The translations under genes and the position numbers were made by a program. A stretch of 64,000 nucleotides of DNA from Chthonomonas calidirosea (lineage in GTDB: Bacteria > Armatimonadota > Chthonomonadetes > Chthonomonadales > CAJBBX01), in contig DYKI01000003.1 in the NCBI GenBank assembly GCA_020722705.1, positions 1 through 64,000 on the forward strand, given 5' to 3'. The notes below the pieces were generated by a model. That model saw nothing but the letters and a program-made list of their open reading frames with translations. It was not told the origin of the DNA and made no database searches. Below, piece by piece: positions 1-64,000 of this stretch; position 1 is the first letter of the stretch; every line of letters begins with the position of its first letter.

Positions 1-20
1 GGACGCCGTCCCTCCCGGAC

Positions 21-851
21 TTAGCGCGCTGCCCTGAGCATTTCCGCGATGGCTTTCGGTACTGCGGTCGTCGCGTCCTCGGCGGCTTCGTATTCGAGGT
101 TCATGAACCCTCGGTAACCGGCTTCCTTGAGGATGTCGGCGAGTCTGCCGATGTCGGCGGGCTCCAGAACGCCATTTCGGCGTATTTCGGTCTTGATATG
201 CGTCGAGACGGCGTATGGCGCGCATCGCGCGAGGTCGGCATAGGGATCGGCTGTGTTGAAGTTCCCCGTGTCCAGCTTCACTCCAAGCCACTCGGACCGG
301 ACACGCGATAGAATATCGAGCAAGCCATCGGGCTCCGCAACGACACCGCCGTGGTTTTCGAGTGCAAGGACCACGCCCCTATCGGCAGCGTACTCGACGA
401 CCTCAGACAGGCACTCTGCAACCCACCGACGCCCACGGCTCTGTGGGACGCCCTTCGGTACGGCTCCGGCGAACACCCGCAACGATGGAGCGCCCAGGTC
501 CACCGACAGGTCAATCCAGTTGCGAGTTAGAACAATGTTGGCATTGCGTTCCGGGCCGGGTGGCAGAGCGAATGTGTTGCCGATGGCGGTCCCTGAGATA
601 TCGAGTCCGAGCAGGAAGCAACGACGGGCCAGCCGCCTCATGAGGGATGGCGTGATGGGCGTCGGGAAGTAGTACGCCGTGAGCTCAACGCCGTCGCAGT
701 CCAGCTCGGCGCACCGATCGAGGAATCCTTCCAGCGACATTGTCGGTGCGGGACCGGTGAGGCAGCTTCGATAGGAGTATGCGCAACAGCCCACTCGAAG
801 GGCGGGCTTGCCGGCGCGCTGGATCGGGGAGATGCTGCGGCGTGTACTCAT
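21..851 (-). CDS. Sugar phosphate isomerase/epimerase (TIM-barrel, AP-endonuclease-2 family)
   Basis: ORF with LDTGNFNTADPY, ALENHGG and THIKTE motifs typical of the family. Start placed at MSTRRS (851), giving an ATGA overlap with the aroF stop. Confidence 0.8.
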   Translation of the reverse strand: MSTRRSISPIQRAGKPALRVGCCAYSYRSCLTGPAPTMSLEGFLDRCAELDCDGVELTAYYFPTPITPSLMRRLARRCFLLGLDISGTAIGNTFALPPGPERNANIVLTRNWIDLSVDLGAPSLRVFAGAVPKGVPQSRGRRWVAECLSEVVEYAADRGVVLALENHGGVVAEPDGLLDILSRVRSEWLGVKLDTGNFNTADPYADLARCAPYAVSTHIKTEIRRNGVLEPADIGRLADILKEAGYRGFMNLEYEAAEDATTAVPKAIAEMLRAAR

Positions 852-1873
852 GCGAGACTCCTTCCGACGGCTGCCGCTACCGACCGACATGAATCCGCAA
901 GTGCGACAAAGCCCTCATGGGTGATGGATTGGGCGCCGTCCTTGATTGCCTTTTCCGGTTCCGGATGGACCTCTATCAGCAGGCCGTCAGCGCCGGCAGC
1001 GATGGCGGCCCTCGACATTGCCTCGACGAGACTCCAGCGCCCCGTTCCCTGGCTTGGGTCCACGATGACCGGCAGGTGCGAAAGCTCCTTCACAGCGGCG
1101 ACAGCGGAAAGATCAAGCGTGTTGCGCGTGTGGGTCTCGAATGTGCGAATGCCGCGCTCGCACAGCATGACCTTCTCGTTGCCCCCTGAGACGATGTACT
1201 CGGCTGCCTGGAGCCATTCTTCGATCTTCGCCCACATTCCACGTTTCAGCAGCGCCGGCTTCGAACCGTGTCCAACCTCGCGGAGCAAGTCATAGTTCTG
1301 CATGTTCCGTGTGCCGATCTGAAGGATGTCGGCATACTGTGAGACGATTTCGACGTTTCTCGGGTCCATGACCTCGGTGACGATAGCCAGGCCCGTCACG
1401 TCAGCCACCGCCCGCAGGATGCGAAGTCCCTCTACGCCGAGTCCCTGGAAGGAATAGGGTGACGTGCACGGCTTAAACGCGCCGCCTCGAAGGACTGAAA
1501 AACCCAGCGAGCGTACCAGTTTGGCCGTCTCGAGCGTAAGCTCGTACGACTCGACCGTACACGGCCCCGCCATCATGATCACCGATGGCCCGCCGATGGA
1601 GACGCTGCCGACATTGATGCAGGTCGTTTCGGGTCTGAACTCGCGGCTGACGAACTTGTAGGGCTTGATGATCGCAATGGCCGACTCGACATAGTCGAGA
1701 CGCTCCAGTTGCTCCAAGCAGTGGGCTTTGTCGGCTTCCGGCACGCCGACGGCGCCGATGACGGTCCTTTCGGCACCGTAAATGGGATGCACGCCGTAGC
1801 CCCAACCGATGATCCGGTCCTCAACATCGCGGATCTGGTCAGGCGTGGCATGCGGAGCCATCACAACAATCAT
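848..1873 (-). CDS. aroF: 3-deoxy-7-phosphoheptulonate (DAHP) synthase with N-terminal ferredoxin-like regulatory domain
   Basis: MIVVMAPHATPDQIRDVEDRI N-domain, then MMAGPCTVES, LRGGAFKPCTSPYSFQG and PVIVDPSQGTG. Confidence 0.93.
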   Translation of the reverse strand: MIVVMAPHATPDQIRDVEDRIIGWGYGVHPIYGAERTVIGAVGVPEADKAHCLEQLERLDYVESAIAIIKPYKFVSREFRPETTCINVGSVSIGGPSVIMMAGPCTVESYELTLETAKLVRSLGFSVLRGGAFKPCTSPYSFQGLGVEGLRILRAVADVTGLAIVTEVMDPRNVEIVSQYADILQIGTRNMQNYDLLREVGHGSKPALLKRGMWAKIEEWLQAAEYIVSGGNEKVMLCERGIRTFETHTRNTLDLSAVAAVKELSHLPVIVDPSQGTGRWSLVEAMSRAAIAAGADGLLIEVHPEPEKAIKDGAQSITHEGFVALADSCRSVAAAVGRSLA

Positions 1874-2976
1874 GGATAGAGCACCTTCTGCATGGTGTCC
1901 AGAAGCCTGGCATTCTGGTCTTTGGTTCCAATCGTGATGCGCAGGAACGTGTCTGCTCCGAAAGCATCACCCGTGCGCACAATGATGCCCTGCCTGAGGA
2001 GAGCATCGAACACCTGTTTGGCAGGACGCAGCACGTCCACCCAAACGAAGTTCGCTTGCGACGGCCAGACGATGAGACCAAGCGCGCCCAATCCGTCTGA
2101 CAGTTGCTGCCGTCCCTGCGCGACCATTGAGCGTGACAGCGATGCATGCTGCCGGTCGGATAGCGCCGCGACCGCTGCGGCCTGAGCCAGATGGTTGACG
2201 TTGAACGGTTCGCGCACCTGCTCGATCGCACGAATGATCTCAGGGCGGGACATCCCGTAGCCAACGCGCAGGCCGGCAAGGCCGTAGAGCTTGGAGAAGG
2301 TGCGCAGCGCTACGACGTTCGCTCGTGCCTGAACAAAGCGCACGCTGTCGGGATAGTCCGGCGCATCAACATACTCGTAATACGCTTCGTCGAGGCACAG
2401 CACGCATCCGTCGGGAAGGCGCTCCAGCAGCCGCTCGACCTCGGCATGGGTCACATACGACCCTGTGGGGTTGTTGGGGTTCGCAATGAACACGATGCGC
2501 GTTCTGGGCGAAACGGCCGCGGCAATCGCCTCGAGGTCGTACCGCCATTCTCTCAAGGGTACCTTGATGCATTCGCCCTCGCCGAGTGTGACGGCGGATT
2601 CGTACCGGCTGAACGTGGGATCGCCCTGGATCACCTGGTCACCGGGTCTCAAGAACGCGAGGCCCAGAAGGTGGATGATCTCATCTGAACCGTTGCCGAA
2701 TGTGAGCTCCGCCGGGTTTACTCCGAGGTGCAGCGCCAGAGCCTGACGAAGGTCATGGCATCCGCCATCCGGATACATATGTACATCTCCCGCGTGTGCT
2801 TTGATCGCATCGATCGCCGCGGGTGACGGGCCAAGGGCATTCTCGTTGGATGCAAGCTTGATGATGTCCGTCAGTCCAAACTCACGCTCAACCTCGGCTA
2901 TCGGCTTGCCGGGACTGTACGGACGCAGACTGGCGATGTTTGGCGGTATCTCGGGTGGCGGGACCTGACGAGGCAT
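1870..2976 (-). CDS. hisC: Histidinol-phosphate / aromatic aminotransferase (HisC family)
   Basis: SLRPYSPGKPI, ASNENALGPSP, NPNNPTG and TFSKLYGLAGLRVGYG. ATGA overlap with aroF. Confidence 0.9.
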   Translation of the reverse strand: MPRQVPPPEIPPNIASLRPYSPGKPIAEVEREFGLTDIIKLASNENALGPSPAAIDAIKAHAGDVHMYPDGGCHDLRQALALHLGVNPAELTFGNGSDEIIHLLGLAFLRPGDQVIQGDPTFSRYESAVTLGEGECIKVPLREWRYDLEAIAAAVSPRTRIVFIANPNNPTGSYVTHAEVERLLERLPDGCVLCLDEAYYEYVDAPDYPDSVRFVQARANVVALRTFSKLYGLAGLRVGYGMSRPEIIRAIEQVREPFNVNHLAQAAAVAALSDRQHASLSRSMVAQGRQQLSDGLGALGLIVWPSQANFVWVDVLRPAKQVFDALLRQGIIVRTGDAFGADTFLRITIGTKDQNARLLDTMQKVLYP

Positions 2977-3041
2977 GACGATCCTATCGCAATGGCAGTA
3001 CAGCTAGTTTACCTCAGCGCGTCGGAAGCCGATCGGAGCGT

Positions 3042-3070
3042 TTGACGGCCCCATGACGATGCGCTATACT
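3042..3070 (+). promoter_or_regulatory. Sigma70-type promoter for tRNA-Ser: TTGACG-N17-TATACT
   Basis: TTGACG at 3042-3047, 17-bp spacer, TATACT at 3065-3070. The tRNA 5' end is about 11 nt downstream. Confidence 0.7.
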
Positions 3071-3080
3071 TCAAGCGTGT

Positions 3081-3164
3081 GGAGAGGTGTCCGAGCGGTC
3101 TATGGAACCCGTCTTGAAAACGGGCAGGCGATGAGCCTCGCGGGTTCGAATCCCGCCCTCTCCG
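3081..3164 (+). tRNA. tRNA-Ser, anticodon TGA
   Basis: GGAGAGG acceptor pairs with CCTCTCC. Anticodon loop CTTGAAA, long type II variable arm, GGTTCGAATCC T arm. CCA not encoded. Confidence 0.95.
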
Positions 3165-3195
3165 CCCTTGACCGCGATGGCAGCCGTCGCGGGAG

Positions 3196-3215
3196 GGACG
3201 GCGTTCTCGCCGTCC
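3196..3215. repeat. Perfect 8-bp GC palindrome GGACGGCG-TTCT-CGCCGTCC
   Basis: Read directly. Flank GGGAGGGACGGCGT is shared in reverse complement with bases 3-17 of the window. Confidence 0.6.
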
Positions 3216-3237
3216 GGAATCGGACGGGAGAGCCACA

Positions 3238-4473
3238 ATGACCCTGATCACGCTCTTCTTCTTCGCGCACCAGCCTGACCGCCTGCTTCCCTACGAGAAG
3301 CGACCCGCCACTCCCGCCGAGGACCTGGACCGGCTATGGGATCGGTACTTCGACGCTGACCTGAACGAGCAGGTGTTCCGGAAGGTCGCTGACAAGTGCT
3401 ACCGACCGGCCACGACGCTGCTCAGGGACTTGGTGCAGCAGCGCTCCGGAGAGAGCAAGCCGCTCAAAGTTGCGTTTGGGCTCTCGGGCACCTTGCTCGA
3501 TCAGATGGAGCGATACGACCCCGAGCTTCTCGGCCTCTTTCAGGAGCTTGGGGCGACGGGTCTCGTGGAGTTCACGGGGGAGACGTACTATCACTCGCTG
3601 GCATCGCTGTTCGGCGTGATCAGACGCGAGTTCGCCGAGCAGGCATCCATGCACGCGGATCGCATCGAACGGCTGTTCGGACGCAGGCCGACAGTGTTTC
3701 GGAACACGGAGTGCATGTACAACGACGGCATAGCGGCAGCAGTGCGGAGCATGGGATACGAAGGGATCATCACCGAGGGTGTTGATTGGCTCATGGAGGG
3801 CTGGCGATCGCCCGATTTCGTCTACAGCGCGCCGTGCGGCCTGCCGGTGCTCCTGCGCAACTACCGTCTGTCGGACGACGTGGGGTACCGATTCAGCAAC
3901 CGGGACTGGGAGGGATGGCCGCTGAGTGCGGATCGGTTTGCCGGCTGGCTGGCGGCCAACACGGACATGAACGTCCTGTTGGCCATGGACTACGAGGCGC
4001 TCGGTGAGCACATTTGGGCGGATACAGGGATCTTTGAGTTTCTCAAGCATTTGCCTGACGAGATAGCGAAACATCGCCAGCTCGAGTGTGTCACTCCGAC
4101 CGAAGCTGTGCGCCGACTGCCCACCGTGGGAACGCTCTCCGTTGATGACTACGCCACGATCTCCTGGGCCGACAAGGAGCGGGACACATCCGCGTGGCTT
4201 GGCAACGAGATGCAGCGGTTCTGCTATGAGGAACTGAAGAGACTCGAAGATCGCGTCAGAGAACTTGGGCACCCGGCCGTGACCGACTGCTGGCGACGGA
4301 TGCAGACATCGGATCACCTGTACTATATGGCGACCAAGTCCATGAGCGACCAGGACGTGCACCGGTACTTCAGCGCCTACGGCAGCGTGTTCGAAGCCTT
4401 CGTCAGACTGCATACCGCGGCCGTTGACCTGCGTGTGCAGATCGAGCGCCGCCTGATAAGGGACAAGCGCTAG
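3238..4473 (+). CDS. Glycoside hydrolase family 57 protein (alpha-amylase-like)
   Basis: FFFAHQPDRLLPYE start, FRNTECMYNDGIAAAVRSMGYEGIITEG, LAMDYEALGEH; GH57-like layout. Confidence 0.88.
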   Translation: MTLITLFFFAHQPDRLLPYEKRPATPAEDLDRLWDRYFDADLNEQVFRKVADKCYRPATTLLRDLVQQRSGESKPLKVAFGLSGTLLDQMERYDPELLGLFQELGATGLVEFTGETYYHSLASLFGVIRREFAEQASMHADRIERLFGRRPTVFRNTECMYNDGIAAAVRSMGYEGIITEGVDWLMEGWRSPDFVYSAPCGLPVLLRNYRLSDDVGYRFSNRDWEGWPLSADRFAGWLAANTDMNVLLAMDYEALGEHIWADTGIFEFLKHLPDEIAKHRQLECVTPTEAVRRLPTVGTLSVDDYATISWADKERDTSAWLGNEMQRFCYEELKRLEDRVRELGHPAVTDCWRRMQTSDHLYYMATKSMSDQDVHRYFSAYGSVFEAFVRLHTAAVDLRVQIERRLIRDKR

Positions 4474-4480
4474 CGCGGCA

Positions 4481-5047
4481 TCACATTTCGGCGCTGCACG
4501 TCGCCTCCGCAACGACCGCTGCGCAGAATGCATCATCAGCGTCGCCTGGCAGCAGACCGCTGATCGGGGACTCCGCGAACTCGTAGAATGACCAAGCGGC
4601 CCGAGGCCATGTGTGTCCCGCAGGAGGCGCCACAGGCGTCTTCAGTGATCGTGCCAGGTCGCCGCGCGGATCTACGGCGTTGAGCAGATCGAGGACCTGA
4701 TTGACACGGAACAGGTAGTATCCACCCTCTGCGGCATCGTGGCTAATCAAGGCATGAGCGAGCTTTCCAGCCTCCTGCAGCAGCCGGTCGCCCAGCGTCA
4801 TGACGGCAGCACGCAGTCCTTCCGCATCGGCGGGAGCCTGGGCGATGGGAGGGGCATCGCCCTCGATGACCCCACTCGGTGCAGCACAGGCTACATGTGT
4901 CGGCGAGACGACCGTCACCTCCGCCGGACCATCCGCCGGTTCCGGTTCGTCAATGTTGGACACGCCCTTGATGAGGGCGTCGAAATCGAAGTTGCTTACC
5001 CCGCGGCGAAGCCGCTCGCGCAGATTCGAGGTCTTATCGTGCCGCAC
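4481..5047 (-). CDS. Hypothetical protein downstream of ParA with basic N-terminus (possible ParA partner)
   Basis: 188-aa ORF overlapping the ParA 3' end by 14 nt. MRHDKTSNLRERLRRG start, then a low-complexity linker. Confidence 0.65.
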   Translation of the reverse strand: MRHDKTSNLRERLRRGVSNFDFDALIKGVSNIDEPEPADGPAEVTVVSPTHVACAAPSGVIEGDAPPIAQAPADAEGLRAAVMTLGDRLLQEAGKLAHALISHDAAEGGYYLFRVNQVLDLLNAVDPRGDLARSLKTPVAPPAGHTWPRAAWSFYEFAESPISGLLPGDADDAFCAAVVAEATCSAEM

Positions 5048-5810
5048 GGAGCAACACCTCCTCGGCCAGCGCCTCGTAGTTCTGGGCCCCCGGCGCGCGT
5101 CGGTCGAACAGGGCTATCGGCCTCCCTTCGACCTCGGATTCGGATACGCGGACGTTCTTGTAGATGACGGTCTGGAACACCTTGTCCCCGAAGCGTTCGC
5201 GTATCTCCGCGGCAATCGTCGCATGCAGCCGCGTGCCTCGTTCGAACATTGTCAGGAGCACGCCCAGCAGCTCGACCCGGAAACGGAGGCTCTTGGTCAG
5301 GGCCACGATCATTTTGTTCAGAGAGTCCATGCCGGCGAAGGCGTAGAACTTCGGCTCGGTTGGAATGAGCAGGTGGGTCGCGGCCACGATGGCGTTTTGC
5401 GTTAGTGTGCCCAGGGAGGGCGGGCAGTCAATGAAAACCCAATCGTATTCCTGATGCCGCGTCAGATCCTCGATCGCGTTGCGCAATCGGTACGCTTTGT
5501 CGGCATGCGGCATCATCAACGCCTCGGTATGGGCGAGGTCGAGGTGTCCCGGAGCCAGGTATAGCGGGAGTCCCTCGATCTGCCGAAGGATGACGCTGAG
5601 TGGAACCTCGTCTGGATCGAGCAGGACAGAATGAAGCGCGACATCGAGCTCGGGCCACGGAACACCCAGCCCAACCGTCAGGTTGGCCTGGGGATCAAGG
5701 TCTATTAGGAGTGTGCGGAGGCCTCGCTCAGCAAGGCACGCGCCCAGGTTGGCCGCCGTTGTCGTCTTGGCCACGCCGCCCTTCTGGTTGACGACAGCTA
5801 CGACGTTCAC
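5034..5810 (-). CDS. ParA/Soj family ATPase
   Basis: MNVVAVVNQKGGVAKTTTAANLG deviant Walker A, LLIDLDPQANLT, VFIDCPPSLG. Confidence 0.92.
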   Translation of the reverse strand: MNVVAVVNQKGGVAKTTTAANLGACLAERGLRTLLIDLDPQANLTVGLGVPWPELDVALHSVLLDPDEVPLSVILRQIEGLPLYLAPGHLDLAHTEALMMPHADKAYRLRNAIEDLTRHQEYDWVFIDCPPSLGTLTQNAIVAATHLLIPTEPKFYAFAGMDSLNKMIVALTKSLRFRVELLGVLLTMFERGTRLHATIAAEIRERFGDKVFQTVIYKNVRVSESEVEGRPIALFDRRAPGAQNYEALAEEVLLRAAR

Positions 5811-6583
5811 GCGAGATCACTCTGCCTGCGACGGTCACCGTTGGCGTCCAACAGCACCAGCTTCGAAGCATCAAGGGTAATGAAGCCGAGGGGATTGTAC
5901 ATCGTGCGTGGTCTTAGCATCACCCTGAGCCCATTGCCGGCGGGGCGCCCCGCGACGGTAAACACGCCGTTGCGAACGTCATCAAGGAAGGCCATGTAGT
6001 CGGTCGAGCGCGTCTCATCAGCCTGGATGCGCATCTTTGTGAGGTCAATGATGGCCTTCCACAGGTTGGATGAAGGATCCACCGCTCGCTCGCGAGGTTT
6101 CAGTCGGACGAGGTCGCCGACGCAGAACGGGTTCGCCCAGATATCCCCGATCGGACACCAGTCGGTCTCCTCGGGCTCGGTGGCGGTTGGCATACCGAGG
6201 GTGATGCCATCAGCTCCAGCGTGGATGGGATACTGCAGGCCTCGCGACTGACCGTCGGCACAGAACAGCGCTATTGAGAGCATCGAGCCGTCTAGTGGCC
6301 GCTCCGTCGCGCCGAGCCACCGGGCGGCGTCACGCTCCTTAGTGGTCACTGCAACCGCTGCATACGCGATCGGGTCCACGGTCCTTAGCCAGCGTCGGGC
6401 TTCTTCGAAGGCGAGTGTCAACTCCTCATCGCTGGTCCACTCAAGCACAATGCTTTCTGCCCCGGCCTCGGCGGTGTAGGCGACGAGGGTTGGCCGAACA
6501 CCTCCCGAGCGTATGAGCGCTCCGGTGGCTCCTACATCCAGAAGAGTGAACTCAGTCTCGAAGACGAAGTCGGGTGCGGACAC
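5807..6583 (-). CDS. Hypothetical protein, first gene of the ParA operon
   Basis: Long ORF with GTGA overlap to parA. GTG start at 6583 preferred over the ATG at 6670 because a promoter lies immediately upstream of 6670. AGGAAG ribosome site precedes 6583. Confidence 0.6.
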   Translation of the reverse strand: MSAPDFVFETEFTLLDVGATGALIRSGGVRPTLVAYTAEAGAESIVLEWTSDEELTLAFEEARRWLRTVDPIAYAAVAVTTKERDAARWLGATERPLDGSMLSIALFCADGQSRGLQYPIHAGADGITLGMPTATEPEETDWCPIGDIWANPFCVGDLVRLKPRERAVDPSSNLWKAIIDLTKMRIQADETRSTDYMAFLDDVRNGVFTVAGRPAGNGLRVMLRPRTMYNPLGFITLDASKLVLLDANGDRRRQSDLA

Positions 6584-6670
6584 AGTTCTTCCTGCCCAGC
6601 ATGAGGACGCCACAGCGCCGGCATCGCACCCGAGCGGCGTGAGCTGTGCATACCGTGACGATTGTGCCAT

Positions 6671-6698
6671 TGTATAACGCTCGGCAACAGCATGTCAA
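6671..6698 (-). promoter_or_regulatory. Sigma70-type promoter TTGACA-N16-TATACA driving the ParA operon
   Basis: Minus strand TTGACA 6698-6693, TATACA 6676-6671. Confidence 0.6.
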
Positions 6699-6825
6699 GG
6701 ACGACCTCAGCGCGAGTGCCTCGCTCGCCCGACGGCCGGAGACACGCTGTGAACTGTCGGGCCATCTGCACGTCTATATGAAACGAGAACAGGCAGCGTG
6801 ACGTGTCAGGAGGTCCGAGAACGAG

Positions 6826-7446
6826 GTGGAACGGGTGGCTGATAGCGATGCGGCACTGGTTTCGCGATGCAGAGACAACGATCGAGAAGCTTTCAACGAG
6901 ATCGTCTGTCGCTACATGGATCGTGTTGTCACATACGTTCGTCGGATGGTCGAGAACCGTGAGGACGCCGAGGATATCGCTCAGGAGACATTTGTGCGGA
7001 TCCATGCAGGCCTCCGGTCGTTTCAGAGCCGGTCGTCCTTGAACACGTGGGTGTATCGGATAGCCACGAACCTGTGCATTGACTACCGCCGAAAGCGTCT
7101 GCGGCCTGAGCGAAGGGCAGTGTGTATGGCGGACGCAGGATCAGGCTCCGCCAGTCTCGAAAACGTACGTGCCGCCGCGGCAACGGAGCCTGAGACGACT
7201 GCTATGCGCAATGAGTTGTCCAGGGCCCTGAAGCAAGCCATCGAAGGACTTCCTGAGCGCCTGCGGACCGTAGTGGTGCTCCATGACGTGAACGGCCTGG
7301 CGTATGACGAGATAGCGGCAATCGTCGGATGTCCTCTCGGGACCGTCAAATCACGGTTGTTCCATGCTCGGTCAGCACTGAGAGAGACGCTGGGACCATA
7401 CCTGCGGGGGGACGAGGTCGGGGCGAAAGGGCAGGGGAGCGCATGA
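6826..7446 (+). CDS. ECF RNA polymerase sigma factor
   Basis: VCRYMDRVVTYVRRMVENREDAEDIAQETFVRIH (region 2), LPERLRTVVVLHDVNGLAYDEIAAIVGCPLGTVKSRLFHARSALRE (region 4). Confidence 0.93.
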   Translation: MERVADSDAALVSRCRDNDREAFNEIVCRYMDRVVTYVRRMVENREDAEDIAQETFVRIHAGLRSFQSRSSLNTWVYRIATNLCIDYRRKRLRPERRAVCMADAGSGSASLENVRAAAATEPETTAMRNELSRALKQAIEGLPERLRTVVVLHDVNGLAYDEIAAIVGCPLGTVKSRLFHARSALRETLGPYLRGDEVGAKGQGSA

Positions 7447-7952
7447 TGAAGTGCAATGTCGCTCGGCGACTTATATCGCTGGAAGTGGACGATAACCTAT
7501 CGGCACACGATGTCATCAGGCTTCGTGCGCACCTGACCGAATGCTCCGAGTGCAGTGCATTCGCCCACGACATGAGGCGGCTGGTTTCGGCCTCCTCGGA
7601 GCTTCAGGAAACCTGCAGCCGGGAAGCTTTCCTCCTCGGTGTCAGCCGGCGCATCGAAGCGTCCTCCTCGACGCCTCAACGGCTGATGGATAGGCTATGG
7701 TACGTTCGAAGGTCGCTGCGTCTGGCCGGCATGCTCGCGGGAGCGGCGTGCTGCATCGGCATCGTCGTGGTTGTCCATGTGCTGGGTGCCCGGAGGGATG
7801 CCGTTCAGCAAGTTGCGGCCGCTGAAGCGTTGCAGACGGTTGCCTCGCAAGATATCGCCCTGTCTTTTGGTGGGCCGCTCGATGACCTGGCTGCGGCGAA
7901 TCTGGCAGCTCTTGGGGCCGAGACGCCGCCGCTTGGTGAAGGGTGTGAGTAG
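7443..7952 (+). CDS. Zinc-finger (zf-HC2) anti-sigma factor, membrane anchored
   Basis: LRAHLTECSECSAFAHDM zinc motif, LAGMLAGAACCIGIVVVVHVLG TM segment. ATGA overlap with the sigma gene. Confidence 0.85.
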   Translation: MMKCNVARRLISLEVDDNLSAHDVIRLRAHLTECSECSAFAHDMRRLVSASSELQETCSREAFLLGVSRRIEASSSTPQRLMDRLWYVRRSLRLAGMLAGAACCIGIVVVVHVLGARRDAVQQVAAAEALQTVASQDIALSFGGPLDDLAAANLAALGAETPPLGEGCE

Positions 7953-7970
7953 TGCACCTGGAATGAGGGG

Positions 7971-9044
7971 ATGGAAGGGATGGCAGCGCGAATGCCGCGA
8001 GTGATCGTGGCTCTGGCGATTGCAATGATGACGCTCGCCATGCCGAGCCGCTGCCTGGCGGCGGGGACGCCATCGTCCCCTTCGGATGGTCAGGACACCG
8101 GCAATCAGCTCAGCGGAGCCGGTTCGCCCCGTGTCATCAGGCTTCTCCAACTCATGTTGTCTCAGGGGCCGCGGGCGCGCTACATCGGCGAACAAACGAC
8201 GCGGTTGCTCGAAGGCGAGATCGCCGAGTCGCGGCAGATCGTGAAGCATGCAGGTCCGGGGCGCGAGCGCATCGAGTTCATGGCTCCGCCTCGAATCCGC
8301 GGCGAAGTGATGCTGAATCTCCCAGGCAAGCGTCTCCACCTCCGCATGAGGCCAAGGCCGAGAGTGGTGGAGATGAATGTGCCGCTCGACGTGCAGATTC
8401 GCCCGATCCGCGAGCTGCTGTTGGCCGTGCGCCAGAAGCGGATCGTGGTGCGCCATATCGGCCAGGAGCAGATCGCAGGCCGGATCGCCGACATCATCGA
8501 GGCGAAGCCCCTCGCATCTGTGCCCTACAAGCGGCTGTGGATAGACCGTGAGACCGGCGTGCGTCTGCGCTACGAGACGGTGGACACCTCAGGCTCGGTT
8601 ATCGCAACATCGTACTTCACGCGGATTGACTACACTCCGGACCTTGCAATGTCCGAGTTCAGTCCAGCATCGCTGACGGCCAAGGCTCCATCGGCGCCGG
8701 CCATGCGCGCAGACGCGGTCGCGTCTGTCGCCGACGCTCAGTCGAAGGTCGGTTTCCGCATCAGGGAGCCTCTTCTGCCGCCGCCGTTTCGCCGCACCGG
8801 GGTGTGGCTGGTCGGCTCGGGGGATGCCGTGAGTGTGGCCATTACCTACAGCGATGGTGTCAACACGCTGAGACTGACGCAGCGCAAGGTTGGACCGGCG
8901 ATTGCGCGACTGAGGCAAGGGGCCGCCCGTGAGCCGATCATCCGACCCGGTGCCGCGCATTGGCTGTCCGGCGACGTGCTCTTTACGCTTTCGGGGTCGG
9001 TCCGACGCCCGATCATCGAGAAGGCAATCAGGGGACTCCGATAG
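7971..9044 (+). CDS. Secreted RseB/MucB-like, LolA-fold regulatory protein
   Basis: Signal peptide MTLAMPSRCLAAG, YIGEQTTRLLEGE, YKRLWIDRETGVRLRYETVDTSGSVIATSYFTRIDY. Follows the anti-sigma gene. Confidence 0.7.
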   Translation: MEGMAARMPRVIVALAIAMMTLAMPSRCLAAGTPSSPSDGQDTGNQLSGAGSPRVIRLLQLMLSQGPRARYIGEQTTRLLEGEIAESRQIVKHAGPGRERIEFMAPPRIRGEVMLNLPGKRLHLRMRPRPRVVEMNVPLDVQIRPIRELLLAVRQKRIVVRHIGQEQIAGRIADIIEAKPLASVPYKRLWIDRETGVRLRYETVDTSGSVIATSYFTRIDYTPDLAMSEFSPASLTAKAPSAPAMRADAVASVADAQSKVGFRIREPLLPPPFRRTGVWLVGSGDAVSVAITYSDGVNTLRLTQRKVGPAIARLRQGAAREPIIRPGAAHWLSGDVLFTLSGSVRRPIIEKAIRGLR

Positions 9045-9107
9045 CCCCGACCCGACGACCGGATTGGCGATGGGTGGCTCCGAGCGCCACCCATCGCCGT
9101 CATTGGC

Positions 9108-10223
9108 TCAGTCGAGCCTGACCTCTCTGCCCTCAGTTGCGCTTCGGTACAGCGCATCGAGAATGCGTATCACATCGAGCGACTGCTCGGCGGGCACGGG
9201 TGACGGCTTTCCTGCCGCAACGGCATCGGCGAACGCCATACACTCGAGTGCGTGCGGCTCGCCGCCTTCTTTGTTCTGGAGCTGCACATCCATGTGCTGC
9301 CGCGTAGCATTGTCGGTCTGGAGGAGTACGTTGGCAGGCCAATGGGCTCCGCCTTTGTCGCCATAGAGCCACATCTGCATGTCCTCGCCGTGGGTCTTCG
9401 GATGGTTGAGCAGCCAGGACACCTCCAGAACTAGCGTGGCTCCGGTATCGAACCTGACGAACGCCGCGGCGAACTCCTCGACATCCCATGACGCGGGTAT
9501 GGGGCCGCCCCAGTTTGAGAAAGCTCCCGGCAGGCGACGCAGCCGATCCTGGGTGACCCCGCTGACAGCGACCGGCTTGGGGTGACCCATCATCCACAAC
9601 GTCAGGTCGAGGATGTGAACGCCAATGTCTATACACGGGCCGCCGCCGCTGTGCTTCTTCTCGATAAACGTGGGCCTGGTCGGAGCGCCTGATCTGCGAA
9701 GCATCCAACTGCGAGCATGGTAGACCTGGCCGAGGCGACCCGCATCTATCTGTGCCTTCATCGCCCGGGCGGCGCCATCGAATCGAAAGTGCTGGGCGGT
9801 CATCAGCAGTTTGCCGCTCCGATCGCGGGCCTCGATCATCTGCTCGATCTCGCGTGGCGTCGGAGCCAGGGGTTTCTCGCACAGGACATGCTTCCCGGCA
9901 CCCAATGCGGCAATCGCGAGGGGAGCGTGGTACATGTTCGGCGTGCAGATGTCAACGATAGCGATATCGGGATCGGCGATCAGGGCATATGGGTCCTGGT
10001 ACAGCTTGCCGATGCCGAGATCGGCGCCCTTTGCGGCGAGTACATCGGGGTCAACATCCGCGAGCGCCACGACCTCGGTGTGCGGGCTATCGCGCCAGCC
10101 AGGGAAGTGCGTGTTCGCGATGCCGCGGACTCCAATGACGCCGACTTTGAGATTGCCAGACAAAGTGTGTCTCCTCCAGTGTGTTGAATGATGCTGCTGT
10201 GTCCTATGCCAGGGCCCGATCAA
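9108..10223 (-). CDS. Gfo/Idh/MocA family oxidoreductase
   Basis: KVGVIGVRGIANTHFPGW, HVLCEKPLAPT, GGGPCIDIGVHILDL. True start may be the TTG before SGNLKVG, near 10164. Confidence 0.88.
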   Translation of the reverse strand: MIGPWHRTQQHHSTHWRRHTLSGNLKVGVIGVRGIANTHFPGWRDSPHTEVVALADVDPDVLAAKGADLGIGKLYQDPYALIADPDIAIVDICTPNMYHAPLAIAALGAGKHVLCEKPLAPTPREIEQMIEARDRSGKLLMTAQHFRFDGAARAMKAQIDAGRLGQVYHARSWMLRRSGAPTRPTFIEKKHSGGGPCIDIGVHILDLTLWMMGHPKPVAVSGVTQDRLRRLPGAFSNWGGPIPASWDVEEFAAAFVRFDTGATLVLEVSWLLNHPKTHGEDMQMWLYGDKGGAHWPANVLLQTDNATRQHMDVQLQNKEGGEPHALECMAFADAVAAGKPSPVPAEQSLDVIRILDALYRSATEGREVRLD

Positions 10224-11478
10224 CTTTGTTGATCGCTTGAGCCATGAGCTTGGCGTGTTCGGGTGTCATGCGCATATTGAGACCGAATCTGAGCGCTCGA
10301 CCCAGGATGTCAAGCGTTGCCGGGCACATGTCGCGCGCGTACTCGACGCAGCCGCTGTACGCCGGATGACTCCATGGCGCGGCTTGAGCGTGATGCGACC
10401 TCTTGTCCAGAATGGAGTCCCAGTACTTGTAGATGTGTCTGTCGGGAAAACCGTCGTTATGCGCCGTACCACAGGGAAGTCCCTCCGCAGTCAGGGCTTC
10501 GGCAAACAGGCTTGGCGACACTCCATCTTTAACGATGATCGCGGCGCTGATGCCGCAATCGCCGCTCGGGTCGTCAACGGCTTGTGTATCGTAGGTCATC
10601 GGCGTGTCGAGATGCGCAAGGAACGTTCCCTTGAGCTTCCGGGTGTGCGCCAGGATTCCGTCCAGTTTAGATAGCTGGACCCGCGCAATCGCGCCGAGAA
10701 GCTCACTCGGGCGGTAGCATTGTGCGGAGAATGGACGATCCAGCCAGCCTTCGGCAGGGATACTCTCTCGCATCCACATCGGCAAAGCAGGATCGGCCGC
10801 GAAACAAGCGCGCTCGTAGACCACTGGATCGTCGGTGAACACAAGTCCGCCCTCGCCGCACGTGATGATCTTGAAGTAGTTCAGGCTCCATGCTCCGGCG
10901 GCGCCCAGGGTTCCGACGACCTGCCCCCGATAGCGCCCGCCGATGCACTGGCAGCAGTCCTCGATAACCAGGAGCCCATGCTCGGCTGCGATTTCGCCAA
11001 TGGCCCCAAGGCGGCATGGGACCCCCTGCATGTGGACCGGGATGATGGCCTTCGTGTAGGAGGTGATCTTGCGCCGAACGTCTGACGGGTCCAGGCCGAG
11101 CGAGTCGTCAATCTCGGCAATGACGGGCACCGCCCCTACAGCCACAACAGCGGCGGGCGTGGCGATGTAAGTGTAGGCCGGAACAATGACCTCGTCGCCG
11201 GGACCGATGCCAAGTCCGGTCAGGGCGCAAATCAGGGCGCTCGTACCGGAGTTGACCATCAGGGCATGTTGTGTCCCAATCCACGCGGCCGCCTCCCGCT
11301 CGAAGGCTCGAACCTCGCTCTCAGGATGGAATCGGAACAGCTTGCCCGATCGCAGCACCGATGCGGCCGCCTCGATCTCCCTTTCGTTGATCAGCGATAC
11401 GCCCGCTCCGCCTCCGCCGGTTCCGGGGAGCGGTTCGGGTATGGCACGGGGGCCACCGTGCAGGGCGAGCTTATCCAT
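10204..11478 (-). CDS. DegT/DnrJ/EryC1/StrS family aminotransferase
   Basis: ALMVNSGTSALICALTGLGIGPGDEVIVPAYTYIATP, VIEDCCQCIGG, NYFKIITCGEGG. Confidence 0.9.
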   Translation of the reverse strand: MDKLALHGGPRAIPEPLPGTGGGGAGVSLINEREIEAAASVLRSGKLFRFHPESEVRAFEREAAAWIGTQHALMVNSGTSALICALTGLGIGPGDEVIVPAYTYIATPAAVVAVGAVPVIAEIDDSLGLDPSDVRRKITSYTKAIIPVHMQGVPCRLGAIGEIAAEHGLLVIEDCCQCIGGRYRGQVVGTLGAAGAWSLNYFKIITCGEGGLVFTDDPVVYERACFAADPALPMWMRESIPAEGWLDRPFSAQCYRPSELLGAIARVQLSKLDGILAHTRKLKGTFLAHLDTPMTYDTQAVDDPSGDCGISAAIIVKDGVSPSLFAEALTAEGLPCGTAHNDGFPDRHIYKYWDSILDKRSHHAQAAPWSHPAYSGCVEYARDMCPATLDILGRALRFGLNMRMTPEHAKLMAQAINKVDRALA

Positions 11479-11558
11479 CGTGCAGATCCCTTCTGAAGCA
11501 GTATCAGCTATGTGTTCGCCGCGGGCAGGGCAGCTCCTGCCGGTTTTGCGGTGACCGG

Positions 11559-11564
11559 TATAAT
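11559..11564 (+). promoter_or_regulatory. Consensus -10 box TATAAT before ccmA
   Basis: TATAAT 12 nt before ATG 11577. No clear -35 element. Confidence 0.4.
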
Positions 11565-11576
11565 GTGCGTCATCCT

Positions 11577-12353
11577 ATGAGCATCGAGAACCCGGTTCGT
11601 GGCGAGGCCAGAGGCGAATCCACGAGCGTATCAATACGAGGGATCGGAAAACGCTACGGGCTCCGATGGGTTCTGTATGGATTGGACGCCGCTTTGTCGC
11701 ATGGGTCGGTACTGGGCATCGCTGGACCCAACGGATCGGGAAAGAGCACCGTCATCAAGATAATCGCGGACCTTGTGCGGCCCGATGCCGGGTCTGTGAG
11801 CGTCCTGGTTGGCGGGCGTGAGGTCAGGGAGACTGAGCGTCGCGAACGGGTGGGTCTGGTATCACCGGAGGCCGGATTGTATCCTGCGCTGACGGGCGCC
11901 GAGCATGTGGCGTTTTTCGGGCAGCTCCACGGCCCTCGCATGTCGCCTGATGGCGTCAAAGCGGCTCTTGCCCGGGTAGGCCTGGCGCACCGTCGCAACG
12001 CGACGGTGGCGACGTACAGCTCGGGCATGCGCCAGCGCCTGAAGTTCGCATGCGCCACGATCCACAGCCCGTCGGTGCTCCTGCTCGATGAGCCCTATAT
12101 GGCGCTTGACGCCGATGGTGTTCAGATGGTCAAGGGCGTAGTGGCTGAGCAGCGCGCGCGTGGGGTGTGCGTTGTGGCAGGCAACAGCGAGGCAGAACTC
12201 GCCCTGGCGGATTATGTGGTCCGCCTTGGCGGCTCGGCGGAGCCTCGCCCTCCCGGAGAGCCTCTCCCGTTAGGGGAGTCTCGCCCTCCCGGAGAGCTTC
12301 GCCGTCAGCGGGAACGTTGGCCGCAGGGGATGCGCACGGCGGGATCAGACTGA
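11577..12353 (+). CDS. ccmA: Heme exporter ABC ATPase
   Basis: GPNGSGKSTVIKIIADLVRP, YSSGMRQRLKFACATIHSPSVLLLDEPYMALD, followed by ccmB-F. GTG 11565 is an alternative start. Confidence 0.88.
   Translation: MSIENPVRGEARGESTSVSIRGIGKRYGLRWVLYGLDAALSHGSVLGIAGPNGSGKSTVIKIIADLVRPDAGSVSVLVGGREVRETERRERVGLVSPEAGLYPALTGAEHVAFFGQLHGPRMSPDGVKAALARVGLAHRRNATVATYSSGMRQRLKFACATIHSPSVLLLDEPYMALDADGVQMVKGVVAEQRARGVCVVAGNSEAELALADYVVRLGGSAEPRPPGEPLPLGESRPPGELRRQRERWPQGMRTAGSD
12240..12310 (+). repeat. In-frame 36-bp tandem repeat at the ccmA 3' end
   Basis: TCGCCCTCCCGGAGAG at 12245 and 12281. Encodes EPRPPGEPLPLGESRPPGELRR. Confidence 0.75.
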
Positions 12354-13046
12354 ATGGGAGGCTGCACGGCAGGCATGTGGCGACGGCAGGCGTGGCTTGT
12401 CTGTCGAAAAGACTTGCAGACGGAACTGCGTGAGCGGACAGGTCTCAGCGCGTTGCTGCTCTTTGCGGTGACGTCGCTGGTCATCGTCGGATTTGCACTC
12501 AGCGGCGGCAGTCTAGACCCCTCGGCCGCAGCAGCCCTGTTGTGGGTGGTCTTGTTTTACGCAGCATTCGCGGGGCTTGGGCACTCATTCGCGGTTGAGG
12601 AGGAGAGCGGAACATCCCAGATGCTGCGCCTGGCGGCAAGTCCGGAAGCTGTACTTGCAGGCAAGACCTGCGCAAACTTCATGGTGATTGCGGTCGTATC
12701 GGTGATTGCGGTGCCGCTGTTCATTGCCGTCACCGGGCTGACCGTTGTGCAGCCGCTGCGTCTTGCTTCGGTTGTGGTCTCGGGGATTGCCGCGCTCTCC
12801 TCGGCAGCAACGATCACCGGAGCGGTTGTAGCGAAAGCACGGGCCAGAGGCGTCATGTTCGGCGCCCTGGGGTTTCCGATTGTGATGCCGTTGCTGATGA
12901 TGGCCGTTGTTGCCACTCGTCATGCCGTCTCGCCGGTACCGGGTGACTGGTCTTGGATGCGTGACGTCGGCGGGCTCATCTCGTATGCCATGATGTTGTC
13001 TGCCGCGTCCGTGCTGATCTTCCCGATCATTTGGGACACCCAGTGA
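12354..13046 (+). CDS. ccmB: Heme exporter membrane protein CcmB
   Basis: WLVCRKDLQTELRERTGLSALLLFAV, GLGHSFAVEEESGTSQMLRLAASPEAVLAGKTCANF, GALGFPIVMPLLMMAV. Confidence 0.9.
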   Translation: MGGCTAGMWRRQAWLVCRKDLQTELRERTGLSALLLFAVTSLVIVGFALSGGSLDPSAAAALLWVVLFYAAFAGLGHSFAVEEESGTSQMLRLAASPEAVLAGKTCANFMVIAVVSVIAVPLFIAVTGLTVVQPLRLASVVVSGIAALSSAATITGAVVAKARARGVMFGALGFPIVMPLLMMAVVATRHAVSPVPGDWSWMRDVGGLISYAMMLSAASVLIFPIIWDTQ

Positions 13047-13056
13047 GGTCATTTCC

Positions 13057-13761
13057 ATGCTTGCGAAACTCGCCCGTCTGTTCGTAGGGGGGCTGCTGGC
13101 CGCCGCGACATGGGGCACGATGGCCTATGTTCGCCCGGCTCAGGGCTTCCTGTATCCGGATGGAGCGCGAATCATTCTTGTGCATGTGCCGTGTGCGTGG
13201 CTTAGCGCTCTTGCTTACGTTGTCGCCGCGTGGAACGCCTTCATGGTGATGCGTTTGGTGCGGGATGAGCACAACCTCAGGTGGCGCCGCGCCGACGCCG
13301 CATGTGAAGCCTCGATGGAGCTCGGGCTGCTGTTCTCGATCCTGACGACCGTGACGGGAAGCATCTTCTCGCGGCTTCAATGGGGGGCGTTCTGGAGCTG
13401 GGACCCGAGGCAGACGTCAATCGTGGTAATCATGCTGCTGTTCGCCGCGTATGTTGTTCTGAGGAACGCGATCGTGACCCAACCCGCCAGGGCTAGGCTG
13501 AGCTCTGCCTATGCCGTCCTGGCGGTCGTGCCCGGACTGTTCCTGATCTGGGTGCTTCCCAGGATCGTAAGCACCCTGCACGGCGACGCCAACGGCGCCG
13601 TGATTGGCGGAGGGCTGGACAGCCAGTATCGCACCGTGCTGTACGGCTTGGCCATGCCGGGCTTCGCGGGCCTGTATGTATGGATGATGCGTTCACGCAT
13701 GCGCTTGGCCGCCATCGTTGAGCGTGCGGAAGCTCGCTTTGCGCCTCAAGATGGGCAGTGA
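13057..13761 (+). CDS. ccmC: Heme export protein CcmC
   Basis: Tryptophan-rich heme-handling segment FSRLQWGAFWSWDPRQTS and multiple TM helices. Confidence 0.9.
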   Translation: MLAKLARLFVGGLLAAATWGTMAYVRPAQGFLYPDGARIILVHVPCAWLSALAYVVAAWNAFMVMRLVRDEHNLRWRRADAACEASMELGLLFSILTTVTGSIFSRLQWGAFWSWDPRQTSIVVIMLLFAAYVVLRNAIVTQPARARLSSAYAVLAVVPGLFLIWVLPRIVSTLHGDANGAVIGGGLDSQYRTVLYGLAMPGFAGLYVWMMRSRMRLAAIVERAEARFAPQDGQ

Positions 13762-13806
13762 TGCCCTGAGGGCGTGAAGCCTGCGCGGAGAAGGGAGACT
13801 GCATGC

Positions 13807-13932
13807 ATGTCTGGTCAGATCTGGGTGGTACTGACACCCATCATCGTATGGGTGGGTGTCTTCGCGTATATGGCTGTCATAGATCGTAAGCTCGCCGCGG
13901 TTGAAGCGGCTCTCAATCGGGACGATCTGTGA
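13807..13932 (+). CDS. ccmD: CcmD-like small membrane protein (41 aa)
   Basis: MSGQIWVVLTPIIVWVGVFAYMAVIDRKLAAVEAALNRDDL: one TM plus a charged helix, between ccmC and ccmE. GTGA overlap with ccmE. Confidence 0.8.
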   Translation: MSGQIWVVLTPIIVWVGVFAYMAVIDRKLAAVEAALNRDDL

Positions 13933-14342
13933 AGCGCGGCCCGGTTATAGCCTTCATCGTGCTGGTTGCCGCTGCCGCATTCACTTTTGTGAGCTTCAGC
14001 GGCGCGACGGCACGCCATGTCACCATCCGGCAGGCCAAGGCCATGTCCGGGCAGATGGTGCAGGTCCCGGGACGGATCGAGAAGGACACCGTCAGCTTCG
14101 ATCTGTCTGGCGAAAACGGGCATCTGAGCTTTGACATATCCGACATCGAGGGGAGCGGTGATCGCCTCAAGGTGGTGTATGCCGGAGCAAAGCCGGAGAA
14201 CTTCGCAAACGCCACGACCGTCGAGGCCGTTGGCATGTATCGAGACGGCGCGTTCCGGGCGCAGAGACTGCTCGTGAAGTGTCCTTCTCGGTACCAGGCG
14301 GTCGAGGAGAATACCTCGACGCAAACGGCAGATCGCAACTGA
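13929..14342 (+). CDS. ccmE: Cytochrome c maturation heme chaperone CcmE (CXXXY variant)
   Basis: Position between ccmD and ccmF, OB-fold-like VQVPGRIEKDTVSFDLSGENGHLSF, C-terminal LLVKCPSRYQAVEE. Confidence 0.88.
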   Translation: MKRGPVIAFIVLVAAAAFTFVSFSGATARHVTIRQAKAMSGQMVQVPGRIEKDTVSFDLSGENGHLSFDISDIEGSGDRLKVVYAGAKPENFANATTVEAVGMYRDGAFRAQRLLVKCPSRYQAVEENTSTQTADRN

Positions 14343-16744
14343 TGGAGCCCGGCCGTATCGCCGTCATTGTCGGCCTGACTTCATCTCTGCTGTCGTTCGC
14401 ATTCTATCTCGGCGCCCTGCGCAACCGCACCCGAGCCAGATATGTCGCGCGAGGCGCGTACACGCTGGCAGCCGCGGCGGGCGTCTTCTGCTTTGCGTGG
14501 TTGATGCACCTCGTGGCTTCGAAGCGCTTCGAGTACCGCTATGTGTTCGATTACACATCGGTTGATCTTGAAGGCGCGTTCCTCTATTCGGCCACCTGGG
14601 CAGGACAGGAGGGCAGCTTCGCGCTATGGACCGCCCTGACAGCCCTGATCGGCCTCTATATAGTCTGGAGGGGGCGCGATTGGGAAACGCGCGTTATGCC
14701 CGTGTACCTGACCAACATGATCGCTCTGTTTGCGATCATGCATTGGCTGAGCCCGTATGTGGTGATGCCCCCAGAAACGGGTCCCAGACCGGCCGACGTT
14801 CCGCCCGGGATGCCCTGGCCGCCGCCGTGGCCCCCTGAGGATGGCAACGGGCTGAACCCATCGCTCCAGAACATCTGGATGGCGGTGCATCCGCCGACCA
14901 TCTTCGTTGGTTTCGCATCGCTTGCCGTACCGTTTTCGTACGCCATTGCCGGGCTGTTCAGCCGATCCTATAACGACTGGGCGCGGAGAGTCGCCCCATT
15001 CGTCATGTTTACCGTGGCGACCCTGGGCGTTGGTCTTTTCATGGGTGGGTACTGGGCGTACGAGACGCAAGGCTGGCACGGCTTCTGGGCATGGGATCCG
15101 GTGGAGAATGCGTCGCTGTTCCCGTGGCTTGGTTCCCTGGCGCTGGCCCACGGCCTGGTCGTGCAGCGAGCGCGAGGAGGCATGGCGAGAACCAACGTGT
15201 TTCTCGCTGTCGTGTCATGGCTGCTCTTTGTGTACGGCACCTTCCTGACGCGTTCGGGTGTACTGGCGAACTTCTCAGTCCATGCATTTGGGATGCTGGA
15301 CAACGCAGCGCTGAGGATCCTGGTCGGCTTGATTGCGGTTCAGGGTGTCGGTGCGCTCGGGCTTCTGATCTGGCGCTGGCGGGACATCCGGTCGCGAGAG
15401 GTATCGGATGTCACCCTGTCACTTGACGCCGCGCTCTGGTTCGCCGTACTGCTGATGTGTATCGCGGCAGCCGTAGTGTGTCTCGGCACCAGTTGGCCGC
15501 TGATCTCGCGCTGGCCGATCTGGCGCTCCATCCCCGGTCTGGCGGGCCTGTACGCCGCCGATGGGGTTCGCCTCGAACCCATCTTCTACAATCGGGTCGG
15601 CACCGCGCTGACGATCCCAACGCTGCTGGTCCTCGGAATGACACCGTTCCTGATCTGGGGGCGGACCCGAGGCGAAGATGTGCTTCGGCGTTTGATGCCT
15701 CCCTGGCTGCTATCCATTGCGGGCGGCAGCGCAGTGCTCTGGTTCGTGCTGCACGAGGCAGCCTCAGGTTTCGAAGCCTCCACGCCCCGCGTAGTGACGG
15801 TTGCGGTCGGGACGCTTGGCATCTTCGCAGCGCTCACGAACGCAGTCCTGGCGATGAAGCTGCTGCGGGCCAAGCGTACATACCTGGGCGCTTGGCTGTC
15901 GCATGCCGGCGTCGGCATCCTGCTGCTGGGCACTGTGCTTACGAACGTTTACGAGAAGACTGCGAGCTATGCCGTCATCGAAGGGCGCGGCCCGGTCCGT
16001 ACGGCCTTTGGGTACTCGATCGAGTACTTGGGCTGGACCCACGAAGGGAAGAGCGAGGAAGAGGTACTGAAGGACTGGCGGCGATTCGATCACGCTGTGC
16101 GGCTCCGCGTACGCCCTGATGGGTCACGCGGCTTCAAGCCGTATGAAGCGCGTGTCGCTGTCTTCAAGTATTGGAACGCCGGGGAGGGTGAATGGGCCAC
16201 CATGACGTGGCCAAGCATCCGGAAGCAGTGGCATCGGGATGTCTATCTGGCGGCAGCCGACGACCCGAAACTGGTCCGCCCGATCGCGACGCTTCGGCCG
16301 GGGGAGACGTCCACCATTGGTGTCCCTGGGCTGGGTCCGACCGGTTACGAAGTCCGCTATGACCGCTTCTATCGTTCGGACCACTCCGGGCAGATGGCGG
16401 GCGAAATGGGGGCGGAGATGACCCTGCGGACGCCGGATGGGAAGGAAGTCAAGATCCGGCCCGGCCTGGCATTCGACGGAGGCGAGTCGCAGTCAGTCCA
16501 CATCGCCATACCCGAGCTGGATGGAGCGGTGATCCTGCAGGACGGCATCAATCCGGACACCAAGGAGGTTACTGCGGCTTTCGAGCTTCCGGGCGCTCCT
16601 GCATCGTGGGTGGTGCCGATAGCCGCAACCAACAAACCGATGATCAACCTTGTCTGGCTGGGTGTTGTGCTGATCGGACTGGGCGCCCTCGCCGCCATGA
16701 TACGACGGGCCAAAGAGGTTCAGGAACCGACGGCGGCGGCCTGA
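14342..16744 (+). CDS. ccmF: Heme lyase CcmF/NrfE family protein
   Basis: GGYWAYETQGWHGFWAWDPVENASLFPWL (WWD domain), many TM helices. ATG overlaps the ccmE TGA. Confidence 0.93.
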   Translation: MEPGRIAVIVGLTSSLLSFAFYLGALRNRTRARYVARGAYTLAAAAGVFCFAWLMHLVASKRFEYRYVFDYTSVDLEGAFLYSATWAGQEGSFALWTALTALIGLYIVWRGRDWETRVMPVYLTNMIALFAIMHWLSPYVVMPPETGPRPADVPPGMPWPPPWPPEDGNGLNPSLQNIWMAVHPPTIFVGFASLAVPFSYAIAGLFSRSYNDWARRVAPFVMFTVATLGVGLFMGGYWAYETQGWHGFWAWDPVENASLFPWLGSLALAHGLVVQRARGGMARTNVFLAVVSWLLFVYGTFLTRSGVLANFSVHAFGMLDNAALRILVGLIAVQGVGALGLLIWRWRDIRSREVSDVTLSLDAALWFAVLLMCIAAAVVCLGTSWPLISRWPIWRSIPGLAGLYAADGVRLEPIFYNRVGTALTIPTLLVLGMTPFLIWGRTRGEDVLRRLMPPWLLSIAGGSAVLWFVLHEAASGFEASTPRVVTVAVGTLGIFAALTNAVLAMKLLRAKRTYLGAWLSHAGVGILLLGTVLTNVYEKTASYAVIEGRGPVRTAFGYSIEYLGWTHEGKSEEEVLKDWRRFDHAVRLRVRPDGSRGFKPYEARVAVFKYWNAGEGEWATMTWPSIRKQWHRDVYLAAADDPKLVRPIATLRPGETSTIGVPGLGPTGYEVRYDRFYRSDHSGQMAGEMGAEMTLRTPDGKEVKIRPGLAFDGGESQSVHIAIPELDGAVILQDGINPDTKEVTAAFELPGAPASWVVPIAATNKPMINLVWLGVVLIGLGALAAMIRRAKEVQEPTAAA

Positions 16745-17769
16745 GCGGGGATAGGCGGCACGCGAACGCTGCGCGAGGATGACGCGGCCGATCGAAGCGC
16801 CGCGCGCGTGAACTGGACAACAGGCCAGAGGTCCTCTGGCGGAGCCGGGTTGGGTGCGTGTTCCCGAATCATCCGCACGAACTCGACGTCCGAACCCTCA
16901 CCTATCTCTACGCCTTCCAGCTCGGCAGGCTGACCTTCGCGGCACCAGCGCGGCTTGAAGTTCTCGACGAGGAAATCCATCCCTTCACAGTGGATGTTGA
17001 CCTGCTCGCGCCACACCTTGGCGTCGCCAACAAAGTGGAAGGTCATGGGCACATCATCGCCGATGACTGCCTCGCCCCAGACGCGGATGGGCACTCGCGT
17101 AGCGGCGTTGTGGCAGGATGCTCGAACGCGCTGTGGGTACAGCCCGGTGACCCAGAAGACCATGTCGAGCTGATGTCCGCCGGCGTCGTAGAAGAACCCG
17201 CCCGGGCATATGGCCGGATCGTGACGCCAAGTGCCCAGATTCGGCGTGATCCAGTCCTCCGAGTTGTAGACCGTCACCGCCTTGACCGCGCCCCATCTGC
17301 CTGAGCGGATTTCCCGTCTCATGGCTCGATGTGCGCCGTCGTATCTGCGCTGATACGTCATGGCAACGATCCGCCCGGCCCCATCGCGGGTCCGGATCAC
17401 ACGCCCCAGATCTCGCGCTGATGCCGTGAGGGGCTTCTCGCAGAGCACGTGAAATCCAGCCTCCAGGCAGTCCACGACTTGCTGCACATGGTACAGATCG
17501 GGGCTGGCGATACAGACAGCATCAAGAGGGAGGCCGAGCAGGCGTCTGTAATCTTGGTCAACAACGAGCGGCGGCTCCGGCAGCATCCGTGCCGCATCGT
17601 TTAGGGCACTTGGTGACGGCTCCGCAAGAGCCGCCACCCGAACGCCGGGGATGTTCAGCAATCGTCGAATGTGGCGCTTGCCGTAGTCGCCGCAACCCAC
17701 GATGCCGATCTGAAGCGCTGCGCCCATCGCGGGTGTGAGCACCGGTTCAGGCGGACGCTTCGAGACCAT
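16720..17769 (-). CDS. Gfo/Idh/MocA family oxidoreductase
   Basis: QIGIVGCGDYGKRHIRRLLNIPG, HVLCEKPLTASARDLG, GGFFYDAGGHQLDMVFWV. Confidence 0.87.
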   Translation of the reverse strand: MVSKRPPEPVLTPAMGAALQIGIVGCGDYGKRHIRRLLNIPGVRVAALAEPSPSALNDAARMLPEPPLVVDQDYRRLLGLPLDAVCIASPDLYHVQQVVDCLEAGFHVLCEKPLTASARDLGRVIRTRDGAGRIVAMTYQRRYDGAHRAMRREIRSGRWGAVKAVTVYNSEDWITPNLGTWRHDPAICPGGFFYDAGGHQLDMVFWVTGLYPQRVRASCHNAATRVPIRVWGEAVIGDDVPMTFHFVGDAKVWREQVNIHCEGMDFLVENFKPRWCREGQPAELEGVEIGEGSDVEFVRMIREHAPNPAPPEDLWPVVQFTRAALRSAASSSRSVRVPPIPAQAAAVGS

Positions 17770-17780
17770 GGAAAGCGCTT

Positions 17781-19328
17781 CTAGAAGCGTTCGGAGACCG
17801 ACTTGGCCTGCATGAAAAGCTGAAGGTAGTCTGATCCGCCGGCCTTGCTGTCGGTGCCGCTCATGTTGAAGCCGCCGAAGGGCTGGATGCCGACCAGTGC
17901 GCCCGTGCACTTGCGGTTCAGGTAGAGATTGCCGACATGGAACTCCGACCGGGCTTGCTCCAGACGCTGTCGGTCGCGCGAGTACACCGCACCCGTAAGG
18001 CCGTACTCGGTGCCGTTGGCGATGTCGAGCGCTTCGGCATAGCTCCTGGCAGGTATGACGGAAAGCACCGGCCCGAATATCTCCTCCTGCGCGATGCGAG
18101 CGTTCGGAGCTGCGTCCGCGAAGATCGTCGGCACGACATAGTGGCCCTCGGGCGGCGGGGGTGCACTCCCAAGTACCATGCGTCCCTCGCTGCGCCCGAT
18201 CTCGATGTAGCGCTCAATCTTGCGCTTTGAGGATTCGTCAATAACCGCACCCAGATTCGTTGCCTGTTCAGCGGGGTCACCCACCTTCAGCGCAGCGGCG
18301 CGAGCGATGACGCGATCCAGCAGCTCTTCGTAGATCGGTTGGGTGGCGATCAGGCGCGAACAGGCAGAGCACTTTTGTCCCTGAAACCCGAACGCCGATG
18401 CGATGATGCCGTCGGTGGCCAGGTCGAGGTCGGCCGTCTCGTCAACAATGATCGCGTCCTTGCCGCCCATTTCGAGTATGGTTCGCTTCAGCCAACGCTG
18501 ACCGGGATGCACCGCCGCAGCACGCTCATGGATGCGGACGCCGACCTCTCGCGATCCTGTGAACGCAACGAAGCGTGTACGGGGATCGTCAACGAGGACG
18601 TCGCCGATCTCAGCTCCGGGGCCGGGAAGGTAGTTCAGCACTCCCGCCGGCATCGAGGCCTCCTGGAGGGTCTGGATGAACAGCGCGGCAGCCACCGGCG
18701 CCTGGGATGCGGGCTTCACGATCACCGCATTGCCCGTCACCGCCGCCGCAGCCGTCATGCCGCCCATGATGGCTAGCGGGAAGTTCCAGGGCGAGATCAC
18801 TGCACCGACACCAAGCGGGAGGTAGGTGACCTGGTTCTCCTCGCCCGGGTACGGACTGGTACAGTGGTCGCCCTTCAGTCGCATCATCTCGCGGGCGTAG
18901 AACTCCAGGAAGTCAATAAGCTCGGCCGTGTCCGCCCAGGCCTCAATCCAGGACTTGCTCACTTCGTATACCAGCAAGGCCGAGAACTCGTAGGCGCGTC
19001 GTCGGAGGATCGCCGCCGCTTTCAGCAGCACCCGCGCGCGTTCATCCGGGTCCGTTCTCCGCCATGCCAACGATGCCTTCTCGGCGGACTCAATCGCCAG
19101 CGAGGCGTGATCGGCGTTCGCCGCCGACACGCGCCCAACCACGACGGACGGATGCGCAGGGTTGCGGCTCTCGATCCAGCGTCCGGTTGTCACCGGATCG
19201 CCGCCGATGACGAGCGGCCAATCGCGACCGAGTTCGCCACGGACCTTGTCGAGGGCAGACTGCATGGCCGCGCAGTATTGTGGGCTGGAGAAGTCGAGCA
19301 GGGGTTCGTTGCGAAACGATGTGAGCAT
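17781..19328 (-). CDS. rocA: 1-pyrroline-5-carboxylate dehydrogenase (RocA/PutA-type ALDH)
   Basis: PLVIGGDPVTTGRWIESRNPAHP, ISPWNFPLAIMGGMTAAA, LEMGGKDAIIVDETADL, GFQGQKCSACSR. Confidence 0.88.
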   Translation of the reverse strand: MLTSFRNEPLLDFSSPQYCAAMQSALDKVRGELGRDWPLVIGGDPVTTGRWIESRNPAHPSVVVGRVSAANADHASLAIESAEKASLAWRRTDPDERARVLLKAAAILRRRAYEFSALLVYEVSKSWIEAWADTAELIDFLEFYAREMMRLKGDHCTSPYPGEENQVTYLPLGVGAVISPWNFPLAIMGGMTAAAAVTGNAVIVKPASQAPVAAALFIQTLQEASMPAGVLNYLPGPGAEIGDVLVDDPRTRFVAFTGSREVGVRIHERAAAVHPGQRWLKRTILEMGGKDAIIVDETADLDLATDGIIASAFGFQGQKCSACSRLIATQPIYEELLDRVIARAAALKVGDPAEQATNLGAVIDESSKRKIERYIEIGRSEGRMVLGSAPPPPEGHYVVPTIFADAAPNARIAQEEIFGPVLSVIPARSYAEALDIANGTEYGLTGAVYSRDRQRLEQARSEFHVGNLYLNRKCTGALVGIQPFGGFNMSGTDSKAGGSDYLQLFMQAKSVSERF

Positions 19329-19351
19329 GATCGTGGAATCCTTTCGCGCTG

Positions 19352-19392
19352 ATTATAGCACAGCAGGAATACGCTCCTTCGAGCAGGAATAC
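19352..19392 (-). promoter_or_regulatory. rocA promoter region: TATAAT -10 with two direct AGCAGGAATAC repeats upstream
   Basis: TATAAT on minus strand 19357-19352. AGCAGGAATAC at 19362-19372 and 19382-19392, 20-bp period. Confidence 0.5.
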
Positions 19393-19398
19393 AGCCAC

Positions 19399-20970
19399 GT
19401 GCGACACCGTAGTGAAGAGCTCATTCTTGCGCTTGACATAGGTACGACCGGCATGAAGGCGGTCGTTTATTCCACTACGGGCGCGCTCGTCGCCAACGCG
19501 AGCAGAGGCTGCTCCACCGATCGTCCGTCGCCCGGCGCCACTGAGCAGAATCCGGCCTCATGGTGGCGGGCCGCCGTCGCATGCTGCCGTTCATTGGGGA
19601 AGGTGGTGCCCGGTCTCGACCGGAGGGTCGCAGTGATCGGGCTGTCAGGCATGATGAACGGGTGCGTGCTTGTGGACGAACGGGGGCGGACCGTGAGGCC
19701 GGGCGTCATCCACGCCGATACGAGGTGCGAGCCCATATGCCATGAGTTGGCGGCCAGGCTGGACCCTTCGCTGGTCTATCGGCGCACCGGGTGCCATCTG
19801 GCCCCCTACTTCTCGCTCGGGAAACTGGCATGGCTCCACCGACACGAGCGGGACACGGTAGGACGTGCGCGCTGGTTCATTCAGGCCAAGGACTACCTGG
19901 CCGGTCGCCTGACGGGCGTCTGGGGCGTGACAGACCCGAGTGACGCCTCATTGACGTCTCTGTATGATGTGCGCGCCGGCGAATGGGCCTGCGACCTTGC
20001 CGAAGAGGCAGGCATTGATTCCCGCCTGTTGCCGGAAATCCGCCCGTCGTGCATGTCCCTCGGGGGCCTCACGCGAGAAGCCGCACGGTCCACGGGCCTT
20101 CTCGAAGGCACACCCGTTGTGCTCGGCGGAGGTGATGGCGCCTGCGCCACGCTGGGATCCGGTTCGCACCGCCCCGGACACGCCTACCATTACCTTGGCG
20201 GCACATCCTGGATAGCGGTCATTGCCGATCGGTATGAGCCTGATCCCGAGGCGCGAACGTCGCATTTGCTCGGGTTGGCGCCGGAAGAGCATGTCAACTA
20301 CGGAACAGTGCAGAGTGCAGGCACATCCGTCGAGTGGTTCCTTGCGCAGATCGGGTTCGGGACGCGGGTGAGCGCCCGCAGGCGCATAGCGGCTCTCCAG
20401 CCCCTTGCTGCTGCATCGCCTCCGGGCGCCAATGGGCTGCTGTTCCTTCCGTACCTCGATGGTGAGCGTGCTCCGATATGGGATGCATCGGCTCGCGGCG
20501 CCTTCATCGGGCTGACGGGCGGGCACACGAGAGCCGATCTGGCCAGGGCGGTTCTGGAGGGTGTCGCCCATGCCTTGCGGCATGTTCTGAGCGCCTTCGA
20601 GACGCGGGGCATTGCGCCTGAGGTGATCCGCGTACTTGGCGGAGGCATGAACTCGCGGCTATGGAGGACGATCTTCAGCGGAATCTACGGTCGGCCTTTG
20701 CACGTCCTGGAACGCCCCGAGTCGTGCACTGCCTGCGGGGCCGCGATGGCGGCTGCATGTGCTGTGGGAATCTGTCAGGATGCAGGAGAGGCGGTGAGCC
20801 GCTTCGTTCGCATTGCAGACGTCGAGTACCCTGATCCTGCAACACGTGACGTCTATGATGATGCTCAGCTCAGGTTTCGGGCGCTGTATCCGGCGCTGAA
20901 GTCAACTTTCCACTGGCCGAGCAGGGGGTTCGCCACAGGGTTCAGCGGGGTCCCGAGCGACTCGTCGTGA
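19399..20970 (+). CDS. FGGY family carbohydrate kinase
   Basis: LILALDIGTTGMKAVVYSTTG, VLGGGDGACATLGSG, RVLGGGMNSRLWRTIFSGIYGRPL. Start placed at GTG 19399. Confidence 0.85.
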   Translation: MRHRSEELILALDIGTTGMKAVVYSTTGALVANASRGCSTDRPSPGATEQNPASWWRAAVACCRSLGKVVPGLDRRVAVIGLSGMMNGCVLVDERGRTVRPGVIHADTRCEPICHELAARLDPSLVYRRTGCHLAPYFSLGKLAWLHRHERDTVGRARWFIQAKDYLAGRLTGVWGVTDPSDASLTSLYDVRAGEWACDLAEEAGIDSRLLPEIRPSCMSLGGLTREAARSTGLLEGTPVVLGGGDGACATLGSGSHRPGHAYHYLGGTSWIAVIADRYEPDPEARTSHLLGLAPEEHVNYGTVQSAGTSVEWFLAQIGFGTRVSARRRIAALQPLAAASPPGANGLLFLPYLDGERAPIWDASARGAFIGLTGGHTRADLARAVLEGVAHALRHVLSAFETRGIAPEVIRVLGGGMNSRLWRTIFSGIYGRPLHVLERPESCTACGAAMAAACAVGICQDAGEAVSRFVRIADVEYPDPATRDVYDDAQLRFRALYPALKSTFHWPSRGFATGFSGVPSDSS

Positions 20971-21774
20971 TTGGAGAGGCAGCGTAACCTGATGCAGCGG
21001 CACGGTTACCTCAACCTCACTGTCCTCGAGCGCAACGGTCACTTCACCTCGGATCACTGACGTCGCAGAAACCCGTCCGGGTCCTTTCGGTGTGGTCACG
21101 TGACTTCCGACGCACGGAAACAGGTCGCGGGCTTCGAGATAGACCTCGTGCTCGTAGCGCAGACAGCACATCAGCTTGCCGCAGGCCCCGGAAAACTTCG
21201 CCGGATTCAGGAACAGGCTCTGGTCCTTGGCCATGCGCATGGAGATCGGAGCGAAATCCGTCAAGAACGCGCGGCAGCAGAGCTCACGTCCGCATGTGCC
21301 GCACCCCCCTATCAACCGCGCCTGGTCGCGCGCTCCGACCTGGTAGAGCTGGACCCGGCATCTGAGCAGGCCTACCAGATCGCGGACAAGCTCACGAAAG
21401 TCAATGCGGCTCTCGGCAGCGAAACAAATGACCACCTGTGAACCATCGAACGAGAACTCCGCCGATAGTATCTTCATGGGCAAGCCGTGATGACGAACGC
21501 GTTGGATCGCGGTTCGCAACGCGGTTTCAGCACGTTCGGCGTTCCGCTCGATCTGAGCTTCGTCGTCCTCGGTCGCCACTCTCAGGATGGGCTTCAGGGA
21601 TGACGACGGAGATACATCAGCCAGGGGGAACCGCGCGGTTCGTACCACACCAAGTTCCAGGCCTTTGGCCGTTTCCACAATGACGCGATCGCCCACATGA
21701 AGCTCAAGGTCCGAAGCATCGAACCAGTACTGACGCCCAAGAGGGCGGAACGATACGCCTACCGCATCAGCCAT
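20902..21774 (-). CDS. PSP1 domain protein (YaaT-like)
   Basis: CGRELCCRAFLTDFAPISMRMAKDQSLFLNPAKFSGACGKLMCCLRYE cysteine signature. Confidence 0.92.
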   Translation of the reverse strand: MADAVGVSFRPLGRQYWFDASDLELHVGDRVIVETAKGLELGVVRTARFPLADVSPSSSLKPILRVATEDDEAQIERNAERAETALRTAIQRVRHHGLPMKILSAEFSFDGSQVVICFAAESRIDFRELVRDLVGLLRCRVQLYQVGARDQARLIGGCGTCGRELCCRAFLTDFAPISMRMAKDQSLFLNPAKFSGACGKLMCCLRYEHEVYLEARDLFPCVGSHVTTPKGPGRVSATSVIRGEVTVALEDSEVEVTVPLHQVTLPLQSRRVARDPAEPCGEPPARPVES

Positions 21775-22399
21775 GTGCCGACGCTCCGACGCGGCATCGC
21801 TCGGCGAGAATGATGGCACGCAGCTCGTCAACCGCTACGCAGAGATGATCGTTCACCACCACAAAGTCATACTCGTGTGCGGACGCGATCTCGCGTTCAG
21901 CCTCGCCGACCCGCTTCGCAATATCGGCTGCGGACTCGGTGCCGCGCGACATCAGACGTGATTCGAGAGCCTCCAGCGAAAGCGGCATGACGAAGACCAA
22001 TCTCGCATCCGGGATCCGACGTCGCACTTCACGGGCGCCATGGGTCTCGATCTTCAGGATAACGTCAATGCCGGCCTTGAGGATGTCGGCAATCGGGGCC
22101 AGGGGAGTGCCGTACCTGTGACCGACGAACGTGGCCGTTTCCAGGAACCACCCGGATGCCTCGCGCTTGGTGAACTCGTCGGGCGTGAGAAAGTGGTAGT
22201 CCACGCCATCAGTCTCCCCGCGGCGTTGAGGCCGCGTCGTGGCGGTTACCAGCCGCTGGATGCCGGGCAGTCCGGCAGGTGCGCCGATCAGTTCGCGGAT
22301 CACCGCGTCCTTGCCGACGCCGCTCGGGCCGGACACGACAAAGACCCTACCTTGACGACTGGTGATTCCGGTAATGGCGTGAAGATCGGCTCTGTGCAT
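21767..22399 (-). CDS. gmk: Guanylate kinase
   Basis: VVSGPSGVGKDAVIREL, TATTRPQRRGETDGVDYHFLT. Overlaps the PSP1 gene. Confidence 0.93.
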   Translation of the reverse strand: MHRADLHAITGITSRQGRVFVVSGPSGVGKDAVIRELIGAPAGLPGIQRLVTATTRPQRRGETDGVDYHFLTPDEFTKREASGWFLETATFVGHRYGTPLAPIADILKAGIDVILKIETHGAREVRRRIPDARLVFVMPLSLEALESRLMSRGTESAADIAKRVGEAEREIASAHEYDFVVVNDHLCVAVDELRAIILAERCRVGASAHG

Positions 22400-22573
22400 G
22401 GCCTGAGATTACCTGAAGGCTTGGCGTCGAGTCACGGGGCAGAATGCGGCGCAATCCGCGCAGAGATCGGTGAAACCATCATGACGGCCGTGCGTAGTGG
22501 GAATATCGCCGGCACTGGAGAAGCAGATGCCGCGCTTGGTGACCGTACGTAAGGATAGCACGGAGGTGGTCCG

Positions 22574-24028
22574 ATGGGTGACGAGCATGTAGTCCGAATC
22601 CTGAAAATGGTTGAGGACGGCAAGATATCCGCCAAGGAGGCCGAGACTCTCATCGCCGCCTTAAGAGCGGGCGCACCGGATGCTGCGAGACCGACAACGG
22701 AGAAACCCAGATCGGAACAGAGTCAGTCCCGCCAGAGCGAGACAGCCGAGAAGTCATTCGAGTTCAGGTGGGGCCAGCGGCGGAGCATGCCCGTTGACCT
22801 CGGAGCCATTGGCAAGCAGATTTCCGCTGCGGTCCGCCAGATTGACCCGGACAAAATCCTTAAGGATGCCGCACTGGGCGGCAAGCGGCTTCAGGAGAAA
22901 ATCCGGGTGTGGGCTCGCGCCTTCCAGGATGATGATGCCAGTCGGCCCGTCAACCCGCTCGGTCTGCCTATGGCCCGCCGAACGGAGACCGTCCCGATCG
23001 AGCTAATGCCGGACGCCTTCCTGGAGATCACCAACCCTGCCGGATCCGTGACGGTGCTCGGAGGGGCGGAAACTGCCTCGGTTGAAGTGACGCGCGAGGC
23101 TTGGGCCGCGACGGAGCTTGAGGCGGAGGCGCGGCTCGGCGACCTCACGTTCGGTGTGACCGGTCCGGAAACCGCAACTGAGGATCAGTCTGGGGCGGAA
23201 AGCCCGACGAAAGTCACGGTGAACGTCTCGACGCCTCCGGATTGGAGCGACGGAGTGGTGGACCTTGTCGTGCGCGTTCCATCGTCCATCCATGCCACGG
23301 TATCAACGACGTTCGGCGATGCACGCATCGAGAACGTCTCGGGACGCCTGGACATCAGCACTCGCGGGGGCAAGCTTTCGGGAGGCAATCTCGCAGGTCC
23401 CGTCCGCGCCGAGACCGTGTCGGGCGACATTCAGATGAGCGACGTGAGCGAAGGACTGGTTGCGGTCAGCAAGAGCGGCGACATCGAGGTAGAGCGCATG
23501 GGCCAGGGTGGCGAAGTCACCACAGTGAGCGGCGCAATACGGCTCATCGGTGTCGAAGGCCCGGCGGCGCAGGCTCACACGGTATCCGGTGATGTGACGA
23601 TCGAGCATGCTGGGGTGCAGGCGCCGGTGGACCTGAGCGCCGAGACTGTGTCGGGGGACCTCACGGTGGTCCATTCGGTCGGCTCACTCAGGATCAAGAC
23701 GGTCAGCGGAGATGCCTCTGCCGAGCGGTTGAACGTGACCAGGATCGAATGCCATACCGTGTCGGGCGACCTCACTGTGTCCATGGACAGCGTCTTTACC
23801 GGCACAATGGAGGCCGGCTCTGTGTCAGGTGACGTGCAAATCTGCATCCCCGATGGCAGCAGCTTCCGGTTTGATCTTGCCACTCGGTCTGGAAGCCTGT
23901 CGTGTGATCATCCTGCCGCTGATACGGAGCAGAGCCAGAAAGCGCTTCGCGGGACGGTGGCCGGCGGCACAGGCGTCGTGTCGGTTCAGACGCTTTCCGG
24001 CGACATTGGGATCACGCGGTATCCGTAG
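22574..24028 (+). CDS. DUF4097-type beta-repeat protein with N-terminal SHOCT-like domain
   Basis: RILKMVEDGKISAKEAETLIAALR N-domain, then repeated [S/T]VSGD segments. Confidence 0.82.
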   Translation: MGDEHVVRILKMVEDGKISAKEAETLIAALRAGAPDAARPTTEKPRSEQSQSRQSETAEKSFEFRWGQRRSMPVDLGAIGKQISAAVRQIDPDKILKDAALGGKRLQEKIRVWARAFQDDDASRPVNPLGLPMARRTETVPIELMPDAFLEITNPAGSVTVLGGAETASVEVTREAWAATELEAEARLGDLTFGVTGPETATEDQSGAESPTKVTVNVSTPPDWSDGVVDLVVRVPSSIHATVSTTFGDARIENVSGRLDISTRGGKLSGGNLAGPVRAETVSGDIQMSDVSEGLVAVSKSGDIEVERMGQGGEVTTVSGAIRLIGVEGPAAQAHTVSGDVTIEHAGVQAPVDLSAETVSGDLTVVHSVGSLRIKTVSGDASAERLNVTRIECHTVSGDLTVSMDSVFTGTMEAGSVSGDVQICIPDGSSFRFDLATRSGSLSCDHPAADTEQSQKALRGTVAGGTGVVSVQTLSGDIGITRYP

Positions 24029-24030
24029 AA

Positions 24031-27000
24031 CTATGGACGGACCTCGGGGGCCATTGGCCGCGCCGGCTCTGCGTGGGCTCGGCATCCCGGAGTCTGGAGC
24101 CGCAACGAGACGGCAGCCGGGGCATGCGGACCGATCCTCATGGTCACGCTTCCGTCTCGGCCAATGCGAAGAGGGCGTCTGTCTTCGCCTGCCAGGTTGG
24201 TGGAGGCTGCGGCCTGAACTGACCTGTCTGGGACCCTCAGGGTGACGTTGGCTATGTCGGGCTTCAGATTCAGCAACTGCAGGACTGCCTCATCGCTGTG
24301 CGGCTCGACAGCCGTCACTTCCGCCCCAGACACAACAAACCCGGAGGCAACCGGCGGGCTTCCCGATGGGGCCTGTGTCACGATCGGGCCGTTGTCCAGG
24401 ATGCCGGCCGGCGTTCTCATTCGATTCGGGCTCAACTGCGCGGCGTCGGGATCACACATGTCTGAGGCGGCCTCATTGCCCATTCGCCACGCCAGAACGG
24501 CGTCGAAGGGCCGGTCGGACGTCCGGATGGTGAAGCCAAATGTCATCGGACCGTCCTGGTTGGCTCGATAGTTGGTATCCCAGTAGTTGTTGAGCACGTA
24601 AGCATAGACTGTTGAGCTGGGCTCGAGCGTCTTCCTCCACTGGCCTCGGAACAGGTCCCCGATGGTGACAAGGGGAGTGTGGGGCATCAGGACCATCGCG
24701 CTCCGGTCGCGATCGCTGACAGCGACGAACGTTGAACATGCGTACCACTCCCGGCACGCGCCTGGAAGCTGACCACGTTCAGCTTCGATGATGCCCATGG
24801 GCACGTCAAGGTAGGTGCGAGCCTGAGACTTCTCCAACGCCAGCGGGAAAGCGAAGTAAGCCGCCTCCTTTGTCGTCGTGGAACGATGGTGGACGATGTT
24901 CCTGAACTCGATCTGGCCGTCAGCATGTGCGATGACATAGCTGTCCACCGCCGGCAGACCGGCCCCGGTCCTCCGAAGATGGAGCACGGCCCTGACCGGC
25001 CCGTTCTCGACCAACGCGATCTCCGAGTGTGTATGGGTTCGCACGTCAACCGCAGGAGGGCCGCCATGTTGGTTGATCAGAGCGGATCCCTCTCCTCCGG
25101 CTGCGTACAGGAACTGGTTCAGACAATGCCCGTTATCTGCTCGGACCCATTCCCGTTCCGTAGCGGCTTCCTTGAGACTCGTCACGGCGCCCGTGGCGGT
25201 GTCCAGGCGCAGTCGCCAGTGAGGCGACATCCACTCGTAGGGAGAGGACCCCTGCGTCAGGAGCGGAGGGCCCGACGTAGACGATAAAGTAACACGGCAG
25301 TCCCGGTATCCGAAGGGCGGGACGCGCTCCGCGATGAAGACAAGACGCCGGCCGCCGTGGCTCTCCGTCTGGCTCGGCAGTGGTTGGCCGGACTGCGCTT
25401 CTTCGGCTCCGGTCGGGCCGGTCTCGCCGGCCACAGGCAGCGTGACTTCGATGTTCCGCTCCCACGCAAGCGGATTCCACACACGCACAACTGCTCCGAT
25501 CCGCGCCACTGCGGGCGCTCCGAGCCGATGGACTGCGGCCTGCGACCGGGTTCGCGCCTCATCGGCGAACGCCTTCTTTCGCCTCCACTGCGAGAGGGTC
25601 TGCTCGGAATACGGTGCGGAAACGCTGCACCATGCACCCCAGGTGTGCTCGTCATAGAACATCACCGACTGCCACGCTTTGTCGAGATCGGCAATCAGGG
25701 GAGCGGAGTGGCGAGTGGCGAGAGGCGAGTTGCCGGCAGCGTGCAACGTCAGCAAGCGTTGGGCGGAACTGAGGCGTGCGCGTGCGTGTCGCGTGATCGC
25801 AGTCTCATGGGCGGATGACGCCGCACCGTCCTCCCAGTACGCTCCCAGGTCGCCGGAGAATACGGGGAGGCGGCTGCCGGACTCGCGTTCAACATGCCGG
25901 AAGAAGTCGGCGGCGGATGCCAGAACGATCCTCGGGTAGGCGTAGCGACGGTTCCATTCACGTGCAATGCGCGCGTAGGCGGGTGCCATCGCAACGTTGT
26001 CACTGAAAGCGCCATACGCGATGGCAGCAGTGCCCGGATATTCGGGGCGATCCATTCCCCGCAGCCAGGCAGGGAGAGTTCGCTCCATATCCGCAACGCT
26101 TGAAGTGAGCCCGATGCTGCCCATCTGAGCATACCCATGGGTCAAGATGGCGAGCACTCGCGATCCGTCAGGACCTTCCCACCAGAAGGGGCACTGGCGC
26201 ATCCTCGCATCGGCATAGCGAAACAATGGACCTCGGTACTCGTTGACGGCATCGGTGAAGTACCGATAGCCGCTGTGCTTCAACAGTGTCGGCAAGGTGC
26301 CAACCGCGCTGGGTACATCATTCAGCGCCGCGGTTCGGGCGGCATCATGTCGCAGTGCCCGGAATGCCGTCGCCCTTCGCACGACACGCACCAACTCCTC
26401 GGAGGAGCAGAGGCCGGTCAGCATGTTCAGGTACAGGCCATGTACGCCAATGCCCCCGGACTTCACCGCAGCATCGAGCTCGGTCCTGAGCTCCGGCCTC
26501 CACTGTTCGATCAGATCGGCGTGAAGAGCCACTTCGAGATTCCAGCGGAAGCCTGGGATCCGCTTGAGCGCCTCAAGGGCTCCCACAGTGTTCATCAGGT
26601 GTCGTTCGACAGCGTTCTCCTGTATGTCGGTGTAACCGATGTCCGTGTGAGATGTCGGCACGGCGTAGACTGTCCAGCGGCGATGCGGCATAAGTTGAAC
26701 CTTCGCTCGCACGGTTGATGGTCCCGTCGTCACCGCAACCTCCGAATCGCCCGCGTGGCGCACAGGTTCGACTTCAATGTGCACCAGGTTCGGTCCGGGA
26801 AAGAGCGTTACCGTCCTTCGCGTTGGTGAGCCGCCGCCGATGGAGATGACGGCCTGGCCTTCGACGCCGCCATTGTGGGCGAAGACCTGGACAATCTGCC
26901 GGAGACCGCGGGGCGTCCTTCGGTAGAGCATGGTGCACGACGCCGAGAGGTCATCCACATGCGGGTGCATCGGTTCCGACAGGCCTGCGTCAAGGCCGAT

Positions 27001-27558
27001 GTAGTCGTACAGCATCCAACTGCCGGATGTCACTTCAAGCTCAACTTTGTTGAGGCCTCTGCGCAGGAAGGATGCAGGAAACGGAATCGAGAGTTCATGA
27101 GGCTTGCCTTGCCTCGGATCGGTGAGGGAGCCATCCGGACCGCCGGGCGGCAACGAGTACCGGTAAGGTCTTCGACCGTTGACAGCGACTGAAAGCAGAG
27201 GTGGGAGCACGTTGTGGGTGTTGACGAGCCCGATTCTCAGACGGCAGACGCCGGATGCGGCATCCTCCATGCTGAATGTGAGCTCCAGACGATGCGGCCT
27301 GCTGCCTGCCCAGGCGTCGGCGGGTCCGGGGTGAATGAACGGCCAACGTCCGGATGCGTCCGAATCCCGAGCATCAACAGAGACACGCCCGCCGAACAGC
27401 GACGCATAGGCCGGATGGTTCCCGGCGATGGCGAACTCGCGGTAGTCATTGTCCTTGACGCCCAGACGCCACACCTCATCGGCCGCAGCGGCATCGGACA
27501 TGTGCGTACCCACCGTCAGCGCCAGGGCACAGACAACCGACCCAAGATATGGTTTCAG
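24031..27558 (-). CDS. Secreted GH38-like alpha-mannosidase family glycoside hydrolase
   Basis: PTSHTDIGYTDIQENAVERH, FFRHVERE, FYDEHTWGA. Start proposed at CTG 27558 with signal peptide (L/M)KPYLGSVVCALALTVG. Confidence 0.72.
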   Translation of the reverse strand: MKPYLGSVVCALALTVGTHMSDAAAADEVWRLGVKDNDYREFAIAGNHPAYASLFGGRVSVDARDSDASGRWPFIHPGPADAWAGSRPHRLELTFSMEDAASGVCRLRIGLVNTHNVLPPLLSVAVNGRRPYRYSLPPGGPDGSLTDPRQGKPHELSIPFPASFLRRGLNKVELEVTSGSWMLYDYIGLDAGLSEPMHPHVDDLSASCTMLYRRTPRGLRQIVQVFAHNGGVEGQAVISIGGGSPTRRTVTLFPGPNLVHIEVEPVRHAGDSEVAVTTGPSTVRAKVQLMPHRRWTVYAVPTSHTDIGYTDIQENAVERHLMNTVGALEALKRIPGFRWNLEVALHADLIEQWRPELRTELDAAVKSGGIGVHGLYLNMLTGLCSSEELVRVVRRATAFRALRHDAARTAALNDVPSAVGTLPTLLKHSGYRYFTDAVNEYRGPLFRYADARMRQCPFWWEGPDGSRVLAILTHGYAQMGSIGLTSSVADMERTLPAWLRGMDRPEYPGTAAIAYGAFSDNVAMAPAYARIAREWNRRYAYPRIVLASAADFFRHVERESGSRLPVFSGDLGAYWEDGAASSAHETAITRHARARLSSAQRLLTLHAAGNSPLATRHSAPLIADLDKAWQSVMFYDEHTWGAWCSVSAPYSEQTLSQWRRKKAFADEARTRSQAAVHRLGAPAVARIGAVVRVWNPLAWERNIEVTLPVAGETGPTGAEEAQSGQPLPSQTESHGGRRLVFIAERVPPFGYRDCRVTLSSTSGPPLLTQGSSPYEWMSPHWRLRLDTATGAVTSLKEAATEREWVRADNGHCLNQFLYAAGGEGSALINQHGGPPAVDVRTHTHSEIALVENGPVRAVLHLRRTGAGLPAVDSYVIAHADGQIEFRNIVHHRSTTTKEAAYFAFPLALEKSQARTYLDVPMGIIEAERGQLPGACREWYACSTFVAVSDRDRSAMVLMPHTPLVTIGDLFRGQWRKTLEPSSTVYAYVLNNYWDTNYRANQDGPMTFGFTIRTSDRPFDAVLAWRMGNEAASDMCDPDAAQLSPNRMRTPAGILDNGPIVTQAPSGSPPVASGFVVSGAEVTAVEPHSDEAVLQLLNLKPDIANVTLRVPDRSVQAAASTNLAGEDRRPLRIGRDGSVTMRIGPHAPAAVSLRLQTPGCRAHAEPARPMAPEVRP
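25706..25733. repeat. Four heptanucleotide repeats (GAGTGGC)n
   Basis: GAGTGGC GAGTGGC GAGAGGC GAGTTGC. Encodes NSPLATRHSAPL in the GH38 frame. Confidence 0.7.
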
Positions 27559-30500
27559 GGGAGCCTCCGATCTGGAATCTGAATCATGGGTGGGACGGCC
27601 AGGCGTGTTCTGTCGGCTTCGCCGATACCTGGACCCTGTGCGTTCGGATAGAACCTGTAGGATACAACCTGCATGCGCGCATCTCGGCTTACGAACCCGA
27701 CGCCTCCCCACTCCGAGGCGTCCCAGTACGCGAGTGAGGCCGAGGGTGCGAGCGTGACGCAGGAGTGCGACCATCCGTTACCGCGAACCTCATACCACAC
27801 AACCGGGCCGCCGCCCGTCATGCCCTCGGCTTCGCCACGTCCGTCTATGGCGGCTGAGCGTCCCGCTGAGTCTCGTATTTGTCCGGACGCCATGTAGAAC
27901 GCCCTGCACAGGATGCCGACGACGGGCTCCATCAGCGTGCGAACGTCGAAGCGATCATCGTAGAAGGTGTACTCCTTGACGTACCGGATGTCCTTCGTGA
28001 GCTGCTTCCGGACCTGGACGATGGTTCGGACGGGGCCATCCGACAGGATTCCGGTGGTGCATGACATGCCGGCCTCGTCCGTCCAGCCGGTCTCCGCCGA
28101 CGAGGCAAGTATCTTCGAGATCGCCGGTATCGCTTTGTGTTGCCGGGCGATGACGGCCAGGTTCCTGAGAACTCCCTCATGCAAATCTGCCGAATACGTA
28201 ACCGCGCGGACGTTGTGGCCGTCGGGAGTCACGCGCGCGGACACGTGGGGCAGCAGTCCGAGTCGGCTGCCGCGTGGTGCGTTCCATACCACGGAGAAGC
28301 TCCGTCTGCTGTGGGCGGGGAACGCACCTTGCGGAACGAAGCACAGCACGCGCTCGTTCTGGAGAACGTCCACCTGGCTGGGGCATGGACGCATCACACC
28401 GGCCACATCCTCGAAGACACGCACGGAGGCAGGATCCGCGTTGTCCCAAGGCATCGGAGTGACGATTGGTTGGGCCGTCCGGTCAATGTTGCCTGCTTCG
28501 ACGACGACGGTGGCCGACTTCGCCCAGGTTCGTGGGAGCTTACGCACATACACCGGAAGTGACAGCTCATTGTCGGCCAGGCACAGGTCCTGCTCGGATG
28601 ACTGCACACGGAAGATCAGCCGCCTACGACCATCAAGCCGACTGGTTGGGATGCGCAGCCGGACCATGGTTGTTCCACGCGGGGCAATGGCGATCATGCG
28701 TGAAGTCACAAGTCGTCCAGGTCCTGCACGATCGCAGAACACCATGACCGTGCATCTGGCCGGCGTCCGGCGGCCTCGGTTTGCGATGGACAGGACAGCC
28801 TCCGCGGGTTGCCCATGGCCGACGTCAGTCGCAGTGAGGTGTGACTCAGCGCTTATCCTCAGGTCCGGTGCCGCTGCAGCGTGACCATACAGCACCTCGT
28901 ATGTGCCGGGCGAGATCATCCGATGACCTCCGCGAGCGATCCGCCCGACCTGCGCCTGCCGCCCGCCGCCCGGTTGGACGGGGTAGATGAGCGCCTCGGA
29001 TGGCCGGCCGTCAATGGGCATATCAGCCCACTCAAGGCGTACACCTCGCGATCCGGACACACGCAACCCGATGCAGCCGGCCCCGCAGACCCATGCCGCC
29101 ACCGTGCGTCCCGCCTGCTCCCGGTATGTCCAGTCGGACCCGCGGCAAATCGTGACAGTCTGCCCTGCAATGATGGCCCGCGTCATTCGCAGCGTCGGGC
29201 CGCGAACCGCAAACCCGTTCTGCGGCAAGGAGACGGTTTCATTGGGAAGCCGGAGTGCCTGTGTGGCATGTCCGAAGTTGACGAAGCATGTGGTGCCGTC
29301 GGCAAAGCGCGTTCGCTGAAGCGACCGATCGGATGTCAGGAAGCGGTGTTCGGTCATCTCCAGGTGGGCAACCGACCTGTGTACGGCGGTGGCGATGGTC
29401 GCCGTACGCAGGAAAGCGGATCGGTTACGATTCCAGGAGCCGTCGGCGTTGGCCCAGAGCATCGGCATCGTTCCGTAAAGGACATTGAACGCGTCCTTCT
29501 TGTCGGTCAGGTCGGGTGCCGCTTCGAGCAGGAAGTCATTCGAGTCACCCCAGTACCACGTGCTCGCCACGCAGTCATGGAACACAAGCTGCCACAATGG
29601 GACGCGGTAGGCGTGGCCAATCCCCCAGCGTTCATAGTTGTCCCATGTGTCTGTCTTGTACGGTCCATCGAAGGTTTCGGACCTGCTCTTTGGGCGAATC
29701 AGGTGGCCCGCAGGCCAGGCGAACTGATAGCTGCTGAGCATGCCCTCAACATAACTGAGGTAGGGAACGGCCCACCAGATGCCGTGTTCGCCTCCGGCTG
29801 CCAGGCCAAGGCGAGTCACGGCGCTGAGAAGGCGCTCGCCGCATTGCCGCTTGCCCGTGCGCGACAGCGGGTGCTTGGGATCGAAGCACTCGTAGAGCCC
29901 CTCAGCGGTCGTGACGTCAATGAAGCGACCCAGGAATGGGAGTTCCTTCAGCCGGTCGCTGATGACGCGACGGGCCGTGCTCTCCCAGAGTGCCGGGCAC
30001 CGCTTCATGTACTGCGTCTTCTTGTCGTATGTCAGCCAGGCTTTCATCCGGCTCTGGTCCCGGTTCATTACGGCGGCGTCCGGGAGGTTATCGTGGCTGC
30101 TGTCCGGGGGCTTGCCGGCCTCTACAGGCAGGATGTCGGTATAGTTGTCGTATTCAGATGAGAGGTAGCCAAGCGCGTTGATTGCGCGCATCTGACCCGC
30201 GCTGCACGCTCCGTGGATGAGCATCCTGCGCACGCCCTGTGCGTGCGCCTCCTGAGCGAATGACAGCGACGCGTCGCCCCACACGTCAACGGCCCCGTAA
30301 AGGCGTTTCACGTTGGGATTCCTGCGCGCCTTGTCTGCGAGACGCACAAGGATCCCGTGCTTCCGTGCATAGCTTCGATACGCCTTGGCCATGGCCACGT
30401 AGCCGCCAGTTTCAATGAACCGATATTGGACGCGGCGAGGATAGGCGAACCGGCCCTGAGAAGGCAGCCAGCCGATGCGCGGTGCACGGACGTCAGAGCC

Positions 30501-31121
30501 TGAGATATGCGCCGGCTGCATATCAACGCAAGCGTCATCGCTGGTCTCGATGATGGCGATATAGCCGGAACCATTGAGGCCATCGGCAACACCAAACCAG
30601 GGCATGTCGAGCCGGTCTGCCGCAAGCCAGGGTTTGGGGAACGGCGTAAGGTTCAACGGGTACAGGTGACCGTCACAGTAGTCGGCTGCCGCGAGGTAGG
30701 CAGCAGGAGTCAGGGGCAGGAAAGAGTCGATGCCGAAGATGTTGGTGAACGGTGCGTCGCGATCTGCCCGATCGGTCTCGACGGAAAGGTCAGGACTTGT
30801 GGGGCTAAGCGTCACGGTGGTGATGACCGTCTGGCTGCCCGCTGTAGTCGTGAACCGTACGCCGTTGGGGACACGGGTGATTTCTCGAAACGGGTTTCGG
30901 TCGGGGCGTCCGGCAGGCGGAGGCTGCAACCACGACTTGCGGCACCGCCGGTCGTATACGCTGATGGACGCGGTCTCCGGTTCGATCTTGACGCGCAAGG
31001 CCCGGTTCTCGATCACTGTGGGCGAGCCGAGGGCGCGCATGGGCCACAGGCAGCAGGCAAGCGGCACCAAACTGTGTGTGAGGACACGGCCGGCGCTGAC
31101 GGACGCACTATACGGGGGCAT
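27555..31121 (-). CDS. Large secreted glycoside hydrolase-like protein (DUF5696 / GH101-like) with CARDB-like region
   Basis: 1188-aa ORF from M(31121). VTTAEGLYECFDPKHPLSRTGKRQCGERLLSAVTRLGLAAGGEHGIWWAVPYLSYVEGM, DNYERWGIGHAYRVPLWQLVFHDCV. Confidence 0.6.
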   Translation of the reverse strand: MPPYSASVSAGRVLTHSLVPLACCLWPMRALGSPTVIENRALRVKIEPETASISVYDRRCRKSWLQPPPAGRPDRNPFREITRVPNGVRFTTTAGSQTVITTVTLSPTSPDLSVETDRADRDAPFTNIFGIDSFLPLTPAAYLAAADYCDGHLYPLNLTPFPKPWLAADRLDMPWFGVADGLNGSGYIAIIETSDDACVDMQPAHISGSDVRAPRIGWLPSQGRFAYPRRVQYRFIETGGYVAMAKAYRSYARKHGILVRLADKARRNPNVKRLYGAVDVWGDASLSFAQEAHAQGVRRMLIHGACSAGQMRAINALGYLSSEYDNYTDILPVEAGKPPDSSHDNLPDAAVMNRDQSRMKAWLTYDKKTQYMKRCPALWESTARRVISDRLKELPFLGRFIDVTTAEGLYECFDPKHPLSRTGKRQCGERLLSAVTRLGLAAGGEHGIWWAVPYLSYVEGMLSSYQFAWPAGHLIRPKSRSETFDGPYKTDTWDNYERWGIGHAYRVPLWQLVFHDCVASTWYWGDSNDFLLEAAPDLTDKKDAFNVLYGTMPMLWANADGSWNRNRSAFLRTATIATAVHRSVAHLEMTEHRFLTSDRSLQRTRFADGTTCFVNFGHATQALRLPNETVSLPQNGFAVRGPTLRMTRAIIAGQTVTICRGSDWTYREQAGRTVAAWVCGAGCIGLRVSGSRGVRLEWADMPIDGRPSEALIYPVQPGGGRQAQVGRIARGGHRMISPGTYEVLYGHAAAAPDLRISAESHLTATDVGHGQPAEAVLSIANRGRRTPARCTVMVFCDRAGPGRLVTSRMIAIAPRGTTMVRLRIPTSRLDGRRRLIFRVQSSEQDLCLADNELSLPVYVRKLPRTWAKSATVVVEAGNIDRTAQPIVTPMPWDNADPASVRVFEDVAGVMRPCPSQVDVLQNERVLCFVPQGAFPAHSRRSFSVVWNAPRGSRLGLLPHVSARVTPDGHNVRAVTYSADLHEGVLRNLAVIARQHKAIPAISKILASSAETGWTDEAGMSCTTGILSDGPVRTIVQVRKQLTKDIRYVKEYTFYDDRFDVRTLMEPVVGILCRAFYMASGQIRDSAGRSAAIDGRGEAEGMTGGGPVVWYEVRGNGWSHSCVTLAPSASLAYWDASEWGGVGFVSRDARMQVVSYRFYPNAQGPGIGEADRTRLAVPPMIQIPDRRLP

Positions 31122-32469
31122 TTGCTTCCTCGCTTGGCGATCGGGCGCCGTCGTCAGGTGAAGACGCTTCGCGCTCACCTGCAGAGCGGCTTCCTCGGAC
31201 GGGCGGCATTGCGAAAGCAGCAACGACACCGGTTGCGGACACGCCCGCCGCCGCTGCGAACACAGCATGGTAGCCAAGCGCCGCTGCAATGAGACCGCCG
31301 ATGGGCCCATACATGGCAGAAGGCGTCTGGCATACGCTGGCGACCCCGACCGCGAGCGGGCGCTCCGACTCGTTGGCTGCCTCCAACAACGCTGTTGACA
31401 TCACCATCCATACTCCGTCCATCACGGCCCCGAGGAGAGCGAACACGCCGAACATCAACCATGGTTCGCCGGTCAACGACAGCAGTGCGACGATTGGTGT
31501 GCACGCGATCGTCAGGGCTATTCCCCGAACGCCGACCGTCGTGCCGAACCGATCGGAAAACCAGCCCCAGAGCGGCCCCGCCGCGATGCGCCCGATACTC
31601 TGGGCAACGGTATACAGCCCCACCATGCGCAACGAAACCCCCAGCTCACGCTGGGCGAAGAGGACGTAGAACGGTGCGGCGATCCCGGCGCCGTCGAGCA
31701 GTATCCTGGTCACGATAAGCATACGGAGCCTGGGGGAGCCTCGCAGCATCGGAACGGCCAGCCTGACGTACTGCGTGAATGTGGGCCGCTGCTCCTCGCC
31801 GCCGGCGGTGCCCGGTGGCTCGACAATCATACTCAGTCCCAGTTCGGATCCCATGGCGCCAACGAACCAGAAGCTGCCCAGAATGGCGAAGTTCAGAGGA
31901 TACGGCCAGGCGGGTGAGTTGAGCACCGACGCTGCAACAAGCCCGGCGCCCGCCGCACACAGGCCGGCGCTTAGTTGCATCGCCCCGAAGAAGCGGCCCC
32001 GGACGCGCACAGGAATAGCCTTGGCCACGATATCGAACCAGGAAACTGCGCAAGCGCCGTCCATCAGCCAGAACAGCGCCGTTACCGATATGACCCACGC
32101 GAGCGCCAGACTCGGGCGGGAGTCGGCCACGAGCACGACCAACGGGATGGTGAACAGGCCAACGCGCGCTATGGCGCAGGTCGTCAGCATGAACCCCTTG
32201 TGAAGCGCACGCCCGTGGATGTAGTGCGCCGCAATCAGAGCGGGCAAGGTGTACCCCAGCACCTGGACCAAGCGGGTCATGCCTATCAGGGCATCCGAGG
32301 CTCCGAGCTTGCGCAAGAGAACCGGGTAGACGGTTGAGCTGTCGAAGAAAGCAAAGCCGCACATGAACGACGCGGCCTCGGCCACGAGCAGGGCGGCGTT
32401 GCGACGGAAATGCCTGGCGGCGATGTCCTGACCCACGGCCGGGCTGCCGGGGCTCGGCGTCAGGTTCAC
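31108..32469 (-). CDS. Major facilitator superfamily transporter
   Basis: 12-TM pattern, GWFSDRFGTTVGVRG, AIPVRVRGRFFGAMQ. Confidence 0.87.
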   Translation of the reverse strand: MNLTPSPGSPAVGQDIAARHFRRNAALLVAEAASFMCGFAFFDSSTVYPVLLRKLGASDALIGMTRLVQVLGYTLPALIAAHYIHGRALHKGFMLTTCAIARVGLFTIPLVVLVADSRPSLALAWVISVTALFWLMDGACAVSWFDIVAKAIPVRVRGRFFGAMQLSAGLCAAGAGLVAASVLNSPAWPYPLNFAILGSFWFVGAMGSELGLSMIVEPPGTAGGEEQRPTFTQYVRLAVPMLRGSPRLRMLIVTRILLDGAGIAAPFYVLFAQRELGVSLRMVGLYTVAQSIGRIAAGPLWGWFSDRFGTTVGVRGIALTIACTPIVALLSLTGEPWLMFGVFALLGAVMDGVWMVMSTALLEAANESERPLAVGVASVCQTPSAMYGPIGGLIAAALGYHAVFAAAAGVSATGVVAAFAMPPVRGSRSAGEREASSPDDGARSPSEEANAPV

Positions 32470-32471
32470 GT

Positions 32472-33080
32472 CTAAGAACTGGTTGATGGTGCGTTGCGGG
32501 CCTTGCGCATCTCCTCGAGAAGGGGCACGATCCGGTCGTAGACGATGATCGTCTCACGAATCCACAGGTTAAAGAACTGGGCGTCGGTGCCGTCGGCGGT
32601 TCGGAAGTCGCGGCGAGCCATGGCGACGATTTCTCTGATTTGTCGCTCGGTCAGCACCGCACGTATGCCGTCGGACACCAACTTCAGGTTCTTGTCTTGT
32701 TCGACCTTGCGGCGATCGGCGAAGTCCTTCTGCAACTGCTTGATGCGGTCGTCGAGCTCCTGCGGGATACTGCCGCCGGAGAGCAGTTTGCGGCGCGTGT
32801 CGGCAATCTGGTTGGCGACAGCCTTGAGCGGTTCGACGGCAAGCTCGATGATGCGGCGGTTGTACGCCTTTTGGCGTTCCTTGATCAGCGGGATGATCTT
32901 ATCGAGTTGTCCAGCCGTCAGGTTCAGGGGGTTCAGCAGCCGAAGCTTATCGAGGTCATCTATGTGGGCGAAAATGGCTTCGGTCTCGCGAGGCATAACC
33001 GGGTCGTCCTGGGCTGTGGCCGGTCGCGCGCCGTATGCGATCAGGACTGTGGAGACGAGGACGAATAGTGTTCGGACCAT
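32472..33080 (-). CDS. Secreted helical protein (Spy/CpxP-like), function unknown
   Basis: Signal peptide MVRTLFVLVSTVLIAYGARPATA, LTAGQLDKIIPLIKERQ, RDFRTADGTDAQFFNLWIRETI. Confidence 0.6.
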   Translation of the reverse strand: MVRTLFVLVSTVLIAYGARPATAQDDPVMPRETEAIFAHIDDLDKLRLLNPLNLTAGQLDKIIPLIKERQKAYNRRIIELAVEPLKAVANQIADTRRKLLSGGSIPQELDDRIKQLQKDFADRRKVEQDKNLKLVSDGIRAVLTERQIREIVAMARRDFRTADGTDAQFFNLWIRETIIVYDRIVPLLEEMRKARNAPSTSS

Positions 33081-33255
33081 GGTGACCTCCAGTGCGCCGA
33101 ACCAGGGCCGCGGCGATCGCGACCTCCACCTTTGGCCGACGCGCGTATAGGTTACCCAATCGGGCGCTCATTGGAAGGTTCATCACGGCATCACGGAGAA
33201 ACACCGATCGGAGCTGCCCGGCCGCGAGCGAAGGGGGCCTGCTCCGGGAGATAAG

Positions 33256-36200
33256 ATGATCCTTTCATTTGCGCTCCTGTGCGTGTCCATGGCATCGGCC
33301 ATGGCGCCCGAGTCCGTGCTTCTGCATGACTTCCGTGACACCTCGGCGTGGCGGCTGCACCAGGATGGTGGACGAGGAGTGGCAACCGTCCGCGATTCGA
33401 GCGGCATGCGCATAACGTACACGGATGCGCCTCCGCACTGGGGCAATCTCGTGGCGGCATGCAAGGTTCCGCGTCGTGCGGTAGGTCTGGCCGTTCGCCT
33501 TACCAAGCATCACGCATCACCGCGCGCTGCCATGCATATCTGGCTGCTTGAGCCTGACGGTGATGCGTGGCTGCTGGAAGTTCGATCGGGCAGCGACGGA
33601 TTCGGGAGATGGAAGGCCGGGCGCCAATCGCTGGTGATGCCCATCGGAGCGTTTCAGTTTCAATCCCGTGGGCCGGGAACCCGGAACATGCCGTCCTGCG
33701 ACCGTATCCTGATCGGGTGTAACTACGGGGATCTCGATGTCACCATGGAAAGGATGGAGTGGATCATGGCACAGGAACTACAGCGCGATCTGCCCGATCC
33801 TGAGCCGGTGAAGATCGTTCAAGGCAGGCTCGGCTCGGTCGGCATCCTCAGGATGACGGGCGCACTCCCGCTGGGGGGCTTGCCGACCCATCAGCCGGAG
33901 CGACTTGCAGCCGTGCTGGAATCGGCGGGTTTCGGGGTCACGCTGCTCTCGCCAAGCCAGATGCGTGCTGAGGGAGCCCTTAGCCGCAACGTGCTTGATG
34001 CAGTGATCCTGCCCTATGGTCCGTTTTTTCCGGAGGAGTGTCGTGACGCCTTCATACGTTACCTCAAAGGCGGGGGATCGTTTCTGAGCGCCGACGGCTA
34101 TGCGTTCGACCGGCTTATCAGGCGGGCGCGATCGGGCTGGACGGACACGCTGTCCGCAGTCACCGCTGAGCAAGCATCATCGGCACTCGCAACCGCATCT
34201 GGGGCGATGAACACACGCCACGGACGACAGGGCGATGCCATGTGGTTCGGCCCAGAGCAAATCGGCGTCTTCGATCCCGGCTTCCCTCTCACGAACTGCG
34301 TATCTGCTCGGGCATCGGCGTGGTATCGGGCCGTGGGTGGCAGGGACATCGTGTATCGTTGGACGCGCGGAGTGACTGGATACGCGTCGTGTGCTTTGAC
34401 CGGTGACAATAACCCGGTCTTCCCCCCGACCTATCGGCGCTGGATCCCGCTTCTGGAAGGGAAGGATGCGTCGGGACGCGATCGAGGGGCTGTGCTGGCT
34501 CTCGTCCGGAACTACGCCGGCGCGTTCCGTGGCTCATCGTGGGCGTTCAGCGGACTCACCGACGGCACCGACATCCTTCTGGGCGACGCGAGCAAGCGGG
34601 CGCTCCTCGTGGATGTGGTACGCCGGCTCGTCGAGGGAGTATTCCTGCACGGTTTGGCGACGGAGTACCCGTTGTACAAGGCCGGTGAGACCGTGACAGC
34701 GCGCGTGAAGGCTGCGTGCTTTGGACGGAGTGACTTTAGCGGGACGCTGACGTTCAGATTCTCCACCGGCGAGAGGCGGAGCCTCAGTGTGCGCCTGCGA
34801 GCGGGAGAGGAGGCGACACTGTCGGTTGAGGTTCCGGCTCGGTCGGTGCGGACCGGGTACGTGCCCTTTGCCGCGCGGCTTGCCGGCGCGTCAGGCGTCG
34901 TTGACGAGATCAGGAGCGGCTTTTGCGTTGAGAACAAGGCGGTGGTTGCGTCAGGGCCGAGGGTGGAGTGGCGCGGGAACTACTTCACGCTCAACGGCAG
35001 ACCGCAGATCATTCTGGGATCGAATCAGACAGGCATGATGTTCTTCGCCGAAGGCGAAGGGCCCGCGACGTGGGAACGCGACTTCGCGATAATGGCACGC
35101 GCGGGTCTCCGTGTGCTTCGCATTCTTCACTTCTCGCCGTTCGCCGCGAATGGATATCAGGGACAGGCTGCCAACAGCCCTGCCGACCTCGTGAACCGTC
35201 CCGAGCGCCTGTGTCGGCAGATGGATGCTATCGTGCAGACCGCCCAGCGACATGGGATCGTAGTGTTCCTGACCTTGCATGATTGGATGCCGGTGGGGCT
35301 CACGGACAGCGATCTGCAACATCAGCGGGAGTGGAACCGGTTCTGGGCGGCGCGCTATCGCGACGTTCCTGGCATCATCTACGACGTTCAGAACGAGCCA
35401 TCGGTGGACGTGCCCGATCGGCCTGACATCGTCGCCCTCTGGAATGGATGGCTGCGGGGCCGATACGGAACGGACGAGGAGCTCAGGCGTGTATGGCACG
35501 TTTCCCCACCCGAGGCTGCCATGCCATTAGTGCCGCTTTCTGGCGGACCGGAACGATGGGAAAACGTTCGTGCGGCCGACAGGAAGCGATTCGAGGAGTA
35601 TCTCCTCAACCGCTGGGCCGAGGCCAATGTCAAGGGTGTGAAGGAAGGCGATCACGACGCCCTGGTTTGTATCGGATATCTGCCTTCCATGAGTCCGGCC
35701 GACAAAGTCCTTGGCGTGAAACACACCGACTTTTCGAACATGCACTACTACGGTCCCGTGGATGGACTGCCAATGGAGCTGGCGCTCATTGATCGCCGCG
35801 CCTACGGGAAGGGACTGACGCTCGGCGAGTTCGGTGCGATGGAAGCCCATGCGCGGCGCAATGCCGGTGCGGATGGCATGCCCGTTGAAGCGTCTGTCGA
35901 GCGATTCGCCCACACGGTACATGCTGCGGTCGGCTTGGGCGCAGCCATGATCTGCAACTGGTCTCTCAAGGAAATGGACCAGATGGTGTTTCCTTGGGGC
36001 CTGTATCAGCGAAACACACCGGCAGCCAAACCATGGGCCGAAACGTATGGGGCTATGGCGCGCGCTCTGGAGGCATTCGAGCCGGAATATCGAGCGCCCG
36101 AGACCTTCATTCTGATACCCGACGCGCACCGCATCGGCCCACGTTACGAGGAGCTGCATGCTGCGATCAGGCGAAGCGTCGGAACCCTCCTCGACCTTAA

Positions 36201-36792
36201 TGTACCCTTCGGCATGCTCAACGAGGAGGATTTCGGGACGCCGCCCGCCTCAGCCAGGGTGATCGTCTGGCCTATACCGTACTGCCCGAACGATCGTACG
36301 TTCGACGCTGTTCGGCGATGGGTGCACGAAGGGGGAACCCTGTATTTGTCCGGGAGCGTCGCGTTCGACGATTCACGGAGACCCAACCGGGCAGGTCGGA
36401 TGGTCGCGCTCGGCCTGACGGGCGGCCAGACGGCTCCCTTTGAGCCATGGACGGGGGCGCCGCTGCAGAGAACATCCGTCGGAAAGGGCCATGTTGTGTA
36501 CTCGCCTGATCCGGTCGAGCTCCGTGACTCGGCACAGACTCCGTCCGTGTACTCCGAGGCGCTCTCGGCGGCAGGCGTCCGTCCGGTCCCTGTTCGGACC
36601 AATGGAGGTCGCGTACGCGCCCAGCTTCTCCATGGACGACGCGGGACCGCTCTGTATGTATTCGAGCGGATGGACGATGGCCACCACCCTGTGCGCGCGT
36701 GGGTAGAGAACACGTCGGTGGCCATCACCCTGGGCCGACGCGCATGCGCCTTTGTACTCGTTGATGAACGCGGCAAGGCGAGGCGGCTATAG
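33256..36792 (+). CDS. Large secreted GH5/GH42-like glycoside hydrolase with GATase-like domains on both sides of the TIM barrel
   Basis: YFTLNGRPQIILGSNQTG..DFAIMARAGLRVLRILHFSPF..IIYDVQNEPSVD..LTLGEFGAMEA. GATase-like AVILPYGPFFPEECRDAFIRYLKGGGSFLS and VIVWPIPYCPNDRTFDAVRRWVHEGGTLYLSG. Confidence 0.72.
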   Translation: MILSFALLCVSMASAMAPESVLLHDFRDTSAWRLHQDGGRGVATVRDSSGMRITYTDAPPHWGNLVAACKVPRRAVGLAVRLTKHHASPRAAMHIWLLEPDGDAWLLEVRSGSDGFGRWKAGRQSLVMPIGAFQFQSRGPGTRNMPSCDRILIGCNYGDLDVTMERMEWIMAQELQRDLPDPEPVKIVQGRLGSVGILRMTGALPLGGLPTHQPERLAAVLESAGFGVTLLSPSQMRAEGALSRNVLDAVILPYGPFFPEECRDAFIRYLKGGGSFLSADGYAFDRLIRRARSGWTDTLSAVTAEQASSALATASGAMNTRHGRQGDAMWFGPEQIGVFDPGFPLTNCVSARASAWYRAVGGRDIVYRWTRGVTGYASCALTGDNNPVFPPTYRRWIPLLEGKDASGRDRGAVLALVRNYAGAFRGSSWAFSGLTDGTDILLGDASKRALLVDVVRRLVEGVFLHGLATEYPLYKAGETVTARVKAACFGRSDFSGTLTFRFSTGERRSLSVRLRAGEEATLSVEVPARSVRTGYVPFAARLAGASGVVDEIRSGFCVENKAVVASGPRVEWRGNYFTLNGRPQIILGSNQTGMMFFAEGEGPATWERDFAIMARAGLRVLRILHFSPFAANGYQGQAANSPADLVNRPERLCRQMDAIVQTAQRHGIVVFLTLHDWMPVGLTDSDLQHQREWNRFWAARYRDVPGIIYDVQNEPSVDVPDRPDIVALWNGWLRGRYGTDEELRRVWHVSPPEAAMPLVPLSGGPERWENVRAADRKRFEEYLLNRWAEANVKGVKEGDHDALVCIGYLPSMSPADKVLGVKHTDFSNMHYYGPVDGLPMELALIDRRAYGKGLTLGEFGAMEAHARRNAGADGMPVEASVERFAHTVHAAVGLGAAMICNWSLKEMDQMVFPWGLYQRNTPAAKPWAETYGAMARALEAFEPEYRAPETFILIPDAHRIGPRYEELHAAIRRSVGTLLDLNVPFGMLNEEDFGTPPASARVIVWPIPYCPNDRTFDAVRRWVHEGGTLYLSGSVAFDDSRRPNRAGRMVALGLTGGQTAPFEPWTGAPLQRTSVGKGHVVYSPDPVELRDSAQTPSVYSEALSAAGVRPVPVRTNGGRVRAQLLHGRRGTALYVFERMDDGHHPVRAWVENTSVAITLGRRACAFVLVDERGKARRL

Positions 36793-39700
36793 AGCGCCCG
36801 GCGGCGATTGGGCCGGCCATCGGTACATCGCGGCTCCGTTGAGGGGCAGAGCCCACCATGCGCCTTTCGGGATCGGGCGGACCTCCGAAGCCGAGCCGCC
36901 TTTGGCCGTGACCTTTGCCGGACGGGTGAAGCGGAGGGCGTTGAGCTCCAACGTGAATGGTCTCCCGCTCGGGTAGGGGATGAGAACCCAATCGTTGCCT
37001 TCGCGCCGGATCAGCACGCTTCCGTTCGTTCGTACAGTCGAGAACGTGACGATGCGCCCGTCGGCGTTCAGCCTTGCGAGACCGGAGCGGGCCTTTGTGG
37101 TCGGCCCCGACGCGTTCGGCTCAAAGGAAATGGTCGTCCCGTTGCCTGTGACGGTGAGCGTGCCCAGGATCGAGCGGCCCGACCGGTCACTGGACGCTTC
37201 CATCTGGGGACGCCCCAGGTCGGCCCTATAGAAGCCCGTCGTCCATGTGTAGACGCCGTCGGCGAGATCGGTCGGCAGTTCGATGGTATGCGGCCCATCC
37301 GTGACTGTGTCTCCAGCACGCCACTCGGATGTCCTGCCCGGAAGAGGATGGTCCTGCTGAAAGCGAATGCCCTCGTCGTACGCTTCCCAAGTGGGGCGGC
37401 TGAAGTGGACGAACGCAACGTAGTCTGCGGGCACCGGGCCGGAAACGTGCCAGGCATATGTTGCCGTGAACCTGCGGGGGCCGACCTGGCGAAAGCCTTT
37501 GACCGAGGGTGTCACTGGAATCACGCCGGAAACGTTCCAGTCTTCGGCCGGGCGCGCGTTGGCGAAGACGGTATCGCTGGTCTCGGCGTAGTCGCAGACA
37601 ACGCCGTCGCGAATCGCCGTGTAGGCAGTCACGCCGGCTCCATGGGCGATCCAGCCGTGCTGGGGTAAGGTTGCGCCGTGTGCCCGCCAAGGCTCGCTTC
37701 CGTTGTTGGCGATGATCGTGAGACCGTTGGCGTATGTGATGCGGGGCTTGGACCAATCGCCGGCCTTCGCCGCGGCGGATGCGCTCAACCATTTTCCGGA
37801 TCGGTGGTACCGGATCGAGCGAACGGTCGTGCGCGAGTGCCGCGCTGCGACTGGGGTCGTCAGATGGTGTTCGAGCCATGCCAACGGCTCCTTGCTCCAA
37901 GTTGACGCAGCAAGGAAGCCCGTGTGACCGTAGACAACCTCCTGAACTCGGTACTGGTCCAGAAGCGCCATGGGCGGGACGGCGCCCCACGGCAAGTTGT
38001 CCCACCATCGCTCATAGTAGCCCTGCCCGTGGTTGATCTGAAGCGGGTGGATCTTGAGCAGGTCGAAGTCAGCCATCAGCGGAGCGCTCAGGCCCGCGTT
38101 CGCCGGCCAACCTATGCCGAACTGGGCCTCGACGCCGTCGAGCATCCCGCTCCAGTACCAGTGGTTGCAGCCTTCTCCGAATACAGGTCCGCCATGGGTC
38201 TTGCGCTCATAGGCGAACAGAGCGCGATGCGCGGCGCGTACCCTCGCGAATGTTCCGGAGCCATCCTCGCCGGCCCGATGGTCCACGTGGAACCAGGGCG
38301 GCACAGAGGAGTGAACGTCAAGGTAACAGGCGTTCGTGCCGAATCGTTGGTGGATCTCTGGTGACTGGGTGCCGGCAAGGGGCAGAATGGCGTTCGGCTG
38401 AACAGCGAAGGACTGTATCTTCGTGCCCGGGTTGTACCAGGCCTGCACACGCTTGCCGGATGGGTCCAGGGCTATGTGGCGTTCGTCGAAGTGGTCATAG
38501 TTCGGATAGTAGTCCACGTAGTTCTCGTGGAGCGCGATGAGATACCCCAAGCGGGCGGCTGTCGCGACCAGGAGCTTCATGTTGGCGTCGCCGCCCTTAT
38601 CCGGGGCGGCTGGGAGATGCATGGGAAGAGCGTTGTCATATCCGCTCCGCTGCCAGTCATGAATGATAACCGTGCAGCTCTTAAGGCCGAGCCTGTGTAG
38701 AGCTTCCAGCTTGCGCGCTATGTCGGCGTACCTTCCGCCCCATATGTCAAGGACGAGCCGTCGGCCAACCTCGTGGCGATAGGGGCTCGGCACATTTGGA
38801 ATGTTGGGCAGTACCTCGGCGAGATGCCACGCAGGCGCGAAGACCGCCGTTTCCTTGAGCTTCCGGCGCGTGCCATCGGTGAGGCGCGCGTATGTGGCCA
38901 CTGTGCCGTTGTGGGCGGAAGCGTTCGAGCTGGTCCAGTCAAGGTAGGCGTTGAGAAACAGACCCTCCTGGATGGCGTAGTGGACCATGCCGTAATAGGG
39001 AACTGCTATGGGACGGCGGCGCAGGACCGGCCCCCAGGCGCCGGCGTCGAAGGCCTCCACAGACGGATCGTCACAGACAGCGGACAGCAGCAGCGCTTTG
39101 CCCGCCAGAGAAGCCGTGAGCGTCAGATGTGCCGTTCGACCGGCCACACGGTACCACTTGTCACACACAACGCGCTTCCCGGACGCGCGGAGTGCAAGGC
39201 GTTCGAGGCGTGCTTCGCTGGTCCAGCGCACCTTGGCCGCATAGACGGCTTCAATGGTATGCGCTCGGCCTCCGCGCATGGCAGTTGTGGCCCGGATGCG
39301 CCCCAAATCTCCTACGCCGGGCGACCAGATGTACTCGATGACACCGTCGGCGCCTGCGTATCTGAGCCGGGCGACGTCCGCTGCGACCGACGCGCCGACG
39401 CGCGCGGCGAACCCATTGCTGGGGGCGACCCCATGCCGTGCGGTGTTCACCATCTTGGCCATGTCCAGCTCTGGAGGTTCCCCTTGCCGAACGGGCGTTG
39501 GCCGCATCCCTTCGAATATGACTGTCCGATCGGCCCAGAGCGAATAGTCGAACGATGCGTCTCGGTTTGGCCCGGGATCGGTCTCGAAGCGAACCACGAT
39601 GCGCTGGGACTTGATGCCGCTCAGGTCGAGAGTGAATGGCCTCCATTTGGCATCGGACTGATGCTGCTCCATGAGCTTGCGACCATTGACCAGCACGCGG

Positions 39701-40116
39701 AATGTGACGCCATCCGACCGGTCGGCAAACTCGGCCTTCATGGCTGTTGCGCCCCGAACAAAGATGCGCTTGGTCATGGGGTTGCGGAATGCGAACTCCT
39801 GGAATGCGGCGCCGACCCCGCCGCGCCAGGGGCAGTGAAGGAGCCACGCCCGACGTCCGGCCTGCTGACCGAACTCCTGACAGGACACACCGGTTGCTTC
39901 GTCGAAGTGACCTGCCCAGCCCGTCGGCATGTCCTGCTCGGATGCGCCGTCACGCCTGAACCCGACCCGGTAGAGGCCCAGATCGTCGAGCCGCATCTGG
40001 GCTTGATCGGGGCGAATCAAGGGCGCCGGCTGCCCGGCGGCTGCATGCGGCTGCGTGGCGAATAGTACCGCCAGTGAGACGGCCGCCATCAGCGCGCGAG
40101 GGGCTATGCGGTCCAT
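36787..40116 (-). CDS. Large secreted glycoside hydrolase-like protein (GH101/DUF5696-like)
   Basis: Signal peptide MDRIAPRALMAAVSLAVLFATQPHAAAG, VLDIWGGRYADIARKLEALHRLGLKSCTVIIHDWQRSGYDNALP, TNACYLDVHSSVPPWFHVDHRAGED. Confidence 0.55.
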   Translation of the reverse strand: MDRIAPRALMAAVSLAVLFATQPHAAAGQPAPLIRPDQAQMRLDDLGLYRVGFRRDGASEQDMPTGWAGHFDEATGVSCQEFGQQAGRRAWLLHCPWRGGVGAAFQEFAFRNPMTKRIFVRGATAMKAEFADRSDGVTFRVLVNGRKLMEQHQSDAKWRPFTLDLSGIKSQRIVVRFETDPGPNRDASFDYSLWADRTVIFEGMRPTPVRQGEPPELDMAKMVNTARHGVAPSNGFAARVGASVAADVARLRYAGADGVIEYIWSPGVGDLGRIRATTAMRGGRAHTIEAVYAAKVRWTSEARLERLALRASGKRVVCDKWYRVAGRTAHLTLTASLAGKALLLSAVCDDPSVEAFDAGAWGPVLRRRPIAVPYYGMVHYAIQEGLFLNAYLDWTSSNASAHNGTVATYARLTDGTRRKLKETAVFAPAWHLAEVLPNIPNVPSPYRHEVGRRLVLDIWGGRYADIARKLEALHRLGLKSCTVIIHDWQRSGYDNALPMHLPAAPDKGGDANMKLLVATAARLGYLIALHENYVDYYPNYDHFDERHIALDPSGKRVQAWYNPGTKIQSFAVQPNAILPLAGTQSPEIHQRFGTNACYLDVHSSVPPWFHVDHRAGEDGSGTFARVRAAHRALFAYERKTHGGPVFGEGCNHWYWSGMLDGVEAQFGIGWPANAGLSAPLMADFDLLKIHPLQINHGQGYYERWWDNLPWGAVPPMALLDQYRVQEVVYGHTGFLAASTWSKEPLAWLEHHLTTPVAARHSRTTVRSIRYHRSGKWLSASAAAKAGDWSKPRITYANGLTIIANNGSEPWRAHGATLPQHGWIAHGAGVTAYTAIRDGVVCDYAETSDTVFANARPAEDWNVSGVIPVTPSVKGFRQVGPRRFTATYAWHVSGPVPADYVAFVHFSRPTWEAYDEGIRFQQDHPLPGRTSEWRAGDTVTDGPHTIELPTDLADGVYTWTTGFYRADLGRPQMEASSDRSGRSILGTLTVTGNGTTISFEPNASGPTTKARSGLARLNADGRIVTFSTVRTNGSVLIRREGNDWVLIPYPSGRPFTLELNALRFTRPAKVTAKGGSASEVRPIPKGAWWALPLNGAAMYRWPAQSPPGAL

Positions 40117-41324
40117 GCTGCGCGTATCTTCTCGATGGCCGATGCGATATCGTCCATGTCTGCGGCGTCGCCGAGAAGCATCGTCTGGAACAACCACACG
40201 GCATCGTCGCAGACCTGTTCGCATACCGGACACGCAACCCTGCTGTAGTCAACGTGCCGTCCGGCCTTGCACCACGAACCCACGCCCGCAGTTTTCCGCT
40301 GGAATACGATTTCCTTGTACAGGGGCACATAGCCCGCCGAGACGGGGACGCCTTCGGCCCCCATGGCTTTGAGAAAGTCGCCGCGCGAGCGTCCGCCGAA
40401 CTCGCTGGAGTCGTAACGGAACACGTAGAGGTGGTACGCATGGCGCGTGACCCGTTCGTCCGGCGGCAACGTGCGGATGCCCGGAATCTGGTCCAGAAGT
40501 GCGGTGAGCCTGAGCGCATTGGAGGTTCGGCGTTCCGTCTGCTCCGGCAGCCGCGACAACTGCGCGAGCAGTATGCCTGCCTGCCATTCTGTCATGCGGA
40601 AGTTGCCGCCCAGGACGTGGTGCTCGTACCATTTGCCCGATCGAGTGCGTCCGACGTTATGGACTGACCAGCACTTGTCGGCCACATCTTCTTTGTTCGT
40701 GACGATGCAGCCGCCCTCGCCGGCGTTGAGGTTCTTGCTGGCTTGAAAGCTGAAGGTGCCGCAGTCGCCCAGAGCGCCCACTTTGCGTCCTCGCCATTCG
40801 GCTGCATGAGCCTGGGCCGCATCCTCGATGACGATCAGGTGATGCTTGGCGGCAAGCGCCAGGATGCCATCCATATCGGCAGGACAGCCCGCGATGTGTA
40901 CGGGGATGATCGCTTTCGTTCGCTCGGTGATGGCGGCCTCGGCAGCGGCAGGATCAAGGTTCAGGTTCGTCGGCTCAATGTCGGCGAACACGGGAGTGGC
41001 TCCAACCGCCAGTACGCTGCTGGCCGTCGCGATGAAGGTGTAAGGCGGAACGATCACCTCATCGCCGCAGCCGATCCCGAGCGCCCGGAGAGCTATCTCG
41101 ATCGCCGCGGTGCCGTTGGTGACGGCCACCGCATGCTTGGCGTCCTGCATCGCTGCAAACGCGCTCTCGAACTCTGGGACCCGCCTGCCGCCCACGGCCC
41201 ACCATTGCCCGGATCTCAGGACGTCGAGGATTATCTCCTCCTCCTCGCGCCCGAATACCGGCCACGACGGCCATGGTGATGTGCGTACCGGATTGCCGCC
41301 ATCAACCGCAAGTTTCTCTGTCAT
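40104..41324 (-). CDS. DegT/DnrJ/EryC1/StrS family aminotransferase
   Basis: MTEKLAVDGGNPVRTSPWPSWPVF, AVTNGTAAIEIALRALGIGCGDEVIVPPYTFIATA, VIEDAAQAHAAEWRGRKVGALGDCGTFSFQASKNLNAGEGG. Confidence 0.92.
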   Translation of the reverse strand: MTEKLAVDGGNPVRTSPWPSWPVFGREEEEIILDVLRSGQWWAVGGRRVPEFESAFAAMQDAKHAVAVTNGTAAIEIALRALGIGCGDEVIVPPYTFIATASSVLAVGATPVFADIEPTNLNLDPAAAEAAITERTKAIIPVHIAGCPADMDGILALAAKHHLIVIEDAAQAHAAEWRGRKVGALGDCGTFSFQASKNLNAGEGGCIVTNKEDVADKCWSVHNVGRTRSGKWYEHHVLGGNFRMTEWQAGILLAQLSRLPEQTERRTSNALRLTALLDQIPGIRTLPPDERVTRHAYHLYVFRYDSSEFGGRSRGDFLKAMGAEGVPVSAGYVPLYKEIVFQRKTAGVGSWCKAGRHVDYSRVACPVCEQVCDDAVWLFQTMLLGDAADMDDIASAIEKIRAAWTA

Positions 41325-41815
41325 GTCTCGCTCCTCATCATATGGGCGTGGCATACCGCGACGGCCAGGGCATCAGCCGCATCGTCGGGAGCCGGCGCCG
41401 CTTCCAACCCCAGTATTCGCTGTATCATGAACTGTACCTGCCTCTTGTCGGCGCCTCCGTACCCCACCACAGCCTGCTTCACGGCGACAGGCGAGTACTC
41501 AGTCCACGGTATCCCGCGCCGCGCTGCAGCAAGCAGTACCACACCGATCGTTCGGCCCACGCTGAACGCCGTCGTCTCGTTATGCGAGAAGAACAGACGC
41601 TCCGTTGCGAGTGCATCAACGGCATGCTCGTCGAGCAGGGCTCCAATGGAGTCATAGATCCGTGCGAGCCGCTCCGGCGCTGCCTCTCGCGGGCTTGTGC
41701 GGACGACCCCGAACGCGACCGCGGACAACGCCGAGCCGGCCTTGCGGACTACCCCGTAACCGGTGGTCGCCGTACCGGGATCAATGCCGAGTATCCTGAT
41801 GACCTCTCCACTCAC
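41321..41815 (-). CDS. ruvC: Crossover junction endodeoxyribonuclease RuvC
   Basis: GIDPGTATTGYGVV, ATERLFFSHNETTAFSVG, DDAADALAVAVCH. GTG start 41815, ATGA overlap with the DegT gene. Confidence 0.93.
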   Translation of the reverse strand: MSGEVIRILGIDPGTATTGYGVVRKAGSALSAVAFGVVRTSPREAAPERLARIYDSIGALLDEHAVDALATERLFFSHNETTAFSVGRTIGVVLLAAARRGIPWTEYSPVAVKQAVVGYGGADKRQVQFMIQRILGLEAAPAPDDAADALAVAVCHAHMMRSET

Positions 41816-41850
41816 CGTTCGTCTTTCGCCCTCACCTGTGGGGGCTCGGG

Positions 41851-42657
41851 TCAGTCCGACCCTCGGTAGACCAGCCACGAACAGAGCAGCATTGCCGTGA
41901 CGCCGAAAACGACCAGTGGCCACGTGGACTGCTGGACTGTTAAGCGAGCCGCGGAATAGCCGCCAAGTGCGCCGCCGAGTGCGCCGCCAATGCCGAATGC
42001 AGGCCCGATCACCTCATCGCGTTCCATCCGAATGAGATAACCCACGGCGGGCAGGAGGCCCGCCAGCGCCGCTATGGCCAGCGACGAGATCACAGCCTCA
42101 TGGGGAGGAACGGCCGCGGCATACACCAGGGCAGGTACAAGAAACACGCCGGTGGGCAGCGTAAGGGATCGGGCGAGCCATCCGCAGATCGCTCCTACGG
42201 CCAGCCACCCGAGCACGCCTTCGGGCAGCCAGAGAGCCAGGTTCGCGGGTCCGCCAAAACGGCCCCGGATGCCGTCGCCGACAGTGTACAGGAGCGCGAA
42301 CGTTACGGCCGTCCGCCCGAGTCGCACTGCAAGGCTTCGGGGCCCCAGACTAAGGCGCGCGGCAACGATCGCTCCGATCGTCGCGCCTGCGGCCATCGAA
42401 ACGGAGATCGCGAAATCGGGGCGCCCTGCGCCGGCCGCAACCCAGGCTGCAACGGCGCACAGGGAAGCCCACATGCCGAAGAGGAACGCGACGGCAGATG
42501 CCTTCGGCGTCGCATACCCGAGCATGAATGTCAGATACGGCGAGGCGGCTGCCTGGGCGGACAGGCCGCTGAGCCCGCTCCACGTACCCAGAACAATGCC
42601 TGACAGAAGCATGACGATGCGCTTAATGCGCGGGACGTTCAGCTTCCGCCCGGGCAT
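41851..42657 (-). CDS. Sulfite exporter TauE/SafE family membrane protein
   Basis: ILGTWSGLSGLSAQAAASPYLTFMLGYATPKASAVAFLFG, many TM segments. Confidence 0.72.
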   Translation of the reverse strand: MPGRKLNVPRIKRIVMLLSGIVLGTWSGLSGLSAQAAASPYLTFMLGYATPKASAVAFLFGMWASLCAVAAWVAAGAGRPDFAISVSMAAGATIGAIVAARLSLGPRSLAVRLGRTAVTFALLYTVGDGIRGRFGGPANLALWLPEGVLGWLAVGAICGWLARSLTLPTGVFLVPALVYAAAVPPHEAVISSLAIAALAGLLPAVGYLIRMERDEVIGPAFGIGGALGGALGGYSAARLTVQQSTWPLVVFGVTAMLLCSWLVYRGSD

Positions 42658-42663
42658 GGCCGC

Positions 42664-43710
42664 TCAGCCCTTCAACCCGGTCAGCGTCACTCCCTGGATG
42701 AAGTAGCGCTGGGTGAGGAAGAACACGACGAGGACAGGGAGCATCATCATCGTGCTGGCAGCCATCAAGAGGCCTGGTTCGCCGCCGTGGGCCGTCTGAA
42801 AGAGCTGGAGCGCGTACGCCAGGGGCATCTTGAGGGGAGAACTGATGTAGATGAGGGGGCCCATGAAGTTGTTCCACGCGCCCATGAAGGTCATGATGGT
42901 GATGGCGGCCAGTGCGGGCTTCACGAGAGGAAGCATGATCCGATGATAGATGCCGAAGTAGCTGCAGCCGTCTATCTTGGCCGCGTCCTCGAGGTCGTTC
43001 GGGATGGTCAGGAAGAACTGGCGCAGGAGGAACACGTTGAACGCGCTGCCAAAGAATGCCGGCACCCAGAGTGGCATCAGCGTGTCTATCCAGCCGAGCC
43101 ACCGGAAGATCAGAAACACGGGCATCATCGTGACAGCGCCGGGAAGCATCATCGTGGCCAGGAGGATAACGAACATACCGTCGCGCCCGGGCCAGCGAAG
43201 CCGCGAAAAGCTGAAAGCGACCATCGAGCTTGCCAGGATGGTGCCAACGATACTGAGCACGGCGAGGATGAGCGTGTTCCAGACGAAAACAAGACCGGCG
43301 TTCGTCTCCGGTGGAAGGAACTGCAGCGCGTCGGGGTAGTTCTGCCAGACCGGCCCGAACTGCTTGATCTTGGTCACGTTGGATCGCGGCCTAACGAAGC
43401 GCTTGCCCCTGGTCGGACCCTCGAGCGTTTCCAGCACCTGTTCGCCGGTCTCGCGATCCTCCAACACCGCGACCTTCACCGACCGGCCCATGTACTCCGC
43501 GGTGGCCAGGCCAACCTGCTTGCCATGGAGCGAGATCATGACTTGCTGCCTCGGTATCCACACCGGAGGAAACCGGCTCATGTCCTCGTCCTCCTTGAGC
43601 GACGTGACCACGAGCCAGGCAAACGGTACGAGGAAGAGAAGCGATCCGAGGACGAGCGTAAAGTGGATCACCGCGACGCGTACACGGGCGCGGAGGCTTC
43701 GGCTGTTCAT
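42664..43710 (-). CDS. Carbohydrate ABC transporter permease (MalG-like) with extended first extracytoplasmic loop
   Basis: EAA loop DLEDAAKIDGCSYFGIYHRIMLPLVKPALA, TGLKG C-terminus. About 90-residue insert after the first TM. Confidence 0.9.
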   Translation of the reverse strand: MNSRSLRARVRVAVIHFTLVLGSLLFLVPFAWLVVTSLKEDEDMSRFPPVWIPRQQVMISLHGKQVGLATAEYMGRSVKVAVLEDRETGEQVLETLEGPTRGKRFVRPRSNVTKIKQFGPVWQNYPDALQFLPPETNAGLVFVWNTLILAVLSIVGTILASSMVAFSFSRLRWPGRDGMFVILLATMMLPGAVTMMPVFLIFRWLGWIDTLMPLWVPAFFGSAFNVFLLRQFFLTIPNDLEDAAKIDGCSYFGIYHRIMLPLVKPALAAITIMTFMGAWNNFMGPLIYISSPLKMPLAYALQLFQTAHGGEPGLLMAASTMMMLPVLVVFFLTQRYFIQGVTLTGLKG

Positions 43711-46169
43711 TTCTTCTCGGCTTCGTAGTGGACCCAGCGCGGCGCCACCTTCAACTGCACCACCGTCAGGAGCAGGATGATCACGAACAGGACCCATGCC
43801 AACGCTGAGGCGTAACCCATCTTGAAGTACTTGAAGGCGCTGTTGAACAGGTACATGACGGGAACGAGGAGGCTGTCCACCGGGCCGACCGAGGACCCGC
43901 CCGCACCCTGGCCGCTCAGCACGTACACGCGATCGAACTCCTGAAGCGCCCCGATGGTACCCATGATCAGGTTGAAGAAGACGTAAGGGGACAGCATGGG
44001 AAGTGTGACATTGCGGAACTTGCACCACACGCCTGCTCCGTCGAGTTCGGCGGCTTCATAGAGGTGCTGAGGGATGCCCTGCAGACCGGCCAGCCAGAGG
44101 ATCATACCTCCGCCCGCGCCCCATAGGCCTTGAACGATGAGACCCGGCTTCGCCCATTCGGCGGCGCCGAACCAACCGGGAGGATCCCAGCCGAACCATA
44201 CGCTGAGCGTGACCTTCCATGCGGCATTGAGGAGTCCTCGATTGGGATCTCCATTCAGTACCCACGCCCAGAGGACCGCGCTGGCGACCACCGGTACGAT
44301 GGATGGCAGATAGAAGCAGGTCCGATAGACGCTCATGCCCGCGACCTTCGAGTTGAGGAGCATCGCGATCGCCAGTCCCGTAATGATGCCCAGCGGGATG
44401 CCGATGCCCGCGAGATAGGCGACGTTGTAGAGCGACGTCGTCAGGTAGTAGCTGTCCGACGAGAACAGCTCGCGGTAGTTGTCCAGCCCCACGAATCGGG
44501 GTGAGTGCAGAACGTCGTAGTCGCAGAAGCTCAAGAAGATCGAAGTGAGGATCGGGCCGGCTGTGAGCGCCAGAAAGCCGAACAGCCAGGGCGACGCGAA
44601 AGCATATCCTGCCCACGCCTCTTGCCTTGAAACGCGCCCGAGCCGCAGGATGCCGACCACACGCCAGCCGCCATAGGCAAGGACCGCGATGCCGCAGACG
44701 ACAGCCAGAGCAACCGGGATTTTAGGATCGAGGGGAGGGTAGACCTTGCGGTTCAGGACCTTGTCCAGTTCCTTCTGGACAACAGCCGCGCCTTCGGCCA
44801 TGGCCACCTTGGGCGTTTTTCCGGTATCCGCATGGTGTGTGGCCTGATCGAATGCCCGTGCGTGCTCATCCCACAGACGTTGGCCAACGAAGGTAACCGG
44901 TCTGAAACGCGCGGCGGGCATCATGTCTATGAAAAGACGAAGAGGAGCGCGGAACTTCTCGGCCTGTGGTGCATAGGCGGCGAAGACAGCCTCATTCACG
45001 CGACGGTTAGCCGATATGCCCGGAATGAACGGACGGCCCTTCGCCAGGTTGTAGCGACGCTGGGCTTCCGCGTCAATCAGGCCCGCCTCAGGGCTGCACA
45101 TCCACTTGATGAAGGCCCACGCTTCGCGCGTGCGTCTCGCTCCGCGCGGGATCGCATACGAAAAGCCCCCTGACCATGTGATGAACGGCGGCTGACCCGT
45201 AAACCGACCCTGCTTGCGACCTTCGGTTTGATCGAGGCGCTCGGCAGGCACCGGCGCCGGCGCGACGCCGAAATCCAGATCGGGTCTATACCGCCCGATG
45301 CCCTGAAGGACCCAGTTGCCGTCTATCTTCATCGCGACCTTGCCGGTCAGGAATGGGTCCAGCTCCTGGGCCTGGAAGCCCGATGCGAATGCATCCACTT
45401 TCGTTACGCCGCCGAGAGCATCGTAGACATCAACCATGAACTGGAGAGCCGCTATGCTCTGAGGATTGTCGAGGGTGCATCGCCGGCCGTCGGGCGACAT
45501 GAACTCGCCGCCATTCTGCCAGCTATAGAGGTACAGCCATGAGTTGCCGTAGTTGGGGATAAAGCCGATGCGAGCGAATGACCCGTCGGCGTTCAGCTTG
45601 GTCAGCCGCTTGGCCGCATCGAGGAGCTGGTCCCACGTTCTTGGAGGCTTTGATGGGTTCAGACCGGCTGCGCGGAACAGGGACCGATTGTAATAGAGCG
45701 CACGATCGTCGGTACTGGAAGGTATGGCGAACACGCGCCCCTGGTAGACGGCCTCGGCCCAGCACGCTTCGTAGAAGTCATCGGGCTTGATGGCGTCAGG
45801 AGCTCCGGCGTCGTTGCGGATCAGATCGTCTAGAGGTCGAAACGCGTCGCGGGAGGCCCAATCGCCAATCGTGAAGCGATCCTGATGAATAACGTCGGGC
45901 GGAACCTTGCCGACGATCGCGGTCATCAGTTTCTGGGGGTTCATCTGGCCCGCGCCCATGGAGAGGATGCTGACCTTGACCCCATGCCTGCGCTCGAACT
46001 CGGAGACACGCGCGCGCAGTCCCTCACTTTCCTCGCCGTACTGCAGGCCCCAGACAACCAGTTCGGGATGTTCGTTTGGCGCGGTCGGAGAGACGCCGCA
46101 GCCCGAAAGCGTTGCGATGGCTACGCCTGCCAGGGCCAGAAACGTGAAGAGGGGGAAATGAAAGCGCAT
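43707..46169 (-). CDS. Lipoprotein family-1 solute-binding protein fused to MalF-like ABC permease
   Basis: Continuous 820-aa ORF. Lipobox LSGC near residue 23, family-1 SBP to about 480, TM linker IPVALAVVCGIAVLAYGGWRVV, MalF-type permease with EAA loop LYEAAELDGAGVWCKFRNVTLPMLSP. Confidence 0.9.
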   Translation of the reverse strand: MRFHFPLFTFLALAGVAIATLSGCGVSPTAPNEHPELVVWGLQYGEESEGLRARVSEFERRHGVKVSILSMGAGQMNPQKLMTAIVGKVPPDVIHQDRFTIGDWASRDAFRPLDDLIRNDAGAPDAIKPDDFYEACWAEAVYQGRVFAIPSSTDDRALYYNRSLFRAAGLNPSKPPRTWDQLLDAAKRLTKLNADGSFARIGFIPNYGNSWLYLYSWQNGGEFMSPDGRRCTLDNPQSIAALQFMVDVYDALGGVTKVDAFASGFQAQELDPFLTGKVAMKIDGNWVLQGIGRYRPDLDFGVAPAPVPAERLDQTEGRKQGRFTGQPPFITWSGGFSYAIPRGARRTREAWAFIKWMCSPEAGLIDAEAQRRYNLAKGRPFIPGISANRRVNEAVFAAYAPQAEKFRAPLRLFIDMMPAARFRPVTFVGQRLWDEHARAFDQATHHADTGKTPKVAMAEGAAVVQKELDKVLNRKVYPPLDPKIPVALAVVCGIAVLAYGGWRVVGILRLGRVSRQEAWAGYAFASPWLFGFLALTAGPILTSIFLSFCDYDVLHSPRFVGLDNYRELFSSDSYYLTTSLYNVAYLAGIGIPLGIITGLAIAMLLNSKVAGMSVYRTCFYLPSIVPVVASAVLWAWVLNGDPNRGLLNAAWKVTLSVWFGWDPPGWFGAAEWAKPGLIVQGLWGAGGGMILWLAGLQGIPQHLYEAAELDGAGVWCKFRNVTLPMLSPYVFFNLIMGTIGALQEFDRVYVLSGQGAGGSSVGPVDSLLVPVMYLFNSAFKYFKMGYASALAWVLFVIILLLTVVQLKVAPRWVHYEAEKK

Positions 46170-46181
46170 TGGATCGGAGGG

Positions 46182-46211
46182 ATTCTAACAGGACGAACGG
46201 AGAAGTGTCAA
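46182..46211 (-). promoter_or_regulatory. Promoter of the SBP-permease operon: TTGACA-N18-TAGAAT with extended -10 TGTTAGAAT
   Basis: Minus strand TTGACA 46211-46206, TAGAAT 46187-46182. Confidence 0.6.
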
Positions 46212-46233
46212 CGCACGCGGTGTGCGTTGACAC
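46205..46233. promoter_or_regulatory. Operator candidate: perfect 12-bp inverted repeat GTGTCAACGCAC-N5-GTGCGTTGACAC
   Basis: Arms 46205-46216 and 46222-46233, read directly. Each arm contains a -35 hexamer of opposite orientation. Confidence 0.75.
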
Positions 46234-46255
46234 ACGCCGTCCATCTCGCTATACT
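46227..46255 (+). promoter_or_regulatory. Sigma70-type promoter TTGACA-N17-TATACT for the RbsB-like gene
   Basis: TTGACA 46227-46232, TATACT 46250-46255. Confidence 0.75.
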
Positions 46256-46338
46256 CCTCGCAGAAGCGGTGCCGCATCCCTTGCGGGGCGGCAACACAAC
46301 GATCGGTCAGGCAGGACCGTTGGGTCGGGAGGGTCTCC

Positions 46339-47295
46339 ATGAAGCGAATCGGTTTGGCGGCTGTTGTCGGGCTCTGTTGTGCCCTCATCGTCGGGTGTGG
46401 CAAGCAGGAAACGAAACCGACGATCGCCGTGATCCCGAAGGGCACCAGCCAGTCGTTCTGGCTTGCGGTCAAAGCCGGTGCCGAGAAGGCGGGGGCTGAG
46501 GGGAACGTTGCCATCCATTGGGAAGGCCCGACCGAGGAGACCGATCTCGACGGTCAGATCCGCGTCGTCCAGAACGCCATCACGAAGAAGGTGAAAGCGA
46601 TCGTTCTGGCCGCTTGCGATGCCAAGAGCCTTGTCCGGTATGTGAAGGAGGCTCAGGCGGCGGGCATTCCGGTGGTCACCATCGATTCCGGCATCAACCC
46701 TGACATCAGCAAGGCGTTCCTGGCGACCGACAACGTTCTTGGGGGCGCTCAGGCTGCCGACACGCTGGCTAGTCTCGTTGGCGAGAAGGGCAAGGTAGGG
46801 CTGCTGCCGTTCATCAAGGGGGCGGGCTCATCGGACGACCGCGAGCGCGGCTTCATTGACGGCTTGAGCAAGTACCCCGATATTGACCTTGGAGACCGAG
46901 TTCTCTATTCGAACAGCGACGTCTCCATTGGCCTTGACAAGACGAAGTCCATGTTGACCTCAACGCCGGACCTTGCCGGGCTTTTTGCCGCGAACCAGGG
47001 CGGGGCGGAGGGCGCGATACAGGCGATCCGCCAAATGGGCAAAGCCGGAAAGGTCAAGCTCGTCTGCTACGACGCGTCAGAGGCCGAGATTCAGGCGCTG
47101 AGAGACGGCGTTGTCCAAGCGCTGATCGTCCAGAACCCGTACCGAATGGGCTATGAGGGCGTCAAGACGGCGCTTCGTGCGGCCAATGGCGAGACGATTG
47201 ACCCCCGTGTGATAGATACGGGCGTGACCGTAGTGACGGCCGAGAACCTCGACACGCCTGAGATACAGAAGCTTCTGGACCCAACGAAGGGGTAG
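46339..47295 (+). CDS. Sugar ABC transporter substrate-binding lipoprotein (RbsB / type 1 PBP)
   Basis: Lipobox ALIVGC, IAVIPKGTSQSFWLAVKAGAEKAG, KAIVLAACDAKSLVRYVKEAQAAGIPVVTIDSGI, LFAANQGGAEGA. Confidence 0.92.
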   Translation: MKRIGLAAVVGLCCALIVGCGKQETKPTIAVIPKGTSQSFWLAVKAGAEKAGAEGNVAIHWEGPTEETDLDGQIRVVQNAITKKVKAIVLAACDAKSLVRYVKEAQAAGIPVVTIDSGINPDISKAFLATDNVLGGAQAADTLASLVGEKGKVGLLPFIKGAGSSDDRERGFIDGLSKYPDIDLGDRVLYSNSDVSIGLDKTKSMLTSTPDLAGLFAANQGGAEGAIQAIRQMGKAGKVKLVCYDASEAEIQALRDGVVQALIVQNPYRMGYEGVKTALRAANGETIDPRVIDTGVTVVTAENLDTPEIQKLLDPTKG

Positions 47296-47331
47296 GGGGG
47301 TCGGCCTGCCGCCTTCAGGCTTCAGGAGGCC

Positions 47332-48426
47332 CTACAGGGCGATCAGATCGCGCTCCGCATCGGTGAGCACTTGGTGTCCGTCATCGGTCACAAGCACGTC
47401 GTCCTCGATGCGGATGCCGCCCCACTCAGGGATGTAAATACCGGGCTCGACGGTGAGCACCATCCCGGGCTTAAGGACGAGGTCGCTGGATGGGGACATG
47501 CCCGGACCGTCGTGGACTTCGAGGCCCACACTATGCCCGAGCCCGTGGCCGAACCGCTCGCCATAGCCTGCTTCGGCAATCCGCCCGCGCGCCAGAGCGT
47601 CCACATCCTTGCCCAGCAATCCGGGCTTCATCGCATCAACGGCCGCACGCTGCGCTGCCTGTACGACGGCGTAGACCGTCTGCTGCATCGCAGACGGAGG
47701 ACCAATGACCACGGTCCTTGTGATATCGGAGCAATAGCCGTTCCAACGGGCGCCGAAGTCGAGCGTGACCAGATCGCCGCGCTCAATGACCCGTGCGGAC
47801 GGCTGGCCGTGCGGCATGGCAGAACGGGGTCCGGAGACCGCGATGCTCGGGAATGCAACTTCGGCGTCGTGGTCTTTACGGATTTGCCATTCGAGCTCCA
47901 GCATCAGGTCCCGCTCGGAGATGCCGGGCGCGAGCCGGTCGCAGACGCTCGCAAAGACTTCATCAACGATGCGGCATGCATGGCGCAGGTGCTCGATCTC
48001 GTCGGCGTCCTTAATGAGCCGTAGGGTGCGAATCAAGCCCGACTCAGGCCGCAGGGTGATTCTGCCCGCCAACCGCGACTCGTAGTCGGCGAAGGCGGCC
48101 ACCGTCATCGTATCGGACTCGATTGCCAGCTCTCCTGACATTGACGCCGTCAGCAGCTCGATCAGGTTTTCACCGGCACTGGATGTCAGATGATTGATCG
48201 GCAGGCCTGGGCATTCTGCGGCTGCCTGAACTGAATAACGGGAGTCTACGGCAAGCCAGGCGTCGTCGGCTGAAACGAGCGCATAGGCGTGCGAGCCCGT
48301 GAAACCCGTTGCCCAGCGTATGTTGGCAATGTCGGTGATCAGGAGCGCATGCAGCCCGCGTTCAGCGAGAGAAGCCCGCAGGCGTTCGATTCGTCGGGCA
48401 GCGAAGCCCGTGCCGGCTTGCGTCAT
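47332..48426 (-). CDS. pepP: M24 family Xaa-Pro peptidase
   Basis: LVTLDFGARWNGYCSDITRTVVIG, RFGHGLGHSVGLEVHDGP, VLTVEPGIYIPEWGGIRIEDDVLV. Confidence 0.92.
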   Translation of the reverse strand: MTQAGTGFAARRIERLRASLAERGLHALLITDIANIRWATGFTGSHAYALVSADDAWLAVDSRYSVQAAAECPGLPINHLTSSAGENLIELLTASMSGELAIESDTMTVAAFADYESRLAGRITLRPESGLIRTLRLIKDADEIEHLRHACRIVDEVFASVCDRLAPGISERDLMLELEWQIRKDHDAEVAFPSIAVSGPRSAMPHGQPSARVIERGDLVTLDFGARWNGYCSDITRTVVIGPPSAMQQTVYAVVQAAQRAAVDAMKPGLLGKDVDALARGRIAEAGYGERFGHGLGHSVGLEVHDGPGMSPSSDLVLKPGMVLTVEPGIYIPEWGGIRIEDDVLVTDDGHQVLTDAERDLIAL

Positions 48427-48869
48427 CGGTGGCTCTCCTCAACGATCTCCTTGATGGCTTCGAGCGCGATCCGGTAACCGCGCGGGCCGAGACCGATGAT
48501 CTGCCCGACACAGACCGGTGCGACCACCGAGTGCCGTCGCCATTCTTCGCGGGCGTGCACATTGCTGACATGTACCTCGATGGCCGGCAGTCGGACCGCG
48601 GCGAGCGCATCGCGAATGGCGTACGAATAGTGCGTGTACGCCCCGGGGTTGATGACAATACCGTCCGCCCACGTCATGGCGTCATGGATTGCGTCTATGA
48701 GCTGCCCTTCGCTGTTCGACTGGATAATGCGGATTTCCATGCCGAGGTCTCGCGCGAACTCCTTGAGCCTGCGATTCAAATCATCGAAAGTCGTCTTGCC
48801 ATACACCTCCGGCTCGCGAGTGCCGAGCAGGTTCAGGTTGGGACCATGGAGGATCAGGCAGCGGATCAT
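48423..48869 (-). CDS. aroQ: Type II 3-dehydroquinate dehydratase
   Basis: LHGPNLNLLGTREPEVYG, QSNSEGQLIDAIHDA, INPGAYTHYSYAIRDAL, EVHVSNVHAREEWRRHSVV. Confidence 0.95.
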   Translation of the reverse strand: MIRCLILHGPNLNLLGTREPEVYGKTTFDDLNRRLKEFARDLGMEIRIIQSNSEGQLIDAIHDAMTWADGIVINPGAYTHYSYAIRDALAAVRLPAIEVHVSNVHAREEWRRHSVVAPVCVGQIIGLGPRGYRIALEAIKEIVEESHR

Positions 48870-49060
48870 TGGCTGACCCGGTCCTGCGTCTCAGGTGCCG
48901 GCATCTCCGCTTCGTCAACGAGCATGATGGGGATGCCGTCGCGGATCGGGTACCGGCGTGCGCAAACGGTGCAGACGATTGCGTCGCCCTCAAGCCTGAC
49001 CGGCGGCCGATCATCGCAAGCGGGGCAGGCCAGAATCTCCAACAGTTTCGCATCAATCAT
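48866..49060 (-). CDS. Trm112 family protein
   Basis: MIDAKLLEILACPACDDRPPVRLEGDAIVCTVCARRYPIRDGIPIML, four cysteines. ATGA overlap with aroQ. Confidence 0.88.
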   Translation of the reverse strand: MIDAKLLEILACPACDDRPPVRLEGDAIVCTVCARRYPIRDGIPIMLVDEAEMPAPETQDRVSQ

Positions 49061-49083
49061 TGTGAGTAACCCTCCTGTCGTGT

Positions 49084-51240
49084 CTATCGTCGTGATGCCG
49101 GTGTCGTGAGCGCCGTTACCCTGCCGTTCATCGAGGCGACATACGTCAAACCGGCAGCTCCAGCCGGACTGGAGAACGAGAAGCCGGGGCGCGGCGAGTA
49201 GCGGGCAATGATCGCGCCGGATTCGGGATCCAGCCATGTCACTCGTCCCTCTACGGATCCGATCGCGATCAAGTCGCCCGTTAGGGATGGCGACGAGTCG
49301 TAGTTATCAGCTCCTGTTTCGGCCTTCCAGATCAGGCGACCGTCTTCAGCATCCATGGCATAGCAGTTTCCGCGGCCGCTTTCGCCGAGGCCCCCCAGAA
49401 AGACGCGTCCCCTGTGGACCAACGGTGACGAGTAGCCGAATGTGTCTGAGCCTGCCGGCGCCCGAACGGCCCATAGCTCTTCGCCATCGGAGAGGCGCAT
49501 GCAATGCAGCAGGCCGTCATTGGTGCAGATGAAAACTCGCCCATTGGAGATCGAGGGTGACGCGATGGCCGGCGAATAGTAGAAGCTCAGCCGGCCCTTG
49601 CCGCCCTGGGTTCGTCCCATCTCGCGTTTCCAGGCCACGGTGCCCGTCGTCGTGCGGATTGCGTAGACGGCGTTGTCCCATCCGCCGAGGACAAACATGC
49701 CATCGGATGCCGCCGCGCGTGACTGGAAGAACGAGCCGGTAGGCACCGACCAGGCGCGCCTGCCTGTTGCCACGCTGACACCATGAATGGCCCCGTTCCC
49801 TCCGACGCACACAATGCCATCGCTGACCGCCGCTGTGGCGAAGATGGGGGCACCCGTGTCGTAACGCCAGCGCAGCCTCCCTGTCCGGCGATCGAGACAG
49901 TAGAGGTGATGGTCCATAGAGCCGATAAAAAGCGCATCACCCTCGATGGTTGGGGACGAGTAGATGCTGCCCGATGTGGCCCGCTTCCATTTCAACCGCC
50001 CCGTCTTGGCGTCCATGGCATAGGCATTGCCATCGAACGAACCGACATATACAGTGGCCGCCATGTTTCCGCCGTTTGCGGGCGACCGGTCATCCGCCAC
50101 AGCCGGTGAGCCTTGTATTGTGCTCTTCGTCAAGTGATCCCACACTTCACGCACCGGTGCATCCGGGCTATCTGTCTGGAATGGTACACGCAACGTTGTC
50201 GTGTCGCCGCTCCCGTCCGCAACGGTCACTTCGAGAACGTGCCATCCGGGCAGAAGGCTGGAGGCGTCAAGCTCGGCCTGAAGCGCACCGCGGGCCGAAG
50301 CAGCCATCGTTCCGCTCAGCGATGATCCGAGTACCGACCACTGCGCCTGGAGCCGACGGTCGTTTGCGCGTGGCTGCGTTTCGAGCCGGAATCGGCGACG
50401 GTCGAGCAGGGGAGACCCTGCATCATCCCACAAGACGCGAAGCTTGGGTGCCGCTGGCCGTGCCAGTCGGATCTCGGCAATCGTACGGCTTGACCATTCG
50501 CCGTTCGTCCTGGTCTGCCGTTTGACCGTCGCCGTGCCCGATCCCACCTCGACCTCATGGTATGATCCCTGGTAGAGTCCTCTGGCCATGAAGCACTCGA
50601 TGCCGTTGACCTTCCAGTGCAGGTCGGCATGCCCGTGTCCGATGAAAGCGGCCACGACATTGTGGGACCTGAGAATCTCCAGCAGTTCGTGGGCATTGTC
50701 AATGTTCGTTCGTTCACGGCCGAACCAGTGGTGCAGGAAGATGAACACGGGTGTGCCCCGCTTCAGCTTGCGCAGGTCGGATGCGAGCCACGTGAGCTGT
50801 GCTCCATCGAAATGTCCCCAGTGCTCAAGGACGACCGTGCTGTCGAGGAGGACGAAGTGGCAGCCCGCGTGGTCGAACGACCTGTAGAGAGGGCCGCAGG
50901 CGCGTTCGAAGGCTTCCTTCCCCAGGGGGGCCCATCGAACGTCGTGGTTACCAGGGACGGCATACATGGGCAAGCGCGAGCCTGTGATGGCCTTCGCATA
51001 GGCTTCAAACTCAGAGGTCCGGCCCAACTCGGTCACATCGCCGGTATTCACGACAAACGCAGGCGCAGGCGAGGCATCCTGTTCGCGTTTCAGCAGCTCG
51101 ATGACCGGATCAACGTTCTTGCCGACGGCGACATGCGTATCAGTGATGTGCAGGAACCTGAACGGCGCCGGTCCTGAATCGGCGCGGCACTGCGCTCCCC
51201 AAGGGATGAGCGCGAGCGCGAGCGCAAGGTGTAGCTTCAT
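49084..51240 (-). CDS. Secreted metallophosphoesterase fused to PQQ-like beta-propeller
   Basis: LHITDTHVAVGKN, NTGDVTELG, VPGNHDVRW, AAFIGHGHADLH, then repeats (YAMDAKTGRLKWKR, YCLDRRTGRLRWRY, YAMDAEDGRLIWKAE). Start at M 51240. Confidence 0.87.
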   Translation of the reverse strand: MKLHLALALALIPWGAQCRADSGPAPFRFLHITDTHVAVGKNVDPVIELLKREQDASPAPAFVVNTGDVTELGRTSEFEAYAKAITGSRLPMYAVPGNHDVRWAPLGKEAFERACGPLYRSFDHAGCHFVLLDSTVVLEHWGHFDGAQLTWLASDLRKLKRGTPVFIFLHHWFGRERTNIDNAHELLEILRSHNVVAAFIGHGHADLHWKVNGIECFMARGLYQGSYHEVEVGSGTATVKRQTRTNGEWSSRTIAEIRLARPAAPKLRVLWDDAGSPLLDRRRFRLETQPRANDRRLQAQWSVLGSSLSGTMAASARGALQAELDASSLLPGWHVLEVTVADGSGDTTTLRVPFQTDSPDAPVREVWDHLTKSTIQGSPAVADDRSPANGGNMAATVYVGSFDGNAYAMDAKTGRLKWKRATSGSIYSSPTIEGDALFIGSMDHHLYCLDRRTGRLRWRYDTGAPIFATAAVSDGIVCVGGNGAIHGVSVATGRRAWSVPTGSFFQSRAAASDGMFVLGGWDNAVYAIRTTTGTVAWKREMGRTQGGKGRLSFYYSPAIASPSISNGRVFICTNDGLLHCMRLSDGEELWAVRAPAGSDTFGYSSPLVHRGRVFLGGLGESGRGNCYAMDAEDGRLIWKAETGADNYDSSPSLTGDLIAIGSVEGRVTWLDPESGAIIARYSPRPGFSFSSPAGAAGLTYVASMNGRVTALTTPASRR

Positions 51241-51474
51241 ATGCCGGACGTAGACCTCCCCCTTCCGTGTCGTCAATACGGTACCCCAACGGTTGAGGAA
51301 CACCGTCGAGAGACCCGCAGGCCGCGTCGGTTCTCTATGGGGGGGCACACTCCCGACTTCGGAAAGCTGTGAAGGAATGCGTTGGACCCGTGCCCAATAA
51401 ACCCATAACAGGGCGAAGTGGAGTGGCAGTAAACTAGTGATCGAGCCAATGGATGTCATAGAGAGGATCCACAC

Positions 51475-54402
51475 GTGGATGCGGCGCTGAGTGTGGTCAT
51501 CCTGGAGGACCGCCGGCAAGACGCTCTGCTGATGGTGGGGGCCCTCGAAGAGCACGGGTACAAGGTCAGGTGGACTCGCGTGGATACGCGAGAGGCCCTT
51601 GCGGAGGCACTGCAGCACGCCCCGGACGTCATTCTTGCCGACTATCAGTTGCCTGGTTTCGACGCCTTGGAGGCGCTCGGCATCTCGAAGGAGCTTTCTC
51701 CGCGCACGCCGTTCATCGTTGTGACCGGTGCGCTGGGTGACGAAGCGGCTGCTGCGTGCATCCGAGCCGGGGCTACGGACTATATCCTGAAGGACCGCCT
51801 GGCTCGGTTGGGCAGCGCAGTCGAAGCTGCCATAGAACAGCGCGGGCTTCGTGACCTTCAGGCAGCGACCCTTGACGCGCTGGCTGCCAGCGAGCGCAGG
51901 TTTCGATCGGTGTTCCTCTACAGTCCCGTCGGTATGGTCGTGCTCTCCTCCGATCTCCAGATACACGATGCAAACCCCGCGTTCTGCGCAACGGTAAGGC
52001 TGGCGCTCGATGAGATTCTGAGAAGGGGCTTTGCCGACCTGGTGGCTCGCGAAGATCGGCTCCGTGTCGAGCACCTGGCCGAGGCACTTACCGAGGGCAG
52101 GCAGAGCACGGAGTCGATTCAGATACGCCTGTCGACCGGTTCCCGCGGGCGCGTATGGGTCCAAACCTCTCTCTCGTCGCTTGCCGTTGATGACGATACG
52201 CCGACCCACATGCTGGCGATCGTCGAGGATATCAACGAACGGGTCCTGGCCGAGGAGACCGCACGGCGCCGTGATGCGATTCTGCAGGCCGTTGGCCGGG
52301 GCGCCGAGCTCTTCCTTGGCGATGGGGCATGGGACGACGTGGTCCATGCGTATCTTGGGCTCATAGGCCGATCAGCCTCGGTTGTCTTCGCGGGCGTCGT
52401 CAAGGGCTGCTCTGACGGTGATGCGGTCCTTGTTCACCGATGGGACGACGATCGGGGCGTCGGAGGTGCAGGGCAAACCGGGATTTCGGACCCGAGCCAT
52501 GCCCGGATGCCTGCGGCGCGACCTGTCTCCAGCGAAGTGATTGAGGAAGCGGCTCGCCGCAGCCGGGAGTGGCGTTTGGCTGATGGTACCGAAACCCTCC
52601 TGCCGTGCCAGGAGCTGCCTGCGCCGCTTACGTTAATCCGGATAGGCGTCCGACAGCAGATTTGGGGCTGCCTTGTCGTGCTGCAATGCCCTGGCGGCCG
52701 TATGTTGGCTCCATCCGAGATCGAGGCCCTCCGTACGGCTGCTGACCTCCTTGGAGACGCCATTCAGGACCGCGAGGCAGCCGAAGAGCTTCGCATCAGC
52801 GAGGAGCGCACCCGCCTGATCGTGGACACCGCTCTGGATGCCGTCATATCGCTCGATGGTTCGGGCACAATCACCGGCTGGAACGCTCAGGCCTACCGCA
52901 CATTCGGATGGACTGCTTCCGAGGCGATTGGGAGGTCCTTCCTCGATCTGGTCGTTCCCGTTGAAGCACGCGACGAGTGGCAGGCGCATGGCGTTGGTCC
53001 GCACCAAGCGGAAGATCATGAGCAAACGGCGGATGTGCGTCAGTCCAGCCGATTCGAGACGGTTGGTCTGAGACGCGACGGACGCGTTTTCCCGGCGGAG
53101 GTTGCGGCTTCGCGGACACTGTTGGATGCGTCCACGATGCTGGGGCTGTTCGTTCGTGACCTGACGGCACAGAAGGATGCCGAGTACGAACTCGGAGAGG
53201 CCCGTCGTCAGGACGAGACCGTTGCCGCACGCATCCAGCAGGCCATGCTGGTAGGCGATCCTCCGATCGAGACGCCTCGACTGTCCATTGCCAGCGAGAC
53301 GTTTCCAGGAGAGGTGGTAGCCGGTGACTTTGTGGCCACGCTGCGTCACGACGAGGACACCATAGATGTGGTCATTGGCGACGTGATGGGCAAGGGCGCC
53401 AACGCGGCATTGTTGGGCGCAATCACAAAGGGCTACGTGTACCAGGCTGCGCGCACGCTGACGCTCCGCCTTTCCGAGTTCCGTAGATTGCCCGAGCCAC
53501 ACGAGGTGGTGGCGGCACTGCATTCGCACATGACGAAGGAACTCCAGCAGCTCGACAGTTTCGTAACGCTGATGTATGCCCGCTTCGATCTGATGGCCAT
53601 GCGATGCACGCTTGTTGACTGCGGCCATACGCGAAGCGTTCACTGGCGGTTTTCGGACGGAAGTTTCGAGCTCGTCCAGGGCGACAATCTGCCGCTCGGC
53701 GTTGCGGACCGTGAGTTTTTCGCACCGCTGAGGGTGCCGTTCAGTCCGGGGGACCTTTTCTTCTTCTACTCCGACGGAGTGATCGAGGCCGAGTCGTCGA
53801 GCGAGGAGCGGTTCGGCGAGGAGCGGCTGATACAGGCGATCGCGTCGTCGCCATCAAGGTCACCCGTGCCGCTGATCGCCCATATCCAGAAGGCTGTTCG
53901 TGATTTTCAGGGCGATCAGCCGCCATCCGACGACATGACCTGCCTTGTTGTCTCTATAGGCCATGCATCGCCTGAGCGCCCTGCATTCCAGCGGACACTT
54001 GAGATACCGGGCACGCTCGATGCGCTGGAGCCGGTTAGAGAGTTCGTCGAAGCGTTCTGCGCTGACATGCCCGGTCCGAAGCTGCACCCGGAGGCGGTGG
54101 ATGCACTCAAGCTGGCCGCCCACGAGGCGACCTGCAATATCATCGGTCACGCTCATCTGGGGCGTCCCGACATGCCGGTGCAGATTCTGGCTGAGGCATA
54201 CGAGGACCGCATTGAGCTGCGCTTATTCGACATAGGCACTGGGTTCGCCCTGGAGGACGTCGAGACCCCGTTGAGCGACGGAACTCAGCCTAGCGGCTAC
54301 GGGATCTTCTTGATGCGGCAGTTGGTGGACGATGTGGACTATCGCCGGGATGAGCTTGGCCGCAACTACGTCTGCTTGGTCAAGAGACGCCGGAGCGTTT
54401 AG
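51475..54402 (+). CDS. Response regulator-PAS-GAF-like-PAS-PP2C(SpoIIE/RsbU)-HATPase multi-domain protein
   Basis: VVILEDRRQDALLM..DVILADYQLPGFDAL receiver, two PAS segments, AARIQQAMLVGD..VVIGDVMGKGANAALL phosphatase, AAHEATCNIIGHAH..DIGTGF..GYGIFLMRQLVDDV ATPase. Confidence 0.88.
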   Translation: MDAALSVVILEDRRQDALLMVGALEEHGYKVRWTRVDTREALAEALQHAPDVILADYQLPGFDALEALGISKELSPRTPFIVVTGALGDEAAAACIRAGATDYILKDRLARLGSAVEAAIEQRGLRDLQAATLDALAASERRFRSVFLYSPVGMVVLSSDLQIHDANPAFCATVRLALDEILRRGFADLVAREDRLRVEHLAEALTEGRQSTESIQIRLSTGSRGRVWVQTSLSSLAVDDDTPTHMLAIVEDINERVLAEETARRRDAILQAVGRGAELFLGDGAWDDVVHAYLGLIGRSASVVFAGVVKGCSDGDAVLVHRWDDDRGVGGAGQTGISDPSHARMPAARPVSSEVIEEAARRSREWRLADGTETLLPCQELPAPLTLIRIGVRQQIWGCLVVLQCPGGRMLAPSEIEALRTAADLLGDAIQDREAAEELRISEERTRLIVDTALDAVISLDGSGTITGWNAQAYRTFGWTASEAIGRSFLDLVVPVEARDEWQAHGVGPHQAEDHEQTADVRQSSRFETVGLRRDGRVFPAEVAASRTLLDASTMLGLFVRDLTAQKDAEYELGEARRQDETVAARIQQAMLVGDPPIETPRLSIASETFPGEVVAGDFVATLRHDEDTIDVVIGDVMGKGANAALLGAITKGYVYQAARTLTLRLSEFRRLPEPHEVVAALHSHMTKELQQLDSFVTLMYARFDLMAMRCTLVDCGHTRSVHWRFSDGSFELVQGDNLPLGVADREFFAPLRVPFSPGDLFFFYSDGVIEAESSSEERFGEERLIQAIASSPSRSPVPLIAHIQKAVRDFQGDQPPSDDMTCLVVSIGHASPERPAFQRTLEIPGTLDALEPVREFVEAFCADMPGPKLHPEAVDALKLAAHEATCNIIGHAHLGRPDMPVQILAEAYEDRIELRLFDIGTGFALEDVETPLSDGTQPSGYGIFLMRQLVDDVDYRRDELGRNYVCLVKRRRSV

Positions 54403-54532
54403 GCCACGGGCTCGGTTGGTGCTGCCGACGGCACGGTCAGACTGCCATTGCGGTTCGAAAATGCCTCGTGTGCGCTGCGTCTACAGGGTTCGGCAGGTGA
54501 AGATGCCTCGCTGTGATGCAACCCGAAGGCGT

Positions 54533-54862
54533 CTAGCGACCGAGCGCCTGGGCTCGGGTGTCGTATATGTCGAACACGCGGTGCATGCGAACCATTTCCA
54601 TCACTGATCGAACCGGCTTCTGCAGCGAGCAGAGCTTGAGCGTGCCGCCGCCCGCGGTCAGACGCCTGAGGCAGGAGAGAAGAGCGCCAAGCCCCGAGCT
54701 GTCCATGAAACGCACCGACGACATGTCCAGCACGGCCTCCTTGGCGTCTGCCAGGACTGGCTCCATTGCACGCTTGAACGTGTTGGCGTTGTTGGCATCC
54801 AGCCGGTCGGCTCTGATCACAACAAGTACCACACCGCCCTCGCGCTCGACTGTGAATTCCAC
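54533..54862 (-). CDS. STAS domain anti-sigma factor antagonist (SpoIIAA/RsbV-like)
   Basis: VLDMSSVRFMDSSGLGALLSCLRRL. GTG start 54862 after GGAGGA. Confidence 0.88.
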   Translation of the reverse strand: MEFTVEREGGVVLVVIRADRLDANNANTFKRAMEPVLADAKEAVLDMSSVRFMDSSGLGALLSCLRRLTAGGGTLKLCSLQKPVRSVMEMVRMHRVFDIYDTRAQALGR

Positions 54863-55139
54863 TGGGCTTCCTCCGACATACACCTAAGCTGTGCCTGCCG
54901 CCATACATGATCGTCGAAGACCCGCACCAAGCCGGTAAAGGGCAGGTTTGCTCACTCGTGTGTATCAGTATAACTCCTCACAGCTCAAATCACAAGCACC
55001 GGAACATGTGGCGCTCGTTCGGTATACTTCCAGTCATACCGCGTTGCGGAGAGCTGCGGAAGTATGAATGGCTATGTCTGCCTACGGGGAGTTCCAACAC
55101 AGACCTGCGTTGCGGTAGGCATACGTGCATGAGATCGAG

Positions 55140-55145
55140 TATAAT
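55140..55145 (+). promoter_or_regulatory. -10 box TATAAT for tRNA-Ala
   Basis: TATAAT 15 nt upstream of the tRNA 5' end. Confidence 0.5.
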
Positions 55146-55159
55146 GGTCGCCGTACCAT

Positions 55160-55233
<74 letters not shown>

Positions 55234-55274
55234 ACACTCCTTTGTTCATCAAGATCGCAACATCCACACGGCTT

Positions 55275-56003
55275 ATGCGGTGCTTGGGCAGCGTTTGCTT
55301 CGCCCTTTGTGTATCCACAACCGCAAGTGCCGAGCCAACGGACAGCGCCAAGCTGATGGTACTTGTTCAGCCAATGGGCAGTCACACGGCTGTTGTGATG
55401 ACCTTCTCCGAAGTTGTGCCCCATGCAGAGGCAAGGGCGCGACTTGCCCGCCTTGCCGAGCTGACAGGCGCGCACATCGTATCCAGTGACATCACGGACA
55501 TAACCGTGGCGACGCCGGCCGGGTCGTCAAGGGCATCTGCCAGGCAGACAGGCCTCGAGGCCTTGCTTAGCGGAATGCAGTATTCGGCCCAACGGGCTTT
55601 CATCCTTCAGCCTTTTCTTGCAGCCTTCGGCGATCTCGGTCGGTTCGATGTGTTGTTCCTGACTCAACGCGTAGACGGTTTCGCCGGGCTTCGCTATTGG
55701 GATGGAGAGGGGATATCGGTGCGGCTCCTGCAGGATGGCGCGCCCTATCGGTACCGATTCGTCGTTTCGTCCGATGTTTCGCCCGCACTGACGCTGCCCG
55801 TATATCATCCTGTCGCCCCGAAGATGCCAGACCCTGCTCGGTCCAGCGATCACTCCAAGCTTCCGGGGCCTTGGCTGTTTGGCGCAGCTTTGCTGTCGGG
55901 CTGTGCCGTGTTCATTCTATTGCTTGCTCGGGCCCGCTTGCGTGCGGCAGGTCGGTCCGGTCAGTTCACCGCCGGGAAGGGAGAAGTTCGTGATCACGCT
56001 TGA
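55275..56003 (+). CDS. Secreted/membrane-anchored protein of unknown function, coupled to pilT
   Basis: Signal peptide MRCLGSVCFALCVSTTASA, C-terminal TM PWLFGAALLSGCAVFILLLARARL. 14-nt overlap with the pilT GTG start. Confidence 0.6.
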   Translation: MRCLGSVCFALCVSTTASAEPTDSAKLMVLVQPMGSHTAVVMTFSEVVPHAEARARLARLAELTGAHIVSSDITDITVATPAGSSRASARQTGLEALLSGMQYSAQRAFILQPFLAAFGDLGRFDVLFLTQRVDGFAGLRYWDGEGISVRLLQDGAPYRYRFVVSSDVSPALTLPVYHPVAPKMPDPARSSDHSKLPGPWLFGAALLSGCAVFILLLARARLRAAGRSGQFTAGKGEVRDHA

Positions 56004-57057
56004 CGAGTTGCTCACTTACGCACAGGAGCAGGAAGCCTCCGACCTCTTTATTCGGGCGCGGTGCAAGCCTGCCCTGCGCGTTCACGGGCGCATCAAGGAA
56101 ACCGACTTCGACGTTCTGAGCCCCGAGGACACTCGTGCCATTGCCTACAGCAAGATGACCGGGCGTCAGATCGAAGAGTTCGATCGGCATCACGAGATGG
56201 ACCTGGCATTCGATCTTGGCAACACGGCCCGCGTCCGGTGCAGCGTCTACAAGCAGCGAGGAACCGTTGCTCTGTCCAACCGTCTCATCCCCATGCGCAT
56301 TCGTTCTCTCGAAGAGCTTGGGATGCCACCCACCCTGGCCGAGTTTACCAAGAGTCGCAATGGCCTGGTGCTCGTAACAGGCCCAACCGGATCCGGCAAG
56401 TCCACGACGCTTGCCGCCATGATAGACCTCATCAACAGCACGCGCAGGGTTAATATTGTCTCCATCGAGGACCCCATAGAGTACGTCCATCCCGACAAGA
56501 TGGCCATCGTCAGCCAGCGTGAAGTTGGGATAGACACCGACTCGTTCCAGGAGGCCCTCAAGCGCGTCCTCCGGCAAGCCCCCGACGTGATTCTCATCGG
56601 CGAGATGCGCGATATCGAGACGATGAACGTTGCCCTGCAGGCAGCAGAAACCGGACACCTGGTCTTCGCGACCGTCCACACATCCAGCGCAGCGGAGACC
56701 CTGGACCGCCTGTCCAATATGTTTGCGCCGCATGAGCGACCGATGCTATGGCTTCGTCTCTCCGTTTCGCTCAGGGGTGTGGTGTCGCAGAAGCTCCTTC
56801 CCAGGGCCGACGGACTCGGGCGAGTCGCCGGTGTTGAGGTGATGGTGGTCACGCCGACGATCACCAAGATGCTCGAGGAGGGCAAATCCGAGGATATCTA
56901 CAGTCAGATCCGTCAGGCCGGCTTGGAAACGTACTGGGGTATGCAGACCATGAACCAGTGCCTGGTGCGCTTCGTGAAGGCCGGTGTCATCACAGCGGAG
57001 GAAGCCCTGGCCAACGCGGGGAACTATACGGAGATGCGGCAGATGCTGCGCCGCTGA
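55990..57057 (+). CDS. pilT: PilT-family twitching motility ATPase, paralog 1
   Basis: LLTYAQEQEASDLFIRARCKPALRVHG, VTGPTGSGKSTTLAAMIDLIN, VISIEDPIEYVH-type box, ILIGEMRD, HLVFATVHTSSA. GTG start. Confidence 0.9.
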   Translation: MITLDELLTYAQEQEASDLFIRARCKPALRVHGRIKETDFDVLSPEDTRAIAYSKMTGRQIEEFDRHHEMDLAFDLGNTARVRCSVYKQRGTVALSNRLIPMRIRSLEELGMPPTLAEFTKSRNGLVLVTGPTGSGKSTTLAAMIDLINSTRRVNIVSIEDPIEYVHPDKMAIVSQREVGIDTDSFQEALKRVLRQAPDVILIGEMRDIETMNVALQAAETGHLVFATVHTSSAAETLDRLSNMFAPHERPMLWLRLSVSLRGVVSQKLLPRADGLGRVAGVEVMVVTPTITKMLEEGKSEDIYSQIRQAGLETYWGMQTMNQCLVRFVKAGVITAEEALANAGNYTEMRQMLRR

Positions 57058-57156
57058 CGCTTCCGATGAATCCGGGCCCTCCGTCGGCGTCCAGGCGTGC
57101 CGTCGGCAGCGGTCGTTGCCGAGACACCTGAGCCCTCGCGTTCGTATTCGACAACA

Positions 57157-58257
57157 ATGGTACACATTGACGATCTGTTGCGCATGCTCGTGGAGAGTGA
57201 GGCTTCCGACCTGCACTTGCGCGTAGGCGAGCCTCCCATTATGCGCGTCCACGGACTTCTGCGCCGTGTGCCCAACCTCCCCGTGTTGACCGATCGTGAC
57301 ATGTACGACACCCTCTACATCATGCTCAACGATGACCGGCGCACCAGGTTCGAGCAAAATATGGAGCTCGATATGTCCTATGCGGTGCCGGGTCTCGCCA
57401 GGTTCCGCGTCAACCTGTTTCGCCAGCAGGGACATGTGGGTGCCGTCATGCGGGTCATCCCTTACATCATCAAGAGCATTGATGAGCTAATGATCCCGCC
57501 CATCGTCAAGGACCTTTGCATGCTGCCCCGAGGACTCATCCTCGTGACCGGCCCGACCGGATCGGGCAAGTCAACGACGCTGGCCGCGATGGTTCATCAC
57601 ATCAACGAACGCAAGCCAAAAGCCATCATCACCATCGAGGATCCGATCGAGTACCTGCATACGGACAAGCTGGCAAGCATCAACCAGCGCGAGATTGGTG
57701 TTGATACCCACAGTTTCGCGGCCGCCCTCAAACACGTGATGCGGCAGAACCCGGACATCATCCTCGTAGGCGAGATGCGCGACCTCGAAACTATCCATCT
57801 GGCTATTACCGCTGCCGAGACGGGGCACCTCGTGTTCGCAACACTGCATACGACCGATGCGCCGCAGACCATTGACCGCATCATTGACGTATTCGAGCCC
57901 GAGCAGCAGCAGCAGATCCGCACCCAGCTCGCCGTTACTCTTCAGGCCGTTATCTCGCAGACATTGCTGCCGCGAGCCGACATCACGGGACGCATCGCTG
58001 CATTCGAGATCATGGTCTGCACTCCCGCCATCCGGACGTTGATCCGCGAAGGCAAGACCTACCAGATGTACACCGACATCCAGACAGGCAGTCAGTACGG
58101 CATGCAGACGCTGGATTCGCATCTGCTGCAGCTCGCGCTGCAGGGTCTCGTGCTGTTTGAGGACGCTCAAGCCAAAGCCTCGAACCCATATGAGTTCGAG
58201 ACGCGATACAAACGCGCTCTGGAACGCCGCACCGCCGGCGAGCAGAGTGCGGCCTGA
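57157..58257 (+). CDS. pilT: PilT-family ATPase, paralog 2
   Basis: DDLLRMLVESEASDLHLRVGEPPIMRVHG, GPTGSGKSTT, ILVGEMRDLETIHLAITAAETGHLVFATLHTTDA. Confidence 0.92.
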   Translation: MVHIDDLLRMLVESEASDLHLRVGEPPIMRVHGLLRRVPNLPVLTDRDMYDTLYIMLNDDRRTRFEQNMELDMSYAVPGLARFRVNLFRQQGHVGAVMRVIPYIIKSIDELMIPPIVKDLCMLPRGLILVTGPTGSGKSTTLAAMVHHINERKPKAIITIEDPIEYLHTDKLASINQREIGVDTHSFAAALKHVMRQNPDIILVGEMRDLETIHLAITAAETGHLVFATLHTTDAPQTIDRIIDVFEPEQQQQIRTQLAVTLQAVISQTLLPRADITGRIAAFEIMVCTPAIRTLIREGKTYQMYTDIQTGSQYGMQTLDSHLLQLALQGLVLFEDAQAKASNPYEFETRYKRALERRTAGEQSAA

Positions 58258-58262
58258 CGACC

Positions 58263-59342
58263 ATGGTGAACGTAGACCAGCTTCTCTACACAACGGTTCA
58301 TCACAGTGGCTCCGATCTGCACATCAAGGCGGATAGCCCTCCACTGGTTCGCATCCATGGCGATCTGATCCAACTCGAGATGGACCCCTTGACGGCTGAC
58401 GAGACGAAGGCGCTGTCCATGAGTGTTCTGAGCGAAGTGCAGCGCGCTCGTTTCGAAGAAGAGCTTGAGCTGGATTTTGCTTACGAGATTCCGGGTCTTG
58501 CTCGATTCCGCGGAAACATCTATCAGCAGAAGGGTGCTGTTCAGGCCGCGTTTCGTGTCATCCCCCTCCGGATTCAGACGATAGAGGAGCTCGGTCTGCC
58601 GCCTGTCTGCAAGTATTTTGCCGAGCGTCCCCGCGGACTGGTGCTTGTAACGGGACCGGCAGGCTCGGGCAAGAGCACGACGCAGGCTGCGATGATAGAC
58701 TACATCAACGACAACTATCCCCTGCATATCGTTACCGTCGAGGACCCGATCGAGTTCATCCACGAGGACCGCCAGGCGTTGATCAACCAGCGCGAACTCG
58801 AAACGGATACGCTGGCTTTTGCCAACGCGCTCAAGTTCGTTCTGCGCCAGGACCCTGACGTGATCCTTATTGGTGAGATGCGCGACCTGGAGACCATACA
58901 CCTGGCCATCACGGCGGCAGAAACAGGTCACCTGGTATTCGGCACGCTCCACACCACGGATGCTGTCCAGACCGTTGACCGAGTGATAGACGTGTTCCCG
59001 ACGCATCAACAGCAGCAGGTTCGCATGCAGATGGCTGTGAACCTCATCGGGGTTATCTCTCAGACGCTGGTGAAGAGGGCGGACGGACACGGCCGAGTGG
59101 CGGCATTCGAAACGCTGGTCGCCATCAGCGCCGTGCGCAACCTGATCCGTGAAAACAAGACATACCAGATCGGCTCGCTTATTCAGACCGGCCAGCGACA
59201 TGGGATGATGTCGCTGGATCAGTCGCTTGCGGATCTGGTCAACCGCCGCATGATTACGTATAACGACGGACTGGAGAAGGCGTCGAACGTTCAGGAGTTC
59301 AAGGCGTTGGTCGGCGAAGATGAGAGCCCGGAGCAGCAGTAG
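58263..59342 (+). CDS. pilT: PilT-family ATPase, paralog 3
   Basis: VDQLLYTTVHHSGSDLHIKADSPPLVRIHG, GPAGSGKSTTQAAMI, ILIGEMRDLETIHLAITAAETGHLVFGTLHTTDA. Confidence 0.92.
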   Translation: MVNVDQLLYTTVHHSGSDLHIKADSPPLVRIHGDLIQLEMDPLTADETKALSMSVLSEVQRARFEEELELDFAYEIPGLARFRGNIYQQKGAVQAAFRVIPLRIQTIEELGLPPVCKYFAERPRGLVLVTGPAGSGKSTTQAAMIDYINDNYPLHIVTVEDPIEFIHEDRQALINQRELETDTLAFANALKFVLRQDPDVILIGEMRDLETIHLAITAAETGHLVFGTLHTTDAVQTVDRVIDVFPTHQQQQVRMQMAVNLIGVISQTLVKRADGHGRVAAFETLVAISAVRNLIRENKTYQIGSLIQTGQRHGMMSLDQSLADLVNRRMITYNDGLEKASNVQEFKALVGEDESPEQQ

Positions 59343-60100
59343 TCGCCCATGCCGCAAACGGGACATGGCGCGGAGCTGTCGAGGGCGGCGGCGACGGCTA
59401 TGAGGGAGGGCACCAGTGTCGCAACGATCGTTTCCATCTCCAGCTCAACGTCGGCGTGGCGTAGCCGTTCGGGGTTCAGGCCGACGCCAAGGTTGGTGAC
59501 ACAGGCTATCGCGGCGTAACAGAGGCCTGCTTCTCGCGCCGCGACGGCTTCGGGAACACCGGTCATTCCGACCACGTCGGCGCCAAGTTGCCGGAGCATC
59601 CTGACTTCTGACGCAGTCTCGAAACGCGGGCCGACGACGCCTGCCATGACTCCGGCAGATCTGAAGCCCGGACAGGCAGCAAGCTCTCGGGCGATCATCG
59701 AGCGCAGGCGCTCGCAGTAGGGGCGGCTCACATCAGTGTGGCGAACTGCCGTGGGTCCGTCGCGTGGAGGCACGGACTGCGCAGCGATGAAGTCGTCGAG
59801 CAGCACGAAAGAACCGACGGGCAGGTCGGTACGCAGGCTGCCCACAGCATTGATGCCGATGAGGTCGCGGACTCCCATGGCTCTCAGCGCAGCCATATTG
59901 GCTTCGTGGCGGATCGCGTGCGGTGGTACGGTGTGGCCCATCCCGTGCCGATGCAGATATGCGAAGACGGCGGTTTCACCGAAGATGACTGCGACGTCAA
60001 CGGGCCCCCAGCGAGTGGCGACCCTGTGCTCTTCTCGACGGCTGCCCCGCATGATCGGGCGACTGCCTGTGCCGCCGACGATTCCGACCGTACACATCAT
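59291..60100 (-). CDS. mtnP: Methylthioadenosine phosphorylase / purine nucleoside phosphorylase family
   Basis: VGIVGGTGS, FLHRHG-like YLHRHGMGHTVPPHAIRHEANMAAL, GVVGPRFETASEVRMLRQLGADVVGMTGVPEAVAAREAGLCYAAIACVTN. Confidence 0.9.
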   Translation of the reverse strand: MMCTVGIVGGTGSRPIMRGSRREEHRVATRWGPVDVAVIFGETAVFAYLHRHGMGHTVPPHAIRHEANMAALRAMGVRDLIGINAVGSLRTDLPVGSFVLLDDFIAAQSVPPRDGPTAVRHTDVSRPYCERLRSMIARELAACPGFRSAGVMAGVVGPRFETASEVRMLRQLGADVVGMTGVPEAVAAREAGLCYAAIACVTNLGVGLNPERLRHADVELEMETIVATLVPSLIAVAAALDSSAPCPVCGMGDYCCSGLSSSPTNALNS

Positions 60101-60124
60101 GGGAGTGTCAGGTTCCTAACTGCC

Positions 60125-62263
60125 GTGCTCGCATCACCGCAACGCCGACGTATGCTCGTCTTCGTGAGTGGCCTGCTGCTTACCGCAGCAGCAACCTGGC
60201 CGCTCGTCTGGATGGGATGCAGTCTTTATTGGGGCGACGTGATGCTGTACTTCCTGCCTGCGCTGGAGTTCACACGCAGCGCGTTTGCCGACGGATACCT
60301 GCCGCTCTGGAACCCCCACGTGTTGTGCGGACAGCCTTTCATCGGCAATCCGCAGGCATCCGTGTTGTACCCTACGTCGGCGCTCTTGCCGTTCATCACC
60401 CCGACGCGCTTCATGTCGGTCTCCGTCATTGTCCACGTGGGGATGGCCTGGGCAGGAGTCTACAGGTGCGCCAGGACGCTCGAGGTCTCCCGATCGGGCG
60501 CGTTGCTGGCCGCTGCGACATTCGTGGGGGGCGGGGCGTTTCTGCTCCGCCTGCAGTTCCCGACCATGTTTCAGGCTATGGCGTGGATGCCATGGATCCT
60601 TCACTGCTCCGTACGACTGGCAAATCGCGTATCGTTGCGGCGCGTGGCCGCGATGGGTGTGGTGTCAGCATCCAGCATATTGTCGGCCCATCCTCAGATC
60701 ACCTACATGTCGCTCCTACTGGCTATAGCGGCCATGGTGTGGTCATTGCTCGGTGTCGGGTGGCGTACGCGCGGGGTCCGGCTGCTCAGTTGGGTAGGCG
60801 CGACTGCGATTGGCGGCGTCGCGGCCTCGGCGTACTGGCTGCCGGCGGTGGATGTTCTTCGGCTGTCGGTGAGGCCTGAGCTTGCACTGGGGAAGGCCGA
60901 CCGCTTCACCGTAGCATGGCAGCACGTCATAGGAATGCTCTGGCCGGGGTATGTGGGATCACCTGTGTCCGGGAACTACTGGGCGCCGGGCAACGTGTGG
61001 GAACCGGCCCTGTTCATCGGTGTGCCTCAGTTGGCGTTCGTGGTGGCCGGTGCGGCACAATGGCGGCGCTCCGCAGCGGCCCGCTTTCATGGATGGCTTG
61101 CTTTGCTGAGTTTCTGGCTCGCCCTCGGCGTGTCGGGCGGACTCTACGCGCTGGCTTATTTGGTGGTGCCAGGCATGAGTGTGTTCCACGATCCGGCGCG
61201 GTTCGGCATTCCATGCACCCTGGGCCTTGCGTGTCTTGCCGGGATCGGAGCCGACCGCATGCGTTGTCGTCTCCGAGGATGGCACTACGCAGTGGTCGGA
61301 GCGAGCATTGCGGGTCTCTTGACCATCACGACCAGCATGACCCCCACGGTACGCGCGAAAGAGCTCGAGTACAGGCCAAGGCTGCTGGCACTTGCGTCAG
61401 GCCGCCGCCTATACTCGGCCGAGCGCCAGGATACGTGGGAACGATACGTCAACTACGCCGACTACGGTGCCGAGAGTGGACGCTATGTCCACGAGCTGAC
61501 GGATACGGTGACACCGAACATCGGCATGCGCTACGGGCTTCACGATGCAGGGGGATACGAACCGGTGCCGCTCAGGACCGCGACGATGATCGAGGGTCTC
61601 CTGCGGCAAGCGACCCAGGACCAGGCACCGGTGTTGGGGGCCCTGGCATCGTTGATGGATGTCGGTTACGTCCTCATGCCCGTTGGCCTCTCTATCCAGC
61701 ACCCCGATCTGATGGAGCTGGACGGACGGGAGTCGGTGTTTCGGCTTACATCCGGATCACGATCGCCCGTTCGCCTCTTTGGGCACACGCGCGTCATACC
61801 CGATTTGCGACGTACCCTTGAGGTTCTGGGGGTGTCGCAGTTTCCGCACGCAACCGTTGCCGTCGTGAACCGGCCGGCAGGTCTCCCTGACGGTCTGTCG
61901 GCGACGCCCGAGCTCTGCCGATATGACCGGATCACCTGGAAGCCAGTGCGTGAAGGAGGCGACTGCGTCCTTTCGGGTATGAATCGTCAGGGACTGGCAG
62001 CGTTCTCGATTCCCGCTATGCCCGGCTGGACAGCGACTCTGGACAACAGGCATGCCGACATAGTTCGCGTCAATGGCGCTTTCCTGGGTGTGGTCGTTCC
62101 GGCCGGAGAACACACGGTTCGATTGCGCTATAGGCCGGCAGCCTTCCGAATCGGCCTGTTCGGTACACTCATGGGGGTGATGGTCCTCGCTGCAATAGGC
62201 ACGGCTGGGGCAATCGCCATGCGTCGCCCTGCTGGTACACTAGCACAGTCCCGCACCCCCTAG
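60125..62263 (+). CDS. YfhO-like multi-TM membrane protein
   Basis: YWGDVMLYFLPALEFTRSAFADGYLPLWNPHVLCGQPFIGNPQASVLYP, many TM helices. Start GTG 60125 or ATG 60152. Confidence 0.78.
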   Translation: MLASPQRRRMLVFVSGLLLTAAATWPLVWMGCSLYWGDVMLYFLPALEFTRSAFADGYLPLWNPHVLCGQPFIGNPQASVLYPTSALLPFITPTRFMSVSVIVHVGMAWAGVYRCARTLEVSRSGALLAAATFVGGGAFLLRLQFPTMFQAMAWMPWILHCSVRLANRVSLRRVAAMGVVSASSILSAHPQITYMSLLLAIAAMVWSLLGVGWRTRGVRLLSWVGATAIGGVAASAYWLPAVDVLRLSVRPELALGKADRFTVAWQHVIGMLWPGYVGSPVSGNYWAPGNVWEPALFIGVPQLAFVVAGAAQWRRSAAARFHGWLALLSFWLALGVSGGLYALAYLVVPGMSVFHDPARFGIPCTLGLACLAGIGADRMRCRLRGWHYAVVGASIAGLLTITTSMTPTVRAKELEYRPRLLALASGRRLYSAERQDTWERYVNYADYGAESGRYVHELTDTVTPNIGMRYGLHDAGGYEPVPLRTATMIEGLLRQATQDQAPVLGALASLMDVGYVLMPVGLSIQHPDLMELDGRESVFRLTSGSRSPVRLFGHTRVIPDLRRTLEVLGVSQFPHATVAVVNRPAGLPDGLSATPELCRYDRITWKPVREGGDCVLSGMNRQGLAAFSIPAMPGWTATLDNRHADIVRVNGAFLGVVVPAGEHTVRLRYRPAAFRIGLFGTLMGVMVLAAIGTAGAIAMRRPAGTLAQSRTP

Positions 62264-62270
62264 AGCGCAT

Positions 62271-62678
62271 ATGCACATATCGAGCGTGATGCGAGCCCAT
62301 GTCGTCACGGTGACCTGCGATGCAACGCCGGCCGCAGTCGCCGATGTCTTCGCCGTCTACCAACAGGCCGTTGTGCCGGTCGTTGACGCCGCCGATCGGC
62401 TGATCGGTTCGATCAGGCCCGGTACGCTGCTCCGTCGGCTCGCATCGCTGAAGGCGGGCCGGCTTCTCGATACCAAGGCCGCCGAGCTTGCGGATACCGG
62501 TGTTCCGACAGCGTGCTGTGACGATGACGCGCTCGCGGCGGCTGCGCGGATGCTGGACGGTCAGCATGAGGCCATTGTTGTTGTGGATGACGGCAAGGTG
62601 GTTGGGTTGGTCGGCGTACCCGAAGCGTGCAGGATCCTTATCGAATCCATGACCGAGGCAAATCAGGCTGTCGGGTGA
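62271..62678 (+). CDS. Stand-alone CBS domain pair protein
   Basis: ISSVMRAHVVTVTCDATPAAVADVFAVYQQAVVPVVDAADRLIGSI..DALAAAARMLDGQHEAIVVVDDGKVVGLVG. Confidence 0.85.
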   Translation: MHISSVMRAHVVTVTCDATPAAVADVFAVYQQAVVPVVDAADRLIGSIRPGTLLRRLASLKAGRLLDTKAAELADTGVPTACCDDDALAAAARMLDGQHEAIVVVDDGKVVGLVGVPEACRILIESMTEANQAVG

Positions 62679-62707
62679 GTCCCGGGCAGTCGCAAAGGGA
62701 GTTAGCG

Positions 62708-63892
62708 ATGAAACGGATGGTGAACGCGACTACCGCCGCACTCTGCATCGGCTTAGCGCTGATGTGGCTCGGCGGCTGCAAGAAGAGCACCTCATCAGGC
62801 GACCAGGACACTTCGGAGATTATCGTGGGGGAGTATGCCTCGCTTACAGGCACAACGGCCACATTCGGCAACTCCACGCATCGCGGAACACAGATGGCCA
62901 TTGACGACGCCAACGCTGCCGGCGGCGTCAACGGGCGCAAACTGCGGTTGGTCACCGAGGACGATCAGAGCAAACCCGACATCGCCCGTACCGTTGTGAC
63001 AAGGCTGATCACGCAGGAGAAAGCGGTAGCCATCCTTGGGGAAGTGGCCAGTACCCGCTCGATGGCGGCGGCGCCCGTATGCCAGCAATACAAGGTTCCG
63101 ATGATCTCGCCATCCTCGACGAACCCCGCGGTCACTGATGCCGGTGACTACATCTTCAGAGTCTGCTTCACCGATGACTTCCAGGCGGCAGTCGTCGCGC
63201 ACTTCGCCTATGACCAGGGCTTCCGTAAGGTCGCCATCTTCAAGGATATCAAGAACGATTACAGCGTTGCGTTTGCCGCCAACTTCGGAGCGGAGATCAA
63301 GCGTCTGGGCGGCACTGTTGCGGCCGAGCAGTTCTTTCAGGAGGGCGACACCGATTTCAAGGCTCAACTCACAACGCTGGCTTCAGCCAAGCCTGACGCG
63401 GTGCTTGTTCCGGGCTACTATAGCGAGGTGGGCACCATCGCTCGCCAAGCCCGCGAGGTTGGCTTGAAGGCCCCGCTGCTGGGCGGCGACGGTTGGGACT
63501 CACCGAAGCTGGTTCCCGGCGCAGGTGGCCCTGGGGGCGCGCTCGAGGGGTGCTTCTTCAGCAACCATTACTTCTCGTCTGAGCTCAAGGAAGAGGTCAC
63601 GCAGACCTTCCTCGGGGCCTTCAGGAAGAAGTATCAGCTCGATCCTGACGCCCTGGCAGCTCTCGGTTATGACGCGGCCCGTCTGCTTGTGGATGCACTG
63701 AAGCGGGCAGGCACCACTGATAGGGCGAAGCTGCGCGACGCAATCGCGGCCACCAAGGACTTCCCAGGGGTGACCGGGAAGATCACGCTCGACGCGAAGC
63801 GGAATGCCCGCAAGGCGGCGCTCATTCTCAAGGTGGAAGGAGACAAGTTCCGCGTATACAAGTCGTACACGCCGGAGCAGATTGGGCAGTAG
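62708..63892 (+). CDS. livK: Branched-chain amino acid-type ABC transporter substrate-binding lipoprotein
   Basis: Lipobox LGGC, IIVGEYASLTGTTATFGNSTHRGTQMAIDDANAAGGVNGRKLRLVTEDDQ, GDGWDSPKLV. Confidence 0.92.
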   Translation: MKRMVNATTAALCIGLALMWLGGCKKSTSSGDQDTSEIIVGEYASLTGTTATFGNSTHRGTQMAIDDANAAGGVNGRKLRLVTEDDQSKPDIARTVVTRLITQEKAVAILGEVASTRSMAAAPVCQQYKVPMISPSSTNPAVTDAGDYIFRVCFTDDFQAAVVAHFAYDQGFRKVAIFKDIKNDYSVAFAANFGAEIKRLGGTVAAEQFFQEGDTDFKAQLTTLASAKPDAVLVPGYYSEVGTIARQAREVGLKAPLLGGDGWDSPKLVPGAGGPGGALEGCFFSNHYFSSELKEEVTQTFLGAFRKKYQLDPDALAALGYDAARLLVDALKRAGTTDRAKLRDAIAATKDFPGVTGKITLDAKRNARKAALILKVEGDKFRVYKSYTPEQIGQ

Positions 63893-63894
63893 TC

Positions 63895-64000
63895 GTGCAG
63901 TCCTTTCTCCAGCAAGCCGTCTTTGGCATACAACTGGGCAGTCTGTATGCTCTGATTGCCATAGGATATACGCTTGTATACGGAGTGCTGCGCCTCATCA
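63895..64000 (+). CDS. livH: Branched-chain amino acid ABC permease, N-terminal part (truncated by window edge)
   Basis: GTG start, MQSFLQQAVFGIQLGSLYALIAIGYTLVYGVLRLI. Confidence 0.85.
   Translation, partial: MQSFLQQAVFGIQLGSLYALIAIGYTLVYGVLRLI

Follow-up and report, generated by a model that had tools for sequence, protein, structure and literature searches.

Conservation of a solute-binding protein fused to a MalF-type permease, and a beta domain in the first extracellular loop of its MalG partner

Does an open reading frame that carries both a sugar-binding protein and a complete permease represent a real gene, and if so, what kind of importer would it build? This question is raised by malEF, a gene on the minus strand of a 64,000-nucleotide stretch of DNA (the whole of which is referred to here as the window). 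The features of the locus are collected in Table 1.

Table 1. Features of the malEF-malG locus, in window positions
Feature	Position	Strand	Extent	Basis or remark
malEF, fused SBP-TM-MalF	43707..46169	(-)	820 aa	Open frame, Pfam domains, kept in many genomes
Signal peptide and lipobox LSGC, Cys24	46098..46169	(-)	aa 1-24	Sequence
SBP domain, family 1	44754..46064	(-)	~aa 36-472	Pfam SBP_bac_1, AF2, Foldseek
Linker (~10 aa) and extra TM helix	44646..44753	(-)	aa 473-508	Hydrophobicity, AF2, homologue length
MalF-type permease domain	43710..44636	(-)	aa 512-820	BPD_transp_1, MalF/UgpA-like
EAA loop of MalF, ATPase coupling site	43992..44063	(-)	aa 703-726	Invariant residues in alignment
malG, partner permease	42664..43710	(-)	348 aa	BPD_transp_1, UgpE/MalG-like; start overlaps malEF stop
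SH3/Tudor-like beta domain in MalG first extracellular loop	43354..43554	(-)	~aa 53-119	Loop length, AF2, Foldseek

The fused gene and its distribution

The malEF coordinates include the TGA stop and enclose 820 codons with no internal stop. Reading of the frame, Pfam, an AlphaFold2 (AF2) model and an alignment together confirmed what had been proposed from the sequence, namely a lipobox, a solute-binding protein (SBP), an extra transmembrane (TM) segment and a MalF-like permease with its EAA loop in a single frame. Pfam placed SBP_bac_1 at residues 46-362 (9e-37) and BPD_transp_1 at residues 590-812 (8e-14), and the EAA loop, LYEAAELDGAGVWCKFRNVTLPM, contains seven residues (E705, A706, D710, G711, A712, T722 and P724) that are invariant among 36 homologues. 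The AF2 model, built with the 36 homologues, reached a pLDDT of 82 and a pTM of 0.76, with the SBP well modelled and the permease helices starting at 512, whereas confidence was low for the permease helices around 600-630 and for the loop 746-768. With a family-1 SBP, MalF and MalG permease domains and an EAA loop, the locus thus displays the features of a CUT1 importer. Regarding the substrate, Foldseek matched the SBP to oligosaccharide binders, including 6ffl, and the best PDB matches were 4r9f/4r9g (mannan oligosaccharides); the top match to 4r9f leaves the substrate unfixed. The best NCBIfam matches were UgpA, GlcT and MalF for the permease half and UgpE, MalG and GlcU for malG, but all of these fall below the equivalog cut-offs and therefore do not identify a substrate either. 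Nor did the gene neighbours of the homologous loci point to one: no glycosidase was consistently linked, and only malG and, at a few loci, a TauE-like gene recurred.

One explanation of such a frame is a missed stop or a frameshift, by which an assembly or sequencing error merges two adjacent genes. The genome of the window is fragmented (343 contigs), unfused adjacent homologues do exist, and one related MAG has the gene split in two frames. Against this, the fusion was found as one match of at least 600 residues in one open frame in at least 63 of the 101 genomes searched, a set made up of the window's own genome, other members of its genus, family and order, and sampled genomes of the phylum. 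Two of the genomes with the fusion are single contigs (G015 and G087), and the same extra TM segment is found at the joint. In a genome of the same genus, the fusion is 85% identical across residues 14-820. The original prediction had singled out a frameshift or missed stop at the junction, or homologues that are always separate genes, as what would speak against it. Inspection of the junction DNA revealed no anomaly, and the two parts were fused in dozens of independent genomes. We consequently rejected the artefact explanation on the conservation of the fusion, and its probability appears negligible. The split gene itself (L165, G035:C9:13319-15707) lies in two overlapping frames with the break within the SBP domain, representing either real decay or an assembly error.

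The named fused loci are distributed over Chthonomonadales, Fimbriimonadales, Abditibacterium and other Armatimonadota, together with one Sumerlaeota and one Hydrogenedentota genome. Strong matches, mostly full length, were also obtained in 17 of 61 genomes related to the Sumerlaeota one and in 27 of 60 related to the Hydrogenedentota one. In Paenibacillus, Brevibacillus and Gracilibacillus (Bacillota), the homologous CUT1 systems have SBP, malF and malG in the same order as in the window but as three separate genes, and with MalG loops of only ~35-47 residues. The homologues in Chloroflexota are likewise adjacent, separate genes. Since the same parts are adjacent but separate in these two phyla, the fusion would most simply have arisen by joining of operon neighbours. 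Beyond the main clade, SBP-MalF fusions with divergent SBPs were also seen (L156, L160, L161, L162, L164, L166, L190 and L191), which suggests more than one origin or a paralogous expansion.

The joint, the N terminus and known fusions

The tether of the SBP consists of a short linker and a TM anchor, as judged by hydrophobicity, AF2 and alignment. AF2 places the extra TM helix at residues 483-508, in agreement with the hydrophobic peak at 484-508. A clear hydrophobic segment was present at the joint in 74 of 75 fused loci, a set in which the same genomes are included via two sources; the exception, L065, was under the threshold. Moreover, the stretch from L468 to E517, covering the linker and the TM helix, measured 48-51 residues in all 36 aligned homologues. 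This near-constant length suggests that the geometry of the tether is under selection.

The N terminus was more variable. That of malEF reads MRFHFPLFTFLALAGVAIATLSGC and is plausible as a lipoprotein signal, judging by its sequence. However, a lipobox-like motif was found in at most 14 of 36 homologue N termini even with a loose pattern, the rest having signal peptides or anchors without a lipobox. On these N termini the lipobox is outside the conserved design of the fusion, and the original proposal that lipidation forms part of the design was not borne out. The lipobox, plain signal-peptide and anchor versions all have one common topology.

These two observations also bear on whether malEF may merely encode a precursor, a protease cutting the chain after insertion or an internal start giving a free permease, so that the mature SBP would be an ordinary lipoprotein. 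The N terminus of malEF does resemble that of an ordinary lipoprotein SBP, and unfused relatives function as separate genes. Yet a precursor would have no need of a linker-TM stretch that is nearly constant in length in the 36 homologues and hydrophobic in nearly all loci, and without a lipobox, as in most homologues, a released SBP would be unanchored. We therefore regard a cleaved or internally started product as unlikely. A genuine, conserved SBP-TM-MalF fusion of coherent topology, with a permanently tethered receptor, is instead what the homologues and the topology signals support.

Fusion of an SBP to a transporter subunit is also known from OpuA and GlnPQ, in which a short linker plus a single hydrophobic TM anchor join the substrate-binding domain (SBD) to the membrane subunit, as in the window. 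These systems differ from the window in SBP class and in the order of the SBD, and their translocator is a homodimer that carries at least two SBDs. The SBP of malEF belongs to the SBP_bac_1 family, and its permease has a distinct partner gene, malG. The OpuA linker is 11 aa and comes with the hydrophobic anchor (PMC11065425), compared with ~10 aa for the linker of malEF.

Within the MalFG family, the original prediction had been made in the belief that no well-characterised example was known. This turned out to be incorrect, as a natural MalE-MalF fusion has been characterised in Bdellovibrio bacteriovorus (Licht et al. 2019; MalE domain, PDB 6FFL). In this transporter, one family-1 SBP is fused to the MalF of a MalFGK2-type importer, and SBP and MalF likewise form one polypeptide in the window. 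The kind of architecture is consequently already known. The Bdellovibrio MalE domain matched the window SBP with a sequence E-value of 4.6e-7 and a TM-score of 0.78 on the target at 19% identity, but it is not the closest relative, as many unfused SBPs score higher. The window fusion belongs to a large Armatimonadota/Sumerlaeota/Hydrogenedentota clade, and the breadth of this clade shows that the case of Bdellovibrio is no isolated oddity. The Bdellovibrio fusion transporter is reportedly active in vitro on maltodextrins.

Partner permease, ATPase and the proposed importer

The overlap of malEF and malG reads ATGA, which suggests that the two genes are translationally coupled. In the homologous loci malG usually overlaps or follows the fused gene, and it is the sole neighbour kept across most of them. 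Several fused genes have no malG in their flanks, and for L052, L081 and L095 none was found within ~6 kb; several related genomes of this group do have a malG with the insert (see below), but at another place in the genome. In the window itself, malG is followed on the same strand by a run of genes (36787-42657) that may form one transcript and encode a TauE-like protein, RuvC, a DegT aminotransferase and a large DUF5696 protein. The gene directly upstream of malEF (46339-47295, plus strand) is divergent and encodes a lipoprotein assigned to the ribose-type SBPs (Peripla_BP_4).

The window was also predicted to hold no cognate ATPase, and this holds true: its only ABC_tran match, at 11682-12095 (+), is far from malEF and lacks the MalK signature domain. 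It cannot be counted as MalK-type, as the genome encodes just one OB_MalK protein (382 aa), on another contig, C148, unlinked to malEF. With one OB_MalK ATPase to about nine MalF-type permeases in the genome, the C148 protein is likely shared among the sugar importers in the manner of MsmX. Unlinked, shared ATPases are common for CUT1-class importers of other bacteria. The description of malEF-malG as a self-contained importer was therefore only partly right: the receptor is tethered, but the ATPase is unlinked and probably serves the genome's other sugar importers as well.

The lack of linked ATPase or catabolic genes, and a malG that is unlinked or missing near some homologues, could also be expected of a sugar sensor or regulator made from transporter parts that has lost its role in import. 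The EAA coupling loop is nevertheless highly conserved, malG in most cases overlaps or follows the fused gene, and a MalK-type ATPase is present in the genome. A regulatory role is accordingly quite improbable. We consider it highly probable that malEF-malG is a CUT1, MalFG-like type-I importer of sugars or oligosaccharides, with the SBP built into MalF and an unlinked MalK/MsmX-type ATPase. The Pfam domains SBP_bac_1 and BPD_transp_1, the EAA loops, the confidently modelled SBP and linking helix and the known natural precedent are among the supports for this reading.

From the open frame, its domains and topology signals, their conservation, the single OB_MalK ATPase and the MalG insert, we infer how the importer would operate. 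The SBP domain would lie outside the membrane and catch a sugar or oligosaccharide, while the linker of ~10 residues and the one extra TM helix would bring the chain back to the cytoplasm, leaving the permease in its usual orientation. The malEF protein would form a complex with the product of the overlapping malG. Transport would be driven by a MalK/MsmX-type ATPase whose gene lies at a distance, which is probably the only one in the genome and serves other importers too. The locus has one SBP domain, in malEF, and a separate, overlapping malG. Because this domain stands at the N terminus and the chain pairs with another kind of subunit, each complex would be expected to hold one SBP. The receptor would be permanently held above its own pore at a 1:1 stoichiometry, probably seated there with the help of the beta domain in the first MalG loop.

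This plan of MalF, MalG, MalK-type ATPase and SBP, with EAA loops and the SBP fold, is shared with E. coli MalFGK2-MalE. In E. coli, however, MalE is free and in excess, whereas the SBP of the window is fused. The excess has been given as 30-50 fold for the E. coli maltose importer (PMC9045158), and a large excess is usual for such importers. A phylum-wide clade with one receptor per pump would thus offer a natural experiment on when receptor excess is needed.

An insert in the first extracellular loop of MalG

A second difference from E. coli concerns the loops of the permeases. The large P2 domain of E. coli MalF (residues 91-271) is missing from the MalF of the window; instead, the P1 loop of MalG is enlarged. 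This enlargement was absent from the original prediction. The extracellular loop between TM1 and TM2 spans ~110 residues in the window MalG, compared with ~30-55 in ordinary MalG, and the extra ~65 residues are modelled by AF2 as an all-beta domain (pLDDT 87.8). Foldseek related this domain to SH3/Tudor/KOW-like folds with E-values of 0.05 or worse; as these values are weak, SH3/Tudor/KOW describes the fold class of the insert and does not imply homology. Pfam searches of both small and large MalG inserts found no family, and the small insert, run as a profile against the PDB, gave chance-level matches only. In E. coli, MalE is reported to contact loop P1 of MalG together with loop P2 of MalF (Daus et al. 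2007), which would locate the insert at the receptor contact site.

To what extent do long MalG loops accompany the fusion? In a first set, consisting of MalF genes whose partner could be measured, the MalG loop was long for 38 of 43 fused permeases and for 6 of 65 unfused ones; L050, whose nearest malG belongs to another cluster, was set aside and the broken L165 was removed. The numbers in a second set from other phyla, in which one unfused row is a duplicate of L122, were 18/23 and 1/12, respectively, which brings the pooled sample to 56 of 66 for the fused permeases and 7 of 77 for the unfused ones. The p-value of the Fisher test was ~1e-17 in the first set and ~1e-21 after pooling, with related sequences treated as independent. 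On the tree, the fusion requires about five changes, at least two of which are forced by supported branches, and an independent-pairs test of fusion against MalG loop was not significant, the pairs being too few. It should also be underlined that both sets were chosen by similarity to the window proteins and not at random. Because of this selection, the non-independence of related sequences and the non-significant paired test, the association is only suggestive; causality is not shown, and much of it is explained by shared ancestry.

A more far-reaching reading is that malEF belongs to a widespread type of captive-receptor importer, in which joining of the SBP to MalF goes together with the gain of a docking domain in the MalG loop. 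This docking domain, made up of one or two SH3-like barrels or of a different domain of ~300 aa, would hold or gate the tethered SBP in the manner of MalF P2 in E. coli. We put this forward tentatively, as a possibility that may well prove wrong. The importer architecture is uncommon, has been characterised before and is conserved across the phylum, and the partner MalG carries an accessory domain. A search of the open-licence literature found no description of the spread of the fusion in Armatimonadota and neighbouring phyla, or of the enlarged MalG loop by which it is usually accompanied. It is thus the breadth of the fusion and the SH3/Tudor-like domain in the loop of the partner MalG that are new, and the insert, located in the loop that MalE contacts, offers a tangible starting point for asking how the position of a captive receptor is set.

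The size of the insert varies among the fused systems. In those of Fimbriimonadales, the MalG loop measures ~160-170 residues and apparently contains two copies of the insert. At a further group of loci (L073, L079, L082, L083, L086, L091, L094 and L249-L262), the malG adjoining the fused gene carries a first-extracellular-loop domain of ~300 residues, which had no Pfam match in those tested and is helical at first and then beta-rich.
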